Assembly: GCF_012843675.1 (NCBI RefSeq)
Contig: NZ_JABAFO010000010.1
Location: 1 to 55,186, forward strand
Reading direction: 5' to 3'
Origin: Lactobacillus sp. MRS-253-APC-2B
GTDB taxonomy: Bacteria > Bacillota > Bacilli > Lactobacillales > Lactobacillaceae
Length of the DNA: 55,186 nt
In this document: positions 1-55,186 of the stretch, in pieces
Position numbering within the stretch: the stretch's first letter is position 1
Layout: the number at the start of each line of letters is the position of its first letter
The notes under the pieces: model-generated
What the model was told of the DNA's origin: nothing
Seen by the model: the letters and a program-made list of their open reading frames with translations, nothing else
Database searches by the model: none
Translations under genes and position numbers: made by a program

Positions 1-393
1 TCAATCGTAATGATTGATGACCCTGCACATTTGTGTTCGTCGAAACTGTATTCAGTTTTCAAAGGTCTACCGTTGTTTGCTCATTTCAAACAAACAACTT
101 AATCAGTTTAACAAATTGTCAACTACCTGTCAAGAACTTTTTATTAACATTTCTTAGCAAGTCGGCGAAAAGTAATGAATCTCAAGCAATCAGCAACTCA
201 TCGCCGCGACAACGTTATCTAATATACAAAGATTGTCATCATATGTCAACGACTTATCAAAAGTTTTTCAATTATTTTAAAAAGTATGAATATTAAGCTC
301 TATTAACTTTAATTCATTCTGTAAAATTCGAATATTCTTACGAATATAAGCGGAATTAGTCGTCAACCTATTATTGAAAAATTTTTAATCAAT
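1..393. other. Gene-free AT-rich stretch at window start
   Basis: No convincing gene is seen. An open frame at 33-296 (+) has no ribosome binding site and a composition unlike a protein. Around 328-348 a short CGAATAT motif occurs twice. The region probably separates the assT terminator from a gene beyond the left edge. Confidence 0.5.
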
Positions 394-420
394 AAAAAAA
401 CGCCGACAAAGCTGCCGACG
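394..420 (-). terminator. Intrinsic terminator after assT
   Basis: On the minus strand a 7-bp stem (CGTCGGC with GTCGGCG, two G-U pairs in RNA) encloses a 6-nt loop and is followed by seven T. It lies 23 bases past the assT stop codon, the expected place. Confidence 0.7.
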
Positions 421-442
421 CTTCTTTAAATCAAGCACAAAA

Positions 443-1669
443 TTATTTGGTTGCATCAAATACGAAATTAGATGGCGTAAATTTGACGCGGTATGCACGG
501 TAAACGTATGTCCGGTCAGTTTTCGATGAACTGATAGTCAAGTTAAATACCTGGTTGTTGTTCTTATCAACTTCGATAATATTGCTTTGACTACCATCAT
601 GCTTGTAGCCAAAGTCAATCAAGGTATTGCCATTGCTTAAACGCTGTGCCGAGCCAATCACCCGTGTAAAGTTATCCTTACCCAAGCTCTTACCATAAGA
701 CCAAGTCTGCTTGATGGTTTTCTTCTTAGTATCAATCGTGTACTGAACCGCTTGTGAGTACTTGCCAGATGTCTTGGCATTACCGTTTGTGACATCAATG
801 TTGTTATCATAAAGCAACACTTTTAGTTTCCCATTTTTACTGCTCAAAAGCGTCAAATCATGCTGATCACCGGTAATCGTCGTACCTTTGGCTGGTGTCA
901 ACAGTTTGCTGCGATACTTCTTTGGCCATGAGCTTTTCTTTTTGCCAGAGTAGATCCAGTTAATTTTACCTGACTTATAGTTGATCGACATTGTTATATC
1001 CTGATTACGTGCTGAAACCAAGAGATTACCCGTCTTTTGATCATAGTAAAGCGAGTTCATGTGCAGCCAGTCGATCTTGCCACCCTTGGTTGTAGTACTG
1101 CTGTAGTTGCGGTACATGCTTGAAGGCAGCAATTTCTTAAAGTCGATTACCTTGACCGTCTTACCAGTCTTGTAATCAATTTCGGCGATCACGTCTTCCG
1201 CGTACTTGTCACCGCCAGAGATCGTTACCAACAGATTATGATTTGACAGTTCAAGCGCGTCATGATGAACCGCGGTAATGTATTGTTCAAGTGAGCTCTT
1301 ACCAAGCTTGTCGCTGAAACGATAACGCCGATAGATGCGGCCAAGGTAATCAGTTTCAGATAAGATGTTGTAGGACCCTTTATTGCCATTCGTCCGGTTT
1401 TGAATCAGCAAATGACCATTACTGAGCTGAACAAACGTGTGCCGGCTATAAAGCGTTGAATACCAGCGAATATTACCATCAGCATCGACAGCAAATGGTT
1501 CTTCAGAGGTCTTGTTGATGTAGGTCAGCTCGTTATTGCCGATCTGCATCTTGGACTTATTGCTCTTTGAAACCGTGATCTTAGTCTGGCGCAGGTTCTT
1601 AGGCAGCTTGCCCGTTTTAATGGTAAACGTTTTTTGTTCCGTCGTGCCATCTTTGTAGGTAAGCGTGAC
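443..1669 (-). pseudogene. assT: Aryl-sulfate sulfotransferase, C-terminal part of IS-split gene
   Basis: This is the catalytic C-terminal part (about 408 residues) of a PAPS-independent aryl-sulfate sulfotransferase, which moves sulfate from phenolic sulfate esters to other phenols through a histidine intermediate outside the membrane. Visible family features are a His-His-Asp segment (HHDALELSNHNLLVTIS), a WLHMNSL block followed by SARNQD, and a GDQHDL block, spaced like the active-site histidines of the beta-propeller. The frame stays open from 1669 down, but the first ATG in it is at 1549, so the stretch 1550-1669 belongs to the interrupted upstream half. Joining it to 3612-4040 across the element restores one 551-residue frame. 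Inactive as it stands, unless an internal start gives a partial product. Confidence 0.85.
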
Positions 1670-1896
1670 GTCAAGCTACCCCCGAATAAAATTCGGGGGC
1701 TTGTAGACTTCACCCATCAGTTCATCGCTGAATGAGTTACTAGCTACAATTTGCCTAGATAAAGCCAGCGCAGCAACATCTCAGATAATAAATTATCTTC
1801 GGATGGCACTACGTCTTACAGCCAATAACTAGGCCATTTAAGATCAAGCTAACGCTTAATCTAGGGGCGCAAGTTTCCAAACGTCCCTTTCTAAAA
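1670..1896 (-). ncRNA. Candidate omega-RNA (right-end RNA) of TnpB
   Basis: The 227 bases between the tnpB stop and the right element end contain no gene and are partly conserved in the copy at 11642. In characterised IS200/IS605 systems this region is transcribed with or from the tnpB 3' end as the guide RNA, and the guide is the host sequence just past the element. Here that guide would start with assT bases read from 1669 downward. A terminal hairpin at about 1680-1700 is visible. That the RNA is made is inference. Confidence 0.5.
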
Positions 1897-3231
1897 CTAA
1901 TAAATTGCTTCTAGATTCTGGTCGGGTCTGCTTAGCAAGCGTTGCCCCTTCGCTAAGATATTCAAAGCAGCATTGTGATCACGAATGTGATGAACATGGC
2001 AATTAGGACAAGTCCATTCACGATCATGAAGAGTTAATCGTTTGGTACCTTTGCTGCCCATCACGAAGCCGCAATCATAACAAGTTTGGGTTGTGTAAGC
2101 TGGATTAACTTCGACAAACGTGCGTCCATACAGCGGGGCCCTATATTCCAGCATACCCAAAAAAGTCCGCCAACCAACATCGGAAATACTCATTGCCAGG
2201 GCATGATTTTTAAGCATATTTTTACTCTTCAAGTTTTCCGCAACTACCAAATCGTGGCTCTTGATTAGTGCAGTCGAGGTTTCATGAAGAAAGTTTAGGC
2301 GCCGATTACGAATCCGTTGATGGATTTTGGCAACGACCAGCTTCTCCTGCTGGTAATTCTTGCTTGCCCACAAAGGACGATGCTCTTTTTTGGCACGCCG
2401 TGCCCGGCGAGAAAGAATTCGTTGGTGTTTTGCCAAGTGCTTCTTGATGGCACGATAATAGTGGGGATTAGCAACCTGCTTCTGATCACTGGTAGTAAGA
2501 AAGTTTTCGGTGTTTAGATCAATACCAACTGCTTGATTGGTATTGGGTAAAGCCTGGTGGAACGGCTCATCACTTTTAAGCAGTAATGAAACGGTCCATT
2601 GCCCGGTCGCGTAGTGCTTAATTGTAACAGTGGCAATCCGTACCAACCGATTAGTTGGCAATGAACGGTGTAATTTCACCTTAATAGAACCTAACTTCGG
2701 TAGCTGAATATGGTTATGATCTAAAAATTTGATTGACCCATTATAAAGTGAAGGAGTTCCCCCGTGTTTCTTTACGGTTGCACTCGAATAATGATTGGAA
2801 GTCGAATATGACTGAACAGAACGGCTTTTGCACTTAAACTTTGGTTTTCCGGCAGTGTGTACTTTCCGAAACATATTCCAAGCGGCTTTATAATTAACTT
2901 CGGTATTGGTGAACATATCACTATCAAGGTCATCATCACCAAGCCAAGGATATTGTTGAGCAGTGATACGAGCTAAACCAGTCGGCCGTTTCTGGCTCTT
3001 CTTAATTACCTTGCCGTTCTTGTCATAACGCCAATATGCTTCTGGAATTGGGTATCGCTTATCAAGTTTGTTTTTGATAATTCTACTATCAGTCCAGCTA
3101 TTAGCTAACAATTGGTTATAAATGAACCGTGAAGCATTCAGATTCTTCCACAAAATCTTTTCTTGTTTCCAATTTGGATATAAGCGTAGCTTTAGTCCCA
3201 TCATATATGGCAAATCTTCTTTTTTCGGCAT
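1897..3231 (-). CDS. tnpB: TnpB RNA-guided nuclease of IS200/IS605 family
   Basis: A 444-residue TnpB, the transposon-encoded ancestor of Cas12, which uses an RNA from the right element end to cut DNA next to a TAM. All RuvC-like acidic residues appear present: D238 (in GIDLN), E332 (in VAENL) and D418 (in RDHNAALNI). A zinc ribbon with two Cys pairs (CYDCG, then CPNCH) sits between the last two. The N-terminal helix-turn-helix/wedge part (KLRLYPNWKQEKILWKNL, then SRFIYNQLL) is normal. The start ATG at 3231 follows a GGGGGG-rich stretch (AAGGGGGGTG on the coding strand) that can act as ribosome binding site. The frame is complete with no internal stop, unlike its partner tnpA. Confidence 0.93.
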   Translation of the reverse strand: MPKKEDLPYMMGLKLRLYPNWKQEKILWKNLNASRFIYNQLLANSWTDSRIIKNKLDKRYPIPEAYWRYDKNGKVIKKSQKRPTGLARITAQQYPWLGDDDLDSDMFTNTEVNYKAAWNMFRKVHTAGKPKFKCKSRSVQSYSTSNHYSSATVKKHGGTPSLYNGSIKFLDHNHIQLPKLGSIKVKLHRSLPTNRLVRIATVTIKHYATGQWTVSLLLKSDEPFHQALPNTNQAVGIDLNTENFLTTSDQKQVANPHYYRAIKKHLAKHQRILSRRARRAKKEHRPLWASKNYQQEKLVVAKIHQRIRNRRLNFLHETSTALIKSHDLVVAENLKSKNMLKNHALAMSISDVGWRTFLGMLEYRAPLYGRTFVEVNPAYTTQTCYDCGFVMGSKGTKRLTLHDREWTCPNCHVHHIRDHNAALNILAKGQRLLSRPDQNLEAIY

Positions 3232-3258
3232 GTTATTTCACCCCCCTTTACTAATTTC

Positions 3259-3563
3259 CATTGTACTACTAAATATCGGAATGCCACATTTACAACGCCA
3301 GCACTAGTCAACGAGACGAAAGATATTCTAAGCACATTGCCAATCTTCATGATATTACGATAGAAAAAATGGAAGTGATGCCAGATCATATTCATATGTT
3401 GATCAGTTTTAAGCTCAAGTATTCAGCAACGAATATCGTTAAGGCACTAAAGGTTGGCAGTGCGCGAATATTCCTGCGTAATCATTCAGAAATCAAGCAA
3501 AAGCAGTACTGGGACGGCCATTTGTGGTCACGTAGCTATTACATGGGGACACTACTGCACTAA
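3259..3563 (+). pseudogene. tnpA: Remnant of TnpA (Y1 HUH transposase), frameshifted and truncated
   Basis: Two frames carry adjacent pieces of an IS200/IS605 TnpA. From 3259 one frame reads TTKYRNATFTTPALVNETKD; near 3335 the match moves to a second frame reading ANLHDITIEKMEVMPDHIHM, which holds the HUH metal-binding motif (HIH), then LWSRSYYMGTLLH and a stop. The first beta strand before TTKYR is missing, and after GTL the C-terminal helix that normally holds the catalytic tyrosine is gone, replaced by a stop and the left-end hairpin. It cannot be a working transposase. It diverges from tnpB. Confidence 0.85.
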
Positions 3564-3611
3564 TAAAGGGGCATTCCTCCCCCGATTAAAATCGTGGGAT
3601 TCCTGCCCGAG

Positions 3612-4040
3612 TTTTAATTGAACCTGGTTGGAGTAGTTGGCATAAAGCCCCACGATCGGTACCTGATGCGTAGTCTTATACCCCTTAACCGTATTGGTAA
3701 TCGAGGTGTTATCCGTCTTGCCGACAACCGTGTAAGTTACCTTAGCGACCTGGTCTGTTTTAAAGATCATCAAGGCGGTCAGCGGCGAGGTGCCATATGG
3801 ATTAACCTTGACGTAAGCATTATTCAGCGTCCGCGTAGTACTTTTGACGATTTTAGCGTAGCTTTTGGTCTGCTTGGATGTTGGATTATTCTTCAGCAGA
3901 TGACTGTTGATGTTCTTAATAATCTGCTTATCAAAAATCACTCCGAGCGAATAACGACGATAGCCCAGCCAGCCGCCAACGCCGCATAAGACCAGCAGCA
4001 ACGCAATCAGTACCAGCCAGCGTCCCTTTTTGTGATGCAA
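3612..4040 (-). pseudogene. assT: Aryl-sulfate sulfotransferase, N-terminal part of IS-split gene
   Basis: The first 143 codons of the sulfotransferase. Residues 8-26 form a hydrophobic signal/anchor segment after a basic start (HHKKGRW), so the enzyme was exported. The following NPYGTSPLTALMIF and VTYTVVGKTDNTSI segments resemble the N-terminal beta domain of bacterial AssT. The start is a TTG at 4040 with AAGGAAAG 8 bases upstream. After residue 143 the frame runs into the element and stops at 3552, adding about 19 foreign residues. Together with 443-1669 it makes one gene broken only by the insertion. Confidence 0.8.
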
Positions 4041-4330
4041 ACAATCACTTTCCTTAAATTGAATTAATATTCTGCCTTGATTGATACTCTATCGAAAGCC
4101 CGACCATCAAAGCTGATATGCAAAGTTTAAAAAAGAATTGCGAATCCTTTTAGGAGAAGTTTTGAATAAAGAAACGACAAAATGTAAATTTTATACGATA
4201 TAAATTTTGCGTTTCTTAATTTTTGCCTTTAATAAATTCATCAAAAAGTCAATTTCAGCGCTTTTTTGACATTTAGCAAGCTTTTCGACAAATAGCGAAA
4301 TTTAATCCTATTATTACTTGGTTTTTGCAT

Positions 4331-4355
4331 TATAATAGGAATGTAAGCACTTTAA
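4331..4355 (+). promoter_or_regulatory. pckA -10 box and CcpA cre-like site
   Basis: A perfect TATAAT at 4331-4336 lies 51 bases upstream of the pckA start; no good -35 is visible. Directly downstream, TGTAAGCACTTTAA (4342-4355) matches the cre consensus TGWAANCGNTNWCA except at two positions. A CcpA roadblock is expected biology for a gluconeogenic gene, but the site is inferred from sequence only. Confidence 0.4.
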
Positions 4356-4387
4356 TCACGATAATTCATCAGAAAGGTGGCTGTTCA

Positions 4388-6034
4388 ATGAGTACTCAAA
4401 CAAAATTTTCTGAAAAAGACATCGTTAAGACCAACCCGATCTTCTCACGGACGCGGACGACGATTGAATCGGCATTTTATGCCAACAATATGACACATAT
4501 TGCCGATACCGCGACTGCTTATCGTTTGGCGGCTGACAACCCTAATACCATCGTTACCGACCTGCCAATCAAGCATACCGAAGAACTGGGGCTGCCAGCC
4601 GATGCCAAGATGCTGGTTGACAACCATGGTCAGATCGTGGGCCGGACTGCGGCAGCACGGCGTTTGATCGGTTCACCAGACGTTGATGCCGAAAAAATCG
4701 ATGGCGTCTTGCGCGAAGCTATCTATGAAGGTCATGAACGCGACTTTTACACGACGGACGTAATCGTGGGGCTAGATGAAGACTTTATGGTAAAGGCGCA
4801 CTTGGCTCTGGCAGAAGGCTTTGAGGTCAATCTGCTTTCCTACATGCTCAACTTCCAAACAGCTACCGAAAATTGGCTGAAGCGCTATGCCGATTCACGG
4901 GCCTATGACGAAGGCGACATCTATCTGTACTGCGACCCATACTGGAGCAATCCTGACTATCCACATGGCCTGGTTGTCATCGATGCTCAGCACAATGCGG
5001 CCGCGGTTTTGGGGCTGCGCTACTTTGGCGAGCTTAAAAAGTCTACTTTGACACTGGCCTGGGCAACCGCGCACCGACATGGTTTTACGGCTTGTCACGG
5101 TGGCGAAAAGACTTTCCACTTCAGCGACCGTGATGATCAGACTTTTGCCTTCTATGGGCTTTCCGGATCAGGCAAGTCTACGCTGACCCACGCTAAGCAC
5201 GACGGCAAGTTCGATATTACCGTGCTGCATGACGATGCGTTCGTAATCAATCGTGAGGACGGCAGCTCCACGGCTCTTGAACCTGCCTATTTTGACAAGA
5301 CCAACGATTATCTGCCAGGCAGCCGCGAAATTCAGTACTTTACCACGGTGATGAATGTTGGCGTCACGCTTAATGAAGCCGGCCAAAAGGTACTGGTAAC
5401 TCAAGATCTGCGCAATGGCAACGGGCGGACCATCAAAACGCGCTACGCTTCTACCAACCGAGTGGACCGCGAAATTGCCCCAATCAACGCCGTCTTTTGG
5501 ATCATGAAAGATGACAGTCTGCCACCAGTCGTTAAACTGACTGATCCCGTCACCGCGGCTACGTTTGGCCTGACGCTGGCTACCAAGCGCTCTACCGCTG
5601 AAAACGTGGTGGGAGCTGATCGCAATGCCCTGGTTATCGAACCATTTGCCGACCCATTCCGTGCCTATCCATTAAGCGAGGACTATCAAGACTTTAAGGC
5701 TTTGTTTGAAAAACGCCATGTTGACTGCTATATTGTCAACACCGCCAACTTCAACGGCTTAGACATCCCTAAAGAACTGACATTGAAGGCTTTGGAAGAC
5801 ATTGCCCAAAACCAGGCCGCCTTCCAGCCATTTGGCAAGCTGGCCAACATGGAATACATTGCCTATGATGGCTATCCTGTCGACTTTAACGATGCCGAAT
5901 ACGTGACTAAGCTCAAGACGCGCCTTGAAATTCGGCGTGATTGGGTTAAGAACTATGAAGCTCAGCACTCGGGCGAAAAGCTTCCATCTGAAATTCTGAC
6001 CAGTCTGGATAATCTGATCAACTCCCTAAACTAA
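4388..6034 (+). CDS. pckA: ATP-dependent phosphoenolpyruvate carboxykinase
   Basis: Converts oxaloacetate and ATP to phosphoenolpyruvate, ADP and CO2, the entry to gluconeogenesis or, in some lactobacilli, a CO2-fixing anaplerotic route. The 548-residue product has the kinase-1a P-loop GLSGSGKSTLT, the kinase-2 motif LHDDAFVI, and the substrate-side segment SREIQYFTT. Length fits the ATP-type family (about 540). The start at 4388 was chosen over an upstream ATG at 4325 because GAAAGGTGG sits correctly before it and the extra residues look like leader sequence. It is a single gene with its own promoter, between the broken assT and the converging gene at 6074. Confidence 0.95.
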   Translation: MSTQTKFSEKDIVKTNPIFSRTRTTIESAFYANNMTHIADTATAYRLAADNPNTIVTDLPIKHTEELGLPADAKMLVDNHGQIVGRTAAARRLIGSPDVDAEKIDGVLREAIYEGHERDFYTTDVIVGLDEDFMVKAHLALAEGFEVNLLSYMLNFQTATENWLKRYADSRAYDEGDIYLYCDPYWSNPDYPHGLVVIDAQHNAAAVLGLRYFGELKKSTLTLAWATAHRHGFTACHGGEKTFHFSDRDDQTFAFYGLSGSGKSTLTHAKHDGKFDITVLHDDAFVINREDGSSTALEPAYFDKTNDYLPGSREIQYFTTVMNVGVTLNEAGQKVLVTQDLRNGNGRTIKTRYASTNRVDREIAPINAVFWIMKDDSLPPVVKLTDPVTAATFGLTLATKRSTAENVVGADRNALVIEPFADPFRAYPLSEDYQDFKALFEKRHVDCYIVNTANFNGLDIPKELTLKALEDIAQNQAAFQPFGKLANMEYIAYDGYPVDFNDAEYVTKLKTRLEIRRDWVKNYEAQHSGEKLPSEILTSLDNLINSLN

Positions 6035-6073
6035 TTAAATACTAACAACCTTGATCTTCCAGCGCTGAACTGC

Positions 6074-6643
6074 TTAATGCGGCTCAGCGCTTTTTAGATG
6101 CGACGTCAAACTTTTTCGCGCGACAAGATCATAGTTTTGATCAATTTTCATAACATGGTTGGTCAGCCAGATTTGATATTGATCAACATAATACGGATCA
6201 ATCGGACGACAGCTGGCTTCATAAAAAACACGCTCCCGTTCTATAATATAGCCAATCAGCGCCTGCCTCCCCATTTTGGTGGCCGTATCGGGTAAAAGTC
6301 GGCGCGGCCCTTCAATTTTTGCCAGCGGCACGACTTGCGATGGACGCTCTACTTTATAATCAAGTTTTTGCTGAGTACCAAAATATCCTTTGACGTAGCT
6401 GGCAACCCGACCATCAAACTGCAGCAAGTCGCCAGTCAACAATTCGCCTAAAGCTAAGAAGCCTTTCGTATAGTTAAGCCATAAATGATCAGTAATCAGT
6501 TCCCCAGTCTCTGATAAGGCAACTTGGGTGAGTAAGAGCGTCGGCTGATAGTAACGATATCTTTTCTTATAGCCAACGCGTTCAAAACGATCGATAAACG
6601 TGTGTCGCTTTTGGCTGCCGAGCTGCTTAAGCTTTTTTCTCAT
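6074..6643 (-). CDS. Unknown protein following padR
   Basis: About 189 residues, not assigned to a family. I start it at 6643 because AAAGGA stands 10 bases before that ATG, although the frame is open to 6817. It opens with a basic stretch (MRKKLKQLGSQKRHTF) and a compact beta-rich core with TDHLWLNYTKGFLALGEL and GDLLQFDGRVASYVKGY, a pattern suggestive of an OB-like nucleic-acid or ligand-binding barrel. No signal peptide or membrane segment is seen. It lies downstream of padA and padR on the same strand and may be co-transcribed. Its function is unknown. Confidence 0.65.
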   Translation of the reverse strand: MRKKLKQLGSQKRHTFIDRFERVGYKKRYRYYQPTLLLTQVALSETGELITDHLWLNYTKGFLALGELLTGDLLQFDGRVASYVKGYFGTQQKLDYKVERPSQVVPLAKIEGPRRLLPDTATKMGRQALIGYIIERERVFYEASCRPIDPYYVDQYQIWLTNHVMKIDQNYDLVARKSLTSHLKSAEPH

Positions 6644-6822
6644 TTTTTCTGCTTCCTTTCTCAAATCATCTATCAGCGTCTTCATAAATGCTTTAGTCGA
6701 TTTAAGCAGAAATGCATTTTTAGGGAGAAAAGTTCTGAATTTACGTAGCATAATATAAAAAGCAATCGCACACCACCAGTTTCCCAAAAGCTGGTATAGC
6801 GGGATTGCTTTTCTCAAAGTCG

Positions 6823-7356
6823 TTATCGATTATTAATTTTATCTTCCAGCCAGGCCAATTGATTTTCTTGGCGACTGATCGCCCGAGCTAAAATCAAGTA
6901 ATGGCCATAATGCTGATCAATCTGTTCTTGACGGCTGAACAATGTTTGTCGACGCTTGCGCAGGTGATTAAGACTGTTGCTGACCAATTGAATCTGGTGC
7001 TTAAACAATTTTTCCAGTCGCGGATCATTACGATCATTGATGAAAAAAGTCTTTAAAGAAAAAAGGTCTTTGGATACTGGGAGCTTATCAACAGGTTCCA
7101 TCAGCCAGTCGTTAATAATCTCATGTCCATAAGCTGTTAGACGGTAATGTATCTCTTTATCATTATCTTCTTTGGAGTAGCTTTCAATCCAACGATCTTG
7201 TTCCATACGCTTTAGCTCTGGATAAACCTGACTATGTGATGATTGCCAAAATTCCCCGATATCAAAGCGAAACTCATCCATAATCTGCTTTCCAGTACAG
7301 TCCTTATTAAGCAGGATCCCCATAATAACATAGGGCAGTATCCTTTTTTGCGGCAT
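6823..7356 (-). CDS. padR: PadR repressor of phenolic acid decarboxylase
   Basis: A 177-residue PadR-family regulator. The N-terminal winged helix (PYVIMGILLNKDCTGKQIMD, then SHSQVYPELKRMEQDRWI) is followed by a long C-terminal helical dimerisation part (residues about 85-175), the architecture of true PadR. In lactic acid bacteria PadR represses padA until p-coumaric or ferulic acid releases it. It sits 48 bases after padA on the same strand, and a canonical PadR box is present at 7981-7996, so target and regulator agree. Confidence 0.9.
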   Translation of the reverse strand: MPQKRILPYVIMGILLNKDCTGKQIMDEFRFDIGEFWQSSHSQVYPELKRMEQDRWIESYSKEDNDKEIHYRLTAYGHEIINDWLMEPVDKLPVSKDLFSLKTFFINDRNDPRLEKLFKHQIQLVSNSLNHLRKRRQTLFSRQEQIDQHYGHYLILARAISRQENQLAWLEDKINNR

Positions 7357-7404
7357 TTTGCAGCATCCTTCCTTATCTGATTCTGCAAAACATTATATAA
7401 CAAG

Positions 7405-7959
7405 CTACTTAGCCAGACGATGGTAATTTTCATCAAAGAAACGGCCATTGCGAATATCGTCAGTCATGCCGGCATAAGGGGCTTCATTGATGACTTCTTC
7501 ATTATCCTGACCAGCGTCGCCCATGTAGGTAATCGTCGCAAACTCAGGCACTACTAATTTTGGATAGGTTTCATACTTTTCACGCGATTCATGCATTAAA
7601 TCAATGTGTTCGTTTTGGAAACAAACCGTAATTTCTGGATGTTCCTGTACCCATTTTGGAAAGAAAATCGTACCATTAAGCTTATGTTCATTAGGAACGA
7701 AATCCAACGCGACATCAGTTCCCGTTGGTTCAGTCCAGGCAATCTTGTAAATTCCTTCCGTTAATTGATGAATGTGCGCTGGTTGATCCTTAACCCAACG
7801 GCCGGCAACCATTCCGCCATGAATCCGATAGTCAACCGTATGATCATTTTTAGCGTACCATTCATATTCCCAGCCATTGTCATACGTATAGATGAAATGT
7901 GTTCCCAAAAAGTCATCCAGCGTTTTGAAATGTTTGTCCATGTGATTTAAGTTTGCCAT
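7405..7959 (-). CDS. padA: Phenolic acid decarboxylase
   Basis: A non-oxidative, cofactor-free decarboxylase of p-coumaric, ferulic and caffeic acids to vinyl phenols, a detoxification of plant acids. The 184 residues match the lipocalin-like PAD family along their length: [19 protein letters not shown] with the active-site tyrosines, [12 protein letters not shown] with the conserved Arg, and [12 protein letters not shown] near the end. AAAGGCGG lies 9 bases before the ATG. First gene of a padA-padR unit whose promoter and operator are visible at 7981-8030. Confidence 0.95.
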
Positions 7960-7980
7960 ATTTATTTCCGCCTTTCATAA

Positions 7981-8030
7981 ATGTCGTTATCAACATAAAA
8001 TAGATTATCACTTTATGTCGTTATCGTCAA
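7981..8030 (-). promoter_or_regulatory. padA promoter with PadR operator
   Basis: On the minus strand, -35 TTGACG (8025-8030) and -10 TAATCT (8002-8007) are 17 bp apart. ATGTCGTTATCAACAT at 7981-7996 fits the known PadR box ATGT-N8-ACAT exactly. The same ATGTCGTTATC core recurs at 8015-8025 between -35 and -10 as a half-matching second copy. Repressor would therefore cover both the promoter and the transcription start. Confidence 0.85.
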
Positions 8031-8052
8031 ATATCACCGACTAAAATAATTT

Positions 8053-8090
8053 GACCCCCATTCCCAAAAATACTTTTGAGAATGAGGGTC
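8053..8090 (-). terminator. Terminator after MFS exporter gene
   Basis: An inverted repeat with arms GACCCCCATTC and GAATGAGGGTC plus AAAA/TTTT at the loop side, followed on the minus strand by an A/T-rich run. It lies 44 bases past the exporter stop and just upstream of the padA promoter. Confidence 0.65.
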
Positions 8091-8133
8091 TATTGAAAAT
8101 TTTTGGATTTATTTTAAAGGCTTAATAACACGA

Positions 8134-9534
8134 TTAATCTTCACTTTGTTTGGGCAAAGCAAACGATACGATCAGCGCGATAATTGCCAAAGCCAGCGTA
8201 AAGTAAAGTCCCGTGTGTACCCCGGACGTAAAACGCATCGCTTGGCTGCCAACTGCCGCATGCCGGCCTAATTCCAAGAAACTGGTAGCCAGAGCAGTTG
8301 CCAATGCTCCAACGATCTGCTGCATCGTATTCAAAATCGTACTGCCATCACTGGAGGCTGGTCCCCGCAATGCATTTAGAGCACTGGTCTGCGCTGGTGA
8401 CATTGCCAATGGACAGCCAATCATCAAAATCACGTGAGCCGCAATTACATATGCAACTGCAGAATGATCAGTCGTCAAAAGCAGCATGACGATCCCGACG
8501 ATGGCAATCACAAAACCAATCATGACTGGACGCTTGGCCCCAATTGAATCATACATCCGTCCAGCAAACGCGGAAACCAAAGCATTTACCAGACCACCTG
8601 GCAACATGACGATCCCAGTTAAGGCAACGGCCAACAGTAAGCCATTTTGCAGATACATTGGCATCAGATACATGGCCGAAAGAATAATACCAAAATCAAG
8701 CATGACCAATACAGCGCCAATTGTAAATGCCTTAACTTTGAAAACGCGCAGATTTAAGATCGGCGTTTCTAGTTTCAGCTGACGAATCACATAAGCAATC
8801 AATACCAAAATCCCAACCGCAAACGAGCCTAAAACTGGCCAAGAACCCCAGCCATCCAGACTGGACAGACTCGCGCCAATTACCAGACCAGAAAAGCCAA
8901 GCACGGATTCAATGATTGAAAGCAGATCAATGTGAGGACGCGTTGGCTGACCAATGTTTTCCAAAGCAGTTACGGCCAGGCATAAGGCGATGACCAAGAA
9001 AATTTCAAATGACCAAAAGATCCAGCGCCAGGAAAGCTTGGCCAGAATCAAACCAGTCAAAGTTGGCCCAATTGCCGGGGCAAACATGATTACCAAAGCG
9101 CAGATGCCCATAATGCTACCAATCTTTTTTGGTGGGAAAATCTGCATCACAATCGTAAACATCAGTGGCAGAATCAGACCGGTTCCAATCCCTTGAATCA
9201 TTCGACCCACCAATAGAACCGCAAAGTTAGGCGCCAGTGCTGAAATTGCCGCACCGATAATAAAATCCAGCAGGGCAAAAATCACAATCTGGCGAATCGT
9301 AAACCACTTGGCAATCAAACTGGACAGCGGCAAGACGATCCCAATAACCAGCATGTAGCCAGTCACCAGCCATTGTAAGACGGCCGTACTGGTATGAAAG
9401 ACGATCATCAGCTTTGGCAGCGCGATGTTTAATGAAGTTTCACTAAACATACCGACAAAAGCCCCCAAAAGCAGACTGGCCATCGTCAAGCCAGGGTGTT
9501 TGACGCGAAAAGCAGGTTCAGAAAAATTTTGCAT
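8134..9534 (-). CDS. MFS exporter, DHA2-type 14-TM drug transporter
   Basis: A 466-residue major facilitator of the EmrB/QacA (DHA2) family with repeated hydrophobic segments consistent with 12-14 helices. Motif A/C-like segments are visible: GMFSETSLNIALPKLM in helix 1, LVTGYMLVIGIVLPLSSLI, GRMIQGIGTGLILPLMFTIV and APAIGPTLTGLI (motif C of antiporters). The substrate cannot be deduced. The start at 9534 has AAAGGAGC 8 bases ahead; the longer frame to 9576 would cross the ribosome binding site. A perfect 10-bp palindrome overlaps this leader (9546-9571). Transcribed away from the flavin-type gene at 9829. Confidence 0.9.
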   Translation of the reverse strand: MQNFSEPAFRVKHPGLTMASLLLGAFVGMFSETSLNIALPKLMIVFHTSTAVLQWLVTGYMLVIGIVLPLSSLIAKWFTIRQIVIFALLDFIIGAAISALAPNFAVLLVGRMIQGIGTGLILPLMFTIVMQIFPPKKIGSIMGICALVIMFAPAIGPTLTGLILAKLSWRWIFWSFEIFLVIALCLAVTALENIGQPTRPHIDLLSIIESVLGFSGLVIGASLSSLDGWGSWPVLGSFAVGILVLIAYVIRQLKLETPILNLRVFKVKAFTIGAVLVMLDFGIILSAMYLMPMYLQNGLLLAVALTGIVMLPGGLVNALVSAFAGRMYDSIGAKRPVMIGFVIAIVGIVMLLLTTDHSAVAYVIAAHVILMIGCPLAMSPAQTSALNALRGPASSDGSTILNTMQQIVGALATALATSFLELGRHAAVGSQAMRFTSGVHTGLYFTLALAIIALIVSFALPKQSED

Positions 9535-9545
9535 ATATTTTGCTC

Positions 9546-9571
9546 CTTTAATCAAATTGACTTGATTAAAG
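9546..9571. promoter_or_regulatory. Perfect 10-bp inverted repeat in MFS leader
   Basis: CTTTAATCAA and TTGATTAAAG are separated by 6 bases, 12-37 bases before the MFS start, and the proximal arm contains the Shine-Dalgarno region. It can be a repressor operator (MarR/TetR size) or an RNA hairpin that hides the ribosome binding site. No dedicated regulator gene is adjacent. Confidence 0.6.
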
Positions 9572-9828
9572 ACCAAACAGCAAGCAGACTTAATTTGATG
9601 TATTCAATTAACGCTAACTCTTAATCTTAATCAGCATGTTTGCCATTCTAGCAAAAATTGCCTCGGTTTCGTAAGTACTTTTTTTGTAAATGGCAAATTT
9701 TTTCTAAAATCACCTGTCTTGCGCTTTTATCAAGAAACTTTGATACGATTTGCTGCAGTTGATCATATACAAATGTAATGTTTTTAATTACAATTAACAC
9801 AAAAATATAAAAGAAAGCAGGTATCACA

Positions 9829-10296
9829 ATGCGCAAACCAGTTCCCATGTTAGACAGCCATCTGTCAGGCGATGAATTTCTCAAGCTGATTGTCGATAGT
9901 TTTCAGTCCGTTGTGTTTGGCACGGTTGATCAAAATGGCGATCCCCATACCAACGTCGCTGATATCGAGGTTTTAGACGGCAACCGGCTGATTTTTGCAA
10001 CGACCTATCAAAAACCATTTTATCAACGTTTAAAGATTCATCCCCGCATCTCGATCACGGCTTTAAAAGGCAGCGAAACTCTGGACAGTGTTGGCTTCAC
10101 CTTAACCGGCACGGCAACTGAGGTCAATCAGCAGTATCTGGAGCAGATTTTTGACGCTCGACCGGAAATGCAGCAGATTTCATTAAATCATTCTGAACGA
10201 CGCAGCATTTTAAGACCATTTGCCATTACGCCGATTACCGGTTCGATTTACGACCTGCGCCAACAGCCGATTTTCCAGAAGCGAATTGAATTTTAA
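9829..10296 (+). CDS. PNPOx-like flavin split-barrel protein
   Basis: 155 residues of the pyridoxamine 5'-phosphate oxidase-like split barrel. The N-terminal strand pair SVVFGTVDQNGDPHTNVADI and LIFATTYQKPFYQRLKIHPRISITA is the FMN-phosphate binding core of the family. The C-terminal part (FAITPITGSIYDLRQ) is short. Such small members are FMN-dependent reductases or haem/F420 handlers; the true substrate is not visible. AAGCAGG precedes the ATG. Divergent from the MFS gene and closed by the hairpin at 10329. Confidence 0.75.
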   Translation: MRKPVPMLDSHLSGDEFLKLIVDSFQSVVFGTVDQNGDPHTNVADIEVLDGNRLIFATTYQKPFYQRLKIHPRISITALKGSETLDSVGFTLTGTATEVNQQYLEQIFDARPEMQQISLNHSERRSILRPFAITPITGSIYDLRQQPIFQKRIEF

Positions 10297-10328
10297 AGCT
10301 GGCTGTCTCAAAACTCATCTAAAACAGC

Positions 10329-10361
10329 ACGACCCTGCCGCAAATTTTGCGTCAGGGCCGT
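10329..10361. terminator. Bidirectional terminator-like hairpin
   Basis: ACGACCCTG-C-CGCAAA pairs with TTTGCG-T-CAGGGCCGT, with TTTT on the plus side. It lies 32 bases after the flavin-type gene. Confidence 0.75.
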
Positions 10362-10465
10362 TTTGGTATGCTTAACTCAGATATATCGTTATAGAAGGCT
10401 ATAATCCTCTTGTTATTATGATGTGCTTACATTCCATTTTCTATTTATAATTATCTCAGATCGCC

Positions 10466-10482
10466 TAGACAGATTTTGTCTA
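10466..10482. promoter_or_regulatory. Inverted repeat upstream of WYL regulator
   Basis: TAGACA and TGTCTA are separated by 5 bases, 34 bases before the start of the WYL gene. A possible autoregulatory operator. A TATAAT at about 10410 lies further upstream. Confidence 0.4.
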
Positions 10483-10516
10483 CATGAAAATATAAATAAA
10501 AAATTAGGGAAATTCC

Positions 10517-11491
10517 ATGAAAACATATAAATCAACTACCAGCGAACGGCAGCTTTTCATCTATCAGCAATTGACTGCCGGCCGCCATATTCAAAAATTA
10601 CAGCTAGCCAAACAGTTTACCGTTGACGCGCGGACTATTCAGCGGGATTTTGCCAATCTGCGAGCATTTATTGATGAATATCTGCCCGAATACACGCTGA
10701 ATTATGACCGTCAAAACAATTCCTACTGGCTGTCTGCCAACGGGATCGGATTAAACAAGGCGCAGTGTCTTTGTCTCATCAAGATTCTAACCGCCAGTCG
10801 GGCCCTCCCCAAAGATCAGCTGATCGAGCTTTCCAATCGTCTTTTAAAAATTCTCGACGAAAAAGATGCTCAAAAAGTCAAACAATTGATTAGCAGCGAG
10901 CAAAGCACATATCAGCCGCTACGTAATCTTCAAAATAAAGACTTGATGAATCTGATCTGGAACTTTTCGGAATATACTCTCCTGCATCGAACCATTCGCA
11001 TCGACTACCGCAATCAGGCCGGCCATATCAAAGCGCACACTATTATTCCGTTGGCGCTGACGTTTTCTGACAACTATTTCTATCTCATCGGCTACACCAA
11101 TACATATCAAAAAAACATCATCTACCGCTTGGATCGCATTATTGATTATCACATTTCGCAAAAAAGCATCCCACAATCCGAATGGCAGTCTCATCAATGG
11201 AATGAGGGTCTGACCAAGAAAAAGCTGCAGCTGATGTATCCCGGCAAAAACGTTAAGATTCTTTTTGAATACCGCGGTGTCGTTGAAGCGGCGCTGGATA
11301 AATTCCCGCTTTCCAAAATAGTTCAACCAAAAACCGATCAGCAGCCGGCGATTATTGAAGTCGAAACTTATGATACCGGCGCGATGATGTGGCTGCTTAG
11401 TCAAAAAGACATGGTTACGGTGCTTGAGCCAGAATGGTTTCAGAAACAGATGATCACGACTCTGCAAAAAATGCTCAGTAATTATCAATAA
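10517..11491 (+). CDS. WYL-domain transcriptional regulator
   Basis: A 324-residue regulator with an N-terminal DeoR/HTH_11-type winged helix (residues about 8-60, LQLAKQFTVDARTIQRDFANL) and a central WYL ligand-sensing domain (about 150-220: RIDYRNQAGHIKAHTIIPLA, then NYFYLIGYTN with YRLDRI). The C-terminal WCX-like extension ends in LEPEWFQKQMITTLQKML. The ligand and targets are unknown; proteins of this kind often respond to nucleotides or DNA damage. A weak AGGGAA ribosome binding site lies 8 bases before the ATG. Monocistronic, closed by a strong terminator at 11498. Confidence 0.88.
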   Translation: MKTYKSTTSERQLFIYQQLTAGRHIQKLQLAKQFTVDARTIQRDFANLRAFIDEYLPEYTLNYDRQNNSYWLSANGIGLNKAQCLCLIKILTASRALPKDQLIELSNRLLKILDEKDAQKVKQLISSEQSTYQPLRNLQNKDLMNLIWNFSEYTLLHRTIRIDYRNQAGHIKAHTIIPLALTFSDNYFYLIGYTNTYQKNIIYRLDRIIDYHISQKSIPQSEWQSHQWNEGLTKKKLQLMYPGKNVKILFEYRGVVEAALDKFPLSKIVQPKTDQQPAIIEVETYDTGAMMWLLSQKDMVTVLEPEWFQKQMITTLQKMLSNYQ

Positions 11492-11497
11492 AGACAG

Positions 11498-11536
11498 AAA
11501 ATGGCTCCACCACGATCTTCGTGACAGAGCCATTTT
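11498..11536. terminator. Strong bidirectional terminator
   Basis: AAAATGGCTC and GAGCCATTTT form a perfect 10-bp stem, with an extra inner CACGA/TCGTG pairing. It serves the WYL gene on the plus strand and the gene fragment at 11555 on the minus strand. Confidence 0.9.
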
Positions 11537-11554
11537 CATTTTGCATTATTTTGC

Positions 11555-11641
11555 TTAAGCAACTGGATACGCAACTTCCTGATTTCCCTGTTCAAAGGCC
11601 GTCAGATGATTCTCAACTCGGTAAAGCGCCTTGCTGAATGA
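11555..11641 (-). pseudogene. 3' fragment of a gene cut by an IS right end
   Basis: On the minus strand the last 28 codons of a protein are readable (SFSKALYRVENHLTAFEQGN, then QEVAYPVA and TAA), followed 18 bases later by a strong terminator. Upstream, the frame meets the solo element end at 11642 and stops at a TAG six bases inside it. The parent gene was not identified. It shows that the element inserted in, or recombined into, a real gene. Confidence 0.55.
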
Positions 11642-11766
11642 GTCAAGCTACTCCCGAATAAAATCCGGGGGCTTGTAGACTTCACCCATCAGTTCATCGC
11701 TGAATGAGTTACTAGCTACAATTTGCCTAGATAAAGCCAGCGTAGCAACATCTCAGATAATAAATT
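11642..11766 (-). repeat. Solo right end of the IS200/IS605 element
   Basis: 125 bases match 1670-1794 with three differences. Two of the three lie in the terminal hairpin and change its pairing. The element body (tnpB, tnpA, left end) is absent: similarity ends at AATAAATT and unrelated sequence follows. In minus orientation it is the 3' half of the putative omega-RNA, followed by host sequence 11641 downward as a would-be guide. Confidence 0.9.
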
Positions 11767-11851
11767 TGATTGGTGGACTTTCATCCTGGTAGTATCAGTA
11801 TTTCTACCATTAATGGCTGCATAGACGCCATAGAATGTCATATAATACAAA

Positions 11852-11943
11852 CATGATGATTAGAAGGCCGGTGCGCAAAACGGTGTTGAGGTAGCTCCTC
11901 ACGTACCGAACCGGTTGAGGGCGCTTAATAGGCGCTCTTTTTT
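11852..11943 (+). ncRNA. Candidate structured small RNA
   Basis: TATAAT at 11841-11846 with a CTGCAT-like -35 at 18 bp would start a transcript of about 90 bases that ends in an intrinsic terminator (11917-11943, GAGGGCGC with GCGCTCTT then T6). Between them CGGTGCG pairs with CGTACCG around an inner GAGG/CCTC hairpin. No ORF of note is inside. It resembles small antitoxin-type RNAs of mobile elements, but no toxin ORF was found beside it. Confidence 0.4.
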
Positions 11944-12009
11944 ACTAGCTCACAGCGTTAATGATGTGGGCTTTGTTTTGGATCTTTGTCAAATCGTAAT
12001 TGTAGCTTA

Positions 12010-12034
12010 AGGGGACGGCTTTTGTCCTCTTTTT
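12010..12034 (+). terminator. Terminator hairpin in scar region
   Basis: AGGGGAC pairs with GTCCTCT around a 7-base loop, followed by TTTTT on the plus strand. Which transcript it ends is unclear. The stretch 11944-12102 holds no recognisable gene. Confidence 0.55.
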
Positions 12035-12102
12035 AATACCCGAAATCTAATATCAGCACTCACCAATACAAGATAGTGTAGATCCAACATACCAAGCTTA
12101 AA

Positions 12103-12495
12103 ATGTCTGAATGGCATAAAACCGACCAAACAAAAACGCCCACTGGAATGCGCGATGTTGCGCTCTCCAGGCGGGCAGTCGAAATATATCGTGATCGGTA
12201 CGCTTATGCTGATGGTCACGGCTATCTGTTCACTACTAAACATCATACACCGATTCAAATTTCAGCATTCAATACTTTCTTGAGAAACGCAGCTAAGAAG
12301 TTAGCAATTGACAAACCAGTCAGCTCTCACATCTTTCGCCACACTCATATCTCTAAGCTGGCTGAGCTAGGCGTGCCGATATACGTTATCCAGCAGCGGG
12401 TTGGCCACTCTAATAGTCGGGTTACTCAGGAAATCTACACACACGTTACTCATGAAGCGCTTGTGAAAAATCTTGATCAATTGGAAAATTTATGA
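12103..12495 (+). pseudogene. Tyrosine integrase, catalytic-domain remnant
   Basis: 130 codons equal the C-terminal half of a phage/ICE-type tyrosine recombinase. The box II motif HIFRHTHIS (His-x-x-Arg) and the tail VGHSNSRVTQEIYTHVT with the nucleophilic tyrosine are intact. The N-terminal core-binding domain and box I arginine are missing: the frame meets a TAA just upstream of the ATG, and that ATG has no ribosome binding site. The usual length would be about 370-390 residues. A remnant of an integrated element whose remainder is gone. Confidence 0.85.
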
Positions 12496-12583
12496 TAAGT
12501 TGGCTACTTATTGGCTACTTAGGACTGCAAATTGGCCAAAAATTCACAAACTCAATTGGCATTTTAAAAATTAGGCAAAAAGA

Positions 12584-12608
12584 AAAACCCTTGCACAGCA
12601 AGGGTTTT
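12584..12608 (-). terminator. rplS terminator
   Basis: AAAACCCTTGC and GCAAGGGTTTT form a perfect stem around three bases, followed by TTTCTTTTT on the minus strand, 14 bases after the rplS stop. Confidence 0.9.
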
Positions 12609-12621
12609 GGTCGACACTCGA

Positions 12622-12984
12622 CTACTTAACGTCGCGACGGCGTTCAGGAATACGAGCGGACTTACCAGTACGTTCACGCAGGTAGTACAGCTTAGCACGA
12701 CGAACGCGACCGTAACGGACAACTTCGATCTTAGCAACACGTGGGGAGTGAACTGGGAAAGTACGTTCAACACCGACACCGTTACTAATCTTACGAACAG
12801 TGTAAGTAGCAGAAATGCCTGCACCGTGACGCTTGATAACGACACCTTGGAAGATCTGGATACGTTCACGAGTACCTTCAACGATCTTGGCGTGGACGCG
12901 AACCGTGTCACCGGCGCGGAATTCTGGAATGTCATCGCGCAGTTGGCTGGCGGTGATCTTTTCAATCAATTGGTTTTGACGCAT
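12622..12984 (-). CDS. rplS: 50S ribosomal protein L19
   Basis: 120 residues, the normal length for L19, a large-subunit protein at the 30S-50S interface. Recognisable segments are [33 protein letters not shown] and [31 protein letters not shown] lies upstream of the ATG. In most related genomes rplS follows trmD directly; here an APC permease gene lies between them and rplS has its own leader (12985-13050) and terminator. Confidence 0.98.
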
Positions 12985-13050
12985 AATATTTTTTCCTTTC
13001 GTCGATATTCTTGCCCGATTTCAGCAGCGGAATACCGTTGTTATGGCCAT
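12985..13050 (-). promoter_or_regulatory. Possible L19 autoregulatory leader
   Basis: The minus-strand leader carries ACGGTATTCCGCTGCTGAAA followed by TCGGGCAAG. I believe this resembles the L19 leader motif of low-GC Gram-positives, which binds L19 and represses translation. The likeness is from memory and the fold was not computed. Confidence 0.4.
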
Positions 13051-13101
13051 AAAAAGCCAAGACATAATATAACATATTCCCCTAACGACTGCAAGGTTAA
13101 A

Positions 13102-14550
13102 TTACTTGACAACCTTTTTAAACTGCTGATTCAGGTTTGAATGCTTGATTCCATAGGCAAAGTAGATTATCAAACCAATAACGAACCAGCCAATCATCAG
13201 CAGTTTGGCATCAATATTCAAACCAGCAAAAATAACGATTGAATAGACAACCGAGATGGCTGGCAAAACCGGATAGCCCGGCATCTTAAACTTGGCTTCC
13301 GGCAGGTCGACGCCTTCTCGTTTCCTTAACGCGTAGATTCCCAATGAGACAAAGATAAAGGCAATCAGGGTTCCGGCCGAAACCAGCGTCGCCAAAAACG
13401 TAAATGGAAATACGGAACCGAGAATCATCGCCAGCACCGTGATCAGCCACAACGCGTGATCGGGAACGTGCTTATCATCAATATGACCCAGCCGGCTTGG
13501 CAGCAGACCATCCCGCCCAAACGCATAGATCAGACGCGATGAGGCCAGCAGAATTGCGATCAAGGCTGAAAAAATCCCAATCAAGGCTACCACCGAAAGC
13601 AGGTTGGCCGTTAAATAATGACCTGAATGCCGCAGTGCCCAGGCAGCCGGTTCGGCATTATTGGCATAGCGGCTGTATTTAAACATCCCCACTAAAACCA
13701 GCGAAACGGCAATGAAAAAGCCTGTTCCCAACAGCAGCGTGCCAATCAATCCTTTGGGCATCGTGTGCTGAGGATCCTTGGTTTCAGCAGTATTGGCCGC
13801 AATTGCATCAAAGCCCACATAGGCGATGAAAATCTGCGAAGATCCAGCCAAGATCCCCTGCCAGCCTCCAAAAGTCGTTCCTGGTCGGTGTGCGGGGATA
13901 AACGGTACATAGTTTTGCGGATGAATGGCAGTCGCGCCAATTACGACAAACATGATAATCACGATCAGCTTGACGGCCACGATCGTATTCTCGACGCGGC
14001 TGACCTGATGAATGCCACGTGCGATCAAGCAGCCGACAATCAATATCGCCATCGCCGCCAAAATATCGACATACGAGCCCTTAGCCGGATTAAAGCCACC
14101 AGTCAGGGCAACTGGCAATTTAACGCCGAAACTGCCCAAAAAGCCCTGCATATACGCCGACCAGCCCGAGGCAACGAACGCTACGGAGATAAAATATTCC
14201 GCCAGCAGCGCCCAGCCCGCGATCCAGCCAAAAAACTCGCCAAACAAAACGTTCATCCAAGAAAACGCCGAACCGGCAAACGGCAGCACTGAGGCCGTTT
14301 CCGCGTAGGCCAAGGCAGAAAGTCCCGCCCCGATTGCCGCCACGATAAACGCCAATGGTACGGCTGGTCCGGTATGTTCAGCAGCTACGATCCCTGGCAG
14401 AGTAAAGATCGCCGTCCCCACGACCATCCCCGTCCCCAGACCGATCAGATCCAAAGTCGTCAATGAAGGCTCCAGCGATGCATCCTTGAGCTGATAGACG
14501 GTTGGATCTTCTTTTGCCAGCAGCCGTTTTAAAAACTTATTCTTGATCAT
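13102..14550 (-). CDS. APC-family amino acid permease (cationic amino acid transporter type)
   Basis: A 482-residue amino acid-polyamine-organocation transporter with about 12 hydrophobic segments. The first unwound helix reads LIGLGTGMVVGTAIFTLPG, the APC substrate-binding signature, and helix 6 follows with FIAYVGFDAIAANTAETKDP, typical of CAT/YfnA-type carriers. Substrate inferred only as an amino acid. It begins 9 bases after the trmD stop with a weak ribosome binding site (AGTAGG), so it is probably translated from the trmD transcript, separating trmD from rplS. Confidence 0.9.
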   Translation of the reverse strand: MIKNKFLKRLLAKEDPTVYQLKDASLEPSLTTLDLIGLGTGMVVGTAIFTLPGIVAAEHTGPAVPLAFIVAAIGAGLSALAYAETASVLPFAGSAFSWMNVLFGEFFGWIAGWALLAEYFISVAFVASGWSAYMQGFLGSFGVKLPVALTGGFNPAKGSYVDILAAMAILIVGCLIARGIHQVSRVENTIVAVKLIVIIMFVVIGATAIHPQNYVPFIPAHRPGTTFGGWQGILAGSSQIFIAYVGFDAIAANTAETKDPQHTMPKGLIGTLLLGTGFFIAVSLVLVGMFKYSRYANNAEPAAWALRHSGHYLTANLLSVVALIGIFSALIAILLASSRLIYAFGRDGLLPSRLGHIDDKHVPDHALWLITVLAMILGSVFPFTFLATLVSAGTLIAFIFVSLGIYALRKREGVDLPEAKFKMPGYPVLPAISVVYSIVIFAGLNIDAKLLMIGWFVIGLIIYFAYGIKHSNLNQQFKKVVK

Positions 14551-14559
14551 GCGCGTCGC

Positions 14560-15318
14560 CTACTGCATCGTTGGGTCTTCACCCAGTTTAATGTCTTGAA
14601 GCATAATCTGCTGCTCGCGGGACAGTTTGGCCTGTTCAAGCAGATCGGGGCGGCGTTCCCAGGTGCGCTTTAACGATTGATACATCCGCCACTGCCGAAT
14701 TTTTTCATGATTGCCGCTGGTCAGCACTTCTGGCACCTTCATCCCGCGAAACTCAGCTGGCCGCGTGTATTGAGGATATTCCAGCAGCCCATTGCTGAAC
14801 GAGTCGCCCATTGAAGAAGACATATTGCCCAAGACACCTGGCACGAATCGCACCGTGGCATCAATCATAACCATGGCCGCCAATTCACCACCGGTCAGCA
14901 CGTAGTCACCTAGCGAGGCTTCATCGGTTACCAGCTGGCGAATTCGTTCATCATAACCTTCATAGTGACCGCAGATAAACGTCAAGTGTTCTTCTTGGGC
15001 CAGTTCTTGAGCGTAGTCTTGATCGAACTTGCGCCCAGCTGGATCCATTAAGATGACACGGCCTTTCGGATAGTTTTCTTTTTGAGCTTCTTCATCAATT
15101 GCCGCCATCGCATCAAAAATCGGCTGAGCCTGCAGCAGCATGCCGGCACCACCACCAAACGGCGCGTCATCGACATGATTGTGCTTGTCGGTTGTAAAAT
15201 GACGAAAATCAGTTACATGAATATCCAAAAAACCATCATCCTGAGCCCGCCCCACGATTGACTGACCCAACGTTGGCTTAAACATGTCCGGAAACAGACT
15301 TAAAACATCAATTCGCAT
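14560..15318 (-). CDS. trmD: tRNA (guanine-N1)-methyltransferase
   Basis: Makes m1G37 next to the anticodon using S-adenosylmethionine, preventing +1 frameshifts. The 252 residues start with [13 protein letters not shown]. The SPOUT trefoil-knot segments [13 protein letters not shown] and [15 protein letters not shown] are intact, and the linker [11 protein letters not shown] is the classic TrmD segment. The ATG overlaps the rimM stop by one base (TAATG), indicating translational coupling. Confidence 0.98.
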
Positions 15319-15827
15319 TATTCCAGTCCTTCCATTAATTCAACGTCGACTTCGCCCTTGTCCAGATCAACGTTTTTGACAACATCATCAATTACCGGCA
15401 ATAAAAGATCGCTTTGACCGGTTCGTTTGACGACCCAGACGTCATTGGCACCTGGCGAAAGAATCTCTTTGATTACGCCCAATTCGCGTCCTTCCAGCGT
15501 CTTAACCGTCAAGCCAATGATTTGATGGTAGTAGTATTGACCCTCTTCTAAAGGCTGCTGTTCGTCTTCAGTCACCATTAATTCGTGGTCACGGAAACTC
15601 TGCACGTCATTGATATTGTCATAGCCTTTAAACTTAACCAACCACATTCCCTTATGCTGACGCGCGCCAGCAACTTCCAGGCGTAATGGCTCACCGGCAG
15701 ACTGCTTTAGATAAAGGACCGCGCCATTTTGGAAACGCTCTTGAGGAAAATCAGTCGTGGCAATCACGCGAACCTCGCCGCGAATTCCATGCGTATTGAC
15801 GATTTTACCAACATTATAATATTGCAT
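15318..15827 (-). CDS. rimM: 16S rRNA processing protein RimM
   Basis: A 169-residue 30S maturation factor that binds S19 and helps fold the 16S rRNA head. The N-terminal RimM barrel begins [20 protein letters not shown], and the C-terminal PRC barrel ends with the [15 protein letters not shown] segment. GGAGGATTTTTTAA precedes the ATG. A terminator-like hairpin (15851) stands between khpA and this gene. Confidence 0.97.
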
Positions 15828-15850
15828 TTAAAAAATCCTCCGAATAATAG

Positions 15851-15883
15851 AAAAACTCCCACAGAGTTGGTGTGGGAGTTTTT
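15851..15883 (-). terminator. Terminator/attenuator between khpA and rimM
   Basis: AAAAACTCCCACA and TGTGGGAGTTTTT form a long perfect stem with T-rich tails on both sides, 2 bases after the khpA stop. It should reduce transcription from rpsP-khpA into rimM-trmD. Confidence 0.85.
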
Positions 15884-15885
15884 AT

Positions 15886-16146
15886 TTAATGTCGATGGTC
15901 ATTAATCACCAACCGGACTTTCTTAGAGTTGGGCCGCTTAGAACGCATGCCTTCGACTACGGTACGCAGTGCGGAAGCAACATGTCCCTGCCGACCAATC
16001 ACGCGACCGACGTCAGCCGGATGAACGTCGAGGACGTACCGGTGATACCGATCAGTCTCTGATTCGGTGATGCGAACTGCATCCGGATGCTTGACCAACG
16101 GCGTGACCAGGGTACGAATCAGTGTCTCTAGATTTGTCTCAGTCAT
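15886..16146 (-). CDS. khpA: KH-domain RNA-binding protein KhpA
   Basis: 86 residues, a single KH domain with the GRVIGRQGHVASALRTVV loop (GxxG is GRQG). In streptococci and lactobacilli KhpA pairs with KhpB/Jag and influences cell division and small-RNA stability. Encoded 12 bases after rpsP, the standard position. Confidence 0.95.
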   Translation of the reverse strand: MTETNLETLIRTLVTPLVKHPDAVRITESETDRYHRYVLDVHPADVGRVIGRQGHVASALRTVVEGMRSKRPNSKKVRLVINDHRH

Positions 16147-16158
16147 GACTATTTACCA

Positions 16159-16437
16159 CTACTTCTTGGAAGCGTACTTGGCTTCGTGCAGCTTCTTCAT
16201 GATACCAGCTTTTTGGAACATGTTGCGAACAGTATCTGAAGGTTGGGCACCCTTTTGCAGCCAGTCCATAACGGCGTCTTCGTCGAACTTAACTTCCTTT
16301 GGAGTGGTCAGTGGGTTGTAAGTACCCAGCGTCGTGATGAAACGGCCATCACGTGGTGAACGTGAGTCGGCAACCACGATACGGTAGAATGGGCGCTTCT
16401 TAGAACCCATACGCTTTAAACGGATCTTTACTGACAT
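16159..16437 (-). CDS. rpsP: 30S ribosomal protein S16
   Basis: 92 residues starting [20 protein letters not shown] with the usual [15 protein letters not shown] block. A near-consensus AAGGAGGTG lies 7 bases before the ATG. First gene of the rpsP-khpA-(rimM-trmD-permease) series. Confidence 0.98.
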
Positions 16438-16598
16438 TGATTCACACCTCCTTGATTTTTTCTAACAGCTAATAATATACCAGTCATTCAAGTGAATGTA
16501 AAGTATTTTTTCTTGACAGGCTAAACTTTTTTCAAAAACATTGTTGCATCAATAATAGTCTATCAAAATTTCTAAAATTAATACAAGCTAAATAAAAA

Positions 16599-16625
16599 AT
16601 CCCCGCCTGATTGATAGGTAGGGAT
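16599..16625 (-). terminator. Terminator of GntR-ABC operon
   Basis: ATCCCTACCT pairs with AGGCGGGGAT (one mismatch, one G-U) followed by TTTTTT on the minus strand, 11 bases after the permease stop. Confidence 0.75.
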
Positions 16626-16635
16626 CGTTTAATGA

Positions 16636-17382
16636 TTAGTCGCGCCGCAGCTGCATGTGTTTGGCACTGATGCGTGAGACCAGCATCATCAAAAGCGTCC
16701 AGACAACCACGCAGGTGATCAATGTCACGATAATAGCCGTTTCGGCAGCTTGGCCGGTCAGATTGATCGACCAGTTGGCGCCGATGAGTTCAAAGATACC
16801 CAGTTTACTTAAAAATAGCGTCAGATAGTAAATGACAAACATTGCCAAAATTGGGCCACCGATTGCTACGATAAGCTTCCATTTCCGACTGAGCAAGCCA
16901 AAGAAGTAGCCGATTGCCATTGCCGTCATCGTCGTTTCAAACAGCAGCAACAGCTCAAACAACAGACCCCACCAAATTGAAATCGAGTTATTGTAGATGA
17001 TTTTCTCAGATAGCGAACCGTTTGCCAAGAAGTTGAAAATAATAATTGCCAATTCTTGGATCAGTGTGATTACTACGGCGCTGATCATTTGCGAGCGCCA
17101 CAAAGTCTTGCGTGAGATACCGTTTTGAATCGTCCATTTAAAATTGCTGTATGGCGTGATCAAGAAATAAACAAATGGCGTAACGCTGGCAATAAACGTC
17201 CAGCCGCTAAAGATCCCGCGCAGATCATCCAATAAGTCACCAAAGCCAATTCCTCCAAAGATCAGGTTGACAATGGCAAAGAAAACTTGAATTGCGGCCA
17301 GCCAGATTGCGGCAATCACAAAGTCCCTGCCGCAGCGGTATAGGTCAGTTCGAATCACGAGTTTTTGTTTTGCTGAAATCAT
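16636..17382 (-). CDS. ABC-2 type transporter permease
   Basis: A 248-residue membrane protein with about six hydrophobic segments, e.g. FVIAAIWLAAIQVFFAIVNL, LIVAIGGPILAMFVIYYLTL and TAIIVTLITCVVVWTLLMML, consistent with the membrane partner of the ATPase encoded just upstream (10-base gap). The substrate is unknown. YtrA-type GntR-ABC modules usually respond to cell-wall antibiotics; that role is inference. Confidence 0.8.
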   Translation of the reverse strand: MISAKQKLVIRTDLYRCGRDFVIAAIWLAAIQVFFAIVNLIFGGIGFGDLLDDLRGIFSGWTFIASVTPFVYFLITPYSNFKWTIQNGISRKTLWRSQMISAVVITLIQELAIIIFNFLANGSLSEKIIYNNSISIWWGLLFELLLLFETTMTAMAIGYFFGLLSRKWKLIVAIGGPILAMFVIYYLTLFLSKLGIFELIGANWSINLTGQAAETAIIVTLITCVVVWTLLMMLVSRISAKHMQLRRD

Positions 17383-17392
17383 AATGCTCCCC

Positions 17393-18250
17393 CTACTTCT
17401 TCGTCAGATAGATAAAAGCCTGCTGCAGGTCCGGATGCTTGATTTGAATCTGATCCGGAATCTCCTTTTCTTCACTCAGCGCGCCACGTACGAACGCGGT
17501 CTTGATGCCAGCTAGACTGCGCGTTCCCAATACGTTTTGATCCTTAACGTACTCTTCAACCAGCATTGCCGGACCACTGATTACAAACATCTCAGCTAAA
17601 AGATCATCAACATCGGCATCAACCGTAATCTTTTCATTATCCAGAATAAAGATGTGCTCAACCAGCTGCTGGATCTCCTCAATCAGGTGCGTTGACAACA
17701 CATAGGTCTTGACGTTTTCTTCATAAGCCTTGAGCAGTTCTTGGTAAAAAACGTCGCGATGGTTGGCATCCAGTCCCAGAATCGGTTCATCCAAGAAAAC
17801 ATAATTAGCGTTGACCGATAATGCCACGATCAGCTTAGCCGCCGTCTGCAGACCGGTCGAAAGATTACTCAGTTTTACGTTCTCGTCTTGAATATCAAAT
17901 TCTTTTAACAGCCGCCGTGCCCGATTAAAATTAAAGCTGCCATAAGAAAGATCCGCCATTTCCCACATTTGTTTTAAAGTCACGTGCTTAGGATAGAGAC
18001 TGACCTCGCTCATCAGATAAAACTGCGTTAATGCCGCGTCATTATCATTGATATCATCATTCCCCAGCTTAATCGTACCGCTGTTTGGCAGGATTCGATT
18101 AACGATCAGATTCAATAGCGTTGACTTACCGGCACCGTTGCGTCCCAACAGACCATAAATCTTGCCCGGCTCCAGCGTCATATTGATGTCGTTTAAAATC
18201 GTCTGGCGGCCATAGTTTTTATTCAGGTGACTGATTTTTAATGCTTCCAT
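17393..18250 (-). CDS. ABC transporter ATP-binding protein
   Basis: A 285-residue ATPase. Walker A is [15 protein letters not shown], Walker B YVFLDEPILGLD, with the switch His in STHLIEEI. The signature loop is degenerate (LSTGLQ instead of LSGGQ), as in several YtrB-type proteins. The ATG at 18250 lies inside the end of the GntR gene (32-base overlap), so translation is coupled. Confidence 0.92.
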   Translation of the reverse strand: MEALKISHLNKNYGRQTILNDINMTLEPGKIYGLLGRNGAGKSTLLNLIVNRILPNSGTIKLGNDDINDNDAALTQFYLMSEVSLYPKHVTLKQMWEMADLSYGSFNFNRARRLLKEFDIQDENVKLSNLSTGLQTAAKLIVALSVNANYVFLDEPILGLDANHRDVFYQELLKAYEENVKTYVLSTHLIEEIQQLVEHIFILDNEKITVDADVDDLLAEMFVISGPAMLVEEYVKDQNVLGTRSLAGIKTAFVRGALSEEKEIPDQIQIKHPDLQQAFIYLTKK

Positions 18251-18614
18251 CTTGGTACCCCCGTTTAATCAATTCAATCAAATGTTCTTCAGTAATTCCC
18301 AGCTTGCTGGCCTCTTCCAGCAGGCTTTTAATATAGGTTTCATAAAATGTGTCTTTACGTTCTTCAACTATCTTGGCTTGAGCTCCCGCTGCTACAAACA
18401 TTCCCAAGCCGCGATGCTTTTCTAACAGCCCCCGATCAACCAGCTGTCGCATGCCTTTGAGCACGGTCGCCGGATTGATATGCAACTCTTGAGAAAGCTG
18501 CGTAGTTGAAGGCGCCTGCTCTCCTTCCTTCAACAGACCGGTAAAGATCATGTCTTCCAATTGATCAGCAATCTGTTGATAGATTGGCTCCGTTTGGTCA
18601 AATTCAAACTGCAT
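18219..18614 (-). CDS. GntR-family (YtrA-type) regulator
   Basis: 131 residues: an N-terminal GntR winged helix (PIYQQIADQLEDMIFTGLLK, then PSTTQLSQELHINPATVLKG) and only a short helical tail, the YtrA subfamily layout. It heads the operon with the ABC pair and very likely represses it; an operator-like site overlaps the promoter (18647-18694). GGGAGGTC precedes the ATG. Confidence 0.92.
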   Translation of the reverse strand: MQFEFDQTEPIYQQIADQLEDMIFTGLLKEGEQAPSTTQLSQELHINPATVLKGMRQLVDRGLLEKHRGLGMFVAAGAQAKIVEERKDTFYETYIKSLLEEASKLGITEEHLIELIKRGYQDGSIKNQSPE

Positions 18615-18646
18615 GACCAGACCTCCCTATTTATCTCCTTGGTTAA

Positions 18647-18694
18647 TTACATAAGTAACTAAGTAAATAATACCAAAGCTTTGTTTTTTTGCAA
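18647..18694 (-). promoter_or_regulatory. Promoter and GntR operator of the ABC operon
   Basis: Minus-strand -35 TTGCAA (18689-18694) and -10 TATTAT (18667-18672) are 16 bp apart. TTAC-N4-GTAA at 18647-18658, with a related TTAC half-site next to it, sits at the expected start of transcription. Confidence 0.6.
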
Positions 18695-18920
18695 GTATCA
18701 AATAAAAAATATCTGCTGCTAATTAAGCAAAACGCTTGTTCCATAAGGCTTTTGACGATCCAGAATTATCAGTTCGTGCATCATTCAAGATCTATTTTCA
18801 ATTTGAGCCGACTCAATGAGTAACCAACAACTAACTAGCAGCTGAACTTTCTGAGCATCAATTACAGCTGCTGGTGATTTTGGTCATCCAATGCTGTAAC
18901 AAGTTTTTTGGACAAATTAA
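18695..18920. other. Intergenic region without visible gene
   Basis: No open frame with a ribosome binding site and no clear hairpin. It separates the GntR-ABC promoter from the ffh terminator. Confidence 0.5.
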
Positions 18921-18950
18921 AAACCCTGCCTCGCAGTTGAGACAGGGTTT
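18921..18950 (-). terminator. ffh terminator
   Basis: AAACCCTG-C-CTC pairs with GAG-A-CAGGGTTT, followed by TTTTTAATTT on the minus strand, 70 bases past the ffh stop. Confidence 0.8.
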
Positions 18951-19019
18951 GAATTAAGTTATTCGTGATTGGTTTTTAACTTGGCTGAATAAAGAAAGTC
19001 ACCAAACCAAAACCATATT

Positions 19020-20471
19020 TTAGCGGCGCTTGTGCTTGTTGCGCAGCTTCCGCAGTTTTTGCTGCTGCCGCTTTTTGGCTTGCCGAGCCATGCGATTCAT
19101 CGCCATTTGACCCATCTTGCCGCCCATGCCAGGCATCTGACCGCCCATCATGTTCTGCAGACCGCCAAAATTGCCGTTGGTAACCTGCTTCATCATCTTG
19201 CGCATCTGGTTGAATTGCTTGATCATCCGGTTAACCTCAACAATCGGCCGACCAGAACCAGCTGCCAGACGTCGCCGCCGACTTGGGTTCATCAGATCAG
19301 GGTTTTCTCGCTCTTCAGGCGTCATTGACAAAATGATGGCCTTGATGTGGGCAAATTGCTTAGGATCAATATTGATGTTCTTCAAAGCCGGATTGTTGGC
19401 CATCCCTGGCATCATCTTTAAGATGTTTTCCAGCGGACCCATCTTGGTAACCTGATCCATCTGCTCCAAAAAGTCGTTGAAGTCAAACTCGTTGGCGCGC
19501 ATCTTGTCCATGGTTTCTTGGGCTTTTTCCTCATCGAAGTTCTTTTGAGCCTTTTCGATCAGGGTCATCATGTCCCCCATGCCCAAAATTCGTGAGGCCA
19601 TACGATCTGGATGAAAGACATCGAGATCTTCCATCTTTTCACCCTCACCGACAAACTTGATTGGCTTGCCAGTAACCGCCCGAATCGACATGGCCGCCCC
19701 ACCACGGGTATCACCATCCAGCTTGGTCAAAACAACGCCAGTGATATCCAGCTTATCGTTGAACCCTTCAGCCGTCTTAACCGCGTTTTGACCAGTCATG
19801 GCATCGACGACCAGCAGAATTTCATTTGGTTGAGTCAGATTTTTGATATTGACCAACTCATCCATTAATTGCTCGTCAATCTGCAGCCGCCCAGCCGTAT
19901 CGATGATTACATAGTCGTTATGATTCTGCTTGGCCTGCTCCATCCCGTCTCTAACGATGTCGACGGGATCTTTTTCTGTGCCTTCCTCAAAAACCGGCAC
20001 GCCAATCTGATCAGCGACCTGCTGCAGCTGCGTAATTGCGGCTGGTCGGTAAACGTCGGCCGCGATAAACATTGGTCGGGCGTTTTCTTCATTTTTCAGA
20101 CGCAATGCCAGTTTACCGGCCGTCGTCGTTTTACCAGCACCTTGCAATCCGACCATCATGATTACGGTTGGAATGTGTGGTGCCTTGTTCAGCGGTACGG
20201 CTTCCTCACCCATCAGCTTGGTTAATTCTTCATTAACGATTTTAACGATCTGCTGAGCAGGATTTAAGCCCTTGAGTACCTCGGCTCCGGCGGCCTTTTC
20301 ACGAACCGTTTTGACAAAGTCCTTAACAACGGCAAAGTTAACGTCGGCTTCCAAAAGTGCCAACCGGATCTCACGCATGGTTTCGCGCAGATCGGCCTCC
20401 GTCACTTTGGGCTTGCGCCGCAGTTTTTCCATCGCCTTTTGCAGACGATCAGTCAATCCTTCAAATGCCAT
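19020..20471 (-). CDS. ffh: Signal recognition particle protein
   Basis: The SRP54 GTPase that binds signal sequences and 4.5S/scRNA and delivers ribosomes to FtsY. 483 residues: N domain 1-90, G domain with GLQGAGKTTTAGKLAL (G1), DTAGRL (G3) and TKLDGD (G4), and a Met-rich M domain from about 330 with the RNA-binding RRRRLAAGSG helix and a Met/Gly-rich tail ending in basic residues. A TATAAT promoter of its own lies at 20543-20571, so it is uncoupled from ylxM-ftsY by the terminator at 20759. Confidence 0.98.
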   Translation of the reverse strand: MAFEGLTDRLQKAMEKLRRKPKVTEADLRETMREIRLALLEADVNFAVVKDFVKTVREKAAGAEVLKGLNPAQQIVKIVNEELTKLMGEEAVPLNKAPHIPTVIMMVGLQGAGKTTTAGKLALRLKNEENARPMFIAADVYRPAAITQLQQVADQIGVPVFEEGTEKDPVDIVRDGMEQAKQNHNDYVIIDTAGRLQIDEQLMDELVNIKNLTQPNEILLVVDAMTGQNAVKTAEGFNDKLDITGVVLTKLDGDTRGGAAMSIRAVTGKPIKFVGEGEKMEDLDVFHPDRMASRILGMGDMMTLIEKAQKNFDEEKAQETMDKMRANEFDFNDFLEQMDQVTKMGPLENILKMMPGMANNPALKNINIDPKQFAHIKAIILSMTPEERENPDLMNPSRRRRLAAGSGRPIVEVNRMIKQFNQMRKMMKQVTNGNFGGLQNMMGGQMPGMGGKMGQMAMNRMARQAKKRQQQKLRKLRNKHKRR

Positions 20472-20542
20472 TTTTTACTCCTCTTTTCATCAGGCCGAGC
20501 AAATGCAGCCGATGAGGTTAATTTATAGTTCAAACAGTTTCT

Positions 20543-20571
20543 ATTATAACAAAAAGATTTTATCATTATAA
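20543..20571 (-). promoter_or_regulatory. ffh promoter
   Basis: Minus-strand -35 TTATAA (20566-20571) and perfect -10 TATAAT (20543-20548) are 17 bp apart, 72 bases before the ffh ATG. The remaining 20572-20758 shows nothing recognisable. Confidence 0.65.
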
Positions 20572-20758
20572 ACTACTTGGCAGTGAGTTATAAATCTTTT
20601 AGCCATTCCACCCGTGTCCTAAGCTGCATCGCGCTAACTTAGACCATTCAATCAGTACTTAAACTATTCTGATCACGTTCTGAGACCTTAATCAGATCCC
20701 AAACGACAAAACAAGCAAATATTCGCGTTCTAGGCTGCTGTAGCAATATCAATCAAAA

Positions 20759-20791
20759 AAGCTGGTCAACTCAATCCGAGTCGACCAGCTT
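20759..20791 (-). terminator. Terminator after ylxM
   Basis: AAGCTGGTC-A-ACTC pairs with GAGT-C-GACCAGCTT, followed by TTTT on the minus strand, directly after the ylxM stop. It splits the classic ftsY-ylxM-ffh series. Confidence 0.9.
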
Positions 20792-20794
20792 GAT

Positions 20795-21145
20795 TTATTC
20801 TTCTTCCATGTTTTCCATATTGGCAATCAGATTATTCAATTCGGCATCATCTGGATAATGCTCCTTGACATAGCGTTGAATCCGATCCGCCTGGCGATTG
20901 CGCATCTCAAAATCAGCATAGAGGTGCAATTTGTCCTCATAGCTTTCCAAAATTTTTTCGGTCCGCTTGATGTTGTCATAGACTGCCTGCCGCGAAACCT
21001 CAAATTCTTCGGCAATCTCGCCAAGCGAATAGTCGTCGGCATAATAGAGCTGAATATATTCGTTCTGCTTTTTGGTCAGCAGTGGCTGGTAGAACTCAAA
21101 CAGTGCGTTGATACGCTCGTTTTTTTCAATATCCACGGCCAGCAC
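20795..21145 (-). CDS. ylxM: YlxM-type HTH protein associated with SRP
   Basis: A 116-residue UPF0122 protein with a sigma-70 region 4-like helix-turn-helix ([20 protein letters not shown]). In streptococci YlxM binds the SRP RNA and Ffh and modulates SRP assembly. It starts 3 bases after the ftsY stop, the usual arrangement. Confidence 0.93.
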
Positions 21146-21148
21146 CTC

Positions 21149-22984
21149 TTATTTTTCGACAACCAGACCTTTGAATAGTCCGTAGACAAAGTCGCCAGCA
21201 TCAAACTTCTGCAAGTCGGTAACCTTTTCGCCCAGGCCAACGTACTTAACCGGCAGATGGAGCTCATTTCTAATCGCCAGCACGATCCCACCACGCGCCG
21301 TACCATCCAGTTTGGTCAAGACGATGCCGGAAACATCAGTACTTTCCTTAAACAGTTTGGCTTGGTTCAAGGCATTTTGACCAGTCGTGGCATCCAAAAC
21401 CAATAGCACTTCATGCGGTGCATCCGGAATCTCACGCGCCATGATCCGCTTCATTTTAGCCAGCTCGTTCATCAGATTGACTTTATTTTGCAGTCGGCCA
21501 GCCGTATCAACCAGTAAAATATCATAGTTCTCTTCTTTGGCCTTCTTGACCCCGTCAAAGACAACTGCGGCTGGATCACCATTGGCTGGGCCCATGACGA
21601 TATCAACGCCATCACGCTTAGCCCAAACGTCCAGCTGCTCAACAGCCCCAGCTCTGAACGTATCACCAGCTGCCAGCAGCACGCGCTTGCCTTCATCCTT
21701 GAAGCGCTTGGCCATCTTACCGATTGTCGTGGTCTTACCGGCACCATTGACCCCGACGAACATGATGACAGTTGGACCTTCTTTTGCAAAGTTGAGGTCG
21801 GGATTTTCATCAATCCCCGCGTCCTCATAAAGATCAACCATCTTTTCAATGATGACGTTGGAGACATCCTGCTTGCTCTTGGCATTTTGCAGCTTAACCT
21901 CTTCACGCAGCTCATCAGAAATCTTCATTGCCATATCATAGCCAACGTCGGATTCAATCAAGAGGTCTTCCAAGTCTTCAAAGAAATCCTCGTCAACGTG
22001 ACGGAAATTAGCTAAGAAGTGGTTCAATTTGGCGCCAAAACCGATCCGTGACTTTTTCAGACCGCGATCATACTTTTCAGTCGTGGATTCTTCAGTCTGA
22101 CTTTCCGTTTCGTTTTCAGCTGCGACAGCTTGTGAGTCACTCTCCGTGTTTTTGTCATCATCAGCCTCAGTCGCTTTATCTTTCGTAACGTCAGCCGACT
22201 GTTCTGCTGCTTCGCTAGCCTCGCTTTGAGTTGATGCTTTTTCGGTTACATCCGCAGTCTCACTTGCAACAGTATCGGTTACTGATGCAACTTCATTGGT
22301 TTCAACCGTTGATTTGTTTTCATCATTAGCTTCTGACTCAACTGCTTGTACCTTTTCAGCAACTGCTGACTGTGCCTGTTTTGATGCCACTGCTTCATCA
22401 CTAGCTGCCGATTCAGTAACTGATTGAGCTGATTGGACCGCTTGTTCTTTGGCCGCAGCAGCACTTTGTTGAGCAGCCTGTGATTGAGCTTGTTCGGCTG
22501 CTTCTTGAGCTTCTTTACGTGTTGCATCAGACTGAGCGGCCTGTTCTTTGGCTGTAGCAGCACTTTGTTGAGCAGCCTGTGATTGAGCTTGTTCGGCTGC
22601 TTCTTGGGCTTCCTTACGTGCTGCATCAGACTGGGCCGCCTGTTTTTCGGCAATTACAGCGGATTTTTGCTTGGCTGCAGTCATTGCCGCATCTTTTTCA
22701 TCAGCCTGGTCAGCTGGCTGAGTAGATGCTGAAGCGGCCTCACTGACTGCAGATTCTACTGATGCTTGGCTTGCTGCGTTTTCAGTAATTTCGCTAGCCA
22801 CAGCTGGGCTCTCCACCGCTTCTGCAGTTCTGCTTTCACTGACAGCACTCTCACTGGCCACAGTTTCAGCGACTGTAGTTTCGCTAGCCGCAGCTTGGCT
22901 TTCAGCATTTTCGCTAGCCGCGGATTCCGGTACTGCTTCTTTTTTATGCTTGGACTTGCGACGAAAAATATCAAATAATCCCAT
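21149..22984 (-). CDS. ftsY: SRP receptor FtsY with long repetitive A domain
   Basis: The membrane-associated GTPase that docks SRP. 611 residues, much longer than the ~330-residue minimal NG form. Residues about 1-310 are a basic start (FRRKSKHKKE) followed by an Ala/Ser/Glu/Gln-rich, probably disordered A domain with a 33-residue tandem repeat (DNA repeat at 22443-22640). The NG domain follows: GVNGAGKTTTIGKMA (G1, about residue 409), DTAGRLQ (G3) and TKLDGTARGG (G4), with the membrane-side end VGLGEKVTDLQKFD. Preceded by smc with an overlapping-style spacing of 20 bases. Confidence 0.97.
   Translation of the reverse strand: MGLFDIFRRKSKHKKEAVPESAASENAESQAAASETTVAETVASESAVSESRTAEAVESPAVASEITENAASQASVESAVSEAASASTQPADQADEKDAAMTAAKQKSAVIAEKQAAQSDAARKEAQEAAEQAQSQAAQQSAATAKEQAAQSDATRKEAQEAAEQAQSQAAQQSAAAAKEQAVQSAQSVTESAASDEAVASKQAQSAVAEKVQAVESEANDENKSTVETNEVASVTDTVASETADVTEKASTQSEASEAAEQSADVTKDKATEADDDKNTESDSQAVAAENETESQTEESTTEKYDRGLKKSRIGFGAKLNHFLANFRHVDEDFFEDLEDLLIESDVGYDMAMKISDELREEVKLQNAKSKQDVSNVIIEKMVDLYEDAGIDENPDLNFAKEGPTVIMFVGVNGAGKTTTIGKMAKRFKDEGKRVLLAAGDTFRAGAVEQLDVWAKRDGVDIVMGPANGDPAAVVFDGVKKAKEENYDILLVDTAGRLQNKVNLMNELAKMKRIMAREIPDAPHEVLLVLDATTGQNALNQAKLFKESTDVSGIVLTKLDGTARGGIVLAIRNELHLPVKYVGLGEKVTDLQKFDAGDFVYGLFKGLVVEK
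22443..22640 (-). repeat. 99-bp tandem repeat inside ftsY A domain
   Basis: Two near-identical 99-bp units (unit starts about 22443 and 22542) encode 33-residue repeats containing KEAQEAAEQAQSQAAQQS. A partial third unit follows towards the N terminus. Such units can expand or contract by slippage without breaking the frame. Confidence 0.85.
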
Positions 22985-23004
22985 TATTGCGCCTTCTTTC
23001 TAAT

Positions 23005-26000
23005 CTAGTTCTGATCTTCGTCATTCAACGCTTCTTGTACGTCAACCGAAACCATCTTGGAAACCCCGGACTCCTGCATGGTGACCCCATACAAAACGTT
23101 GGCATTCATCATGGTCCCTTTTCGGTGCGTAATCACGATAAACTGTGGTCCATCCTCACCGAAACGCCCCAGATACTTGGCAAATCGATCAACGTTAACC
23201 TCATCCAAAGCAGCTTCGGGCTCATCTAAAATGGCAAATGGCACCGGCCGCACCTTTAAAATGGCAAACAGCAGAGCTATCGCCGTCAGTGCCTTTTCCC
23301 CACCAGAAAGCAGACTCAGCTGTTGGTTGCGCTTGCCAGGCGGCTGGGCCATAATGTCCACCCCGCTAGTCAAAACGTCATCTGGATCCGTCAGTACCAA
23401 TTTAGCCTGACCACCCTCAAAAATTGTAGCGAACGTTTCGGCAAAAGCGGCTGAGACCTCCTTAAACGTCTTAACAAAGCGCGTCTTAACCTGTTCATCC
23501 ATGGCATTCATGGTTTCTTGCAGCTGATCGCGAGCCTTTTCCAAATCGGCTTTTTGACCGGTTAAGAAGTCGTAGCGCTCTGAAATCCGTTCATATTCCT
23601 GAATGGCTCCGGTATTGACCGGTCCCAGTTCGTCTAGACCGCGCTTCAAAAGCTTCAGCTGACGGTTCAGCTCGTCATCGCTCAATGGACTGAGTTCCTG
23701 TCTGGCATCAGCCAGCGTCATTGAATAAGTCTCGCTCAAACGATTCAGGCCCTGGTCAATTCTCATCTCCAGACGTGCCCGCTGCGCCTTGATGCCAGAA
23801 AGGTCTTCGATAGCTGCCCGCTGCAAGGCCTGTAGCCGATCATTTTGCTCATTGGCGTCCTGCAGCTGATCATTTAGCGTTGTTAGTTTTTCATCACAGC
23901 TTTCCAGCTGCTTTTGCGCATCCTGCAGCTGCTGTTCAGTTTCTTTTAAGGCCGCGGCCGTCGTTTGACGATCATCGGCCTGCTGCTGATCATTTTCATC
24001 CAGTAACTGCAGCTGCTGCTTGAGCTCAGCCAAACGTTTTTCAATATCCTGGCTGCGTTCTTCAAGCTCAGCTGCCTGTTCTTTAGCCTGGCGCAGTCGT
24101 TCACGTGCCACGGCCAGCCATTGCTGCATTTCATGGAGCTGCTCAAGCTGCGCGCTGGCGTTGTTTTGCAGATCACTTTGCTGCTGCTTGATCTTTTCCA
24201 TATCGGCCTTTAGCTGCACCAACTGATCAGCCAGCTGCTGCTCGTTTTCTTTGGCCGTAGACATTTCGCGTTCAAACTGTTCTGGATTGCCGGCTGCATT
24301 GGCTTGGTAATCTAACGCCTTAAGTTGGCGCTTGAGTTCAGCCAGCTGACTGTCGGCCAGTTGCTGATTGGCCTTCGCCTCATTCAGCTGCTGATTGGCC
24401 TGGGCCGTCTCATTTTGAAGACTGGCAAGGGTCTGCTGGTTGCTTTGACGAGCCTGTTCGAGCTGTCTAACCTTTTGCTCTAATTCACTGGCATGCTGCT
24501 GTTGGGCCTGCAGCTCTTGTTTCATCTTTTCGACCATCTGCTGCTGGCTCAACAAACCGATCCGCTGACTGCGGCTGGCCCCACCGGTCATGGCACCGCT
24601 GGTATTGATCAGCTGGCCATCCAGTGTAATCACGCGAACCTGATGCTGGCCAGCCTTGGCGAGCTGCGTGGCATGGTCAAGATTGTCAGCCACGATCGTA
24701 TTGCTCAATAAATGATCGATGACGACCTGGAAACGTGGATCATATTGAATCAGTTCACTGGCCCGACCGACGAAGCCTGGCAGCGTCCGCAGGCGATCTA
24801 GATTTCTTGGCTGATAGCCGCCACGGAGCGTATCCAGTGGCAGAATCGTTGCCCGACCGCCACGCTGTCTAACCAGATAATTGATGATCTGCTTACCATC
24901 GTTTTGCGTGGCTACGACCAGATGCTGTAATTGTCCACCCAGCACTGTTTCCAGAGCCGTTGTGTATTCTTGCGGTACCTTGATCAGCTCACTGACTGGA
25001 CCAAACAGGCCATTAAACTGCCGACGCTGCTTTAAGACGTTTTGAACGCCACTGTAGTAACCAGTGTAATCAGCAGCCATAGCTTGATAGTTGTTGACGC
25101 GCGCCTTGCAGGATCTAACGTCGCCCAGTGCTTGATACCATGCTTGCTGGATATGTTCATATTGCTGCTGCAGCTGACTTTGCTGACTGCGTTCTTGATT
25201 GAGCTGAGCCGTTTTTTGTACCAATACGCTTTGGGCATTTGAAACGGTCTGGGCCTGTTGATCAGCATTTTGCTGGGCAGTCTGCAGACGTTCTTGGATA
25301 TTCTTCAATTCGTCGCTGTGCTGTTGATACTGACTGAGCGCCTGTTCATGACTGCGCTTTAAAAAAGTCTGCTGGTTGCGAGCCGTTGCCTGTTTTTGCA
25401 ACAGATCAACCTGCTGATCACGCATATTTTCCAGTTGCTGAGCCAACTGTTGCGAGCGCTGTTCGGCACTTTGCGACTTGGCCTCGTTTAGCGCCTTTTG
25501 ATGCTCTTTGATAGACTGCTGTTGTTTGGCAATCGACTCGTTTTGCGATTTCAGCGTGTGATTTGTTTCAGCAAGCTGTGCCTCAAGCTCATTTTGCTGA
25601 GCCATTAAACGCTGCTTTTCATTCTCACGTTGCTCAAGGCGAACTGATGAAAGCGACTGTTTGCTGTTGAGCTTGCCGATCATCGTAGTGGCATCCAGGA
25701 TCTTTTGCTGCAGCTCGTCTTTGACCGTTAACAGTCGTTTTTGCTGTGCTTGTTGCTGCGCCAGTTTTTGGGCAGCCGCTTTAGCCTGCTCATCATATTC
25801 GGCTGCCATTGATTGTGAATTTTCCTGTTTGGCGACAACCTGTTTTAGGGCTGTCTGATCAGCATCCAGCTGGCGGACCGTTTTGGTTTTGTCCAACAGA
25901 TCAAACTTGCCCTTTTGCTCCAGATAATCTTGAGCCAAGGCACTCTGTTCGGCTAGCGGTTCCAATTGATCTTCCAGTTCGGATACGATGTCGTTGACTC

Positions 26001-26568
26001 GGTTCAGATTTTCACGCGTGGTATCCAATCGTTTTTCAGCCGTTGCCTTGTTTTGCTTGTATTTTGATACACCAGCCGCCGTTTCGATGATGGCACGGCG
26101 ATCGGTTGGCTTGCCATTGAAAATCTCGGCAATGCGGCCTTGTGAGATCACAGAAAACGACTCACGACCAACGCCAGAGTCAACAAACAGATCAACGATA
26201 TCTCGCAAGCGGACCTGCTGATTGTTGATCAGATACTCGCTGTCGCCGTTGCGATACAGCTTGCGCGTGATCTTGAGTTCAGAAAAGTCACTGTTCAAGT
26301 AGTGGTCGCTGTTGTCAAAAGCAATCGAAACCAGAGCCCGATTCAACGGTGCCCGGTCTTCAGAACCATTAAAAATGACATCTGCCATTTTGTTGCCTCG
26401 CAAGGTCTTGGCTGACTGTTCACCCAAAACCCAGCGAATAGCCTCGATGATGTTTGACTTACCACTACCATTGGGACCAATAATCCCGGTCATTCCTGGG
26501 CGAAATTCAATTGTTGTTGGTTGGGCAAATGACTTGAAGCCATCCAACGTAAGCGACAATAAGCGCAT
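23005..26568 (-). CDS. smc: Chromosome segregation protein SMC
   Basis: The condensin ATPase. 1187 residues, the normal length. N-terminal Walker A GPNGSGKSNIIEAI; long Gln/Glu-rich coiled coils (about 165-500 and 680-1020); hinge at about 510-680 with GLFGPVSELIKVP and NTSGAMTGGASRS; C-terminal signature LSGGEKALTAIALLFAIL and Walker B FAILDEPEAALDEVNV. Encoded between rnc and ftsY, the standard Bacillota order. The coiled coils are unusually rich in glutamine. Confidence 0.98.
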   Translation of the reverse strand: MRLLSLTLDGFKSFAQPTTIEFRPGMTGIIGPNGSGKSNIIEAIRWVLGEQSAKTLRGNKMADVIFNGSEDRAPLNRALVSIAFDNSDHYLNSDFSELKITRKLYRNGDSEYLINNQQVRLRDIVDLFVDSGVGRESFSVISQGRIAEIFNGKPTDRRAIIETAAGVSKYKQNKATAEKRLDTTRENLNRVNDIVSELEDQLEPLAEQSALAQDYLEQKGKFDLLDKTKTVRQLDADQTALKQVVAKQENSQSMAAEYDEQAKAAAQKLAQQQAQQKRLLTVKDELQQKILDATTMIGKLNSKQSLSSVRLEQRENEKQRLMAQQNELEAQLAETNHTLKSQNESIAKQQQSIKEHQKALNEAKSQSAEQRSQQLAQQLENMRDQQVDLLQKQATARNQQTFLKRSHEQALSQYQQHSDELKNIQERLQTAQQNADQQAQTVSNAQSVLVQKTAQLNQERSQQSQLQQQYEHIQQAWYQALGDVRSCKARVNNYQAMAADYTGYYSGVQNVLKQRRQFNGLFGPVSELIKVPQEYTTALETVLGGQLQHLVVATQNDGKQIINYLVRQRGGRATILPLDTLRGGYQPRNLDRLRTLPGFVGRASELIQYDPRFQVVIDHLLSNTIVADNLDHATQLAKAGQHQVRVITLDGQLINTSGAMTGGASRSQRIGLLSQQQMVEKMKQELQAQQQHASELEQKVRQLEQARQSNQQTLASLQNETAQANQQLNEAKANQQLADSQLAELKRQLKALDYQANAAGNPEQFEREMSTAKENEQQLADQLVQLKADMEKIKQQQSDLQNNASAQLEQLHEMQQWLAVARERLRQAKEQAAELEERSQDIEKRLAELKQQLQLLDENDQQQADDRQTTAAALKETEQQLQDAQKQLESCDEKLTTLNDQLQDANEQNDRLQALQRAAIEDLSGIKAQRARLEMRIDQGLNRLSETYSMTLADARQELSPLSDDELNRQLKLLKRGLDELGPVNTGAIQEYERISERYDFLTGQKADLEKARDQLQETMNAMDEQVKTRFVKTFKEVSAAFAETFATIFEGGQAKLVLTDPDDVLTSGVDIMAQPPGKRNQQLSLLSGGEKALTAIALLFAILKVRPVPFAILDEPEAALDEVNVDRFAKYLGRFGEDGPQFIVITHRKGTMMNANVLYGVTMQESGVSKMVSVDVQEALNDEDQN

Positions 26569-26584
26569 CGGGATTCCCTGCCTT

Positions 26585-27280
26585 TTAGTTGTTTTTGCGC
26601 AGCTGATTCAAAGCTGCCTGGGCCGCCTGCATTTCAGCATGCTTCTTGGAGCTGCCAATGCCTTGTGCGATCGGCTCGCCATTCACACTGACGCTGACTT
26701 TAAACTGTGGATCGTTTTCGGTGCCTTCTTCACTCAAGAGATGGTATTCAATGTCGACATCCCCATTGCGCTGCAAGAATTCCTGCAGACTGGTTTTGGC
26801 ATCAACGGCATGATCAAACCAGCCCATGTCCAGCTTAGGGAAGATAACACGATGAATAAACTTTTCGACGGCATCACGGCCTTGATCTAGGTACAGCGCA
26901 CCAATAAACGATTCAAAAATGTCACACAATAGGCTGGCCCGCTGACGTGCACCGGCCATCTCTTCACCATGGCCCAGCCGAATGTATTGATCAAAATGGC
27001 ATTCCTTGGCAAACTTGGAAAAACTGTCCTCACATACCATTGCTGCCCGTAGTCGTGTCAGTTTGCCCTGTGGCAGCTCAGGGAAGCGCTTGTAGATATA
27101 TTCAGAGACAAACAGCTGCAAAACGGCATCGCCCAAAAACTCAATTCGTTCATAGTACTTGAGCCCTTGGTGTGGATGCTCGTTAACGTATGAAGCCTGC
27201 GTAAAGGCCTCCGCCAGCAGATCTGGGTTGTTGAAATGAATGCCAAACTCCTTGGCAAGATAGTCTTCTAATTCCTTAAT
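26585..27280 (-). CDS. rnc: Ribonuclease III, probably from an ATT start
   Basis: A double-strand RNase for rRNA and mRNA processing. The RNase III domain has the signature ERIEFLGDAVLQLFVSEYIY and the second acidic set in LCDIFESFIGALYLDQG; the dsRNA-binding domain is at about 155-228 (KTSLQEFLQRNGDVDIEYHL). I start at an ATT codon (27278-27280) because AAAGGAAG stands 8 bases before it and the 231-residue length fits. No ATG/GTG/TTG is available there. The only upstream alternative, TTG at 27337, lies inside a terminator arm and has no ribosome binding site. Confidence 0.9.
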   Translation of the reverse strand: MKELEDYLAKEFGIHFNNPDLLAEAFTQASYVNEHPHQGLKYYERIEFLGDAVLQLFVSEYIYKRFPELPQGKLTRLRAAMVCEDSFSKFAKECHFDQYIRLGHGEEMAGARQRASLLCDIFESFIGALYLDQGRDAVEKFIHRVIFPKLDMGWFDHAVDAKTSLQEFLQRNGDVDIEYHLLSEEGTENDPQFKVSVSVNGEPIAQGIGSSKKHAEMQAAQAALNQLRKNN

Positions 27281-27318
27281 GGGGAAAACTTCCTTTCTGT
27301 TTGATCGAAAATCTTTGG

Positions 27319-27357
27319 AAAAAAAGACCGCCGACAAAGTAATGCTTCATCGCGGTC
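27319..27357 (-). terminator. Terminator between acpP and rnc
   Basis: GACCGC and GCGGTC (with GA/TC next to them) enclose a loop of about 16 bases and are followed by seven T on the minus strand, 13 bases after the acpP stop. It overlaps the alternative rnc TTG start. Confidence 0.7.
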
Positions 27358-27370
27358 CCGGTGATTTTGC

Positions 27371-27622
27371 TTATTTTTTGTCCTGTTGATGGGCAGCGAT
27401 GTAATCAACCACTTCACCGATCGTGCTGAGCTTTTCGGCTTCGCTGTCTTCGATTTCAGCACCAAAAGTGTCCTCGACTTCCAGAACGAATTCTACAAAG
27501 TCAATGGAATCGGCATCCAGGTCGGTCTTTAAGTTCAGGTCTTCCGTAATTTTGGCCCGATCAATGTCAAAGTGATCGGCTACGATTGATGAGACCTTGT
27601 CAAAGATTTCCTTTTTATCCAT
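27371..27622 (-). CDS. acpP: Acyl carrier protein
   Basis: 83 residues, acidic, with the 4'-phosphopantetheine site serine in DADSIDFVEFVLEVED. Carries acyl chains for fatty-acid or phospholipid synthesis with PlsX. It lies 49 bases after plsX, the classical plsX-acpP-rnc order. Confidence 0.96.
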   Translation of the reverse strand: MDKKEIFDKVSSIVADHFDIDRAKITEDLNLKTDLDADSIDFVEFVLEVEDTFGAEIEDSEAEKLSTIGEVVDYIAAHQQDKK

Positions 27623-27671
27623 CGTCTGTTCTACCTCACAATTTTAATTTGAACTAACTTTTCCTATTGTA

Positions 27672-28703
27672 TTAGTTTTTGGCTTGATTGTCCATGTTTT
27701 CCTCGGGACTGAAGTAGTCAACGGCCTCTTTGATAACGCCCGTTTGAATCATGGTGCGAATCTGACCGATCGTATTTTTAACCGCTACTTCATCAGCCGA
27801 GCCATGAGTCTTAACGACTGGTGCCTTAAGACCCAACAATACGGCCCCACCATAAGTTGACGTGCTCATCTGTTTGGCAATGTTTTTAAAAACCGGCTTT
27901 AAGAACAAATAGCCCAGCTTGGCCCGCAGACCGCCATTTAAGATTCCGTTTTTAATCAGCTTCAAAAACATCTTGGCAGTTCCCTCGGTGGCCTTTAAAG
28001 CCGCATTGGCCGTCCAGCCGTCACTGACTACGACATCCGCCTTGCCTGCCAACAGCTCGCCAGCTTCCACGTTGCCGATGAAGTTTAAGTTATCCTCTGC
28101 CTTAAGCAGCTGGTGAACCTCTTTATGCAGTCGATCACCCTTGTCTTCTTCGGCACCATTATTAAGCAGAGCCACGCGCGGATTCTTGACGCCCAGCACG
28201 CTTTCGGCATAAAAACGGCCCAGGTGCGCGTATTGAACCAGATTGCGCTCCTTGGCCTCAGCATTGGCACCACTGTCAAGGTAGACAAAACTGTGACGAT
28301 CACTGCCCGGCTCAACGATTGGCAAAACGCTGGTCAGTCCAGGACGATCGATCCCCTTGATGCGGCCAACGATCAAAAGTCCCGATGCTAAGATGGCGCC
28401 GGTATTGCCAGCAGAAAAGAACGCATCGGCCTTGCCTTCCTTAACGGCTTGAGCAGCACGAACGATTGATGAGTCTTTTTTACGGCGAATGGCCCGCACT
28501 GGTTCCTCGCCCATTTCAATTTCTTCGGTGGTTTCAATCAAATGCAGCCGCGTCTTGTCTTTAATCAGTGGCGCAACTTTTTGCGGATCGCCATACAGAT
28601 CAAACTCCAGATCCGAATACTGATCGCGTGCGGCTTCAACTCCGGCAACGATTGCCTGGGGGGCGTGGTCGCCTCCCATGGCATCTACGGCAATTTTAAT
28701 CAT
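27672..28703 (-). CDS. plsX: Phosphate acyltransferase PlsX
   Basis: Makes acyl-phosphate from acyl-ACP for glycerol-3-phosphate acylation by PlsY. 343 residues starting MIKIAVDAMGGDHAP, with the SAGNTGAILASG and NNGAEEDKGD segments of the family. Encoded 11 bases after recG; with acpP and fakA it groups lipid-supply genes here. Confidence 0.97.
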   Translation of the reverse strand: MIKIAVDAMGGDHAPQAIVAGVEAARDQYSDLEFDLYGDPQKVAPLIKDKTRLHLIETTEEIEMGEEPVRAIRRKKDSSIVRAAQAVKEGKADAFFSAGNTGAILASGLLIVGRIKGIDRPGLTSVLPIVEPGSDRHSFVYLDSGANAEAKERNLVQYAHLGRFYAESVLGVKNPRVALLNNGAEEDKGDRLHKEVHQLLKAEDNLNFIGNVEAGELLAGKADVVVSDGWTANAALKATEGTAKMFLKLIKNGILNGGLRAKLGYLFLKPVFKNIAKQMSTSTYGGAVLLGLKAPVVKTHGSADEVAVKNTIGQIRTMIQTGVIKEAVDYFSPEENMDNQAKN

Positions 28704-28714
28704 ATTTTCTCTCC

Positions 28715-30745
28715 TTAATCAAAATGCGTTTCCAGCTGATGGCGTCTGAGATATAGTACCAGCGGCTGATTCTCGTCTTTTTCATCCCAATGCGGCGTAT
28801 CCAAAAGTGCTCCGGCATCAGCCCGGGCCGTCTGCAGCATCTTTAAGTCACCGATCGGATCGCCAACCTTAAATTGTGGCAGCCCTGATTGATTGGTGCC
28901 CAAAACGTCGCCTGAGCCTCTCAGTTCAAGGTCACGCTGCGCCACTTCAAAGCCATCCGTTGTTTCAGTCATGGTCTGCATCCGCGCCTGGCCGTCTTCA
29001 GTTTTAGGATCGGCAATCAGCAAACAATAGCTCTGCCGCTGACCACGACCAACCCGGCCGCGTAATTGATGCAATTGGGCCAAGCCAAAGCGATCCGCGT
29101 CATAGATCAGCATCACTGAGGCATTCGGGTTGTCGACACCGACTTCAATCACCGTCGTTGCGACCAGTACCTGCAGCTGATTATCCTTGAATTTTTCCAT
29201 AACCGCGGCTTTTTCATCGCTGCTCATACGGCCATGCAGCAAGCCAACCTGATAGTCAGGCGCGAAATATTCAGCAAACTTTTCATATAAGTCAGTAGCA
29301 TTTTGTACATCGATTGACTCCGATTGCTCGATCAATGGACTGACCACATAGACTTGGGCACCTTTAGCCAATTCCTCTTTTAAAAACGACAGTGCCGCGC
29401 CGCTTTGATTCTCTCGCAGCCAGCGCGTTTCGATCGGCTTGCGTCCTGCCGGTAATTGATCAATGATCGAAACATCCATCTCACCATAAGTCGTAATTGC
29501 CAGCGTCCGCGGAATCGGCGTGGCCGTCATTGCCAATACGTCAGGATTATCGCCTTTTTCGCGCAGGAGCTGACGTTGGCGAACCCCAAATCGGTGCTGT
29601 TCATCGATAATGGCCAGTCCCAGATTGGCATAGTCGACCTTGTCTTGAATCAAAGCATGCGTTCCCACGATCAGATTAACGGTACCGGATTTGATCTGAT
29701 CAACCAGCTGCTGATGCTGTTTGGCCGTCATCGAACCGGTCAAAAGGCCTACATTGACGTGCGTACCTTCAAAAATTTGGGCCAGTTTGGCGGCATGCTG
29801 AGCTGCTAAAATTTCAGTTGGTGCCATTAAAGCAGCCTGATAGCCAGCATTGACCGTAGCCGCGATTGCTAGAGCAGCCACGATCGTCTTGCCTGATCCT
29901 ACGTCACCTTGCAAGAGTCGATTCATCTGATAAGGTGCACGCAGATCACGACAGATTTCGTTGACCGAGCGTTTCTGCGCGTCAGTCAGCTCAAATGGAA
30001 TCGTTTTGATGAATTCCTTGAGTTCTTGATTATTATACAAAATCTGGTTGCCATCAGCTTGGCGGTGTGCCTTGCGAATCGCCTGGAGCCGCAGCTGAAA
30101 TAAGAAAAATTCCTCATAGGCAGCTGCTTTTTGGGCCTGCTTAGCAACAAAGGGCGTGGTTGGCCAGTGCATCTGTCTGATCATTTCACGGCGCTCCATC
30201 AACTGATAGCGCTGACGCAGCGAAATCGGCAACAACGTAGCGATTACGTCTTTATATTGATCGTAGGCCTGTTTGATTAATTTGCGCAATGTTTTTTGTG
30301 AAACATGCTTGTTGGCCGGATAAATCGCACCCAGCTCCTGTTCGTGTCCTTGCGTGATCAGCTTGGTACCCAGAATCTGCTGGCGTGCAGCATCCCATTT
30401 GCCCATTACGGTGACATGCGTATTTAAAATCACACTGTTCTTTAAGTATGGCTGATTAAAAAAGGTCGTCATGACCACGTTGCGATCAACCAGCAGCCGA
30501 AAGCTCAAGCGGTTGCGGCGGTAGCCATAGCGCGTCAAAATCGGTTCAGATGTTACCGTACCATGAACCGTAACTTTTTGACGATCTTTAGCAGCACTCA
30601 GATCAGTTGGGGCAAAGTCGTCATAGCGTGATGGAAAGTACGTCAGCAGGTCCTCAACCGTTTTGATGTCCAGCGTTGCCAGATTCTCAACCGTTTTAGG
30701 CCCGACCCCTTTGATGCTTGCGACCGGATCCTGCAGACTCTTCAA
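28715..30745 (-). CDS. recG: ATP-dependent DNA helicase RecG
   Basis: A branch-migration helicase for stalled forks and Holliday junctions. 676 residues: N-terminal helical part, OB wedge domain (about 60-150), helicase motifs GDVGSGKTIVA (I), DEQHRFG (II), TATPIPRT (III) and QLRGRVGRGQRQSYC (VI region). Starts with TTG at 30745, with AAGGGGGC 6 bases upstream; no better ATG exists. Confidence 0.97.
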   Translation of the reverse strand: MKSLQDPVASIKGVGPKTVENLATLDIKTVEDLLTYFPSRYDDFAPTDLSAAKDRQKVTVHGTVTSEPILTRYGYRRNRLSFRLLVDRNVVMTTFFNQPYLKNSVILNTHVTVMGKWDAARQQILGTKLITQGHEQELGAIYPANKHVSQKTLRKLIKQAYDQYKDVIATLLPISLRQRYQLMERREMIRQMHWPTTPFVAKQAQKAAAYEEFFLFQLRLQAIRKAHRQADGNQILYNNQELKEFIKTIPFELTDAQKRSVNEICRDLRAPYQMNRLLQGDVGSGKTIVAALAIAATVNAGYQAALMAPTEILAAQHAAKLAQIFEGTHVNVGLLTGSMTAKQHQQLVDQIKSGTVNLIVGTHALIQDKVDYANLGLAIIDEQHRFGVRQRQLLREKGDNPDVLAMTATPIPRTLAITTYGEMDVSIIDQLPAGRKPIETRWLRENQSGAALSFLKEELAKGAQVYVVSPLIEQSESIDVQNATDLYEKFAEYFAPDYQVGLLHGRMSSDEKAAVMEKFKDNQLQVLVATTVIEVGVDNPNASVMLIYDADRFGLAQLHQLRGRVGRGQRQSYCLLIADPKTEDGQARMQTMTETTDGFEVAQRDLELRGSGDVLGTNQSGLPQFKVGDPIGDLKMLQTARADAGALLDTPHWDEKDENQPLVLYLRRHQLETHFD

Positions 30746-30775
30746 GAAAATGCCCCCTTTTTCTTAGTAGCTAAA

Positions 30776-30805
30776 AAGTCGTGCCGCCTGCTGACGACAC
30801 GACTT
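30776..30805 (-). terminator. Terminator between fakA and recG
   Basis: AAGTCGTG and CACGACTT form a perfect 8-bp stem with a GC-rich loop, followed by TTTTTAG on the minus strand, 25 bases past the fakA stop and just upstream of recG. Confidence 0.75.
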
Positions 30806-30830
30806 GATTACGCCAATTCAGCGCTGATAT

Positions 30831-32528
30831 TTATTCAACGGAGATCAGGTATGGGTAGACTGGTTGTCCGCCATCGTAGATCTGGACATCCAATTCATCA
30901 TCAACATCCAGAATAGCTTCTTTAATAGCTTCAGCAGTCTCTTTATCGCCATCGACCCCGTAAAGAATCGTTACGATCTCGCTGTCTTCATCCAGCATCT
31001 GCTTGACCATTTCAATTGCCGCCGTCTTAACGTCAGCGGCCGTGTTGACGATCTTGCCGTCTACGATGCCCATGAAGTCGTCTTTTTTAATCGTTTGACC
31101 ATCAATCGTAGTGTCGCGCACTGCGTTGGTAACTTCACCACTCTTAACGGTATCCAGGTTGCCTTCCATGTTAGCCTGATTTTCTTCCAGATCTGCCTCT
31201 GGATTAAATTCCAGCATTGCGCTCATGCCTTGTGCAATCGTCTTGGCATGCACAACTTTAGTCGGAATGTCGGCCACCTCAGCAGCTTGGTCAGCCGCCA
31301 TGAAGACATTGCCATTGTCTGGCAGTACCAGCGCCTGCTTGGCACCACTTTCATTGATGGCTTCGGCAATTTCTTGAATGCTTGGATTCATGGTTTGACC
31401 ACCATTGATCACGTGGGTAACGCCAAGACTTTCCAAAAGCTTGGCAATCCCATCACCGGAGGCTACAGCAATCACTGCCGTATCCAAAGCCGGCTTTTCA
31501 GCTTCCTTGGCCTTTTCCAGCGGCGTTGGCTCACCTTCGTCTTTTTCCATGATCTCCTCTTGCTGCCAGCGCATGTTGTCGACCTTGACCGTTTGCAGAT
31601 CACCAAACTGCTGACCCCAGGAAAGTACCTTGCCAGGGAATTCAGTGTGGACGTGAACCTTAACGACCTCATCGTCATTGATTACCAGCAGACTGTCACC
31701 CAGCTTGGCCAGATAGTTATAGAAGGTATCGTAGTCAAACTTTTGCGTGACCTGCTTACCGCGACCGATCCGCACCATCATCTGCGTGCAGTAGCCATAC
31801 TTGATGTCGTCAGGATTAAGCTTGCCTTGCGCACTTTGGTGATGCTTGGCATTGATCATCTCGTCGATTTGCGCATTATCAGGCTTAGCCAGGTCGTTTT
31901 CGACTACCTTGCCGCTTAATGATTCATAAAATGCCTGCAGCACGAATACCAACCCCTGACCACCAGAATCAACTACGCCGACTTCTTTTAGAACCGGCAA
32001 CAGATCAGGCGTCTTTTGCAAGGCTGTTTCGCTGACATCATAGATTTTTTCCATGATGTCAACCAGATCCTCATTACCGGCCTTAACCTCGTTCAAACCA
32101 GCCTGAGCCGATTCGCGAACAACCGTCAAAATCGTCCCTTCCGTAGGCTTCATGACTGCTTTGTAAGCCGTTTGGGCACCGTTGGCATAAGCATCAACAA
32201 AATCCTTGGCCGATAATTCCTGCTTGTCAGTACATCCCTTAGCAAAGCCACGGAAAATCTGTGACAGGATCACGCCGGAATTGCCTCGCGCACCCATCAA
32301 AAGGCCCTTTGCCAATGCTTGTGCCAAATCGCCAACGCTGGTGCTGGTAGCATCACGTTCATACTTGGCACCGCTGGCCATTGACATGCTCATGTTGGTT
32401 CCCGTATCACCATCCGGAACCGGGAATACATTCAATGAATTAATGAATTCGGCTTGAGCGTTCAGTTTGGCGGCTGCCGCTTGAACCATCTTACCAAATT
32501 CAAGATTAGTAATCTTGGTAACTGTCAA
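30831..32528 (-). CDS. fakA: Fatty acid kinase catalytic subunit FakA
   Basis: Phosphorylates FakB-bound fatty acids to acyl-phosphates for phospholipid synthesis. 565 residues; the N-terminal DAK domain has the metal-binding PVPDGDTGTNMSMSM and GARGNSGVILSQIFRG motifs, with the central and C-terminal FakB-interacting domains following. The TTG at 32528 is chosen as start because GGAGG is 8 bases ahead; the GTG at 32549 lies before the ribosome binding site. Pairs with asp23 as usual. Confidence 0.94.
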   Translation of the reverse strand: MTVTKITNLEFGKMVQAAAAKLNAQAEFINSLNVFPVPDGDTGTNMSMSMASGAKYERDATSTSVGDLAQALAKGLLMGARGNSGVILSQIFRGFAKGCTDKQELSAKDFVDAYANGAQTAYKAVMKPTEGTILTVVRESAQAGLNEVKAGNEDLVDIMEKIYDVSETALQKTPDLLPVLKEVGVVDSGGQGLVFVLQAFYESLSGKVVENDLAKPDNAQIDEMINAKHHQSAQGKLNPDDIKYGYCTQMMVRIGRGKQVTQKFDYDTFYNYLAKLGDSLLVINDDEVVKVHVHTEFPGKVLSWGQQFGDLQTVKVDNMRWQQEEIMEKDEGEPTPLEKAKEAEKPALDTAVIAVASGDGIAKLLESLGVTHVINGGQTMNPSIQEIAEAINESGAKQALVLPDNGNVFMAADQAAEVADIPTKVVHAKTIAQGMSAMLEFNPEADLEENQANMEGNLDTVKSGEVTNAVRDTTIDGQTIKKDDFMGIVDGKIVNTAADVKTAAIEMVKQMLDEDSEIVTILYGVDGDKETAEAIKEAILDVDDELDVQIYDGGQPVYPYLISVE

Positions 32529-32552
32529 AATCAATTCCTCCCGTGGCACGTC

Positions 32553-32918
32553 TTAATCATCGCCCAAAACGCGAACGCCTTGAACGTATACATTGACCGC
32601 ATTGGCCGTGACGCCCAGCATGGATTCGAGGTTGTACTTGACCTTTTCTTGGACGCTCTTGGACACTTCTGAAATCTTCGTGCCATAGCCAACAATGATG
32701 TTAACGTCAACGGAAACGCCATTGTCTTGCTGACGAACAACAACGCCCTTGCTATAGCTGTCATGCCGCAGAATCTGGTTGACGCCGTCCTTCAATGGAT
32801 TGCGACTTGCCATGCCTACCACGCCATAGTTGTCGGTAGCGGCGCCGCCTACGACCGTTGAGATCACATCATTAGCAATATCGATCGTGCCAGACTTTGT
32901 TTTAATCTTAACTGCCAT
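32553..32918 (-). CDS. Asp23/Gls24 family envelope stress protein
   Basis: 121 residues, the small YloU-type member that always accompanies fakA. Asp23 domain residues: SGTIDIANDVISTVVGGAAT and VIVGYGTKISEVSKSVQEKV. Start at 32918 (GGGAGG 9 bases before); the TTG at 32924 is too near the ribosome binding site. A membrane- or envelope-linked scaffold is inferred from the family. Confidence 0.93.
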   Translation of the reverse strand: MAVKIKTKSGTIDIANDVISTVVGGAATDNYGVVGMASRNPLKDGVNQILRHDSYSKGVVVRQQDNGVSVDVNIIVGYGTKISEVSKSVQEKVKYNLESMLGVTANAVNVYVQGVRVLGDD

Positions 32919-32962
32919 CTTCAATGGCCTCCCTTAATCGTTTGTCATCAAGTTGATATCTC

Positions 32963-32992
32963 TATCATCTTACCATAGCACAGCAATGTCAA
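32963..32992 (-). promoter_or_regulatory. Promoter of asp23-fakA
   Basis: Minus-strand perfect -35 TTGACA (32987-32992) and -10 ATGATA (32963-32968), 18 bp apart, 45 bases before the start codon. Confidence 0.55.
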
Positions 32993-33030
32993 AAAGCAAA
33001 TTAGCCCACATTGCCTGAATCTATCGACAA

Positions 33031-33059
33031 AAAAATAAGCCGCCCGCAAGGCGGACAGC
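33031..33059 (-). terminator. rpmB terminator
   Basis: GCTGTCCGC and GCGGGCGGC (with G-U pairs) form a stem around CTT, followed by a T-run with one A on the minus strand, 14 bases after the rpmB stop. Confidence 0.85.
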
Positions 33060-33072
33060 CTATGTTTTTGGA

Positions 33073-33258
33073 CTAAACCCGAGTCACTTTACCCGACTTC
33101 AGGGTACGTGCTGAAACGTAAACCTTCTTTGGCTTGCCATTTACCAAAATGGTAACCTTTTGCAGGTTTGGCTTCCAGGTACGACGACTTGAGTTAAGGG
33201 CGTGTGAACGCTTGTTGCCGAAGCGCGTCCGCTTACCGGTCATGAAATCCTTAGCCAT
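33073..33258 (-). CDS. rpmB: 50S ribosomal protein L28
   Basis: 61 residues starting [20 protein letters not shown], with [17 protein letters not shown] at the end, the L28 pattern without zinc cysteines. GAGGAGAGGAGGG precedes the ATG at 33258; the frame extends 7 codons upstream only through that ribosome binding site. Transcribed alone, divergent in regulation from its neighbours. Confidence 0.97.
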
Positions 33259-33325
33259 GTGGAACCCTCCTCTCCTCATCAGTTATTTTCTCCGCGCTGA
33301 GGTGCGCGCTGTAACTCACCTAAAT

Positions 33326-33354
33326 AATTTACCATAGGGGGGCTTTCAATGCAA
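33326..33354 (-). promoter_or_regulatory. rpmB promoter
   Basis: Minus-strand -35 TTGCAT (33349-33354) and -10 TAAATT (33326-33331), 17 bp apart. It begins just after the thiN stop. Confidence 0.55.
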
Positions 33355-33374
33355 TAGTTTTCTTTCAAGTATTT

Positions 33375-34058
33375 TCACTTGACACCTTGCAAAGGCCCCT
33401 GTGAATAGGCATCACGACTTTGAATAACGGCCACGATACCACTGTCAAAAGAAAAATGATTGACCGTTCCGACAAACTCGTTGCTGGACCATGAGATGGG
33501 CAGTGAGCTGTCAAAATGATCCAGATTGTACTTTTCATCCGGCAGCGTCAACCCCGTGACCGGCGTCAGATTGACAAACGCCAGATATGGCATCTGGGGG
33601 ACCTTATGAATCTCATAACTGCCTGGCTCATAAAAGTCAACTGTATTTTGCCGATCAATCAGATGAATTCGATCCAGATACTGACGGTATGGATCCATTA
33701 ATGGCGTATACAGATTGGCCAACAATTGATCGAGCCTGCCACCCGTAGTCCCCCAGATCGTAATTGATGCCGGCTGATAATGTTTCATCGCCAGTAAAAT
33801 CCCAATCTGAGTATCAGTATAGTCTTTTTCTGGTGGGTAGATGTCGACTTGCTGCACTGCAGCTTGCACTCTAGCCAACTGCTCAGGCGTGCTGGAGTCA
33901 AAGTCGCCCGCTGCATATGCGGGAACAATGCCGTGCTCAAGCAGACGAGTGGCACCTAGATCAACTCCCAGCCAGGTCTCAGAACGTCTTTTTTCAACTT
34001 GATCATAGGGAATCAGAGTTTCTGGTCCGCCCACCATGATATTGATTTTTTCGTCCAT
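33375..34058 (-). CDS. thiN: Thiamine pyrophosphokinase
   Basis: Converts thiamine and ATP to thiamine diphosphate. 227 residues; AGDFDSS and DYTDTQIGILLAM with WGTTGGRLDQLLANL form the catalytic and substrate-binding parts, and the C-terminal beta barrel (SYEIHKVPQMPYLAFVNL) completes the TPK fold. It follows rpe after a terminator (34079). The usual rsgA-rpe-thiN-rpmB order is kept. Confidence 0.95.
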   Translation of the reverse strand: MDEKINIMVGGPETLIPYDQVEKRRSETWLGVDLGATRLLEHGIVPAYAAGDFDSSTPEQLARVQAAVQQVDIYPPEKDYTDTQIGILLAMKHYQPASITIWGTTGGRLDQLLANLYTPLMDPYRQYLDRIHLIDRQNTVDFYEPGSYEIHKVPQMPYLAFVNLTPVTGLTLPDEKYNLDHFDSSLPISWSSNEFVGTVNHFSFDSGIVAVIQSRDAYSQGPLQGVK

Positions 34059-34078
34059 TAATGATTATCCTCTAAAAA

Positions 34079-34104
34079 AACGCGACGAATTGCTTCGTCA
34101 CGTT
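34079..34104 (-). terminator. Terminator between rpe and thiN
   Basis: AACGTGACGAA and TTCGTCGCGTT pair around GCAA, followed by TTTTT on the minus strand, 10 bases after the rpe stop. Confidence 0.85.
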
Positions 34105-34114
34105 TTTGTTCTGA

Positions 34115-34768
34115 TTACTTGGTAGCGTCGCGCAGTGCTTGAATGCGAGCCAGTGGGTCTTCAGCATTGTAGACGTAGGAACCAGCAACGGCAACCGTAG
34201 CCCCGGCCTTGTAGCAGTCAACAACTGTTTCATTGTTGATCCCACCGTCGATTTCAATATCAAAGTCGTAGCCATTAGCCTTCTTGATGGCATCCAATTC
34301 AGCAATCTTGGCAACCGTTTCTGGCAGGAACTTTTGACCACCAAAACCTGGGTTGACCGTCATAACCAAGACTTGGTCTACCATGTGCAGGACCGGCTTG
34401 ATCATTTCAATCGGCGTACCTGGGTTGATAACGACTTCAGCATCCTTGCCGGCGTTTTTGATCAGCTGCAGCGCACGGTGAATATGCGGCGTTGCTTCAA
34501 CGTGCACGCCAATGTTGTCGGCACCTGCTTCAGCCATCACTGGAATCAGGTGTTCTGGGTTTTGAACCATCATGTGAACATCCAGGTACATGTCCGTAAT
34601 CTGGCGGATGGCCTTAACAAAACCAGGTCCGTAAGAAATACTTGGAACAAACGTACCATCCATCACGTCAATGTGCAGTTCTTCGGCACCAGCTTGGTCA
34701 ACCAGCTTGATGTCTTTTTCAAGATTCATGTAATCGGCGCTCAAAATCGATGGAGCTACTTTAATCAT
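34115..34768 (-). CDS. rpe: Ribulose-phosphate 3-epimerase
   Basis: Interconverts ribulose-5-phosphate and xylulose-5-phosphate, central to the phosphoketolase route of heterofermenters. 217 residues; MIKVAPSILSADY at the start with the active-site segments LHIDVMDGTFVPSI, VHMMVQNP, MTVNPGFGGQ and IEIDGGIN. Start at 34768 after GAGGG; the upstream extension to 34789 overlaps rsgA and is not needed. Confidence 0.97.
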   Translation of the reverse strand: MIKVAPSILSADYMNLEKDIKLVDQAGAEELHIDVMDGTFVPSISYGPGFVKAIRQITDMYLDVHMMVQNPEHLIPVMAEAGADNIGVHVEATPHIHRALQLIKNAGKDAEVVINPGTPIEMIKPVLHMVDQVLVMTVNPGFGGQKFLPETVAKIAELDAIKKANGYDFDIEIDGGINNETVVDCYKAGATVAVAGSYVYNAEDPLARIQALRDATK

Positions 34769-34785
34769 AATCCTATTCCCTCGTT

Positions 34786-35655
34786 TCAATAGTTTGGTTT
34801 TTGGCTGACAATCAGCTCATTAAACTGAACGTAATTGTCATACCGGCTCTTCATTATTGTACCATGCTCAACCGCGTTCTTCACGGCGCAACCAGGTTCT
34901 TTTAGATGCAGGCAGCCGCGAAACTTGCATTCTGGGGCCAATTGCTGCATTTCTGGAAACAGTTTTGGCAGTTCCGTGACATCCATGTCAAAGTCTTCAT
35001 AAGAAGAAAAGCCTGGCGTATCGGCAATCAAGGCTTCGCCGACATGCAGCAGACTGACCTTGCGCGTGGTGTGTCGCCCTCTCTTCAAGGCCTGTGAAAC
35101 CTCACCCGTTGCCAGATTCAATTCTGGTGCCAGATGATTTAAAAGCGTTGATTTGCCGGCCCCGGTCTGGCCCATCATCGTAACGATATGATTACTGAGC
35201 AGCTGCTGGAGCTGAGTCAGTGATTCTTTGCCAAACGGCTGGCGTTGGGCAATCACTGCATAGCCAATCTGGCGATAGCCGTTTAAGACTGGCTGCAGCT
35301 CATGCCATTCATCATCACTTAACAGATCAGTTTTTGAAAAATAGATGACGGGTTCAATGGCTTGTTTTTCTAAAGCAATCAGCTGACGATCCAGTAAGTT
35401 GCTGGAAAACTTGGGTTGTTTGGCAGCCGTAACCACGACAGCCTGATCAACATTGGCTACTGGCGGCCGTCGCAATTGGTTTCTGCGGGGCAATACCTTT
35501 AGCAAATAGCCATCTTCAAACTCGACTTGATCGCCTACGATCGGCTTGATGCCGCGCTTGCGAAAGTTGCCACGGCCACGCGTACGAAAGACCGTACCGT
35601 CAGCAAGCACGTCAAAAAAGCCGCTGAGCGATTGTTGGATGATTCCTTGTTGCAC
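34786..35655 (-). CDS. rsgA: Ribosome small subunit GTPase RsgA
   Basis: A circularly permuted GTPase that checks late 30S maturation. 289 residues: OB fold (1-75), G4 SKTD, G1 [13 protein letters not shown]3 DTPGFSS, and the zinc knuckle [15 protein letters not shown] start at GTG 35655 (GAGG 6 bases ahead, giving the family start [13 protein letters not shown]); a TTG at 35667 would touch the prkC stop. Confidence 0.96.
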
Positions 35656-35667
35656 TTTGCACCTCAA

Positions 35668-37605
35668 CTATCCTGTAATATTCGTCGCGCTCATAATCGT
35701 CTGACCGTTGCGAATTACTCGGTAGGCACCGGTCTGGCCACTACGCAGCGTAAATGGTACGTTGATCGTTGTTTCTTGATTGATGGTAATGTCTTGATAT
35801 TCCATTGTCAGATTGTGGTAGGCATCACGGATATATACCTGTACCCGATTTTCTTTTTTGCCGCCACTGCTATCAAACGGAATATTGATTTGAATGTTGG
35901 TGGTACGCAGCTCATCAGAATTGCTGGCAATCTGAACGGTCAGCGTATCGCCATGCGTCAGTTTGCCGCCTGCTTTTGGCGTCTGCTGAATCACATGGTT
36001 GGTTGCGACGGTCGTTGAGTTCTTTTGCGTTGTCGTCAGCTGCAGCTGATGCTTATTGGCAAAATCCTGCACCTCGCTGATGTCCTTGTCCTTAAAGTTT
36101 GGAATCGTAATCTGCTTTTTGCCGGCACTAACCGTCAGCGTAACCGTCTGTTGGCTGGGATTAATCGTCGTACCGGAACTGACGCTTTGCTTGATGACCT
36201 TGCCAGTTGCGACAGTATCAGAGTACTTTCTGGTCTGTTTAACGACAAAGCCTTTGTCACGTAATTCATCGGCCGTATCCGAATAGCTGTCGCCAACATA
36301 ATCAGCCATCTTCCAGGTTTTGACGCCGCGGCTGACAACCAGATCAACCGATTGACCGGCATACGCATGACGCTTGTTGCCGGCCACCTTGACCACATGA
36401 TTTTTGGCTACCGTTTGACTGGTCTTTTCGGTAACGTTGCCTAGGCGTAGATGATGCGCCTGCAGCTTTTTTTCAGCCTGCGCCGTAGTCAAACCATCGA
36501 CATCAGGAATCGTGACCGTTCGATGCATGTACATCCCGACCCCGGCACCGATCAAGGCCAATGCCACCACGATCACGACCGCCCACTTGCGGATGGGATG
36601 CCGCTGGATGGTACGCTTCATGCGGTTTTGCCGAGTCGGCGTCAGCTGTTTGGTGTCGTCATCAACTTTTTGGGCACTGGCTGCTTGTTGATCAGCAGCT
36701 TCTTTAATGGCGTTAAGATCCAATACCTTGGTCTCTTCGTTGCTGGACTGCTGACCAACGACGTACTTAGGCTCATTGGCACGTGACGGATCCAGCGAGG
36801 TCTGCAGGTCAGCCGCCATTGCCGCTACATCTTGATATCGATCACAAGGGTGTTTGGCCGTAGCACGATAGACCACATTTTCCAAGGGCTGCGGAATCTG
36901 TGGGTTGAATTTGCGTACTGAGGGAATCTCATCGCGGAAGTGTTTTAATGCAATCGATACCGCCGTTTCGCCTTCAAACGGTACTTGGCCCGTCAAAAGC
37001 TCAAATAAAATAATTCCCAAAGAATAAATATCTGACTGCGGCGTTGCAATGCTGCCGCGTGCCTGCTCTGGTGAAAGGTAATGTACCGAACCCAGCAGGC
37101 TGTTGGTTTGTGTCATTGAATTTTGCGATGCCGCCATGGCGATCCCAAAATCCGTAATTTTAATATTTTTATTGTCATCGATTAAGATATTTTGCGGCTT
37201 AAGGTCGCGGTGAATAATACCATTGGTGTGGGCCGTCTGTACCGCGGCTAAGACTTGCTCCATGATATCGATGACTTGCGGCAATGGAATTGGGTAGTGA
37301 TCATGAATATAGGTCTTCAGATCAGTCCCCTTAACATATTCCATAACCATGTATTGGATGCCATGCTCCTCGCCAACGTCATAGATACCCACAATATGGG
37401 GATCGTTGAGCTGCGTGGCCGCCATGGCTTCTCGTTCAAAGCGGCGTTTAGTGCTGGGATCATCGCGCAGATCCAAGCGCAATAGCTTGACTGAGACATC
37501 GCGATCCAGCACCAGATCGTGAGCCAGGTAGACATTGGCCATGCCGCCCTCACCCAGCGATTTGATTATCTTATACCGGTGATTAAGCTCATATCCGGGT
37601 TTCAT
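35668..37605 (-). CDS. prkC: Membrane Ser/Thr protein kinase with PASTA domains
   Basis: A penicillin-binding-protein-associated kinase that senses peptidoglycan fragments. 645 residues: kinase domain 1-275 (GEGGMANVYLA, HRDLKPQNIL, DFGIA, APE-like SPEQA), a juxtamembrane linker, one TM helix (about 338-358, WAVVIVVALALIGAGVGMYM), then PASTA repeats at about 360-565 (TIPDVDGLTTAQAEKKLQAH opens the first). After the PASTA repeats a beta-rich tail of about 80 residues (565-645) is present. Partner phosphatase prpC lies 5 bases upstream. Confidence 0.97.
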   Translation of the reverse strand: MKPGYELNHRYKIIKSLGEGGMANVYLAHDLVLDRDVSVKLLRLDLRDDPSTKRRFEREAMAATQLNDPHIVGIYDVGEEHGIQYMVMEYVKGTDLKTYIHDHYPIPLPQVIDIMEQVLAAVQTAHTNGIIHRDLKPQNILIDDNKNIKITDFGIAMAASQNSMTQTNSLLGSVHYLSPEQARGSIATPQSDIYSLGIILFELLTGQVPFEGETAVSIALKHFRDEIPSVRKFNPQIPQPLENVVYRATAKHPCDRYQDVAAMAADLQTSLDPSRANEPKYVVGQQSSNEETKVLDLNAIKEAADQQAASAQKVDDDTKQLTPTRQNRMKRTIQRHPIRKWAVVIVVALALIGAGVGMYMHRTVTIPDVDGLTTAQAEKKLQAHHLRLGNVTEKTSQTVAKNHVVKVAGNKRHAYAGQSVDLVVSRGVKTWKMADYVGDSYSDTADELRDKGFVVKQTRKYSDTVATGKVIKQSVSSGTTINPSQQTVTLTVSAGKKQITIPNFKDKDISEVQDFANKHQLQLTTTQKNSTTVATNHVIQQTPKAGGKLTHGDTLTVQIASNSDELRTTNIQINIPFDSSGGKKENRVQVYIRDAYHNLTMEYQDITINQETTINVPFTLRSGQTGAYRVIRNGQTIMSATNITG

Positions 37606-37610
37606 TGATT

Positions 37611-38354
37611 TTATCTCTCCTGATCATTTTGGCTGATCAGAACGGTGATATTGTCCGGACCACCAGCTGCATTGGCTTTTTCAACCAAAACGCTGCACTT
37701 GTCTTCCAGCGGTGCATCGCTTTGCAGCACCTGGGTCAATTCCTGTTTGTCAACAGTTTTGGACAGGCCATCCGAGCACATTAGCAATTGATCACCGGGC
37801 TCAAACGGAAACACATTGACATCGATCTGCGCGTCATTAGAGATTCCGATTGCCCGGGTTATAATATTGTTCTGTGGTGACACGGCAGCTTCCTGTTCGG
37901 TTAAATCGCCGTTCTTGACTAACTCATTTACCAAGGAATGATCAACCGTGACTTGAGTCAAGACGTTTTGATGCATAATATAGCCACGGCTGTCGCCAAT
38001 ATTGGCGACAACGATTTTTTGTTGATCATTAAAGAAAATGGCGGCTACCAAAGTGGTCCCCATTCCTTGATATTTTTTATTCTTGCGTGATTCGTCAATG
38101 ATTTGATCATTGATCTGCTGCACCTGATCAGCAAGCCACTGTTTGGCAGTTGCCTCATCATTGGGCGCAGACTTTAAGAAGCGCTGACCGAGAGCCTGGA
38201 CAGTCGTTTGTGCAGCTACATCGCCGCCTCGATTGCCACCAATTCCATCAGCAACCAAATTCAGCTGCTTTCCAGAATTCGTGGTAAAACTATCGACGCG
38301 ATCTTGATTTTCAGATCGCTGTTGACCAATATCAGATTGATAGGCTGTTTTCAT
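37611..38354 (-). CDS. prpC: PP2C-type Ser/Thr phosphatase
   Basis: The cognate phosphatase of PrkC. 247 residues with the PP2C motifs RSENQDRVD, VADGIGGNRGGDVAA, ANIGDSRGY, LMCSDGLS and GGPDNITVLI, giving the Mn/Mg-binding aspartates. Start at 38354 (AAGGGAAC ahead) rather than the longer frame to 38420, which would overlap rsmB. Confidence 0.96.
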   Translation of the reverse strand: MKTAYQSDIGQQRSENQDRVDSFTTNSGKQLNLVADGIGGNRGGDVAAQTTVQALGQRFLKSAPNDEATAKQWLADQVQQINDQIIDESRKNKKYQGMGTTLVAAIFFNDQQKIVVANIGDSRGYIMHQNVLTQVTVDHSLVNELVKNGDLTEQEAAVSPQNNIITRAIGISNDAQIDVNVFPFEPGDQLLMCSDGLSKTVDKQELTQVLQSDAPLEDKCSVLVEKANAAGGPDNITVLISQNDQER

Positions 38355-38370
38355 GGGTCTAAGTTCCCTT

Positions 38371-39717
38371 CTACAAACGTTGCAGGCTGCTGATAAAGAA
38401 TCCATCAGAGCCATAATCACTTGGCAAAATTGTCAAGGTTGCCCCCGTTCGCGCGTTTTTCAAGGCACGCGCCGTTTGAGTTTTAAGCAGCTTAAAATCT
38501 GGATGGGCAGCCAGAAATGCCTGCACAGTACCATCATTTTCCTGCTGTAAAATTGTGCACGTACTATATGTTATTATACCGCCTTTTTTCACTTTTGGGG
38601 CAACTGCATTTAAAATTGCCAGTTGAATTTCGTGCAGCTGCAGACTATCGCTAAGTTTTTTATCGTAGCGAATCTCTGGCTTGCGGCGTAAAAGCCCAAT
38701 GCCACTGCATGGTGCATCAACTAAGATCTTATCAAAAGATTCATCGGCAAACTTTTCATCAACCTTGCGCGCATCCAACTGACAGGCATGCACGCGATCA
38801 GCTACGCCTAAACGCTGCGCATTTTTTTCAATCAGCTTGATCTTGTGAGGGTGAATATCCAATGCCGTAACGCTGCCGCCAGATTTAACGTCTAAAGCTG
38901 CCGCAATCTGAACGGTTTTACCGCCAGGTGCCGCACAAGCATCCAAGACCTGATCGCTCGATTCGACTTGCATGCTTTCTACAGCCAGCATGGCACTTTC
39001 GTCTTGGATCGTAACCAGACCATCCAAAAAGGCTTGCGTATTGATGACATCCCCACTTTTGACCACCAGGCCATCTCTTGCAACCTGACTTTTTTCAATC
39101 TCAACGCCCTGCTCTTTTAAGACATTAATTGCCTGGGAAATGGTCGTCTTAGCCAAATTGACCCGCAATGAGACACGTGCTGGTTCGTTAATGGCAGCAA
39201 AAATCTCATCAGCAGTCCGCTGACCATACTGCTTGGTTAACTCTTCAACTAGCCATTTTGGCAGGCTGAATTCAACTGAACGGCGCTCAATCGGATCCTG
39301 GATATCGCTAGCGCTGCGTAGGCCTTGACGCAAAATCGCATGCAAAACGCCAGTCACAAAGCGTCGCGTGCCCGGATTGCCAAGCGTTTTGGCCAACTCA
39401 ATCGATTCGTTGGTAACCGCCCAATCTGGTATGCGATCCAAATATTGGTGCTGATAAATTGACATCAAAAGAAGCGTCTTAACCCAGCTTTCGGTTTTCT
39501 TGCCCTTAATAAACGGAGCCAGCCAATATTCCAGCGTTAATTTATGCTGCAGTACACCATAGACCAAGTTGGTAGCCAAGCGCTTATCAACTGCGCTTAA
39601 CTGACTGTTTTTTAAGACCTGGTTTAACTGCAGATTGGAATAGGCGCCTTTTTGCAGGACCTGATCAAGCGTTTTTAAAGCGGCGCCCCGTGCGGTATTG
39701 ATCTGCTTATTCTTCAT
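38371..39717 (-). CDS. rsmB: 16S rRNA m5C967 methyltransferase
   Basis: 448 residues: an N-terminal NusB-like RNA-binding domain (1-140) and a C-terminal Rossmann methyltransferase. DACAAPGGKT binds SAM; the two catalytic cysteines are in DAPCSGIGLLRRKPEIRY and TYSTCTILQQEN. Its start overlaps the fmt stop by 11 bases, so translation is coupled. Confidence 0.96.
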   Translation of the reverse strand: MKNKQINTARGAALKTLDQVLQKGAYSNLQLNQVLKNSQLSAVDKRLATNLVYGVLQHKLTLEYWLAPFIKGKKTESWVKTLLLMSIYQHQYLDRIPDWAVTNESIELAKTLGNPGTRRFVTGVLHAILRQGLRSASDIQDPIERRSVEFSLPKWLVEELTKQYGQRTADEIFAAINEPARVSLRVNLAKTTISQAINVLKEQGVEIEKSQVARDGLVVKSGDVINTQAFLDGLVTIQDESAMLAVESMQVESSDQVLDACAAPGGKTVQIAAALDVKSGGSVTALDIHPHKIKLIEKNAQRLGVADRVHACQLDARKVDEKFADESFDKILVDAPCSGIGLLRRKPEIRYDKKLSDSLQLHEIQLAILNAVAPKVKKGGIITYSTCTILQQENDGTVQAFLAAHPDFKLLKTQTARALKNARTGATLTILPSDYGSDGFFISSLQRL

Positions 39718-40663
39718 CGGTGATTGCCTGAACTCCTTGCTTTAGATTCTGATGACCATTCAAATAGGAAGTAATGTCCATCTCGCGCTTGCCCTTTGGC
39801 TTGAGGCGGTTGATCCGGTAAGTCGTACCATTGCCGGCCGCCAAAATCAAGGCATGTTTTTCAACGCGTACAACTTGACCAGGCGCCAGATCAGTCTTTT
39901 CATCCAGTGGCGTGACGTCATAAATCTTGGTCTGAATACCATCGATGATCATGTTGCCAATTGGGAATGGACGCAGACCACGAACCTTGTCATCAATACG
40001 ATCAGCTGGCAGGCGATAGTCAATGCGCTCTTGTTCACTGCTAATATTTGGTGAAAAGACGACTTTTTCTGGATCCTGCTTGACTGGCTGAACATCGCCT
40101 TTTGCCAATTTGGGCAGAGTTTCCATCAAAAGATCGCGTCCCAATCGACTCAGCTTTTCAAACATCGTACCGCTATCGTCATTTTTGGTGATTGGAATCG
40201 CCTTTTGGGCAATAATATCGCCAGCATCCATGGCCTTAACCATATACATGATCGTTACACCGGTTTCTTGATCACCGTTGATAATTGAGTACTGAATTGG
40301 TGCTCCACCACGATATTTAGGCAAAAGCGAGCCATGTACGTTAATTGCCGCGATTTTGGCTGCTTCAAGCATCTTGACGGGCAAAAACTGGCCAAACGCT
40401 GCCGTAATCTCAAAGTCAGGTGCCAAATCGATCACCCGCTGCATCTCGGGACTGCCGCTTAGTTTTTCTGGCTGCAGTACCTCAATTCCATATTTAACGG
40501 CCAGTTCCTTAACCGGCGTGGCCCGCAGCTCATGTTTGCGGCCTACTCGGCGATCAGGCTGCGTAACGACGGCCTTAACGTCATATTGATCATCATTGAT
40601 CAAGGCTTGCAGAATCGGTACGGCAAACTGTGGCGTTCCCATAAATACGACTGATAATGACAT
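39707..40663 (-). CDS. fmt: Methionyl-tRNA formyltransferase
   Basis: Formylates initiator Met-tRNA. 318 residues with MGTPQFAVPIL at the start and the catalytic loop INVHGSLLPKYRGGAPIQ, then a C-terminal OB-like domain. In the standard priA-fmt-rsmB series. Confidence 0.97.
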   Translation of the reverse strand: MSLSVVFMGTPQFAVPILQALINDDQYDVKAVVTQPDRRVGRKHELRATPVKELAVKYGIEVLQPEKLSGSPEMQRVIDLAPDFEITAAFGQFLPVKMLEAAKIAAINVHGSLLPKYRGGAPIQYSIINGDQETGVTIMYMVKAMDAGDIIAQKAIPITKNDDSGTMFEKLSRLGRDLLMETLPKLAKGDVQPVKQDPEKVVFSPNISSEQERIDYRLPADRIDDKVRGLRPFPIGNMIIDGIQTKIYDVTPLDEKTDLAPGQVVRVEKHALILAAGNGTTYRINRLKPKGKREMDITSYLNGHQNLKQGVQAITDEE

Positions 40664-40681
40664 AATAAAAATCCTTTCTCG

Positions 40682-43105
40682 TTACATAAAGTACTGTGGT
40701 TCCGGATCAATGCTGACCAAGGTATCCTGTCTGCTCTTGGCCTGCGTTTGTTTCATGACATCAAGCAGCAATTCGTGCAGCTTTTCATCATGCTTGTATT
40801 TAACGATAATCTGATAATAGTATCTTCTTTTCATCCGGGCAATTGGCCGTGGCGTTGGGCCCAAGACAACCGTATCCTTACCCAGACCGGCGTTCAATTG
40901 ATCTTTGATTGCATAAATCGCCTTGGCAGCTGCATCTTCATCCTCGTTGCTGGCCATAATACGCACAGTGTAGTAGTAAGGCGGATAACCGGCCTGATAG
41001 CGAATGTTCATCTCCGCTTTAAAAAAGTCTTCGTAGTCATGCAATTGAGCATAGCGAATCGCGTAGTTATCTGGATTAAACGTCTGAATCACGACATGTC
41101 CCGGCTTATCGGCTCTTCCGGCTCGTCCACTGACTTGACTGAGCAGATCAAACGTCCGCTCACTAGCCCTAAAGTCTGGTAAATCAAGCCCCGTATCGGC
41201 ATTCAAGACCCCCACCAAGGTAACATTGGGAAAATCCAGTCCCTTGGCAATCATCTGCGTGCCCAATAAAATATCGGCTTGATGGGCACCAAATTCTTTT
41301 AAGAGCTTGGCATGCATCCCCTTGTGCCGCGTCGTGTCAACGTCCATGCGAATCACACGAGCATTGGGCAGCAGTTTTTGCAATTCGGCAGCGACCTTTT
41401 CAGTCCCCGTACCATAGTAGCGAATATGGCGGCCATGACACTGCGGACAGACAGAAGGAATTGGCTCTTCATGACCACAGTAGTGACACTTCATGGTATG
41501 TGAGTCCATGTGCAGAGTCAAAGAAATATCACAATTGGGACATTTCAGCACAAAACCACAGTCCCGACACATGATAAATGAAGAAAAGCCCCGGCGATTC
41601 AGCATCAAGATACTCTGCTCGCCTTTTTGCAGCCGATCGGTTAATAGACCCAGCAAGCGATCCGAAAAGTTGGTCTCGCCATTGCGCTGCATTTCCGGGC
41701 GCATATCAACGACTTCAACCGGTGGCAACGGCCGCTGATTGACTCGCGTTGGCATCTTCAATAATTGATAGACACCAGCCAGAGCCCGGGCGCGACTTTC
41801 CAGACTGGGCGTGGCCGATCCTAGAACCAATGGCGCGTGATGATATTTAGCACGCCAGCTGGCAACGTCGCGGGCATGATAGCGCGGCGTTTCGTCTTGC
41901 TTATAGCTGGTTTCGTGCTCTTCATCCATGATAATCAATCCTAGATTTTCTAATGGTGCAAATACCGCTGAACGGGCACCAACCACGACCTGAGCCTCGC
42001 CACGCTCAATACGACGCCATTCGTCATAGCGCTCGCCATCCGAAAGGCTGCTGTGTAAAACGGCCACACGCTGACCAAAGCGCCGCCGCACACGATTAAC
42101 CATCTGCGGTGTTAATGAAATCTCCGGCACTAGCAGCAAGGCCGTCTTGCCCATTTTAATTGCCTTTGCCATCGTCTGCAGATAGACCTCGGTTTTGCCA
42201 GATCCGGTAACGCCTTGCAGCAAAAAAGTCTGATTCTGTTTTTGTTCAATGGCCTGATCGATCTTTGCAACGGCTTGTTTTTGATTGGGATTCAATTTTA
42301 ACGGCGCATCCAGATGCTGATCATCAGGAATCATGCCGCCTGGCGTTCGGTAGGTCTCAACGGCAGTTTTCTTGAGCCAGCCACGCTTTTCGCCGACGTT
42401 AAACGTTGCCGCCTTTAAACCCGATTGCTGCATCGCCTGCTTTAGTTTAATGGTTTTACTATCAAGACTTTGCAGATATGAGATCAACTGCTGCTGGGCA
42501 TGGGCGTTGGCCCGAATCCCCATCCGCTCGTCTTCATACTGCTCAAACGACATCAAAGGCTGAATCGCCGTTTCTTTTTTGATGCGAGCCCGGTCCTCAA
42601 CCTGGTATTCAAATGAGACCCTGCCTTGACGCTTGAGCTTAAGCAGCTGACTGACGACTTTGGGATCGTTTTGGCATCGTTCAAAGTCCAGTTCATCTTT
42701 TCCATGAAATAATTCCAGTGCCGTCTGCTCGTCAATTTCGTCAATAATACGGACGACCCGATGACTCTTGGCTTTTAAGGCGTTGGGCAGCATCGTGTAC
42801 AGACACGAGATCCAAAAAGCATAAGTCTGATCGGCCATCCATCGACTCAGTTTTAAAAGTTCTGGATTGACGACCGGCACCAAATCCATCAGCCCGGCAA
42901 TTGGCTTGAGCGTCCCATCGTATTCGGTCGGCTGATCGATACCAACGACAAAGCCCTGTACTTCACGCTTGCCCCGACCAAACGGCACGATTACGCGCAT
43001 CCCGACTTGAATCTGGTTTTCCAGTCGCTTGGGGATTGCGTACGTATATGGTTGATCAGTCTGCATCGTTGGTACGTCAACGATTACCTGTGCCAGTTCG
43101 GCCAT
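40682..43105 (-). CDS. priA: Primosomal protein N' (replication restart helicase PriA)
   Basis: 807 residues. A DNA-binding 3'BD (VDVPTMQTDQPYTYAIPKRL) at the start, helicase motifs GVTGSGKTEVYL (I) and IMDEEHETSYKQ (II), four Cys pairs for two zinc sites (CRDCGFVLKCPNC, CHYCG, CPQC), and GRAGRADKPGHVVIQT (VI). Loads the replisome on forks and recombination intermediates. Confidence 0.98.
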   Translation of the reverse strand: MAELAQVIVDVPTMQTDQPYTYAIPKRLENQIQVGMRVIVPFGRGKREVQGFVVGIDQPTEYDGTLKPIAGLMDLVPVVNPELLKLSRWMADQTYAFWISCLYTMLPNALKAKSHRVVRIIDEIDEQTALELFHGKDELDFERCQNDPKVVSQLLKLKRQGRVSFEYQVEDRARIKKETAIQPLMSFEQYEDERMGIRANAHAQQQLISYLQSLDSKTIKLKQAMQQSGLKAATFNVGEKRGWLKKTAVETYRTPGGMIPDDQHLDAPLKLNPNQKQAVAKIDQAIEQKQNQTFLLQGVTGSGKTEVYLQTMAKAIKMGKTALLLVPEISLTPQMVNRVRRRFGQRVAVLHSSLSDGERYDEWRRIERGEAQVVVGARSAVFAPLENLGLIIMDEEHETSYKQDETPRYHARDVASWRAKYHHAPLVLGSATPSLESRARALAGVYQLLKMPTRVNQRPLPPVEVVDMRPEMQRNGETNFSDRLLGLLTDRLQKGEQSILMLNRRGFSSFIMCRDCGFVLKCPNCDISLTLHMDSHTMKCHYCGHEEPIPSVCPQCHGRHIRYYGTGTEKVAAELQKLLPNARVIRMDVDTTRHKGMHAKLLKEFGAHQADILLGTQMIAKGLDFPNVTLVGVLNADTGLDLPDFRASERTFDLLSQVSGRAGRADKPGHVVIQTFNPDNYAIRYAQLHDYEDFFKAEMNIRYQAGYPPYYYTVRIMASNEDEDAAAKAIYAIKDQLNAGLGKDTVVLGPTPRPIARMKRRYYYQIIVKYKHDEKLHELLLDVMKQTQAKSRQDTLVSIDPEPQYFM

Positions 43106-44335
43106 CTAATCACCAGCTTTCAACAGTTGATTTGCCAGGTCAACGATTTTTGCGGCAATTTTTTGCTTGGACTGACGCGGCCATTTTAAAGGTGCCTGGT
43201 TCGGCCGCAAAATCGTAACGGCGTTGGCATCTGAGCCAAAACCGATGCCTGGTTTGGAGACATCGTTAGCCACGATCACATCGGCATGCTTTTTAGCCAA
43301 CTTGGCATTAGCATTTTGCAAAAGATCGTTAGTTTCGGCCGCAAAACCGATCACTGCCTGCCCCGGTTTTTTTTGGGCACCCATCGTAGCCAAAATATCT
43401 TCAGTTGGCACTAGATGCAGCGTCAGGGTGCCGTCACCATGCTTTTTGATTTTTTGATCAGCCAAAACAGCCGGACGAAAATCAGCAACGGCCGCGGCCA
43501 TGATCAAAGCATCCGCATGGGCAAACTTTTGTGATACGGCGTCAGCCATTGCCTGCGTAGAAAGCGCTGTTGTAATCGCGATGTTTGGTGATTGCGGCAA
43601 TTCAACCGAAACGCTGCCGACAATCAATTCAACCTTGGCTCCTGATGCCGCTGCTGCCTGGGCAATTGCAATCCCCATCTTGCCTGAGGAACGGTTGCCC
43701 AAATAGCGAACCGGATCCAATGCCTCTCTGGTACCACCGGCCGTAACTACGATTGTCTTACCCTTCAGTTGACCATTGGCAGCCGATGATTGAAGCGGTT
43801 GTTTGGTCAAACAGTTTTGTACCTGCTTGACGATCTCAGCTGGTTCTGGCATCCGCCCCTTGCCGGCATATCCTTCCGCCAACATACCATCTGCCGGTTC
43901 CATAATGATCACGCCGTCTCGTTTAAGCTGAGCAATATTTCTTTGGGTGGCAGGATTGTTCCACATGTGAACATTCATAGCTGGGACTGCCATCTTGGGC
44001 GCACTGGTAGCCAAAAGTGTGGCTGAAACGGCATCGTCAGCCAGTCCATTTGCCATTTTTGCCAAGATGTTGGCGGTTGCTGGAACCACCAGTGCCAAAT
44101 CGCTCCAGTCGGCCAGTTCGATATGCGGTACCTGACCATTAAGCGTGGCTGACCATTGATCAATCAAAACCGGATGCTTAATCAGAGCTGCCAGGGTCGC
44201 TGGCCCAACAAAGCGCGCAGCATTTTTGGTCATCGCCACGCGTACTTCGTGTCCCTGCTTTTGCAAGCCACGAACAACTTCAACTGCTTTGTAGACGGCA
44301 ATTCCGCCTGTCATATGCACTGCAATCTTTGCCAT
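43106..44335 (-). CDS. coaBC: Bifunctional CoaBC (phosphopantothenoylcysteine synthetase/decarboxylase)
   Basis: Two steps of CoA synthesis. 409 residues: CoaC half (1-190) with the FMN site and PAMNVHMWNNPATQRN, and CoaB half (about 200-409) with VTAGGTREALDPVRYLGNRS and VGFAAETN. Start at 44335 (AAGGGGGC ahead); the frame to 44407 crosses the rpoZ terminator and is rejected. Confidence 0.96.
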   Translation of the reverse strand: MAKIAVHMTGGIAVYKAVEVVRGLQKQGHEVRVAMTKNAARFVGPATLAALIKHPVLIDQWSATLNGQVPHIELADWSDLALVVPATANILAKMANGLADDAVSATLLATSAPKMAVPAMNVHMWNNPATQRNIAQLKRDGVIIMEPADGMLAEGYAGKGRMPEPAEIVKQVQNCLTKQPLQSSAANGQLKGKTIVVTAGGTREALDPVRYLGNRSSGKMGIAIAQAAAASGAKVELIVGSVSVELPQSPNIAITTALSTQAMADAVSQKFAHADALIMAAAVADFRPAVLADQKIKKHGDGTLTLHLVPTEDILATMGAQKKPGQAVIGFAAETNDLLQNANAKLAKKHADVIVANDVSKPGIGFGSDANAVTILRPNQAPLKWPRQSKQKIAAKIVDLANQLLKAGD

Positions 44336-44358
44336 GTTTGCCCCCTTGATGAAAATAA

Positions 44359-44396
44359 AAAGAGCAGCACCAAACCCTTGTCTGGTGTCGCTCTTT
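44359..44396 (-). terminator. Terminator between rpoZ and coaBC
   Basis: AAAGAGC-GACACCA pairs with TGGTGC-TGCTCTTT around a GACAAGGG-side loop, with TTTTTATTTT following on the minus strand, 12 bases after the rpoZ stop. Confidence 0.85.
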
Positions 44397-44407
44397 GGCA
44401 GCTGCAA

Positions 44408-44701
44408 CTAGTCTTGCAAGTCTTCCGTATGATCAGTATCAATCGTTACCTTGCCGGCTTCGATTTCTTCTAGCGCCATCCCGACCGACTTGATTGAGTC
44501 GTAGTGATCCAGCAGCAGTGGATGATCTTGTGCCAATTCCTCGGCTGCGTGGTTGTCCTTTGACTGATCTGCGTTTTCTGCCCGCCACTTGTCTGCACGG
44601 TACTTATCGATTTCGTGTGCCCGCTTGCTTGCCAGCATAATCAGCGAGTAGCGAGAGTCAACGCGCTTCAGCAATTCATCGACTGATGGAAAAAGAATCA
44701 T
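44408..44701 (-). CDS. rpoZ: RNA polymerase omega subunit
   Basis: 97 residues with the conserved core [16 protein letters not shown], the omega contact to beta'. An acidic tail follows. The ATG overlaps the gmk stop by 4 bases (ATGA) with TTAGGAG upstream. Confidence 0.94.
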
Positions 44702-45318
44702 TTTTCTGAATCTCCTAACATTTCAAGGTAATCCGGCATTACGCGAGGTACCCGCAAGCGTTCGGAACGAATGATGTCCTTGATCTTGGTAACGGCATTG
44801 TCGACCTGATCGTTAACCACGGCATAGTCGTAGTTTTGCATCATTTGAATCTCACCGAATGCTTTGTGGATTCGTTTGTTGATGACCTCCATGCTGTCGG
44901 TGCCACGATGGATCAAGCGCTGACGCAATTCCATCAGGTCCGGCGGCGTAAGAAAAATGAAGACGCCATCAGGACACTTGGAGCGAACCTGCATGGCACC
45001 GTTGACTTCAATTTCCAAGAAGACATCTTTACCTTCATCTAGCGTATCATTTATATATTTTAAAGGGGTGCCGTAATAATTGTCAACATACTTGGCATAT
45101 TCCAGCATCTGCCCTTCGCGAATGTGCTGCTCGAACTCTTCTTTTGATACAAAGAAGTAGTCCTTGCCATTGACCTCACCTGGCCGTGGCTGCCGCGTCG
45201 TCATTGAGACTGAGTATTGAAAATCATTGCCAGGCTGACTAAACAGCGCCTTTCTAACTGTTCCCTTACCAACGCCTGATGGACCAGACAAAACAATCAG
45301 CATTCCTCGCTTGCTCAT
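44698..45318 (-). CDS. gmk: Guanylate kinase
   Basis: Converts GMP to GDP. 206 residues: P-loop [16 protein letters not shown]-binding [17 protein letters not shown], and [14 protein letters not shown]. Pairs with rpoZ as in other Bacillota, linking purine nucleotide supply with RNA polymerase. First gene of the minus-strand housekeeping series. Confidence 0.97.
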
Positions 45319-45628
45319 ATTGCTTCCATACCTTCTTTTCTCATTGCTCTTTTAATGATTAATGATAACATATTCTGCTTTGGTTTCGCGCATAAATTTA
45401 GCGATCATGTGGCATGAATCTGCATTTTCAATTACTGCGGCTGCCCAATGCCAGTTAAAAATTTAGACGATCCGGTTCGTTTTTCAAACCAATGGCGAAC
45501 CCTCAAATGACAAAACCTTCAAACTAAACAAGATCGTTTTTCACTAATGAAAGATAGCCAAACAGCCTGTCATTAAAGGAATCTAACATGATCTCAGCAC
45601 TATTAAAAAATTAATTGGAATTTACTGC
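45319..45628. other. Intergenic between gmk and SOS gene
   Basis: 310 bases with no credible ORF. A 6-bp inverted repeat GGTTCG...CGAACC is at about 45474-45497 but lacks a T-run and is not a good SOS box (spacing too long). The gmk promoter should be near 45350-45400 but no clean hexamers were seen. Confidence 0.4.
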
Positions 45629-45678
45629 TTGCGTTTTTGAACACTCGTTCGTATACTATAGTCACAAACGAGTGTTCG
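45629..45678 (+). promoter_or_regulatory. SOS-controlled promoter with two LexA/DinR boxes
   Basis: -35 TTGCGT (45629-45634) and -10 TATACT (45652-45657) are 17 bp apart. GAACACTCGTTC (45639-45650) within the spacer fits the Gram-positive SOS box core GAAC-N4-GTTC. CAAACGAGTGTTCG (45665-45678) is a second box with one mismatch, inverted relative to the first and located at the transcription start. LexA bound there would block the promoter on both sides. Confidence 0.85.
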
Positions 45679-45689
45679 GAGGAATGATC

Positions 45690-46031
45690 ATGCAAAATCA
45701 GCGGCAATCTATCATCAATCGTAGTACCAAAATTATCTCGCAAGGTCTGCACCATTTGTTCGAGCCAATTGAGTTCGCCCCAATTCCAGACCTGCTGAAT
45801 CCCCAACCAGATTTTCAAAGGAAGCTTTTTATAAAAAAGGCCCTGGCTGATCACTTGTTGGTCTATGTGCAGCTGATGCCCAAAACCGCTGCCGGCCAAC
45901 CAGTCGAAGCCCGTGGCTATTTAAAGTCGTTTGGTCAGAACCGCTACCTGATTCAATCAAAAAATCTTTCCTACTTCTTTGATTTTGATCAATTACGCTA
46001 CATTGCCCATCCCGTTAGAGGTCGGGAATAA
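45690..46031 (+). CDS. SOS-induced YolD-like protein
   Basis: 113 residues. The start at 45690 has GGAGG 7 bases ahead; an ATG at 45684 is too close. The N-terminal part (ISQGLHHLFEPIEFAPIPDL) and a beta-strand C-terminal part (LLVYVQLM, ARGYLKSFGQNRYLIQ, FDFDQLRYIA) resemble the YolD family, small proteins often encoded with UmuC/DinB polymerases. Here no polymerase gene follows. Assignment rests on pattern and on the SOS promoter. Confidence 0.6.
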   Translation: MQNQRQSIINRSTKIISQGLHHLFEPIEFAPIPDLLNPQPDFQRKLFIKKALADHLLVYVQLMPKTAAGQPVEARGYLKSFGQNRYLIQSKNLSYFFDFDQLRYIAHPVRGRE

Positions 46032-46046
46032 AGTCCGAAAATAGAA

Positions 46047-46094
46047 AAAAGGCTGAAGATTGCGTCATCCAAAACGTTGATCTTCAGCCTTTTA
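46047..46094 (+). terminator. Terminator after YolD-like gene
   Basis: AAAAGGCTGAAGAT and ATCTTCAGCCTTTT form a perfect 14-bp stem, 16 bases after the stop. Confidence 0.92.
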
Positions 46095-46196
46095 TAATCA
46101 CTAGAACAATTACTTTTTCCAACTTCTTTTATTTGTTACGGAACGATTTACAACATATGTCTTATTACGGAATATCTCACTTAAATAAACTACAAC

Positions 46197-46216
46197 ATGT
46201 AGATTGTTATCTACAT
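46197..46216. promoter_or_regulatory. Palindromic operator upstream of TetR gene
   Basis: ATGTAGAT and ATCTACAT form a perfect 8-bp inverted repeat with a 4-base spacer, 48 bases before the tetR start. Upstream, TTACGGAA occurs twice (about 46136 and 46166). Likely autoregulation of the TetR/MMPL pair. Confidence 0.65.
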
Positions 46217-46264
46217 TTAGTAATGTTATATTATTCTGGTTAAAAAAAGTAAAGGAGGGATTTC

Positions 46265-46834
46265 ATGACAAAGCGACGAACCCTTGATCGGGAAAAAGTA
46301 CTTGCTACTGCTGAAAAATTAGCCGATGAACAAGGGCTTGAAGCTTTAACCATGCCCAATCTGGCTAAGGCACTCGATATTCGCTCGCAATCGCTTTATA
46401 ACTACGTTGCCAACCGCGAAGAAATGGTGTCGCTGACTGGTGCTCGGTTGATGCAGCAAATGTACCGGCAGGTCGTTGATGGCATTATCGGCCTTTCCGG
46501 TTCCAAAGCCTACTTGAAATTCGCGGATATCATTCGTGATTTTTTGTTGGCTCATGCCTCTTTATCCGCAATTTTGTACCATGCCCAGCGTTTCTCAACT
46601 GACTCGGCAATGTATCACGAAATCAAGCGAATGATCAAACTGGTGGATCAAGTCGTCGATGTTGATGGCAACCGGCTGATTTCATCGCATGTGTTGGTAG
46701 GTGCCGTTTTAGGCTATATTTTCCTTGAAACGGCACCGCTCTACCAAGATGAGGATGAAGAAACCGCCACTGCAAATTACCATCAAATGCTTTTTCGGCT
46801 GATCGACCCGGTTGAAAAAGCCTCGGGCATGTAA
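46265..46834 (+). CDS. TetR-family regulator
   Basis: 189 residues: an N-terminal helix-turn-helix (ALTMPNLAKALDIRSQSLYN) and a ligand-binding part resembling TetR_C (YHAQRFSTDSAMYHEIKRM). AAGGAGG precedes the ATG. It precedes the MMPL transporter gene by 54 bases on the same strand and probably represses both; the inducer is unknown. Confidence 0.9.
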   Translation: MTKRRTLDREKVLATAEKLADEQGLEALTMPNLAKALDIRSQSLYNYVANREEMVSLTGARLMQQMYRQVVDGIIGLSGSKAYLKFADIIRDFLLAHASLSAILYHAQRFSTDSAMYHEIKRMIKLVDQVVDVDGNRLISSHVLVGAVLGYIFLETAPLYQDEDEETATANYHQMLFRLIDPVEKASGM

Positions 46835-46888
46835 GCTGCAATTTTTGTACATTATTTTTTATATAAATAGGTAAGGAGAAATTTTGAG

Positions 46889-49800
46889 ATGCGATTTATT
46901 AAAAACCACGTTGGATCCTTGATCGCGTGGATTCTCATCGTTGTGATCTCGATCTTCATGCTGCCTAATGTCAATCAATTAACGCGTGAGCACTCGACAA
47001 TCTCACTGCCTGCTAACGTGCAAAGTGAGGTTGCCAGTACGATTGGCAATCATTGGGGACATCATCAAAACAACACTTATCAAGTCGTTGCCGTCTTTAA
47101 CAATAAAAACGGCGCGATGTCTAAATCGGATCAAAAAAACGTCAATAAGACGATCCGCTACTTAAAGCGGCATAAATCCGAACTGGGCATTAAGTCCATG
47201 TTGACCCCATATGAAAACTCGGCTACCAAGAAGAACCTGATCTCTAAGGACAAGACCACTGAACTGGTCCAAATGAACGTTTCGAAAAAAGAAACCGTTT
47301 CAAACATCAACAAAAAATTAACCAAAGCCGTCAAGACCAATGGCATTCGGACCTACATTACTGGGGCCGATATCCTGCAAGACGACTTTTCCGGAGCTAT
47401 TCAAGAAGGGATCAAGAAGACTGAGGTCATCTCGGTTATCTTCATCTTTATTGTCTTGATACTGGTCTTTAGGTCACCGATCGTTCCATTGATCTCACTG
47501 TTAACGGTTGGGGTTTCGTTCATTACTGCCTTTTCAATCGTTACCAACTTGGTTAAGAACTTTAATTTCCCATTCAGCAACTTCACCCAAGTTTTTATGG
47601 TTATCGTTTTGTTTGGGATCGGGACCGACTACAACATTTTGCTCTATGATCGGTTCAAAGCCAACCTGGGGAATGGAATGGATAAGTTTGAGGCCGCCAA
47701 AAATGCCCAGTGGAATGCCGGCAAGACGATTTTAATGTCGGGATCTTCCATTTTGATTGGTTTCTCAGCCCTGGGTCTAGCCCGCTTCTCGGTTTACAAA
47801 TCAGCATCCGGGGTTGCCATCGGGGTTGCCGTTTTGCTGATCGTTTTGCTGACGTTAAACATGTTCTTTATGACGACCATGGGCAAGACCATGTTCTGGC
47901 CGGTCAAGACATTCAATGGTGAAACGGAAAGTCCATTCTGGCGCTTCTTGTCCAAGCATTCCCTAGCCCACCCAATCATTGCATTGGTCTTGGTATTGGC
48001 TGCTCTTTCGCCATTTTACTTCACTTATCAAAACAAGCTGAACTATGACGATACGGCCGAAATTTCTGACTCAACGCCATCCAAGCAAGGATTCCTGGTT
48101 GTACAAAAGCACTTCTCTAAAGGGACGGCTGAACCGGCTACCCTTTACATCAAGTCCAACCACACGCTGGATAATGAAAAAGATCTGAAGCTGATCGACC
48201 AGTTAACGGAACAAATCAAACATACCAAGGGCGTTAAGACCGTGGCTTCCGTTACTCAACCATCTGGTTCCAAGATCAAAAAGCTTTACGTTACTAGTCA
48301 AATGAAGACGGTCAACAATGGCGTCTCCACGGCACGTAACGGGATCAGCAAATTAAGCGCCGGCAGTCAGCAGATGACAAATGGGCTTAACTCGGCCGCA
48401 ACTGGTACCAACCAGCTGAATAGCGGGATTAACTCCGCGGCTACTGGTGCCAATCAACTGACTTCCGGTCTGGCGCAGCTCAGTTCTGGCGGCAACCAAA
48501 TGACGAATGGTTTAAACCAGCTTAGTGCCGGCAGCCAGCAGTTGGTCAACGGCATGAACCAGATGAGCCAGCAGCTCAGTTCCCAATTGACCGGCGCTAA
48601 TGCCTCGCAGCTGCAGCAGCTGGAAAGCGGTCTGCCGCAGATCAATAATGGGATCCAACAGCTGAACAGCGCTCTGCAGAGTCAAGGAACGTCAATTGAT
48701 ACGACTGGCATTCAAAACAACCTGCAAAACGTTGCCAGCCAGGCTCAAATCATCGGTGATCAACTGACGCAAGCCGGCAACACCTTAAGGAGCATTCAAG
48801 GAGCTACCAGTTCTTCTAGTTCAGCCAGCCTTAGCTCGGTTATGACCCAGTTTAAGGCTGCGGAAAGTCAAGCCAACCTAAATGACCAGCAAAAAGCCGT
48901 GATGGAAGGTGCCATGCAGCAGATTCTTGGCGGTATTCAAAGCCAGATTGCCTCTCAGACCAACAGTCAAACCAGTGCTTTGAGCAGTCAGCTGCAAAGC
49001 GTGGCTCAAAACCTGCAGGCGGCTGGCAATGCGGACAAGTCACTGGCTGGCTCACTGCAAAACGTCGCCGGTTCGGCATCCAGCCTGCAAAATCTCAGCA
49101 CCCAGGTTGCAACGCTGAAGGCTCAGGTTGCTCAATTGGCCCAAGCCTCTAACGTTGCGCTGCCAGGTGCCGTTTCAGCCTTGCAGCAGTTAACCAGCGG
49201 TCTCAACCAGATTCAAAGTGCGCTGGGTCAAGGTACCAGTGCTTTAGGTCAACTAAACACTGGTATCAATAAGCTGGCCGCTGCCTCACCACAATTGAGC
49301 AATGGGATCAACTCCGCTTACTCTGGCAGCCAACAGCTCAGCTCCGGTATGGGACAGCTCAGTTCCGGCAGTCTGCAGCTCAACACTGGGATCAACAAGC
49401 TGGCGCAGAGCTCGCCTCAGATTACCAATGGCCTCAACCAGCTGAATTCTGGGCTGGCATCTGGTCAAAGCTATCTGACAGGCCTGCAAAAGTCAGCCGC
49501 GGCAGAAACCTTCTATATTCCAAAGTCGGTTCTGCACAGCAAGACCTTTAAGCCGGCAATTGACAACTACATGTCATCCAACCGCAAGACTACTAAGATT
49601 ACGATTGTCTTTGACACCAACCCTAGTGATGAAAAAGCCACAAAGGATGCCGAAAACATCTCTAACATGGCTCGCAAGTCATTGAAAGGCACTGCTCTTA
49701 ACAATGCCACGGTTGCCATGGGCGGTCAGTCTTCACGGATCAACGACATTAAGAACACGGCCAGCGGCGACTTTGTGCGGACCGCAGCCATCATGCTGAT

Positions 49801-50302
49801 TGGGATTGGCATTGCACTGATGCTGATTACGCACTCGCTACTGCAGCCGGTCTACATTTTGGGCTCACTGCTGTTGGCCTACATTTCATCACTGTCAATC
49901 AACCACTGGCTGGTCGGTATCTTCATGCACCGCAGCATGTTGGCTTGGAACACGCCGTTCTTTAGCTTCATCATGCTGATTGCCCTAGGGGTTGACTACA
50001 GTATCTTCTTGATGACGCGTTATCGTGAAATCGACGAAAACAAGTATCTGCCAGGCGAACGAATCTACTATGCCTGTGCAATCATCGGGACCGTCGTTAT
50101 CAGTGCCGCTATCATCTTGAGTGGTACGTTTGCTGCTTTGATTCCATCTGGCATTCCAACGCTGATTGAAGTTGCCATGACGGTGATCGTTGGTCTGATC
50201 ATCTTGGTAATCATCTTGCCAATCGTTATGACCAGCACGATCTACTTGAGCTATCCAATTCGTAATCACGTCAAGGATAATCAAAACAAGCGCAAAGATT
50301 AA
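46889..50302 (+). CDS. MMPL/RND-type membrane transporter with glycine-glutamine-leucine repeats
   Basis: 1137 residues. TM1 about 10-28; five helices about 178-320 with GIGTDYNILLYDRF (RND signature with the proton-relay Asp region); one at about 360-380; a large extracytoplasmic domain 385-960; then five helices 965-1130 with LGVDYSIFLMTRYRE, the second copy of the signature. The loop carries repeated units like QLSSGGNQMTNGLNQLSAGS at about 470-565 and 775-870, probably a coiled-coil stalk. Family members move lipids or peptides to the surface; the substrate here is unknown. Confidence 0.92.
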   Translation: MRFIKNHVGSLIAWILIVVISIFMLPNVNQLTREHSTISLPANVQSEVASTIGNHWGHHQNNTYQVVAVFNNKNGAMSKSDQKNVNKTIRYLKRHKSELGIKSMLTPYENSATKKNLISKDKTTELVQMNVSKKETVSNINKKLTKAVKTNGIRTYITGADILQDDFSGAIQEGIKKTEVISVIFIFIVLILVFRSPIVPLISLLTVGVSFITAFSIVTNLVKNFNFPFSNFTQVFMVIVLFGIGTDYNILLYDRFKANLGNGMDKFEAAKNAQWNAGKTILMSGSSILIGFSALGLARFSVYKSASGVAIGVAVLLIVLLTLNMFFMTTMGKTMFWPVKTFNGETESPFWRFLSKHSLAHPIIALVLVLAALSPFYFTYQNKLNYDDTAEISDSTPSKQGFLVVQKHFSKGTAEPATLYIKSNHTLDNEKDLKLIDQLTEQIKHTKGVKTVASVTQPSGSKIKKLYVTSQMKTVNNGVSTARNGISKLSAGSQQMTNGLNSAATGTNQLNSGINSAATGANQLTSGLAQLSSGGNQMTNGLNQLSAGSQQLVNGMNQMSQQLSSQLTGANASQLQQLESGLPQINNGIQQLNSALQSQGTSIDTTGIQNNLQNVASQAQIIGDQLTQAGNTLRSIQGATSSSSSASLSSVMTQFKAAESQANLNDQQKAVMEGAMQQILGGIQSQIASQTNSQTSALSSQLQSVAQNLQAAGNADKSLAGSLQNVAGSASSLQNLSTQVATLKAQVAQLAQASNVALPGAVSALQQLTSGLNQIQSALGQGTSALGQLNTGINKLAAASPQLSNGINSAYSGSQQLSSGMGQLSSGSLQLNTGINKLAQSSPQITNGLNQLNSGLASGQSYLTGLQKSAAAETFYIPKSVLHSKTFKPAIDNYMSSNRKTTKITIVFDTNPSDEKATKDAENISNMARKSLKGTALNNATVAMGGQSSRINDIKNTASGDFVRTAAIMLIGIGIALMLITHSLLQPVYILGSLLLAYISSLSINHWLVGIFMHRSMLAWNTPFFSFIMLIALGVDYSIFLMTRYREIDENKYLPGERIYYACAIIGTVVISAAIILSGTFAALIPSGIPTLIEVAMTVIVGLIILVIILPIVMTSTIYLSYPIRNHVKDNQNKRKD

Positions 50303-50315
50303 TCAAGCATAAATC

Positions 50316-50345
50316 AAAAGAGCTCGCTGCCTGGCGGGCTCTTTT
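50316..50345 (+). terminator. Terminator after MMPL transporter
   Basis: AAAAGAGC-T-CGC pairs with GCG-G-GCTCTTTT, 13 bases past the stop, with TTTT in the 3' arm. Confidence 0.85.
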
Positions 50346-50472
50346 CTTATATCGACATCCGGAAATTCGGCAGTCCCAATACTGGGGGCCATTTATGGAC
50401 GGGTAGTTTATCCGATTGTCTTGTTATTCAGCTCCCGACATCCTTGAATTGATCATCGGTAGCTTAACATCA

Positions 50473-51657
50473 CTAGTCGTAGAATGATCCGTCTTCTGCA
50501 AAAACTTTGGCCAGTCCATCAACCGCCCGCTTAAGTTTTTCCATTGAAGCCGCGTATGAAATTCTAAAGTACCTTACCGGGAGCTTGGTGAAGGCCGCTA
50601 CCGGAACAATGGCTACTTTGGCTTTTTCCGCCAGATGCTCTGCATAGGCCATTGAATCACCATCAAAACTGTCTGGAATTTTGACCCACAGATAAAAGGT
50701 CCCCATCGGCTTAGTGTAGTGGAAACCAATCTTATCCATGGCGTCCATTAAGAACTGTCGACGCTGATCATATTCCGTCTTCATTTGAGCAGTATCAGCC
50801 TTGCCATGACGAAGCACTTCTTCAGTGGCATCCATGTTCATCGTAGCATTAGTCGAAATTGCTGCTTGATGAACTTTAGTAAGAGCTTTTAAGACATCAC
50901 TCGGTCCACAGATATAGCCGACCCACCAGCCAGTCATCGCGGCATTCTTGGATACCCCATTGACATAAAGCGTCTGGTCTGGCAAAAGCTTAGCCATTGG
51001 CAGGTGCTCGCCTTCGTAAAGCAGATCAGCATAGATCTCATCATCCAAGATAGCAACGTTGTAGTTCTTGAGCAGATCAGCCAGTGCCCGTACCTCGTCA
51101 GGAGTGTAGGTGACACCGGTTGGGTTGACTGGATAGTTAAGTACCAAAACCTTTACTTTTTCACCATATTTATCCAACGCCTTTTTCAGTAATTCTGGCG
51201 TCACCTTAAAGTCAGGCTCTGCCGTTTCCAGTTCAACCGCTTTGGCATCACGCATCTCAGCGTTGATTCGATAAAGCGTGTAGGCAGGACAAGGAACCAG
51301 CACGACATCACCCGGCTGACACAAACCTGTAATGATCGTACTGATGGCCCCACTGGCACCTTCTGCAACGAAAATCTCGCTTTCCGGATCGTAATGAAGG
51401 TCTAAATCGTCTGCCAGATATTCACTGATTGCGCTGCGCAGCCCTGGCGTCCCTCAGTTATGCGCGTAATGCGTATGGTCGTTAAGGATGCTTTTAATGG
51501 CCGCCAGCTTAACATGATCAGCCGTCTTGAAATCTGGCTCGCCGATAGTCAGGTTAACCATTTCTGGATCACTGCCATATTTATTGTTAAGGACCCGAAT
51601 CAATGATGGCTTGGCAAACTTTAAGCTTTCTGGAACCAACGATGCAATTTTACTCAT
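50473..51657 (-). pseudogene. Class I/II aminotransferase with in-frame stop
   Basis: A 394-codon fold-type I PLP aminotransferase (aspartate/aromatic type) interrupted by TGA at codon 68 (51454-51456), in HYAHN-stop-GTPGLR, where the family has an amino acid. The frame is otherwise open and conserved: NYPVNPTGVTY, DDEIYADLLYEG, SKNAAMTGWWVGY with the PLP lysine at about residue 237, and YFRISYAAS near the end. Start at 51657 (AAGGAGGAA ahead); the frame extends to 51687. Either a recent nonsense mutation or a sequencing error. It follows uspA by 45 bases. Confidence 0.88.
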
Positions 51658-51702
51658 GGAAACTTCCTCCTTATGACTTATCGACATAATAACAATCTGT
51701 TT

Positions 51703-52131
51703 TTACTTGACTACCAGCACATCGGCCTTAGCATGACGAACAACATAATCTGTGTGAGATCCCTGCAGCATTTTTTCAACGGCATTGATCCCTGTACTGC
51801 CAAGGACAATGAGATCAATATCGTGCCGCTCCGGAAAATCATAGGCAAGAATGGTTTTGATACTGCCGATAACGACCTCGGCACTGGCATCTGCTCCCTT
51901 ATCCTGCGCTTTTTTCAGATATGGCTGTAAACGTTGCTTGGTACGCTTGGCAAAGTCTTGATAAAAGTCTTCGTTGACCCCAAATGATGAATCCATCCCG
52001 CGGTCACGATTGACTACCCAAACCAAATACAGTTTCGCTGAAAAAACCTTGGCCAGATCAACTGCAGTTTCAAAGGCTCGATCAGCACGCTTAGACCCGT
52101 CAATTCCGACTAAAATATTTTTATAGGCCAT
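51703..52131 (-). CDS. Universal stress protein UspA family
   Basis: 142 residues with the Usp alpha/beta fold; NILVGIDGSKRADRAFETAV at the start and LIVLGSTGINAVEKMLQGSH at the end (ATP-binding Gly-rich G-2x-G-9x-G(S/T) region, slightly altered). AAAGGAG precedes the ATG. Soluble stress protein, probably transcribed with the following aminotransferase gene. Confidence 0.9.
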   Translation of the reverse strand: MAYKNILVGIDGSKRADRAFETAVDLAKVFSAKLYLVWVVNRDRGMDSSFGVNEDFYQDFAKRTKQRLQPYLKKAQDKGADASAEVVIGSIKTILAYDFPERHDIDLIVLGSTGINAVEKMLQGSHTDYVVRHAKADVLVVK

Positions 52132-52245
52132 TTTAATCAGCTCCTTTATAATCTAGATTTAAAAATTAATGCAAATATCCCCAAAACAAATATATTCTGA
52201 ACCCAAACTCAGCTGACAAATTTCAATTTAATAGGCGTTTAATAT

Positions 52246-52299
52246 AAAAATGCCCTGCCATCATCAGCTTATTTCTGCTGACAATCACCGGGCATTTTT
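52246..52299 (-). terminator. Terminator of envelope-stress operon
   Basis: AAAATGCCC pairs with GGGCATTTT (outer) and TCAGC with GCTGA (inner), followed by T-rich sequence on the minus strand, 6 bases past the PspC stop. Confidence 0.8.
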
Positions 52300-52304
52300 A
52301 ATTA

Positions 52305-52541
52305 TTATTTTTCATTTGATTCGTAGAAAACTGGGCCATCATCTTCAGGTTTCTTTGGCAATGCGTCTGGGATAATTATCGCCGCAATTACATAAAGAAC
52401 GATCGATGGCACAATCGCGGTGAAAAGAGCCAGAGCAGTAATTACAAGTCGTACGATCGTTGAGTCAAAGCCAAAATAATCCGCGATCCCGCCACAAACA
52501 CCAGCGACAATCCGATCGTTTGATTTCGTCAGTTTTTTCAT
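52305..52541 (-). CDS. PspC-domain membrane protein
   Basis: 78 residues: basic start (MKKLTKSNDRIVAGVCGGIA) with the PspC signature GVCGGIADYFGFD, one hydrophobic segment (LVITALALFTAIVPSIVLYVIAA split in two), and a charged tail. PspC proteins sit in the membrane and report envelope stress. Last gene of the PadR-HAAS-DUF4097-PspC operon, like Bacillus yvl genes. Confidence 0.9.
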   Translation of the reverse strand: MKKLTKSNDRIVAGVCGGIADYFGFDSTIVRLVITALALFTAIVPSIVLYVIAAIIIPDALPKKPEDDGPVFYESNEK

Positions 52542-52552
52542 AATGATCCCCC

Positions 52553-53524
52553 CTATTTAATGGTCACGTCACCATCTGAAGCATTGACTTGCAGACGGTT
52601 TGGCGCAGTTTCGTTTTGAGTAAGCGTGCCACCATTTTCACTGGACTGATTGAATAAACGATTGTCGCCGTCACTAACCGAGGTCGAGTAGCCATCAGCT
52701 TTAGTGTTCAATGCTTCTACATCGCCATCCTTAGCTGTAATCGAGTAACCATTTGTAATGGTGATGTCGTTAAAATGAACGTCGCCATCCTGGGTACTGA
52801 GATTGCCACTATCCAAGGCAACAGAATTCATTGTAATATCCGAATCAGCCGTCTGAACCAGCGTCTTGGTTAAAGTAGAATCATTAACGGCAAGATCGTT
52901 GTCGTTAAGGTGCAGCTGGCCACTATTGATCGTTAAGCCATTAAAAGCAGTATCCGTATCGTTAAACCGGAAGTCGACCCGCTCAATTTCCAAATTGCTC
53001 AGACTTACCTGACTGGCATCATTTACCTGCAAGTCATATTTTTCGATTTTCATCTTGGCAGCTGGTTCTTGAATGACTTGGCCATCATTAACACGTAGCT
53101 GCAAATGCTTGAGTTTTACGTTCTTAGGTACTGTGATCGTCAGTCTGTCGTTTGCGACGCCATAATAAAAGCCAGTTGAAGAAAAACTAAAGCCATTAAA
53201 GCTAAAACCATGCTTACGACTCTTGGAATTGATGATTATCGTGCCGTTTTTCTTTGCAATGGTTGGCTGATTGCTCTTCTCACCAGCATACTTAACAGAG
53301 AAAGTCTTGCCCTGTTTGACAACGACATTCATATCGCTTACGTCTGCCTTAATCCGCTCAGCTTTAGCATAGGTCTGGGTCCGTGTTGTCTTGGCTTTTG
53401 ATACCACATGCGGAGTCAAGCCGTCAAAGATTACTGCTCGCTGACCATGCATTCCAATGCCAAACGCCAGCATAACAGCGCCAATCACTGTGATGACCAG
53501 ACCGCTTACGATGGCCTTTTTCAT
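52553..53524 (-). CDS. DUF4097-type beta-helix envelope protein
   Basis: 323 residues. One N-terminal membrane anchor (IVSGLVITVIGAVMLAFGIG), then a DUF4097/adhesin-like domain of repeated short strands with Asn/Asp turns (e.g. DSDITMNSVALDSGNLSTQD, DGDVHFNDITITNG) that should form a right-handed beta-helix outside the membrane. Start at 53524 (AAGGAGGCAG ahead); the frame to 53581 is in the upstream gene. Overlaps the HAAS gene by 4 bases. Confidence 0.85.
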   Translation of the reverse strand: MKKAIVSGLVITVIGAVMLAFGIGMHGQRAVIFDGLTPHVVSKAKTTRTQTYAKAERIKADVSDMNVVVKQGKTFSVKYAGEKSNQPTIAKKNGTIIINSKSRKHGFSFNGFSFSSTGFYYGVANDRLTITVPKNVKLKHLQLRVNDGQVIQEPAAKMKIEKYDLQVNDASQVSLSNLEIERVDFRFNDTDTAFNGLTINSGQLHLNDNDLAVNDSTLTKTLVQTADSDITMNSVALDSGNLSTQDGDVHFNDITITNGYSITAKDGDVEALNTKADGYSTSVSDGDNRLFNQSSENGGTLTQNETAPNRLQVNASDGDVTIK

Positions 53525-54126
53525 TTTGCTGCCTCCTTTTTGATGTACCTGTAATAGACGTGCTGAACGAGACGCGTGCATGCCTTAACGATCCAGACAG
53601 AGCAGCCCCAAACGAGCGGAATGACGATCAATAACAGTCCCAGTCCAATCAAGCCGATTCCCAGATAGAAAAGGGCCGTCCCCAGGTTGGTAAACAAAAG
53701 ACTCAGACCAGTAAAAATGGCTGCCGCCGTCAAAAAGATGCCACCACCAGCAAGCGATATGACCACCACCACGCCACTAAAGACGACTGCAAAAATGGCA
53801 ATCAGCACGCTCAGCAGAATCAAACCGATAATTAAGGTTGCCGGGGTGGCCAACAGCGCAAGGATAATCAGCCATGTCGTCTTGATCTTGGTTTTGGAGA
53901 CAACCCGCTGATCTTCAGCCTCTTCTTTGATAGAGTGATCGGCAAGAATTTTTAAGGCAAGCTGACGCGGCGTTCCTAGTTCCCGCTCAATTTCTGCTTT
54001 GGTATCAATGCCGGCATCTGCCAAATACTCACTGTAAAATTCAATGACGTCATCAATCTCATCATCGGGCAGCTTGCGAAGGTAACGTCTTAACATCTGC
54101 ATGTACTTTGCAGTTTCAGAAGTCAT
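53521..54126 (-). CDS. HAAS/DUF1700 membrane protein
   Basis: 201 residues. Residues 1-60 are the HAAS helical domain (YLRKLPDDEIDDVIEFYSEY, then ELGTPRQLALKILADHSI), followed by three to four membrane helices (about 83-175). HAAS proteins pair with PadR-type regulators as membrane anchors or sensors. The ATG overlaps the end of the PadR gene by 11 bases. Confidence 0.88.
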   Translation of the reverse strand: MTSETAKYMQMLRRYLRKLPDDEIDDVIEFYSEYLADAGIDTKAEIERELGTPRQLALKILADHSIKEEAEDQRVVSKTKIKTTWLIILALLATPATLIIGLILLSVLIAIFAVVFSGVVVVISLAGGGIFLTAAAIFTGLSLLFTNLGTALFYLGIGLIGLGLLLIVIPLVWGCSVWIVKACTRLVQHVYYRYIKKEAAK

Positions 54127-54460
54127 GTGTCTGATCCTCCTTTAAAGGATAATTGCTGGCCTCAAAAATCGAATCGAGGCTTTCCTTATAGTCTGTCCAT
54201 ACCTGCTTGACGCGTGCCAGATGCGATTCACCAGCAGACGTAATGCGATAATAACGGCGATTGCGTCCGTGATATGGCTGATCGTACGTTTCGACGAACT
54301 GATCCTTTTTTAGCCGGCGCAGCACTGGATAAAGGGTGGATTCTGAAATCGTAATCGCTTTTTGCATGTCTTGCGTCAGCGCATAGCCGTAATAATCTTT
54401 GCGTTCAAGCAGCGCCAGTACCAAGCCATCCAAAAGATCAGCTGAAACTTGAATTTTCAT
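54116..54460 (-). CDS. PadR-like regulator of envelope operon
   Basis: 114 residues, the short PadR type: winged helix LVLALLERKDYYGYALTQDM and SESTLYPVLRRLKKDQFVET with the wing RRYYRITSAGESHL, and a single C-terminal dimer helix. It heads the HAAS-DUF4097-PspC operon and likely represses it through the palindrome at 54495-54515. CGAGGAATG places a GAGGA directly before the ATG. Confidence 0.92.
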   Translation of the reverse strand: MKIQVSADLLDGLVLALLERKDYYGYALTQDMQKAITISESTLYPVLRRLKKDQFVETYDQPYHGRNRRYYRITSAGESHLARVKQVWTDYKESLDSIFEASNYPLKEDQTHDF

Positions 54461-54494
54461 TCCTCGTTTCGCCTCTTTTCACTTTTATTTTATA

Positions 54495-54515
54495 ATATTA
54501 TATCGTATATAATAT
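54495..54515. promoter_or_regulatory. Palindromic operator of PadR-like regulator
   Basis: ATATTATAT and ATATAATAT are perfect 9-bp arms with a 3-base centre. They contain TATAAT hexamers on the minus strand, so repressor would cover the -10 region. Confidence 0.6.
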
Positions 54516-54589
54516 ATTGAGGCAAATAGATACCGCTGAATTTTAATTGAGACGCATACCGTGCTCAACCGTAGATAGCAAGCCAATAA
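54516..54589. other. Short spacer before converging terminator
   Basis: No gene or motif recognised. With 54629-54812 it makes a gene-free stretch that contains only the terminator and the element end. Confidence 0.4.
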
Positions 54590-54628
54590 AAAATGGGACT
54601 CCTGTCACTTGACAAGGCGTCCCATTTT
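54590..54628. terminator. Bidirectional terminator
   Basis: AAAATGGGAC-TCCTTGTC-type pairing: AAAATGGGAC...GTCCCATTTT outer arms with CCTGTC/GACAAGG inside. It separates the PadR operon promoter from the element at the right edge. Confidence 0.8.
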
Positions 54629-54812
54629 GATCTTCATCAATCAAATTTGATAAAGTTTCTTTGATTTGTTATTAATCGAAAATTCCGCAACTTCAGATAG
54701 TGGCTGGATAATCAATCGCATCTAGATTGATGTTTCCTAGTTTAGTTATATCAAACAATATCTAGTGATATGATATAACTCACTTTCGCTTAACCTAATT
54801 AAGCCAACCTCT

Positions 54813-54985
54813 GAACCTTTCCTCCTTACGGAGTTCGGGTGGGCGGACGACGCTCTCGAGGAACATCATCCTAAAGGACGACTTTACAGCTCTTTCGGCC
54901 TTTGCGCTTTTTCGTGAAACGTTTGGACGGTATGAGAATGGCCGAGGTCATTACTCAGTGACCATCAATTCAAGACTAGCCCTAC
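54813..54985 (-). ncRNA. Right-end RNA region of second TnpB element
   Basis: After the tnpB stop, 173 bases have no ORF and end in a compact hairpin (GAAC-TCC-GTAA-GGA-...-GTTC, 54813-54836), the kind of terminal stem found just before the guide in omega-RNAs. The element end is probably near 54808-54812. Transcription and guide use are inferred. Confidence 0.45.
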
Positions 54986-55186
54986 CTAGAACGACGGGTT
55001 AACCTTGACGGGGTGCAATCCGACTCCCTCTATCTCCTCCACTTTTACCGAGGCAAAAGCATCGGGGACTGCTTTTCGTAGAATTTGAAGTGCGCCATTC
55101 ACATCAGCGTTGATTAACGTTCCATTATTGGAACGGAATAAGCCACGCTTAATACGGCGCTTGGCTGGCGCTAGACCACGGCTCTT
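54986..55186 (-). CDS. tnpB: TnpB (second family), C-terminal end at window edge
   Basis: Partial: the last 66 codons and stop. RRIKRGLFRSNNGTLINADV followed by NGALQILRKAVPDAF and IEGVGLHPVKVNPSF is the C terminus of a TnpB/IS200-IS605 accessory protein; the aspartate in NADVNGA is the third RuvC acid. The sequence differs clearly from the TnpB at 1897 (RDHNAALN), so it is another lineage. The rest lies beyond the edge. Confidence 0.85.
   Translation of the reverse strand, partial: KSRGLAPAKRRIKRGLFRSNNGTLINADVNGALQILRKAVPDAFASVKVEEIEGVGLHPVKVNPSF

What the first reader, a model, noticed from the sequence alone, without database searches (positions are those of the whole stretch)
1670..3611. 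TnpB nuclease intact in an element whose transposase is dead
tnpB (444 residues) keeps D238, E332, D418 and the zinc ribbon, while tnpA is frameshifted near 3335 and lacks the C-terminal helix with the catalytic tyrosine. The element therefore cannot move on its own, yet the nuclease frame was preserved. This suggests selection on TnpB, or recent loss of TnpA with TnpA supplied in trans.
Basis: partly seen in the sequence, partly recalled or inferred. Interest (0 to 1): 0.7.

Follow-up and report, generated by a model that had tools for sequence, protein, structure and literature searches.

The report
Transposase-dead element keeping its guided nuclease
A bacterial jumping gene whose own transposase is long dead still reached new places and still keeps, under natural selection, its RNA-guided DNA-cutting enzyme and guide RNA, which suggests that the nuclease is worth keeping without the transposase beside it.

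Summary
Window 1670-3617 is an IS200/IS605-type element with divergent tnpA and tnpB, inserted 3' of TTCAA in an arylsulfotransferase gene; two genomes of the same genus hold that site empty. TnpB (444 aa) has an intact RuvC triad and zinc ribbon, and the 3' region folds as a guide RNA (z -6.5). tnpA has lost its start and N-terminus, is frameshifted, and lacks the Tyr helix.

Two copies with 97%-identical TnpB sit at other sites but share the N-terminal deletion and frameshift. tnpA therefore most likely died before these insertions, and transposition in trans is inferred. Among the three, tnpB has dN/dS 0.11-0.19: purifying selection. Caveat: two of them may have exchanged the dead tnpA segment.

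A 67%-identical tnpA-less relative sits at one orthologous site in two Companilactobacillus genomes: dS 0.49 (host-like), dN/dS 0.10, guide-RNA region 2 of 198 bases different.

tnpA-poor IS605 families, moved in trans, are already described (PMC7290912). Added here is sequence evidence that TnpB and its guide RNA are selected without an adjacent transposase. Homing or host function remains open.

The parts
1670..3617 (-). whole element, IS200/IS605 type, 1948 bp, right end at 1670 and left end at 3617
   Evidence: empty-site comparison with L108 and L109; end sequences
3618..3622 (-). target/transposon-associated motif TTCAA flanking the left end
   Evidence: TTCAA flanks 5 of 5 copies of this type listed (W, L011, L030, L031, L097) and fragment L104/L004 (read)
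1897..3231 (-). tnpB, 444 aa, predicted RNA-guided endonuclease; RuvC D238/E332/D418 and zinc ribbon intact
   Evidence: purifying selection
1670..1896 (-). right-end / guide RNA (reRNA, omegaRNA) scaffold with terminal hairpin ending TTGAC
   Evidence: fold z-score -6.49 for 1670-1900; consensus structure of seven sequences, 16 of 42 pairs with compensatory change
1650..1669 (-). first 20 nt of flank beyond the right end, the inferred guide; matches the unoccupied arylsulfotransferase target
   Evidence: position inferred by analogy with ISDra2; motif plus 11 guide bases has two places with 2 mismatches in the own genome, one of them the element's own end
3273..3563 (+). tnpA remnant: N-terminus and start deleted, frameshifted, C-terminal Tyr segment deleted
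3564..3617 (-). left end with imperfect palindrome
   Evidence: conserved in L011, L030 and, less, L031
3555..4040 (-). N-terminal part of the interrupted arylsulfotransferase gene
   Evidence: Pfam Arylsulfotran_N; long open frames in relatives; site continuous in L108, L109
446..1549 (-). C-terminal part of the interrupted arylsulfotransferase gene
   Evidence: Pfam Arylsulfotrans

Best explanation
A non-autonomous IS200/IS605 element. Its tnpA died in an ancestor; the element then reached new TTCAA sites through a related Y1 transposase acting in trans on its intact ends. TnpB with its right-end guide RNA remains a working RNA-guided nuclease that cuts copies of the target lacking the element, so that the element is copied back or empty alleles are lost. 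That activity keeps tnpB and the guide RNA under purifying selection without an adjacent transposase. Shown: the dead tnpA, shared old lesions at three sites, conserved ends, selection on tnpB, a conserved and structured 3' RNA region. Inferred: the trans transposase, the nuclease activity, and homing as the benefit.
For: Shared tnpA lesions in three copies. Different sites with empty alleles: the window site is empty in G027 and G003; the L011 site is empty in G003 and G000. tnpB dN/dS 0.125, 0.113 and 0.189. No indel between these copies in 1335 bp of tnpB, against 4, 2 and 2 gap events per pair in the tnpA remnant. RNA fold z -6.49 and compensatory changes. In complete genome G003, 9 of 9 elements of the two related types keep a full tnpB and 1 of 9 keeps a whole tnpA (Fisher p 0.0004). 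Orthologous tnpA-less insertion in G237 and G173: tnpB dS 0.491 and dN/dS 0.104; eight flanking genes dS 0.14-0.83; guide-RNA region 2 of 198 differences against 18 of 157 in the spacer; empty site in G196. Whole TnpA of the window's type exists elsewhere in the genus (G017).
Against: Between L011 and L030 the tnpA remnant differs at only 4 of 394 sites, fewer than tnpB synonymous sites (p 0.0004) and no more than tnpB nonsynonymous sites (p 1.0). This suggests exchange of the dead segment between those copies and weakens 'all divergence follows tnpA death' for that pair. No whole TnpA of the window's type was found in G000, G003 or G027; G003 and G027 do hold a whole TnpA of the other type, and that type's elements in G003 have different ends. 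The L030 site has no exact empty counterpart. The reverse state, whole tnpA beside broken tnpB, also occurs (3 of 110 by the script, plus L031, whose tnpB has a stop near its start). The orthologous pair is a single case among the 110 loci compared. Nuclease activity was not tested.
Confidence: 0.7

Rival explanations
1. TnpB is kept for the host cell rather than for the element: a cut-competent TnpB with a fixed guide serves a cellular role (defence against DNA carrying the target, or control of a locus), so vertical copies evolve like host genes.
For: Orthologous tnpA-less insertion with host-like dS and dN/dS 0.10, and a guide-RNA region at 1% divergence.
Against: One orthologous pair only among 110 loci. 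The window insertion itself is absent from G027 and G003, and motif plus 11 guide bases has only one other place in its own genome at up to 2 mismatches. Site-level homing predicts the same pattern.
Confidence: 0.2
2. Decay of a dying element by chance: tnpA was hit first because of luck and tnpB simply has not been hit yet.
For: Small number of close copies (three); tnpB is found broken in other elements (4 of 110).
Against: dN/dS 0.11-0.19 with upper limits 0.22-0.42; tnpB nonsynonymous change 12 of 1044 against tnpA remnant 17 of 290 for W-L011 (p 1.4e-5), though not for L011-L030 (p 1.0); 9 of 9 against 1 of 9 in G003.
Confidence: 0.1
3. The tnpA lesions were spread between independently inserted elements by recombination (gene conversion), so that the copies transposed with their own live tnpA and lost it later.
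For: L011-L030 tnpA remnants are unusually alike; tnpA copies in G003 look mosaic by eye.
Against: Copies are in three different genomes at different sites; W against the others shows tnpA divergence of 0.058-0.059, not significantly below tnpB synonymous divergence (W-L011, p 0.20).
Confidence: 0.15

Closest known systems
IS605-type elements of Halanaerobium hydrogeniformans (PMC7290912; passages and part 2 of 4 of the text read)
   Same: Divergent tnpA/tnpB, one tnpA able to make a functional protein among 22 copies, intact ends, movement in trans inferred by the authors
   Different: There most tnpB copies carry inserts or deletions too (four copies of the type judged most likely functional); here tnpB stays whole and under purifying selection
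ISDra2 and its TnpB (PMC8612924, passages read; PDB 8bf8 and 8h1j by sequence)
   Same: TnpB architecture and RuvC residues, insertion 3' of a five-base motif, guide from the right end
   Different: ISDra2 has a working tnpA; motif TTGAT against TTCAA here; activity shown there, not here
IS1341-type (tnpB-only) elements
   Same: Intact tnpB with ends, no working transposase
   Different: The window element still carries a recognisable tnpA remnant, so it looks like a stage on the way; the Companilactobacillus relatives without tnpA fit the type
TldR, nuclease-dead TnpB-like repressors (recalled; seen only in a search listing)
   Same: TnpB fold kept without transposase
   Different: Catalytic residues are intact here

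Membership tests
IS200/IS605 | Y1 HUH transposase gene | tested here: met
   Only as a broken homologue: Y1_Tnp 77 bits, profile 21-105 of 121
IS200/IS605 | subterminal imperfect palindromes at both ends | tested here: met
   Right-end hairpin in the fold and the alignment; left-end palindrome read by eye from the conserved sequence, not folded
IS200/IS605 | insertion 3' of a short motif without target duplication | tested here: met
   Empty-site comparison and end table
IS200/IS605 | autonomous transposition | tested here: not met
   tnpA dead by sequence; not a defining feature for non-autonomous derivatives
TnpB RNA-guided endonuclease | RuvC D-E-D and zinc ribbon | tested here: met
TnpB RNA-guided endonuclease | right-end guide RNA | tested here: met
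   By predicted structure and compensatory changes only; no Rfam match at E up to 1; expression not tested
TnpB RNA-guided endonuclease | RNA-guided cleavage next to the motif | not testable with these tools
   needs a bench assay
IS1341 (tnpB-only) | no tnpA | tested here: not met
   tnpA remnant present at 3273-3563
TldR | RuvC catalytic residues lost | tested here: not met
   Residues intact

The most novel reading that the evidence does not exclude
A cut-competent TnpB with its guide RNA can be kept for long times at one chromosomal site without any transposase beside it, either by homing against empty alleles or by a role useful to the cell: an RNA-guided nuclease turned into a locus-bound, self-preserving or host-serving system while still active.
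Probability: 0.35. Interest if true: 0.75.

Novelty: new member of a known kind. Interest (0 to 1): 0.5.

Why it matters
TnpB is regarded as the ancestor of Cas12, and tnpB-only elements are common, but why the nuclease persists without its transposase is not settled (from general knowledge). Here three copies that share a dead tnpA, and one tnpA-less insertion shared by two Companilactobacillus genomes, show selection on TnpB and its guide RNA with no transposase beside it. The question becomes testable in lactobacilli with natural empty sites as controls.

Tried and rejected
Sequencing error in tnpA: rejected, because the N-terminal deletion and the frameshift recur in other assemblies. Nuclease-dead regulator: rejected, catalytic residues intact. 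Plasmid or phage carriage of this element: no near DNA match in the plasmid collection (phages were not searched by DNA); protein matches in plasmids and phages are all below 60% identity; five viral contigs encode relatives at 49-53%. Rfam search of 1500-3800: no match. Second target of the inferred guide in the own genome: motif plus 11 guide bases at up to 2 mismatches gave two places, one the element's own end.

Census of 110 tnpB loci: tnpB whole in 106; tnpA whole in 50, absent in 36, broken in 24. By eye, L163 and L181 among the 24 look whole. The loci were found by TnpB, so the excess of whole tnpB is biased and I do not use it as evidence. L031 was counted as whole tnpB from an internal start although it has an in-frame stop near its beginning. 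The 110 are places I chose; most partial matches were left out, one search did not list all its matches, and (396 genomes) scored at most 4 candidates per genome. Fifteen further loci looked at (genome contigs and viral contigs) were not counted; at least three of them repeat counted loci.

An automatic motif test misjudged RuvC-II and the tnpA tail and was replaced. The search for more orthologous insertions among the 110 found only L150-L151. Literature: whether selection on TnpB after tnpA loss is already in print was searched only in the held open library; the 2023 Nature paper on selfish spread is not held, so no claim of priority is made.

Full report
What is there. The window belongs to a 1.98 Mb genome in 54 contigs, in the same genus as L. 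mucosae (with G027 identified below). Its tnpB is a full 444-aa frame with OrfB_IS605, Cas12f1-like_TNB and HTH domains and scores 294.5 against a cut-off of 100 for guided_TnpB. It aligns from residue 15 to 427 with ISDra2 TnpB (E 6.9e-51). D238, E332, D418 and the four zinc cysteines are invariant in all 8 aligned sequences. The tnpA remnant on the other strand matches Y1_Tnp from profile position 21 to 105 of 121.

Boundaries. G027 is L. mucosae DSM 13345: its contig C22 has the length of NZ_AZEQ01000029.1, and the compared stretch of its copy L029 is identical to L011. G027 and the unnamed G003 have a continuous arylsulfotransferase gene at the window's insertion point. The junctions put the element at 1670-3617, 3' of TTCAA and ending in TTGAC. 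The two empty alleles read TTCAG at that place, so TTCAA in the window's ancestor is inferred. TTCAA flanks the left end in 5 of 5 copies of this type listed and in a left-end fragment on another contig of the same genome. The related type in G003 has TTTAA in 8 of 8.

When did tnpA die? L011 and L030 have TnpB 97% identical to the window's. All three copies lack the same stretch with the tnpA start (about 120 alignment columns against the whole tnpA of L031) and share the frameshift. They lie at three different places. The window site is empty in G027 and G003. The L011 site is empty in G003 and in the window's own genome. At the L030 site G027 has 83 bases between the matching flanks, so that is not an exact empty site. 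The economical reading is that tnpA was already dead when the element moved, hence a transposase in trans. The window copy also lacks about 100 bp with the tyrosine helix that L011 and L030 keep.

No whole Y1 transposase was found in the window's genome (four matches, none whole). G017 has whole TnpA of the window's type with damaged tnpB beside it. G003 and G027 hold a whole TnpA of the other type.

Selection. Pairwise dN/dS of tnpB is 0.125 (bootstrap 0.06-0.23) for W-L011, 0.113 (0.05-0.22) for W-L030 and 0.189 (0.08-0.42) for L011-L030. tnpB has no indel in any of the three pairs; the tnpA remnant has 4, 2 and 2 gap events. For W-L011, changes are 12 of 1044 nonsynonymous sites in tnpB, 17 of 290 in the tnpA remnant (p 1.4e-5), and 3 of 227 in the guide-RNA region (p 0.0098 against the remnant). 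Against this, L011-L030 show only 4 of 394 in the tnpA remnant, fewer than tnpB synonymous sites (17 of 289, p 0.0004) and like tnpB nonsynonymous sites (p 1.0), which suggests some exchange of that segment.

Guide RNA. The 231 nt from the tnpB end to the right end fold at -83.5 kcal/mol against a mean of -58.7 for 200 shuffles, z -6.49. Seven sequences (window and six relatives) give 42 consensus pairs, 16 of them with at least one compensatory change. No Rfam family matched at E up to 1.

A second element family in one genome. Complete genome G003 has eight copies of a related type (51-52% identity in the alignments) plus L030. All nine have a full tnpB; one of nine has a whole tnpA (L083). 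Two copies have lost nearly all of tnpA yet keep both ends; L079 has an open frame with 11 residues missing. The ten Y1_Tnp matches in G003 all lie at these elements. Pairwise tnpB dN/dS among the eight is 0.05-0.14; since one of them still has tnpA, this is weaker evidence than the window's trio.

A fixed, transposase-free relative. G196 has the empty site; G298 looks empty too, with about 30 bases left unaligned between the matches. tnpB dS is 0.491 and dN/dS 0.104 (0.07-0.16). Eight flanking genes have dS 0.14-0.83 and dN/dS 0.009-0.071, all below tnpB's. The guide-RNA region differs at 2 of 198 sites, the spacer at 18 of 157. Among the 110 census loci this is the only cross-genome pair with shared flanks on both sides.

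Mechanism. Karvelis et al. (PMC8612924, passages read) report that ISDra2 TnpB cuts a target next to the motif that TnpA uses, and propose homing into empty alleles. A preprint (PMC11870625, passages read) reports that filled plasmids displace empty ones through TnpB's nuclease and that TnpA is not responsible for this advantage. Both fit the present case, in which TnpB is kept without its own TnpA. Whether the benefit is homing or a cell function cannot be decided here.

Known or new. tnpA-poor IS605 families, with movement in trans inferred, are described in Halanaerobium (PMC7290912, passages and part 2 of 4 read); there tnpB is mostly damaged as well. The present case is a new member of that kind, with sequence evidence for continuing selection on tnpB and guide RNA.

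Noticed in passing
L093, L152, L199, L218, L219, L220, L225, L226: In 8 of the 24 tnpA genes called broken the frame is otherwise long but one histidine of the HUH motif is replaced: first His to Tyr in six, second His to Tyr in one (L226), second His to Asn in one (L093). The tnpB beside it was called whole in 7 of the 8, not in L093.
   Followed up: partly
L083 (G003): The only G003 copy of its type with whole tnpA has a different right end (TTGAT where the other seven copies have TTGAC) and a different left-end palindrome; it may be poor at moving itself.
   Followed up: no
L105 (G000:C11:27700-30444): A second element in the window's own genome also has a broken tnpA; its tnpB is open up to the contig end.
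   Followed up: partly
L104/L004 (G000:C45): Left end plus C-terminal part of a tnpA of the window's type, 3' of TTCAA: remains of another copy without the window's C-terminal deletion.
   Followed up: partly
L031, L097 (G017): Whole TnpA of the window's type beside a damaged tnpB, the mirror image of the window element.
   Followed up: partly
446-1549 and 3555-4040: The host arylsulfotransferase gene is split by the element; G003 and G027 have long open frames there (553 and 556 aa; one TAG is counted in the G027 match).
   Followed up: partly
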